In this document: positions 1 to 7,901 of the stretch, piece by piece | Numbering within the stretch: position 1 is the first letter of the stretch | How the letters are laid out: every line of letters starts with the position of its first letter | The notes under the pieces: generated by a model | Told to the model about the DNA's origin: nothing | Databases searched by the model: none | The model's input: only the letters and a program-made list of their open reading frames with translations | Assembly: GCA_023250585.1 (NCBI GenBank) | Contig: JAHFAK010000108.1 | Span: 1 to 7,901, forward strand | From: Deltaproteobacteria bacterium | GTDB lineage: Bacteria; Bdellovibrionota_F; JAHFAK01 | DNA length: 7,901 nt | Direction: 5' to 3' | Made by a program: the position numbers and the translations under genes

Positions 1-2
1 AA

Positions 3-95
3 TTTCAAACGATCGGAATACTCCGAGAATCCACCGGCTTTAAACGGAACCGGCTTTTTGTGTTTTCAGAGTACTTAGAATTATTTGGAAAGTAA
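3..95 (+). CDS. Fic-family protein, C-terminal end (5' part outside window)
   Basis: The third plus frame is open from the left edge to a TAA at 93-95 and gives 30 residues ending in EYLELFGK. The string ESTGFKRNRLFVFSEYL resembles the C-terminal winged-helix segment that ends many Fic/DUF4172 proteins, where a 'GIL.E.TG.KRNR.(F/Y)V(F/Y).EYL' pattern follows the Fido core. Fic proteins usually transfer AMP to target hydroxyl groups and often act as toxins or regulators. The catalytic HxFx(D/E)GNGR motif would lie upstream and cannot be seen here. The call rests on this short tail from memory of the family. A second open frame (frame 1, ending at 78) covers the same bases but has no family-like pattern. 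No clear terminator follows the stop. Confidence 0.65.
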   Translation, partial: FQTIGILRESTGFKRNRLFVFSEYLELFGK

Positions 96-132
96 CATCT
101 ACCAACCCTATCTCCTGCACCCGCTAACCACT

Positions 133-151
133 CCCCCGCCCTTCCCACCCC
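133..151 (-). other. Predicted G-quadruplex motif (minus strand)
   Basis: The plus strand reads C5-G-C3-TT-C3-A-C4, so the minus strand has four runs of three or more G separated by loops of 1, 2 and 1 bases. This fits the canonical G3+N1-7 pattern with very short loops, which favours stability. It sits directly upstream of the extended -10 at 162-170 and covers the position where a -35 hexamer would lie, so folding could affect promoter opening. The function is inferred; only the motif is seen. Confidence 0.55.
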
Positions 152-170
152 GCAGCCGGTTTGGTATAAT
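142..170 (+). promoter_or_regulatory. Candidate sigma70-type promoter (extended -10) for the helicase operon
   Basis: TATAAT at 165-170 is a perfect -10 hexamer, preceded by TG at 162-163 with one base between, making a complete extended -10. A TTCCCA hexamer at 142-147 matches 4 of 6 bases of TTGACA with a 17-base spacer. Transcription would start near 177 and give a leader of about 260 bases before the helicase ATG. It is the best promoter-like site in the window, but the -35 overlaps a C-rich tract. Confidence 0.55.
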
Positions 171-278
171 GGTTCCGCCTCATATCAGGAGACGCCCTTT
201 GGAAACCGGTAGGCCCCGAATCTTCCGTAACGCACTATTTTATAGCAAGTTAAATCAACACAACCCAACCCGGGAAGG

Positions 279-292
279 CAAGCGCCCGCTTG
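279..292. repeat. Short perfect palindrome CAAGCG-CC-CGCTTG
   Basis: Six-base arms at 279-284 and 287-292 flank a 2-base centre, so as RNA a small hairpin would need a slightly opened stem. It abuts the next inverted sequence at 293-312. It is part of the structured leader region and has no assigned function. Confidence 0.45.
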
Positions 293-312
293 TCCCGAGC
301 AGCGTCGAGGGA
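293..312. repeat. TCCC...GGGA inverted sequence with GA mismatches
   Basis: The 20-base segment begins TCCCGAGC and ends GTCGAGGGA. The outer TCCC/GGGA arms pair, followed inward by GA opposite GA (tandem mismatches) and a G-C pair. Very similar 'CCCGAGC...GTCGAGGG' strings are, from memory, common dispersed intergenic elements in several bacterial groups. Only the sequence symmetry is seen here. Confidence 0.4.
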
Positions 313-315
313 GGT

Positions 316-357
316 TTTTCCGCCAGAGGCGGATCCGCCAATCGTTATGGCGGAAAA
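316..357. repeat. Nested CCGCC/GGCGG palindromic element
   Basis: TTTTCCGCCA (316-325) pairs perfectly over ten bases with TGGCGGAAAA (348-357). Inside lies a perfect 12-base palindrome GGCGGATCCGCC (328-339). Alternative pairings also exist: TCCGCC/GGCGGA at 319-324 and 328-333, and TCCGCCA/TGGCGGA at 334-340 and 348-354. The same motif thus occurs four times in alternating orientation and can form either one cruciform-like structure or two adjacent hairpins. No run of T follows on the plus strand, so it is unlikely to be a simple terminator. It lies 80 bases before the helicase start, in the putative leader. Confidence 0.7.
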
Positions 358-436
358 GTGGGTGGGGTGTGGAGGTTTTAGAAGGACTTGTTTGAGCACA
401 GGAAATTTTATCTTAATAGAACAGCAGATCCTAGCC

Positions 437-3400
437 ATGTCTCAGTTGTTAAAAACTTATCTTGCTCATAAACTGACCCAGAAGAAACCAATTTCCGATC
501 CCGAAAAATTGAACAATTCTATCCGCTCGGCAAACATTGACCTCAATCCTCATCAAGTCGACGCAGCAATTTTTGCATTCAAAAGCCCTCTTTCAAGAGG
601 TGCCATTCTTGCTGATGAGGTTGGCCTAGGAAAAACAATCGAGGCCGGCTTAATCATCGACCAATTATTTACAGAAGGACGACAAAACATTTTAGTTTTG
701 GTTCCAGCGTCTATCCGAACTCAATGGCAGGATGAATTGCTTAATCGTTTTCACTTGCCAAGCACTATTCTCGATGGATCCATCTTGAAAAAGATGCAAA
801 AGGAACTCTTGCAGGCAAATCCCTTGCAGAAAGGTGGTATTTTTATCGCGTCCCACAATTTTGCTTATCGCTATGATTACATTTGTAAAAATATTCCTTG
901 GAATCTTGTTGTGATTGATGAGGCGCATAGACTCCGGAATGTCTGGAAGAAAGGTAATAAGACGGCGAAAAAAATACGGGAGGTAATTAAAGGGCGCCCT
1001 AAAGTGTTGCTTACAGCCACCCCGCTACAAAACAATCTAATGGAGTTATATGGATTAACGAGTTTTCTTGATGAGAATTATCTTGGTACAGAATTCTCGT
1101 TTAAAACACTTTTTTCAAATCCCGTGAAGAAACGAAGCGAAACCGAGAGACTCAAGCAGTTACGGGAAAGATTGATGGGGTCCATTGATCAAAATACCGG
1201 AACGACAAATGGAGGAATATTAACTCGGGCATTACGCAAGCAAGTCCAAAGCGCAGGCCTTGTTTCTTTTACGAATCGACATAGTATTACCGAAGACTTT
1301 GCACCCAATGATGATGAAATAGAACTATACAACTCTGTAAGCGAGTATCTGCACCGTCCTTTTCTTGCTTCTACAAAAGCGACGCAAAGAAACATGATGG
1401 AACTTGTATACCGGAAGATCTTGGCAAGTTCCAGTTTTGCTATCGCTGGGACGCTTCATAAAGTCGCTCATTTTTTAGCGAGGCGATTACAGGTTGAATT
1501 TGATGTTTCTTGTGAAGAAATAAATCAGATTACTGAAAACTTACGAGCCAATCTTGTACGAGAAAATCAGAAAAATCTTGAGGGAATAATATTTCCGGAA
1601 AACAAAAAAAAATTCACCAGAGAGGATCAACTCACGTTCCCCGGCCTTGAAGATATTGAGACAACTCTGGAAAAGCTAGAAGAGGAAAAACAAGATACAG
1701 ATGATCTTGGTGAGGACGAAAAAATTAGCGATAAAAATAAGAAGCCCATAGAACGTGAAGTTGATCATGGCTTCACTAAAACTGAAGTATTGCAAGAGTT
1801 CCAAGATATCCTGCGGTACTATTTTTTGGCAACGACAATTGATAAAAACCAAAAAAGCCAAGCTCTGGTTCGTGCACTTAATAAAGTTTTCAATCATGCG
1901 GAAAAACAAAAGTGGCCACAGAAAGCTGTAATTTTTACTGAGTCAAGACGGACGCAGGACCATCTTGAAAGACTGCTTGGGGATATTGGCTACAATTTGG
2001 TTCTTTTCAACGGTAGCAATGCCAGTAAGCGAGCACAGGAAATATTTGAAGAATGGAAAATACAATTTCCGCAAGAAGCCGACCATGGTTCCAAAAACAT
2101 CAATTTGCGTAAAGCGCTCGTATGGAAATTTAGAACTCTTGATAAAGGAGTACTGATAACGACCGAAGCAGGCGCGGAGGGATTGAATCTACAATTTTCA
2201 AATATTGTTATCAATTACGATTTACCTTGGAATCCTCAAAGGATTGAGCAACGTATCGGCCGATGCCATCGATATGGCCAGGTGCTCGATGTTCTGGTTG
2301 TCAATTTTCTCAATAAGCGGAATTACGCAGATCAGCGGGTTTACGAACTTTTGTCCGAGAAAATCAGATTGTTCGGAAACCTTTTTGATTTTAGCGACAA
2401 AGTGCTAGGAACCGAACAACTCACTGACGATGGTTATGAGGTCAGGGAAATAGCTCTTGGCGGACTTGGTACAGGCCTGAATTTCGAGAAAAAGATTCTC
2501 AATATCTATCGAAAATGCCGTACGGAAAAGCAAATAGAAAACAGTTTCCAACAGTTGCAATTGGAACTTTCGTTTATTATTCAAGAAAAGATTGAAGACG
2601 CACAACGGAAGGTCATTCAACACTTTGACGAGGAAGTCAGGCAGAAGTTGCGCGTGAGACAAAAAAAGCTTACTGATGCACTTGGACGATTTGATTCACA
2701 GCTTAAGCGGTATTTAGCCCTATCACTTAATGATGCTATTCGGTATCATACGGAGAATATTTTTGAATACGAAGGGACAATGTATTACCTTGGCCAATTG
2801 AAAGAGGAGGATAAAGACAAAGGATACAAATCGGCACATATAAAAGAACAATTTATAAAAGAGCGACTCGAAGGGGATAAAAAAATACGTGGCCAAAAGT
2901 GGGAAGTCACTTTTCGGCATGACGAACAAAAGGGTCGTCGTTCTTTCGAAGATCTTATTGGTAAAGAATGCCAGCTTGTTGTTGACTTGCTCAAATGCAA
3001 ACAGCATACTATAAATGGCGTACGTGAAGAATTTGAGAGAATTACTGTTGCTGGCCTTATGAAAGATGGTGATCATTGGCAACCGATTAAGAACCTCAAC
3101 CTGGATAGACTGTTTGATCTTGCTATTGTGAATGAAGGAGCATCGGAAGACCATCTTCGTGATGAACTTGAAGATGTTGCTGTTAAGCTATTAGAAAAAA
3201 CGAAGGAAGAAATTAATGTGGGCAATGAATCTTACATCTATGAGGAAATGGATCAGTTGAATCAGTTTATTGAGGAGTCTTTGCTAAAAGGTAAACAGGA
3301 AATGGAGATAAGAGAAAGAGAAATTAAAGACCTTCAGAAAACTATGAGGGCAAGCAGGACTCTTGGTAGTTATGAACGCGATCAGATTCAGGAGCAGATA

Positions 3401-3565
3401 GACAAGAAGCAGAAAGAATTCTTCCGAGCGCAAAAGCGTTACTTTCAAGCCCAAGAGGAACAATTTATTGATAAGGATAAAAAGATAACAGAATTGCGCG
3501 GTAAATTGCAAATGAACTTTGAGCATGAACGTATCGCCTCGGCGAAATTTACTATAATTGCATGA
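437..3565 (+). CDS. SNF2/RapA-type superfamily 2 helicase, defence-associated type
   Basis: A 1042-residue ATP-driven DNA translocase or helicase. Lobe 1 shows a Q-like motif LNPHQ (36-40), Walker A DEVGLGKT (60-67), motif Ia LVLVPASIRTQW (86-97), DEAH (161-164) and motif III TATPLQN (193-199). Lobe 2 shows KAVIFTESRRTQ (496-507), motif V TTEAGAEGLNLQF (575-587) and motif VI QRIGRCHRYGQ (605-615). DEVGLGKTIEAG and the IGRCHRYGQ form are typical of bacterial RapA-like SNF2 proteins found beside methylases. An acidic, charged insert (about 399-437) separates the lobes, and a long helical, probably coiled-coil tail (about 935-1035) ends the chain. Every catalytic motif is intact. The ATG at 437 is chosen because the frame upstream encodes palindromic intergenic sequence; no clear Shine-Dalgarno precedes it. 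The stop overlaps the next start (ATGA), so the two proteins probably act together. Alternative identity: DISARM DrmD-like. Confidence 0.9.
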   Translation: MSQLLKTYLAHKLTQKKPISDPEKLNNSIRSANIDLNPHQVDAAIFAFKSPLSRGAILADEVGLGKTIEAGLIIDQLFTEGRQNILVLVPASIRTQWQDELLNRFHLPSTILDGSILKKMQKELLQANPLQKGGIFIASHNFAYRYDYICKNIPWNLVVIDEAHRLRNVWKKGNKTAKKIREVIKGRPKVLLTATPLQNNLMELYGLTSFLDENYLGTEFSFKTLFSNPVKKRSETERLKQLRERLMGSIDQNTGTTNGGILTRALRKQVQSAGLVSFTNRHSITEDFAPNDDEIELYNSVSEYLHRPFLASTKATQRNMMELVYRKILASSSFAIAGTLHKVAHFLARRLQVEFDVSCEEINQITENLRANLVRENQKNLEGIIFPENKKKFTREDQLTFPGLEDIETTLEKLEEEKQDTDDLGEDEKISDKNKKPIEREVDHGFTKTEVLQEFQDILRYYFLATTIDKNQKSQALVRALNKVFNHAEKQKWPQKAVIFTESRRTQDHLERLLGDIGYNLVLFNGSNASKRAQEIFEEWKIQFPQEADHGSKNINLRKALVWKFRTLDKGVLITTEAGAEGLNLQFSNIVINYDLPWNPQRIEQRIGRCHRYGQVLDVLVVNFLNKRNYADQRVYELLSEKIRLFGNLFDFSDKVLGTEQLTDDGYEVREIALGGLGTGLNFEKKILNIYRKCRTEKQIENSFQQLQLELSFIIQEKIEDAQRKVIQHFDEEVRQKLRVRQKKLTDALGRFDSQLKRYLALSLNDAIRYHTENIFEYEGTMYYLGQLKEEDKDKGYKSAHIKEQFIKERLEGDKKIRGQKWEVTFRHDEQKGRRSFEDLIGKECQLVVDLLKCKQHTINGVREEFERITVAGLMKDGDHWQPIKNLNLDRLFDLAIVNEGASEDHLRDELEDVAVKLLEKTKEEINVGNESYIYEEMDQLNQFIEESLLKGKQEMEIREREIKDLQKTMRASRTLGSYERDQIQEQIDKKQKEFFRAQKRYFQAQEEQFIDKDKKITELRGKLQMNFEHERIASAKFTIIA

Positions 3566-6500
3566 CAAAAGCTAATCCTATTATTGAATTACTCAAGCAG
3601 AAAGTTGTAAAACTTAAGGATATTGCAACCGAGAGGTCGTATTACCCCCTTTTGTGTTCTTTTGTTGAAGAATATGCAAAAAAGACTCAGAAATTGCAGA
3701 ATCCATCTGCTACACCTGAAGAAACCTCTAAGCAGTATGAAAAGCACGTTGGGTTTCCAGATATTACTGTTCGAAACAGTAATACTCTCATCGGCTGGAT
3801 AGAAGTTAAAAGCCCGAAAGAAAATCTAACCTCAGAAAAGTTCTGTGAGCAATTCACAAAATACAAAGATTCGCTTGAGAATATCATTTTTACAAATCTG
3901 CGTGAATGGCAGTTATGGCAATGGGGGAAGGAAGAGAGAGAAAATAATGTCGATGCAAAGAAAACGGCGGAGTTAATTTTTGATCTTACCAGTATTGATG
4001 GCGCTAGTAGCAATGGGTTCGAGAATTTTTTAACGAAGTTTTTTGAGGGGCGCGCTTATCAAACGCGTACTCCAAAACAACTTGCGCTTGCCCTTGCCAA
4101 AAAGACTCGATTTTTATCCAAGCAGGTAGAAGAAGCGCTGGAAACGCATAATGAAGACTCTGATCTAAAAAAATTAAAGGAAACGTTTGAAAAAACGCTG
4201 ATTCAAGATATTTCTGAACACCAGTTTGCAAACATGGTTGCTGAGACTATGGCGTATTCGCTTTTCCTTGCGGCTCTCGAGCATTCCCGCCACGATAAAG
4301 ATTCTGAGCTTACTCTTACAAATGCGATTGATTACCTTCCGATCAATATCCCTATCTTAGCTGATCTGTACTCACTCGTTAAGAAAGTTGCCGGTATTAT
4401 ACCGAATATTTACGAAGCAACGCGGCTTTTGGTTGATCAGTTGAATGCTTCCGAAATTGAACGTATCCATCAGAAATTGGTGGAACACAAACCCGGAGAA
4501 GACCCTGTAATTCAATTCTATGAACCATTCCTTAAGGAATACGATCCGAAGGAACGGGAAGCGCGTGGGGTTTATTACACACCCAAACCGGTTGTTGATT
4601 ACATTGTAAAGAGCGTTGATTGGATTCTTCATAATAAATTTGACAAGAAGAAAGGCCTTGCCGATGAATCAGTCCACCTTTTAGATCCTGCCACGGGCAC
4701 TGGAACTTTTCTTATGTCAGCAATTCAGGAAATTTATGGAAATATAAAGAAGGAAAATAAAACGCTTGGCGAAGAAATGGTGAAGCGCGAATTCAACGCA
4801 GTGGTGCTTAAGCATATTCTTAAACATTTTTATGGTTTTGAGCTTCTTATTGCACCGTACGCCATTGCGCATTTAAAGCTCACGCTCGAAGTCGAGAGGT
4901 TAGGTTTTGATTTTGCCCTTACAAAAGCCGATGGCGATAAAAATAATGACCGATTTAAAGTATATTTAGCAAATACTTTGGATGATCCAGAAAAGCCGCC
5001 ATTCAGTCTTTTTGGTTTTGATTCTATTCCTCAAGAGTCCGAAAGTGCACGTAAGGTTAAGAAAGATGCCCCTATTTTGGCAATAATTGGGAATCCACCG
5101 TATTCAAATTTCGGTCGAATGAATCGTGGCAAATGGATTCTGGGGCTGCTTAACGATTATAAGAAAAACTTAAATGAAAGGAAAATAAACCTAGATGACG
5201 ACTTTATTAAATTCATTCGTTTTGCACAATGGAAGTTAGAAAAGACAGGTCAGGGTATATTTGCAATGATCACCAGCAATACTTTCATTGATGGTATTAC
5301 TCATCGGCAAATGCGTCGTTCATTGATGAATACGTTTGATGAGATTTATATTTACGACTTGCACGGTAACCAACGTAAGGGTGAAGTTGCGCCGGATGGC
5401 AGTGAAGATCAGAATGTTTTTGATATTCAAACAGGTGTTTGCATCAATTTTTTTATTAAGTATCAAAGAAAGAAAGAAGTGATTGTAAAGTATGGAGAAC
5501 TTTGGGGGTTGCGCGATTTAAAATTTAGGACTCTCTTAGATGAGAGTATTGAAAAAACAGAATGGATTGAGCATATACCAAGAGAACCTAATTGGTTTTT
5601 TGTTCAACAACATGACTTGTCTATTGAAGATGAATTTAAGGCATATTTAAACATGGCAGAAGCCATGAAAAATTCTAGTAGTGGAATAATTACCAGAAAT
5701 GATGATATTGCAATCCAATTTGAAGAAAATAGCATAAAAAAAATTGTCGATGATTTTATAAAATTAAATATTCTCACCTTACGCGCTAAATATAAAATTA
5801 GCGATACCACAAATTGGAAGGTTGCATCAGCAAAAAATGATGTAGTTTCTAACCAAAATATAAATGAGATTGCTCAAATTTTATATAGACCATTCGATGT
5901 TCGGTTCACTCTTCTAACAAGAAAATCTTCTGGTTTTTTGAGTCGTCCACTTTATGATACGATGAAAAATTTTAAGCAACCAAACATTGGACTTCTTTGT
6001 AAAAGACAATCAAAAAGAAACTTCTCATATATTTTTGTAACTAATATGGTTTGTGAAAGTTGTGTTTTTGAGAGCGCCTACGCTAATAACTCCGTTATGC
6101 CGCTATATTTATATGAAAATACTGATCAACTAACTTTTACTGAAACTGATTATAAAAAATCAAATTTAAGTTCAAAATTAATTAATTCGTTTGCGGATCA
6201 TCTAAAACTAGAATTCATAGAGAATGGGCAGGGTGATTTAAGTAGAACATTTGGTCCAGAGGATGTTTTTTATTATGCCTATGCGGTTTTTCACTCACCC
6301 TCATATCGTACTCGCTACGCTAAACAACTCAAAATTGATTTTCCACGCTTGCCACTTACAGCCGATAAGGAACTCTTTAGGAAACTTGTACAGCTCGGCA
6401 ATGAGCTAGTAAATTTACATCTTCTTGGTGAGAATCCGTTTAATAATTCCAAAACAGTCTTTAGTGATCTGCAAAAATGGGATGTTAAAATCGGTGGCAC

Positions 6501-6795
6501 GAAACCAGAAAATCTTGAAGATTGGAAAGTGACTGATGTTCGTTATGATGAAAAAGCAAAGCGCGTGTACGTGAACAATGGACAATATTTTGGGGGTGTA
6601 GAGAAAGAAGTTTGGGATTTTGTGATTGGTGGTTATCAGGTCTGCGAAAAATGGCTGAAGGACCGTAAAAAAGCAGAGCGTTCACTTTCGACCTATGACT
6701 TGAAACATTACATGAAAATCGTTGTCGCCCTTCGCGAATCAATTCGTCTTATGAAAGAAATCGACAAAGTTATTCCAGAATGGCCACTAAAATGA
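3562..6795 (+). CDS. Type ISP-like restriction-modification protein: PD-(D/E)XK nuclease, N6-adenine methylase and specificity domain, no translocase
   Basis: A 1077-residue protein that probably methylates adenine at a specific site and cuts unmodified DNA. The N-terminus has a PD-(D/E)XK nuclease: PD at 66-67, EVK at 81-83 and QxxxY at 97-101. A helical spacer runs to about 330. The methylase has GVYYTP (336-341, motif X region), AdoMet motif I DPATGTGTF (375-383), FYGFEL (423-428) and catalytic NPPY (511-514). The C-terminal half carries type ISP hallmarks: YRPFDVRF (775-782) and a DVFYYAYAVFHSPSYR segment from 901, leading to DFPRLPL. Known type ISP enzymes (LlaGI, LlaBIII) are about 1,600 residues and contain an SF2 translocase between nuclease and methylase; it is absent here, and an SNF2 protein is encoded just upstream with a 4-base overlap. 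No good Shine-Dalgarno is seen, which fits translational coupling. The specificity region is AT-rich. It could also work alone, like type IIG enzymes. Confidence 0.9.
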   Translation: MTKANPIIELLKQKVVKLKDIATERSYYPLLCSFVEEYAKKTQKLQNPSATPEETSKQYEKHVGFPDITVRNSNTLIGWIEVKSPKENLTSEKFCEQFTKYKDSLENIIFTNLREWQLWQWGKEERENNVDAKKTAELIFDLTSIDGASSNGFENFLTKFFEGRAYQTRTPKQLALALAKKTRFLSKQVEEALETHNEDSDLKKLKETFEKTLIQDISEHQFANMVAETMAYSLFLAALEHSRHDKDSELTLTNAIDYLPINIPILADLYSLVKKVAGIIPNIYEATRLLVDQLNASEIERIHQKLVEHKPGEDPVIQFYEPFLKEYDPKEREARGVYYTPKPVVDYIVKSVDWILHNKFDKKKGLADESVHLLDPATGTGTFLMSAIQEIYGNIKKENKTLGEEMVKREFNAVVLKHILKHFYGFELLIAPYAIAHLKLTLEVERLGFDFALTKADGDKNNDRFKVYLANTLDDPEKPPFSLFGFDSIPQESESARKVKKDAPILAIIGNPPYSNFGRMNRGKWILGLLNDYKKNLNERKINLDDDFIKFIRFAQWKLEKTGQGIFAMITSNTFIDGITHRQMRRSLMNTFDEIYIYDLHGNQRKGEVAPDGSEDQNVFDIQTGVCINFFIKYQRKKEVIVKYGELWGLRDLKFRTLLDESIEKTEWIEHIPREPNWFFVQQHDLSIEDEFKAYLNMAEAMKNSSSGIITRNDDIAIQFEENSIKKIVDDFIKLNILTLRAKYKISDTTNWKVASAKNDVVSNQNINEIAQILYRPFDVRFTLLTRKSSGFLSRPLYDTMKNFKQPNIGLLCKRQSKRNFSYIFVTNMVCESCVFESAYANNSVMPLYLYENTDQLTFTETDYKKSNLSSKLINSFADHLKLEFIENGQGDLSRTFGPEDVFYYAYAVFHSPSYRTRYAKQLKIDFPRLPLTADKELFRKLVQLGNELVNLHLLGENPFNNSKTVFSDLQKWDVKIGGTKPENLEDWKVTDVRYDEKAKRVYVNNGQYFGGVEKEVWDFVIGGYQVCEKWLKDRKKAERSLSTYDLKHYMKIVVALRESIRLMKEIDKVIPEWPLK

Positions 6796-6860
6796 GGCAA
6801 AACTGGTGACATCATACTTATTGTCTATGACTGACGTGGATATTGAGTATTGAAACAATC

Positions 6861-6907
6861 GGGGACGGTTCTATTTTTCAGCGGGCGCAGAAATTAGAAC
6901 CGTCCCC
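6861..6907 (+). repeat. REP-like hairpin, copy 1; possible terminator
   Basis: GGGGACGGTTCTA (6861-6873) pairs perfectly over 13 bases with TAGAACCGTCCCC (6895-6907). An inner TTTC/GAAA stem (6876-6879 with 6890-6893) extends the fold. The sequence TATTTT follows, so it may also terminate the helicase-methylase transcript. A direct copy lies at 7734-7780. The GGGACGGTTCT core resembles, from memory, repeats linked to REP-associated (Y1/IS200-like) transposases. No transposase is encoded in the window, so mobilisation would have to come from elsewhere. Confidence 0.8.
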
Positions 6908-6923
6908 TATTTTAACGCTTATC

Positions 6924-6928
6924 GAGGT
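6924..6928 (+). promoter_or_regulatory. Ribosome-binding site of the DUF6602-like gene
   Basis: GAGGT ends five bases before the ATG at 6934, a good Shine-Dalgarno spacing, and supports that start. It lies only 17 bases after the hairpin, so pairing in the hairpin could influence access to it. Confidence 0.65.
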
Positions 6929-6933
6929 TTTTC

Positions 6934-7722
6934 ATGAATAGGGTAAACATCAGAGAACTTTTTAAAAATGTATCCTCGAAGTTAATGCAAGAATTTTCAG
7001 AAACCGAGCGATCTCTCGCCTTTCCTCCTGACCGCGGAGGTCAGAGGGAGGAAGCAATAAGAAGGTTCCTCACGGAAAAACTACCCAAAAGATATGGAGT
7101 GAGCAAAGGATTTGTCGTAAGTAGCGAGGGCATTCAAAGTGATCAATGTGATGTAATTATTTATGATGCCGATAGCACACCCATTTTTTATGCAGATATT
7201 AATCAAGAAGTATTCCCCATAGAAACCGTCTATTGTGTAATACAAGTTAAATCCCGTCTTACCCCCACAACCCTTGATGAAGCAATAAAAAATATCAAGT
7301 CTTTCAAAGAAGTGCCAAGGGAGGATCTTACCTCTCTTCCTCTTGGGCCTGGGAAGACAAGCATGTCCCTTGGCTATGGGAGGCCTCTTAACACCAAATT
7401 AGGTATTTTATTAGCTTATGACTTCGGCGATTCCTATGCTACAAAACCAATCGGTGAAGTAGCCGATGAAATCATCTCAAAAATTGAGACTGAGGAAAGA
7501 AGAACAAGGATTGACTTTGCCTGCGTTGTGAGTAGAGGTATGTTTCTCCCAATGTTTATGGAGGGTGGGACAGCAACGGTTGCCTTATTTGATGATACAG
7601 TGGGATTAAAATGTGTCCCTGAGGCAGAAAAAAGCGTGGGCTTGTTTTTCGTGGTTTTGCTTACGACGTTGAACCAATTAAGATTGGCCAATCCGGATTT
7701 ATTTCGCTATTTTAATCAGTAA
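6934..7722 (+). CDS. DUF6602-like protein, possible PD-(D/E)XK nuclease
   Basis: A 262-residue soluble protein with no signal peptide or membrane segment. The N-terminal half follows the DUF6602 pattern as remembered: a GGQREEAIRRFL helix (35-46), a conserved LPKRYGVSKGFV stretch (50-61), then SDQCDVIIYD (69-78) and IETVYCVIQVKSRL (96-109). Read as a PD-(D/E)XK fold, the likely active-site residues are E39, D73 and Q104-V-K106, with E97 also conserved-looking. The Q in place of the second acidic residue (QxK) occurs in some members of this nuclease superfamily. The C-terminal half (about 145-262) is mixed and unrecognised. The gene stands between two direct copies of a hairpin, 138 bases after the methylase, which suggests a separate unit rather than a third operon gene. 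Nuclease activity is inferred and the biological role is unknown. Confidence 0.8.
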   Translation: MNRVNIRELFKNVSSKLMQEFSETERSLAFPPDRGGQREEAIRRFLTEKLPKRYGVSKGFVVSSEGIQSDQCDVIIYDADSTPIFYADINQEVFPIETVYCVIQVKSRLTPTTLDEAIKNIKSFKEVPREDLTSLPLGPGKTSMSLGYGRPLNTKLGILLAYDFGDSYATKPIGEVADEIISKIETEERRTRIDFACVVSRGMFLPMFMEGGTATVALFDDTVGLKCVPEAEKSVGLFFVVLLTTLNQLRLANPDLFRYFNQ

Positions 7723-7733
7723 GGATTAAAACA

Positions 7734-7780
7734 GGGAACGCTTCTATTTTTCGGCGGTCGCAGAAATTAGAACCGTCCCT
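7734..7780 (+). repeat. REP-like hairpin, copy 2 (left arm degraded); possible terminator
   Basis: A direct repeat of 6861-6907, starting 11 bases after the DUF6602-like stop. The right arm and adjoining loop (7759-7779) are identical to 6886-6906 over 21 bases, and the loop differs at two positions. The left arm AGGGAACGCTTCTA carries one extra A and one G-to-C change relative to a perfect partner of the right arm, so the stem is imperfect. GATTTTT follows, so it may terminate the DUF6602-like transcript. Confidence 0.8.
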
Positions 7781-7791
7781 GATTTTTGAGC

Positions 7792-7796
7792 GAGGG
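7792..7796 (+). promoter_or_regulatory. Ribosome-binding site of the right-edge gene
   Basis: GAGGG ends seven bases before the TTG at 7804. This spacing is the main reason to prefer TTG over the in-frame ATG at 7828, whose nearest AGGG is only two bases away. Confidence 0.45.
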
Positions 7797-7803
7797 TTAT
7801 ACA

Positions 7804-7901
7804 TTGATTGACCTCTTCTTCAGGGCTATGGCAGGTTTGATTCTCGTTTACATAGTCTATAAGAATCAACCACAACAAGTACTCGCCGTATTTTGTTTTA
7901 T
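7804..7901 (+). CDS. Unrecognised small membrane protein, N-terminal part (cut by window end)
   Basis: An open frame from TTG at 7804 runs to the right edge without a stop and gives 32 residues. It starts (M)IDLFFRAMAGLILVYIVY, one hydrophobic stretch that could be a membrane segment, followed by the polar KNQPQQ and a second hydrophobic run. No family is recognised. A good Shine-Dalgarno precedes it, and it follows the second hairpin with nearly the same spacing (24 bases from hairpin to start) as the DUF6602-like gene follows the first (26). The short visible length means it could be a chance frame. Confidence 0.45.
   Translation, partial: MIDLFFRAMAGLILVYIVYKNQPQQVLAVFCF

Follow-up and report, generated by a model that had tools for sequence, protein, structure and literature searches.

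We propose, at a probability of about 60%, that two overlapping genes on a bacterial contig constitute a restriction-modification system with a dedicated SNF2 motor encoded in trans. The motors of the ATP-driven restriction enzymes known so far are SF2 proteins of the HsdR/Res type, in most cases located within the nuclease chain. The locus described here suggests that, in this defence system, the motor may have become a subunit of its own. The component families of the pair are all known already; the open-access literature yielded no account of a type ISP or type IIG enzyme that has an SNF2 protein as its partner.

Organization of the locus

The window, that is the whole stretch of DNA analyzed, is an entire contig (G000:C31, 7901 bp) from a metagenome-assembled genome of 2.24 Mb that is 96.7% complete and whose phylum is represented by two genomes in the genome set used for comparison. 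The tetranucleotide profile of this contig scores 0.748 against its own genome (other contigs, 0.634–0.828), and the Nealsonbacteria genome is about equally close. The + strand codes for three genes, namely an SNF2 gene (437–3565), a nuclease-methylase gene (3562–6795) and a gene for a DUF6602 protein (6934–7722). The first two open reading frames, of 1042 and 1077 codons, respectively, contain the following features:

437..3565, + strand: gene 1 (P0001), DrmD/RapA-like SNF2 ATPase of 1042 aa, the proposed separate dsDNA motor (profile, motif and PDB matches)
614..637, + strand: Walker A motif DEVGLGKT, residues 60–67 (invariant in six SNF2 relatives)
917..928, + strand: Walker B motif DEAH, residues 161–164 (SNF2 alignment)
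2249..2272, + strand: helicase motif VI QRIGRCHR, residues 605–612 (SNF2 alignment)
3562..3565, + strand: ATGA overlap, with the gene 2 start within the gene 1 stop (sequence)
3562..6795, + strand: gene 2 (P0002), nuclease, helical coupler, N6-adenine methylase and TRD in 1077 aa (profiles, alignment and model)
3562..3996, + strand: PD-(D/E)XK nuclease domain, residues ~1–145, with E24, D67 and E81-V-K83 (alignment and model; weak VRR_NUC match)
4000..4566, + strand: all-helical coupler, residues ~147–335 (secondary structure of the model; LlaBIII and LlaGI matches start at residue ~165)
4567..5481, + strand: N6-adenine methylase domain (Pfam, alignment and model)
4684..4710 and 5092..5103, + strand: DPATGTGTF and NPPY motifs inside the gene 2 methylase domain
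5482..6792, + strand: Type_ISP_C TRD (Pfam match at residues 701–1065; variable part, residues 641–900)

Gene 1 encodes a DrmD/RapA-like SNF2 ATPase

The product of gene 1 matches the Pfam families SNF2-rel_dom (3.2e-35) and Helicase_C (3e-21), and its motor motifs are complete: DEVGLGKT (starting at residue 60), DEAH (161), TATP (193), EAGAEGLN (577) and QRIGRCHR (605). These results, together with the reading frames, bear out a preliminary description of this DNA which had placed an intact SNF2/RapA-like motor gene directly upstream of the nuclease-methylase gene with an ATGA overlap. The closest sequence matches in the PDB are to E. coli RapA. An AlphaFold2 model of the protein (pLDDT 46) is too poor for structural reading. 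Searches of phages and IMG/VR for relatives in viral contigs returned one distant match of 28% identity.

Among defence models, the top match is DISARM DrmD_b with 512.6 bits, well above other DrmD models, DpdE, BrxHI/II and RapA. The preliminary description had also considered a DISARM-like SNF2 and methylase core extended by a nuclease. Such a reduced DISARM- or ARMADA-like system, with its other genes lost or located elsewhere, would account for the DrmD (or BrxHII)-like character of the motor, and a RapA-like helicase with a PglX-like methylase is indeed common to DISARM class I and ARMADA (PMC12458937). However, the score falls short of the NCBI DrmD cut-off of 950 bits, as do those of the paired relatives (517 and 531 bits), and gene 2 matches type IIG models instead of the DrmMI model. 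MZB/DUF1998 (PF09369, DrmB) was absent from the three genomes searched (G000, G203 and G002), while control genomes gave matches, and no DISARM genes, DrmA and DrmC included, were present in the flanks of the paired loci of G203 and G745. On the missed cut-off and the lack of MZB/DUF1998, we rejected membership in DISARM, and we consider a reduced form of such a system very unlikely. SNF2 genes found beside type III Mod and Res genes score 630–713 bits on the same DrmD_b model, which indicates a broad DrmD-like group of which the DISARM DrmD proteins are only one part.

Gene 2 combines type IIL and type ISP hallmarks

The product of gene 2 matches Type_ISP_C (PF18135; 5.2e-84, residues 701–1065), N6_Mtase (6.9e-10) and, weakly at its N terminus, VRR_NUC, and its top defence model is REase_MTase_IIG (693 bits). 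In a 17-row alignment, E24, D67, E81, DPATGTGTF and NPPY are invariant or almost so, and K83 is found in every nuclease-bearing row. With the complete motor motifs of gene 1, this agrees with the earlier claim of intact catalytic motifs on both proteins. Pfam detects no helicase domain, and a structure model based on 15 sequences from the window and the other loci (pLDDT 75, pTM 0.58) gives the order nuclease, coupler, methylase and TRD with no motor segment. Profiles, alignment and model thus agree with the earlier assignment of nuclease, methylase and specificity domains lacking a helicase.

The type IIL enzyme DrdV (7lo5) aligns along residues 4–1075 of the model, whereas LlaBIII (Z 35.6) and LlaGI align only from residue 163/169 to 1077. 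Type ISP enzymes resemble type IIL enzymes apart from an inserted helicase (PMC4872093). Taken together, the whole-length match to DrdV, the partial matches to LlaBIII and LlaGI and this resemblance point to an enzyme of type IIL shape whose TRD is of the ISP type. The layout is equally a type IIL/IIG hallmark and a type ISP hallmark: nuclease, N6-adenine methylase and TRD occur in one chain, as in type IIL/IIG enzymes, and the TRD is the Type_ISP_C domain of type ISP enzymes. Strict type ISP membership was rejected because the SF2 motor expected in the same polypeptide is absent. Judged by its sequence, the protein is a member of the type IIG/IIL-like family of Borrelia BBE02/BBQ67; BBQ67 from Borreliella is 33.6% identical across 95% of P0002. 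Methylation and cleavage by gene 2 would be the activities expected of this family.

The kinship to Borrelia enzymes raises the main rival to our proposal, in which gene 2 encodes a self-sufficient type IIG/IIL enzyme and the SNF2 protein, dispensable for cleavage, has an accessory role in which it removes proteins from DNA or remodels DNA to assist the enzyme, or else acts on the products. Besides the full-length fold match to DrdV, this reading is favoured by experiments in which enzymes purified from B. afzelii and B. garinii, presumed relatives of P0002, cut unmethylated plasmid in a magnesium buffer without ATP, with methylation conferring protection (PMC11546952). With its 24 h of incubation at high protein, that assay is a weak one. 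Since Borrelia relatives were reported to digest DNA alone, a motor may be dispensable for gene 2.

The two genes are linked within one clade

The SNF2 and methylase genes occur in the same order in all four genomes of the clade (G000, G002, G203 and G745), which belong to two phyla. In G203 (locus L033), the SNF2 protein is 63% and the methylase 56% identical to those of the window, with a 1-nt gap between the genes; in G745 (L060), the identities are 62% and 58% and the gap is 0 nt. The Nealsonbacteria contig (L003) starts with the tail of an SNF2 gene (76–77% identity over 88 residues), followed after 6 nt by a methylase of 82% identity; G002 is therefore counted on the last 88 SNF2 residues only, cut by the contig end, and on a broken methylase. 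This methylase copy (L003 278–2155) contains an in-frame TAA and stops after residue 580 in unrelated sequence, reflecting either a pseudogene or an assembly fault. It was also the only match when the genome contigs were scanned with P0002. No full-length relatives of P0002 were found in phages or in viral contigs (IMG/VR).

Homologues of P0002 at 1e-60 or better were present in 23 genomes, 19 of which have only distant homologues, at 45% identity or less. Searched in full at 1e-20, these 19 genomes contain no relative of P0001, and no SNF2 gene adjoins the distant homologues in the flanks read. The contrast of 4/4 with 0/19 corresponds to a Fisher p of 1.1e-4, a value that is uncorrected for kinship and overstates the evidence, as the loci are related. 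The wider P0002 family is therefore mostly motor-free (19/23 genomes), which favours the self-sufficient enzyme, while the strict linkage and near-zero spacing throughout the clade speak against it. The preliminary description had named the scarcity of SNF2 neighbours among methylase homologues as an outcome that would contradict a split system; such scarcity is found at the level of the family and not within the clade, where linkage is complete. Likewise, its proposal of a split type ISP system holds for the separate, adjacent SNF2 gene, present in 4/4 clade genomes, but it does not follow that gene 2 is a type ISP enzyme which has lost its motor, given the full-length match to DrdV.

Defence genes are known to cluster, and the two proteins might act independently as chance neighbours in a defence island. 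The other neighbours do vary between loci, as this explanation predicts (AAA/RecF-like, PHP-ATPase and NucC-like genes). Yet the pair, its order and its near-zero spacing stay constant in 4/4 genomes of two phyla while these neighbours change, and we regard chance as the least probable of the explanations considered. The gene following the pair encodes a PHP-ATPase in G745 (Ppl-like, L060 4396–6981, overlapping the methylase gene), a RecF/SMC-like AAA ATPase in G203 (L033 64–2133) and the NucC-like protein in the window. Barring mis-binning of the window contig, occurrence of the pair in at least two phyla makes horizontal transfer likely.

The third gene of the window (P0003, 6934–7722, + strand) encodes a DUF6602 protein related to NucC (PADLOC NucC, 1.5e-33 and 1e-23; NucC structures, 1.4e-14), the nuclease that cyclic trinucleotides activate in CBASS and type III CRISPR systems. 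Its EVK motif reads QVK, replacing the catalytic E by Q, and no cyclase is encoded within the window. Two 53-nt palindromic elements that are 89% identical (GGGACGGTTCTA...TAGAACCGTCCC) flank this gene at window positions 6861–6913 and 7734–7786 and were found on no other contig of the G000 genome. Their position and their absence from the rest of the genome suggest that the segment with the NucC-like gene may be mobile or recently acquired.

Co-inheritance of the pair and exchange of the specificity domain

The trees were rooted at the midpoint and contain a long BBQ67 branch. The paired methylases group in a single clade (100/100) with methylases of cyanobacterial plasmids as sister (98/98), and the SNF2 proteins paired with ISP-type methylases form a clade separate from six SNF2 proteins paired with type III systems (100/100). 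The presence of clades on both trees indicates that the SNF2 and methylase lineages moved together.

Between the L033 and L060 methylases, the nuclease, the coupler and the first half of the methylase domain are 89–95% identical and the C-terminal part 80%, compared to 64% for the second half of the methylase domain and 31% for TRD residues 641–900. The corresponding SNF2 proteins are 82% identical along their full length. Synonymous sites are saturated in the dN/dS comparison. A divergent TRD amid an otherwise conserved protein is the usual mark of a working restriction system that switches its target. Because the TRD is swapped while motor, nuclease and coupler are conserved, any contacts of the motor with gene 2 would lie outside the variable TRD. 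Clade-specific residues lie mostly in the coupler at residues 231–310 (34% of positions), a hint that this stretch might serve as an interface. In the window, GC content drops to 0.30 at 5751–6250, in the variable part of the TRD, from ~0.40 on either side, which is consistent with a specificity segment acquired through recombination.

Related pairings with separate SNF2 proteins

The sister clade comprises six cyanobacterial plasmid loci (L011, L054, L055, L056, L064 and L065). Like the pair in the window, they join an ISP-type methylase to a separate, adjacent SNF2-type helicase. In contrast to gene 2, alignment shows that these methylases lack the PD-(D/E)XK residues, and the helicase carries a PLD-like motif instead. 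In five of the six loci, the PLD-like/SNF2 helicase gene lies behind the methylase gene, either directly or with one to three small genes in between; the sixth carries a helicase fragment that is set apart from the methylase by insertion sequences. The helicase is 1404–1417 aa long (split by a frameshift in L011 and truncated by the record end in L056) and consists of an SNF2 domain preceded by an N-terminal HxK...GSxN PLD-like motif. Pfam returns no PLD domain match for this protein; the motif, together with PADLOC HKD+Snf2 and PLD_Helicase matches, points to a putative nuclease on the helicase. A small HTH gene often precedes these loci. The nuclease-less methylase and its PLD-like/SNF2 helicase apparently constitute a distinct split restriction system.

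The nearest SNF2 relatives outside the clade, 33–39% identical and members of the DrmD-like group, are encoded by genes that type III Mod and Res genes follow (L006–L010 and L061). Their partner differs from gene 2, being a type III Mod methylase plus a Res helicase-nuclease. An HTH gene often lies ahead of these operons, which sit on plasmids, including conjugative enterobacterial ones (for example, pEC316_2), and also occur in G212, a genome that shares its class with G203 and G745.

These two pairings bear on the main rival in opposite directions. An SNF2 group that also joins type III Mod/Res systems, which have their own motor, fits an accessory role, while a separate SNF2-type helicase in the sister clade as well suggests more than an optional helper. 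All considered, we judge the accessory remodeller of a self-sufficient type IIL enzyme to be rather unlikely.

A further possibility, tentative and in our view doubtful, is that the paired clade and its cyanobacterial sister form one group of ISP-type methylases with an SNF2 motor in trans, one branch having its nuclease joined to the methylase and the other having it joined to the motor. Such a group would represent an SNF2-driven, multi-subunit class of restriction system distinct from types I, ISP and III.

Proposed mechanism

Under our preferred reading, the gene 2 TRD would read a DNA site at which an adenine is methylated on host DNA, and the gene 2 nuclease would cut unmodified foreign DNA. 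Gene 1 would act with gene 2 as a dedicated SNF2-type dsDNA translocase, an activity expected from its family. At an unmethylated site, the motor might engage the nuclease and coupler side of gene 2, and ATP-driven movement along DNA, or remodelling of bound complexes, would bring nuclease domains together for cleavage. We infer that the two proteins form a complex in which the motor drives or controls cleavage. The motor would thereby parallel the built-in motor of type ISP enzymes, which acts in cis and whose ATP-dependent translocation triggers cleavage on head-to-head sites, and the H subunit of CglI, which acts in trans. The strict linkage, the separate helicase of the sister clade and the CglI precedent favour this role in trans; cutting by Borrelia relatives without ATP and the majority of standalone homologues are the counterpoint to a motor requirement.

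The families described here form a natural series, made up of an enzyme without a motor, an enzyme of this kind whose SNF2 motor is a separate protein, and a sister form with a PLD-like nuclease on the motor. If the motor is necessary, the route of a type II enzyme to ATP dependence becomes directly testable, as does the role that SNF2 proteins (DrmD, BrxHII, DpdE and ArmA) play for a methylase. To our knowledge, the defence role of these four proteins is mostly unexplained.

Comparison with known systems

DrdV, MmeI and BBE02/BBQ67 share with gene 2 the succession of nuclease, helical region, N6-adenine methylase and TRD in one chain. Unlike the present locus, where an SNF2 gene overlaps upstream, they have been described without a motor partner. 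LlaGI and LlaBIII share the coupler, the methylase and the Type_ISP_C TRD, but their SF2 motor lies in the chain between nuclease and coupler (PMC4872093), whereas the motor proposed here is encoded separately, as an SNF2/DrmD-like protein.

DISARM class I (DrmD-DrmMI) and ARMADA (ArmA-ArmB) also place a RapA/SNF2-like helicase next to an adenine methylase (PMC12458937). They differ in their YprA-type helicases, further genes and PglX-like methylases; P0002 scores only 13 bits against PglX. CglI (R2H2) resembles the proposed system in that its restriction activity is ATP-dependent and its helicase-like and nuclease subunits are separate proteins (PMC5737866). Its domain make-up is different from that of P0001 and P0002: R.CglI combines PLD and B3 domains and H.CglI DEAD and Z1 domains, and Pfam finds neither PLD/B3 nor Z1 in either protein of the pair.
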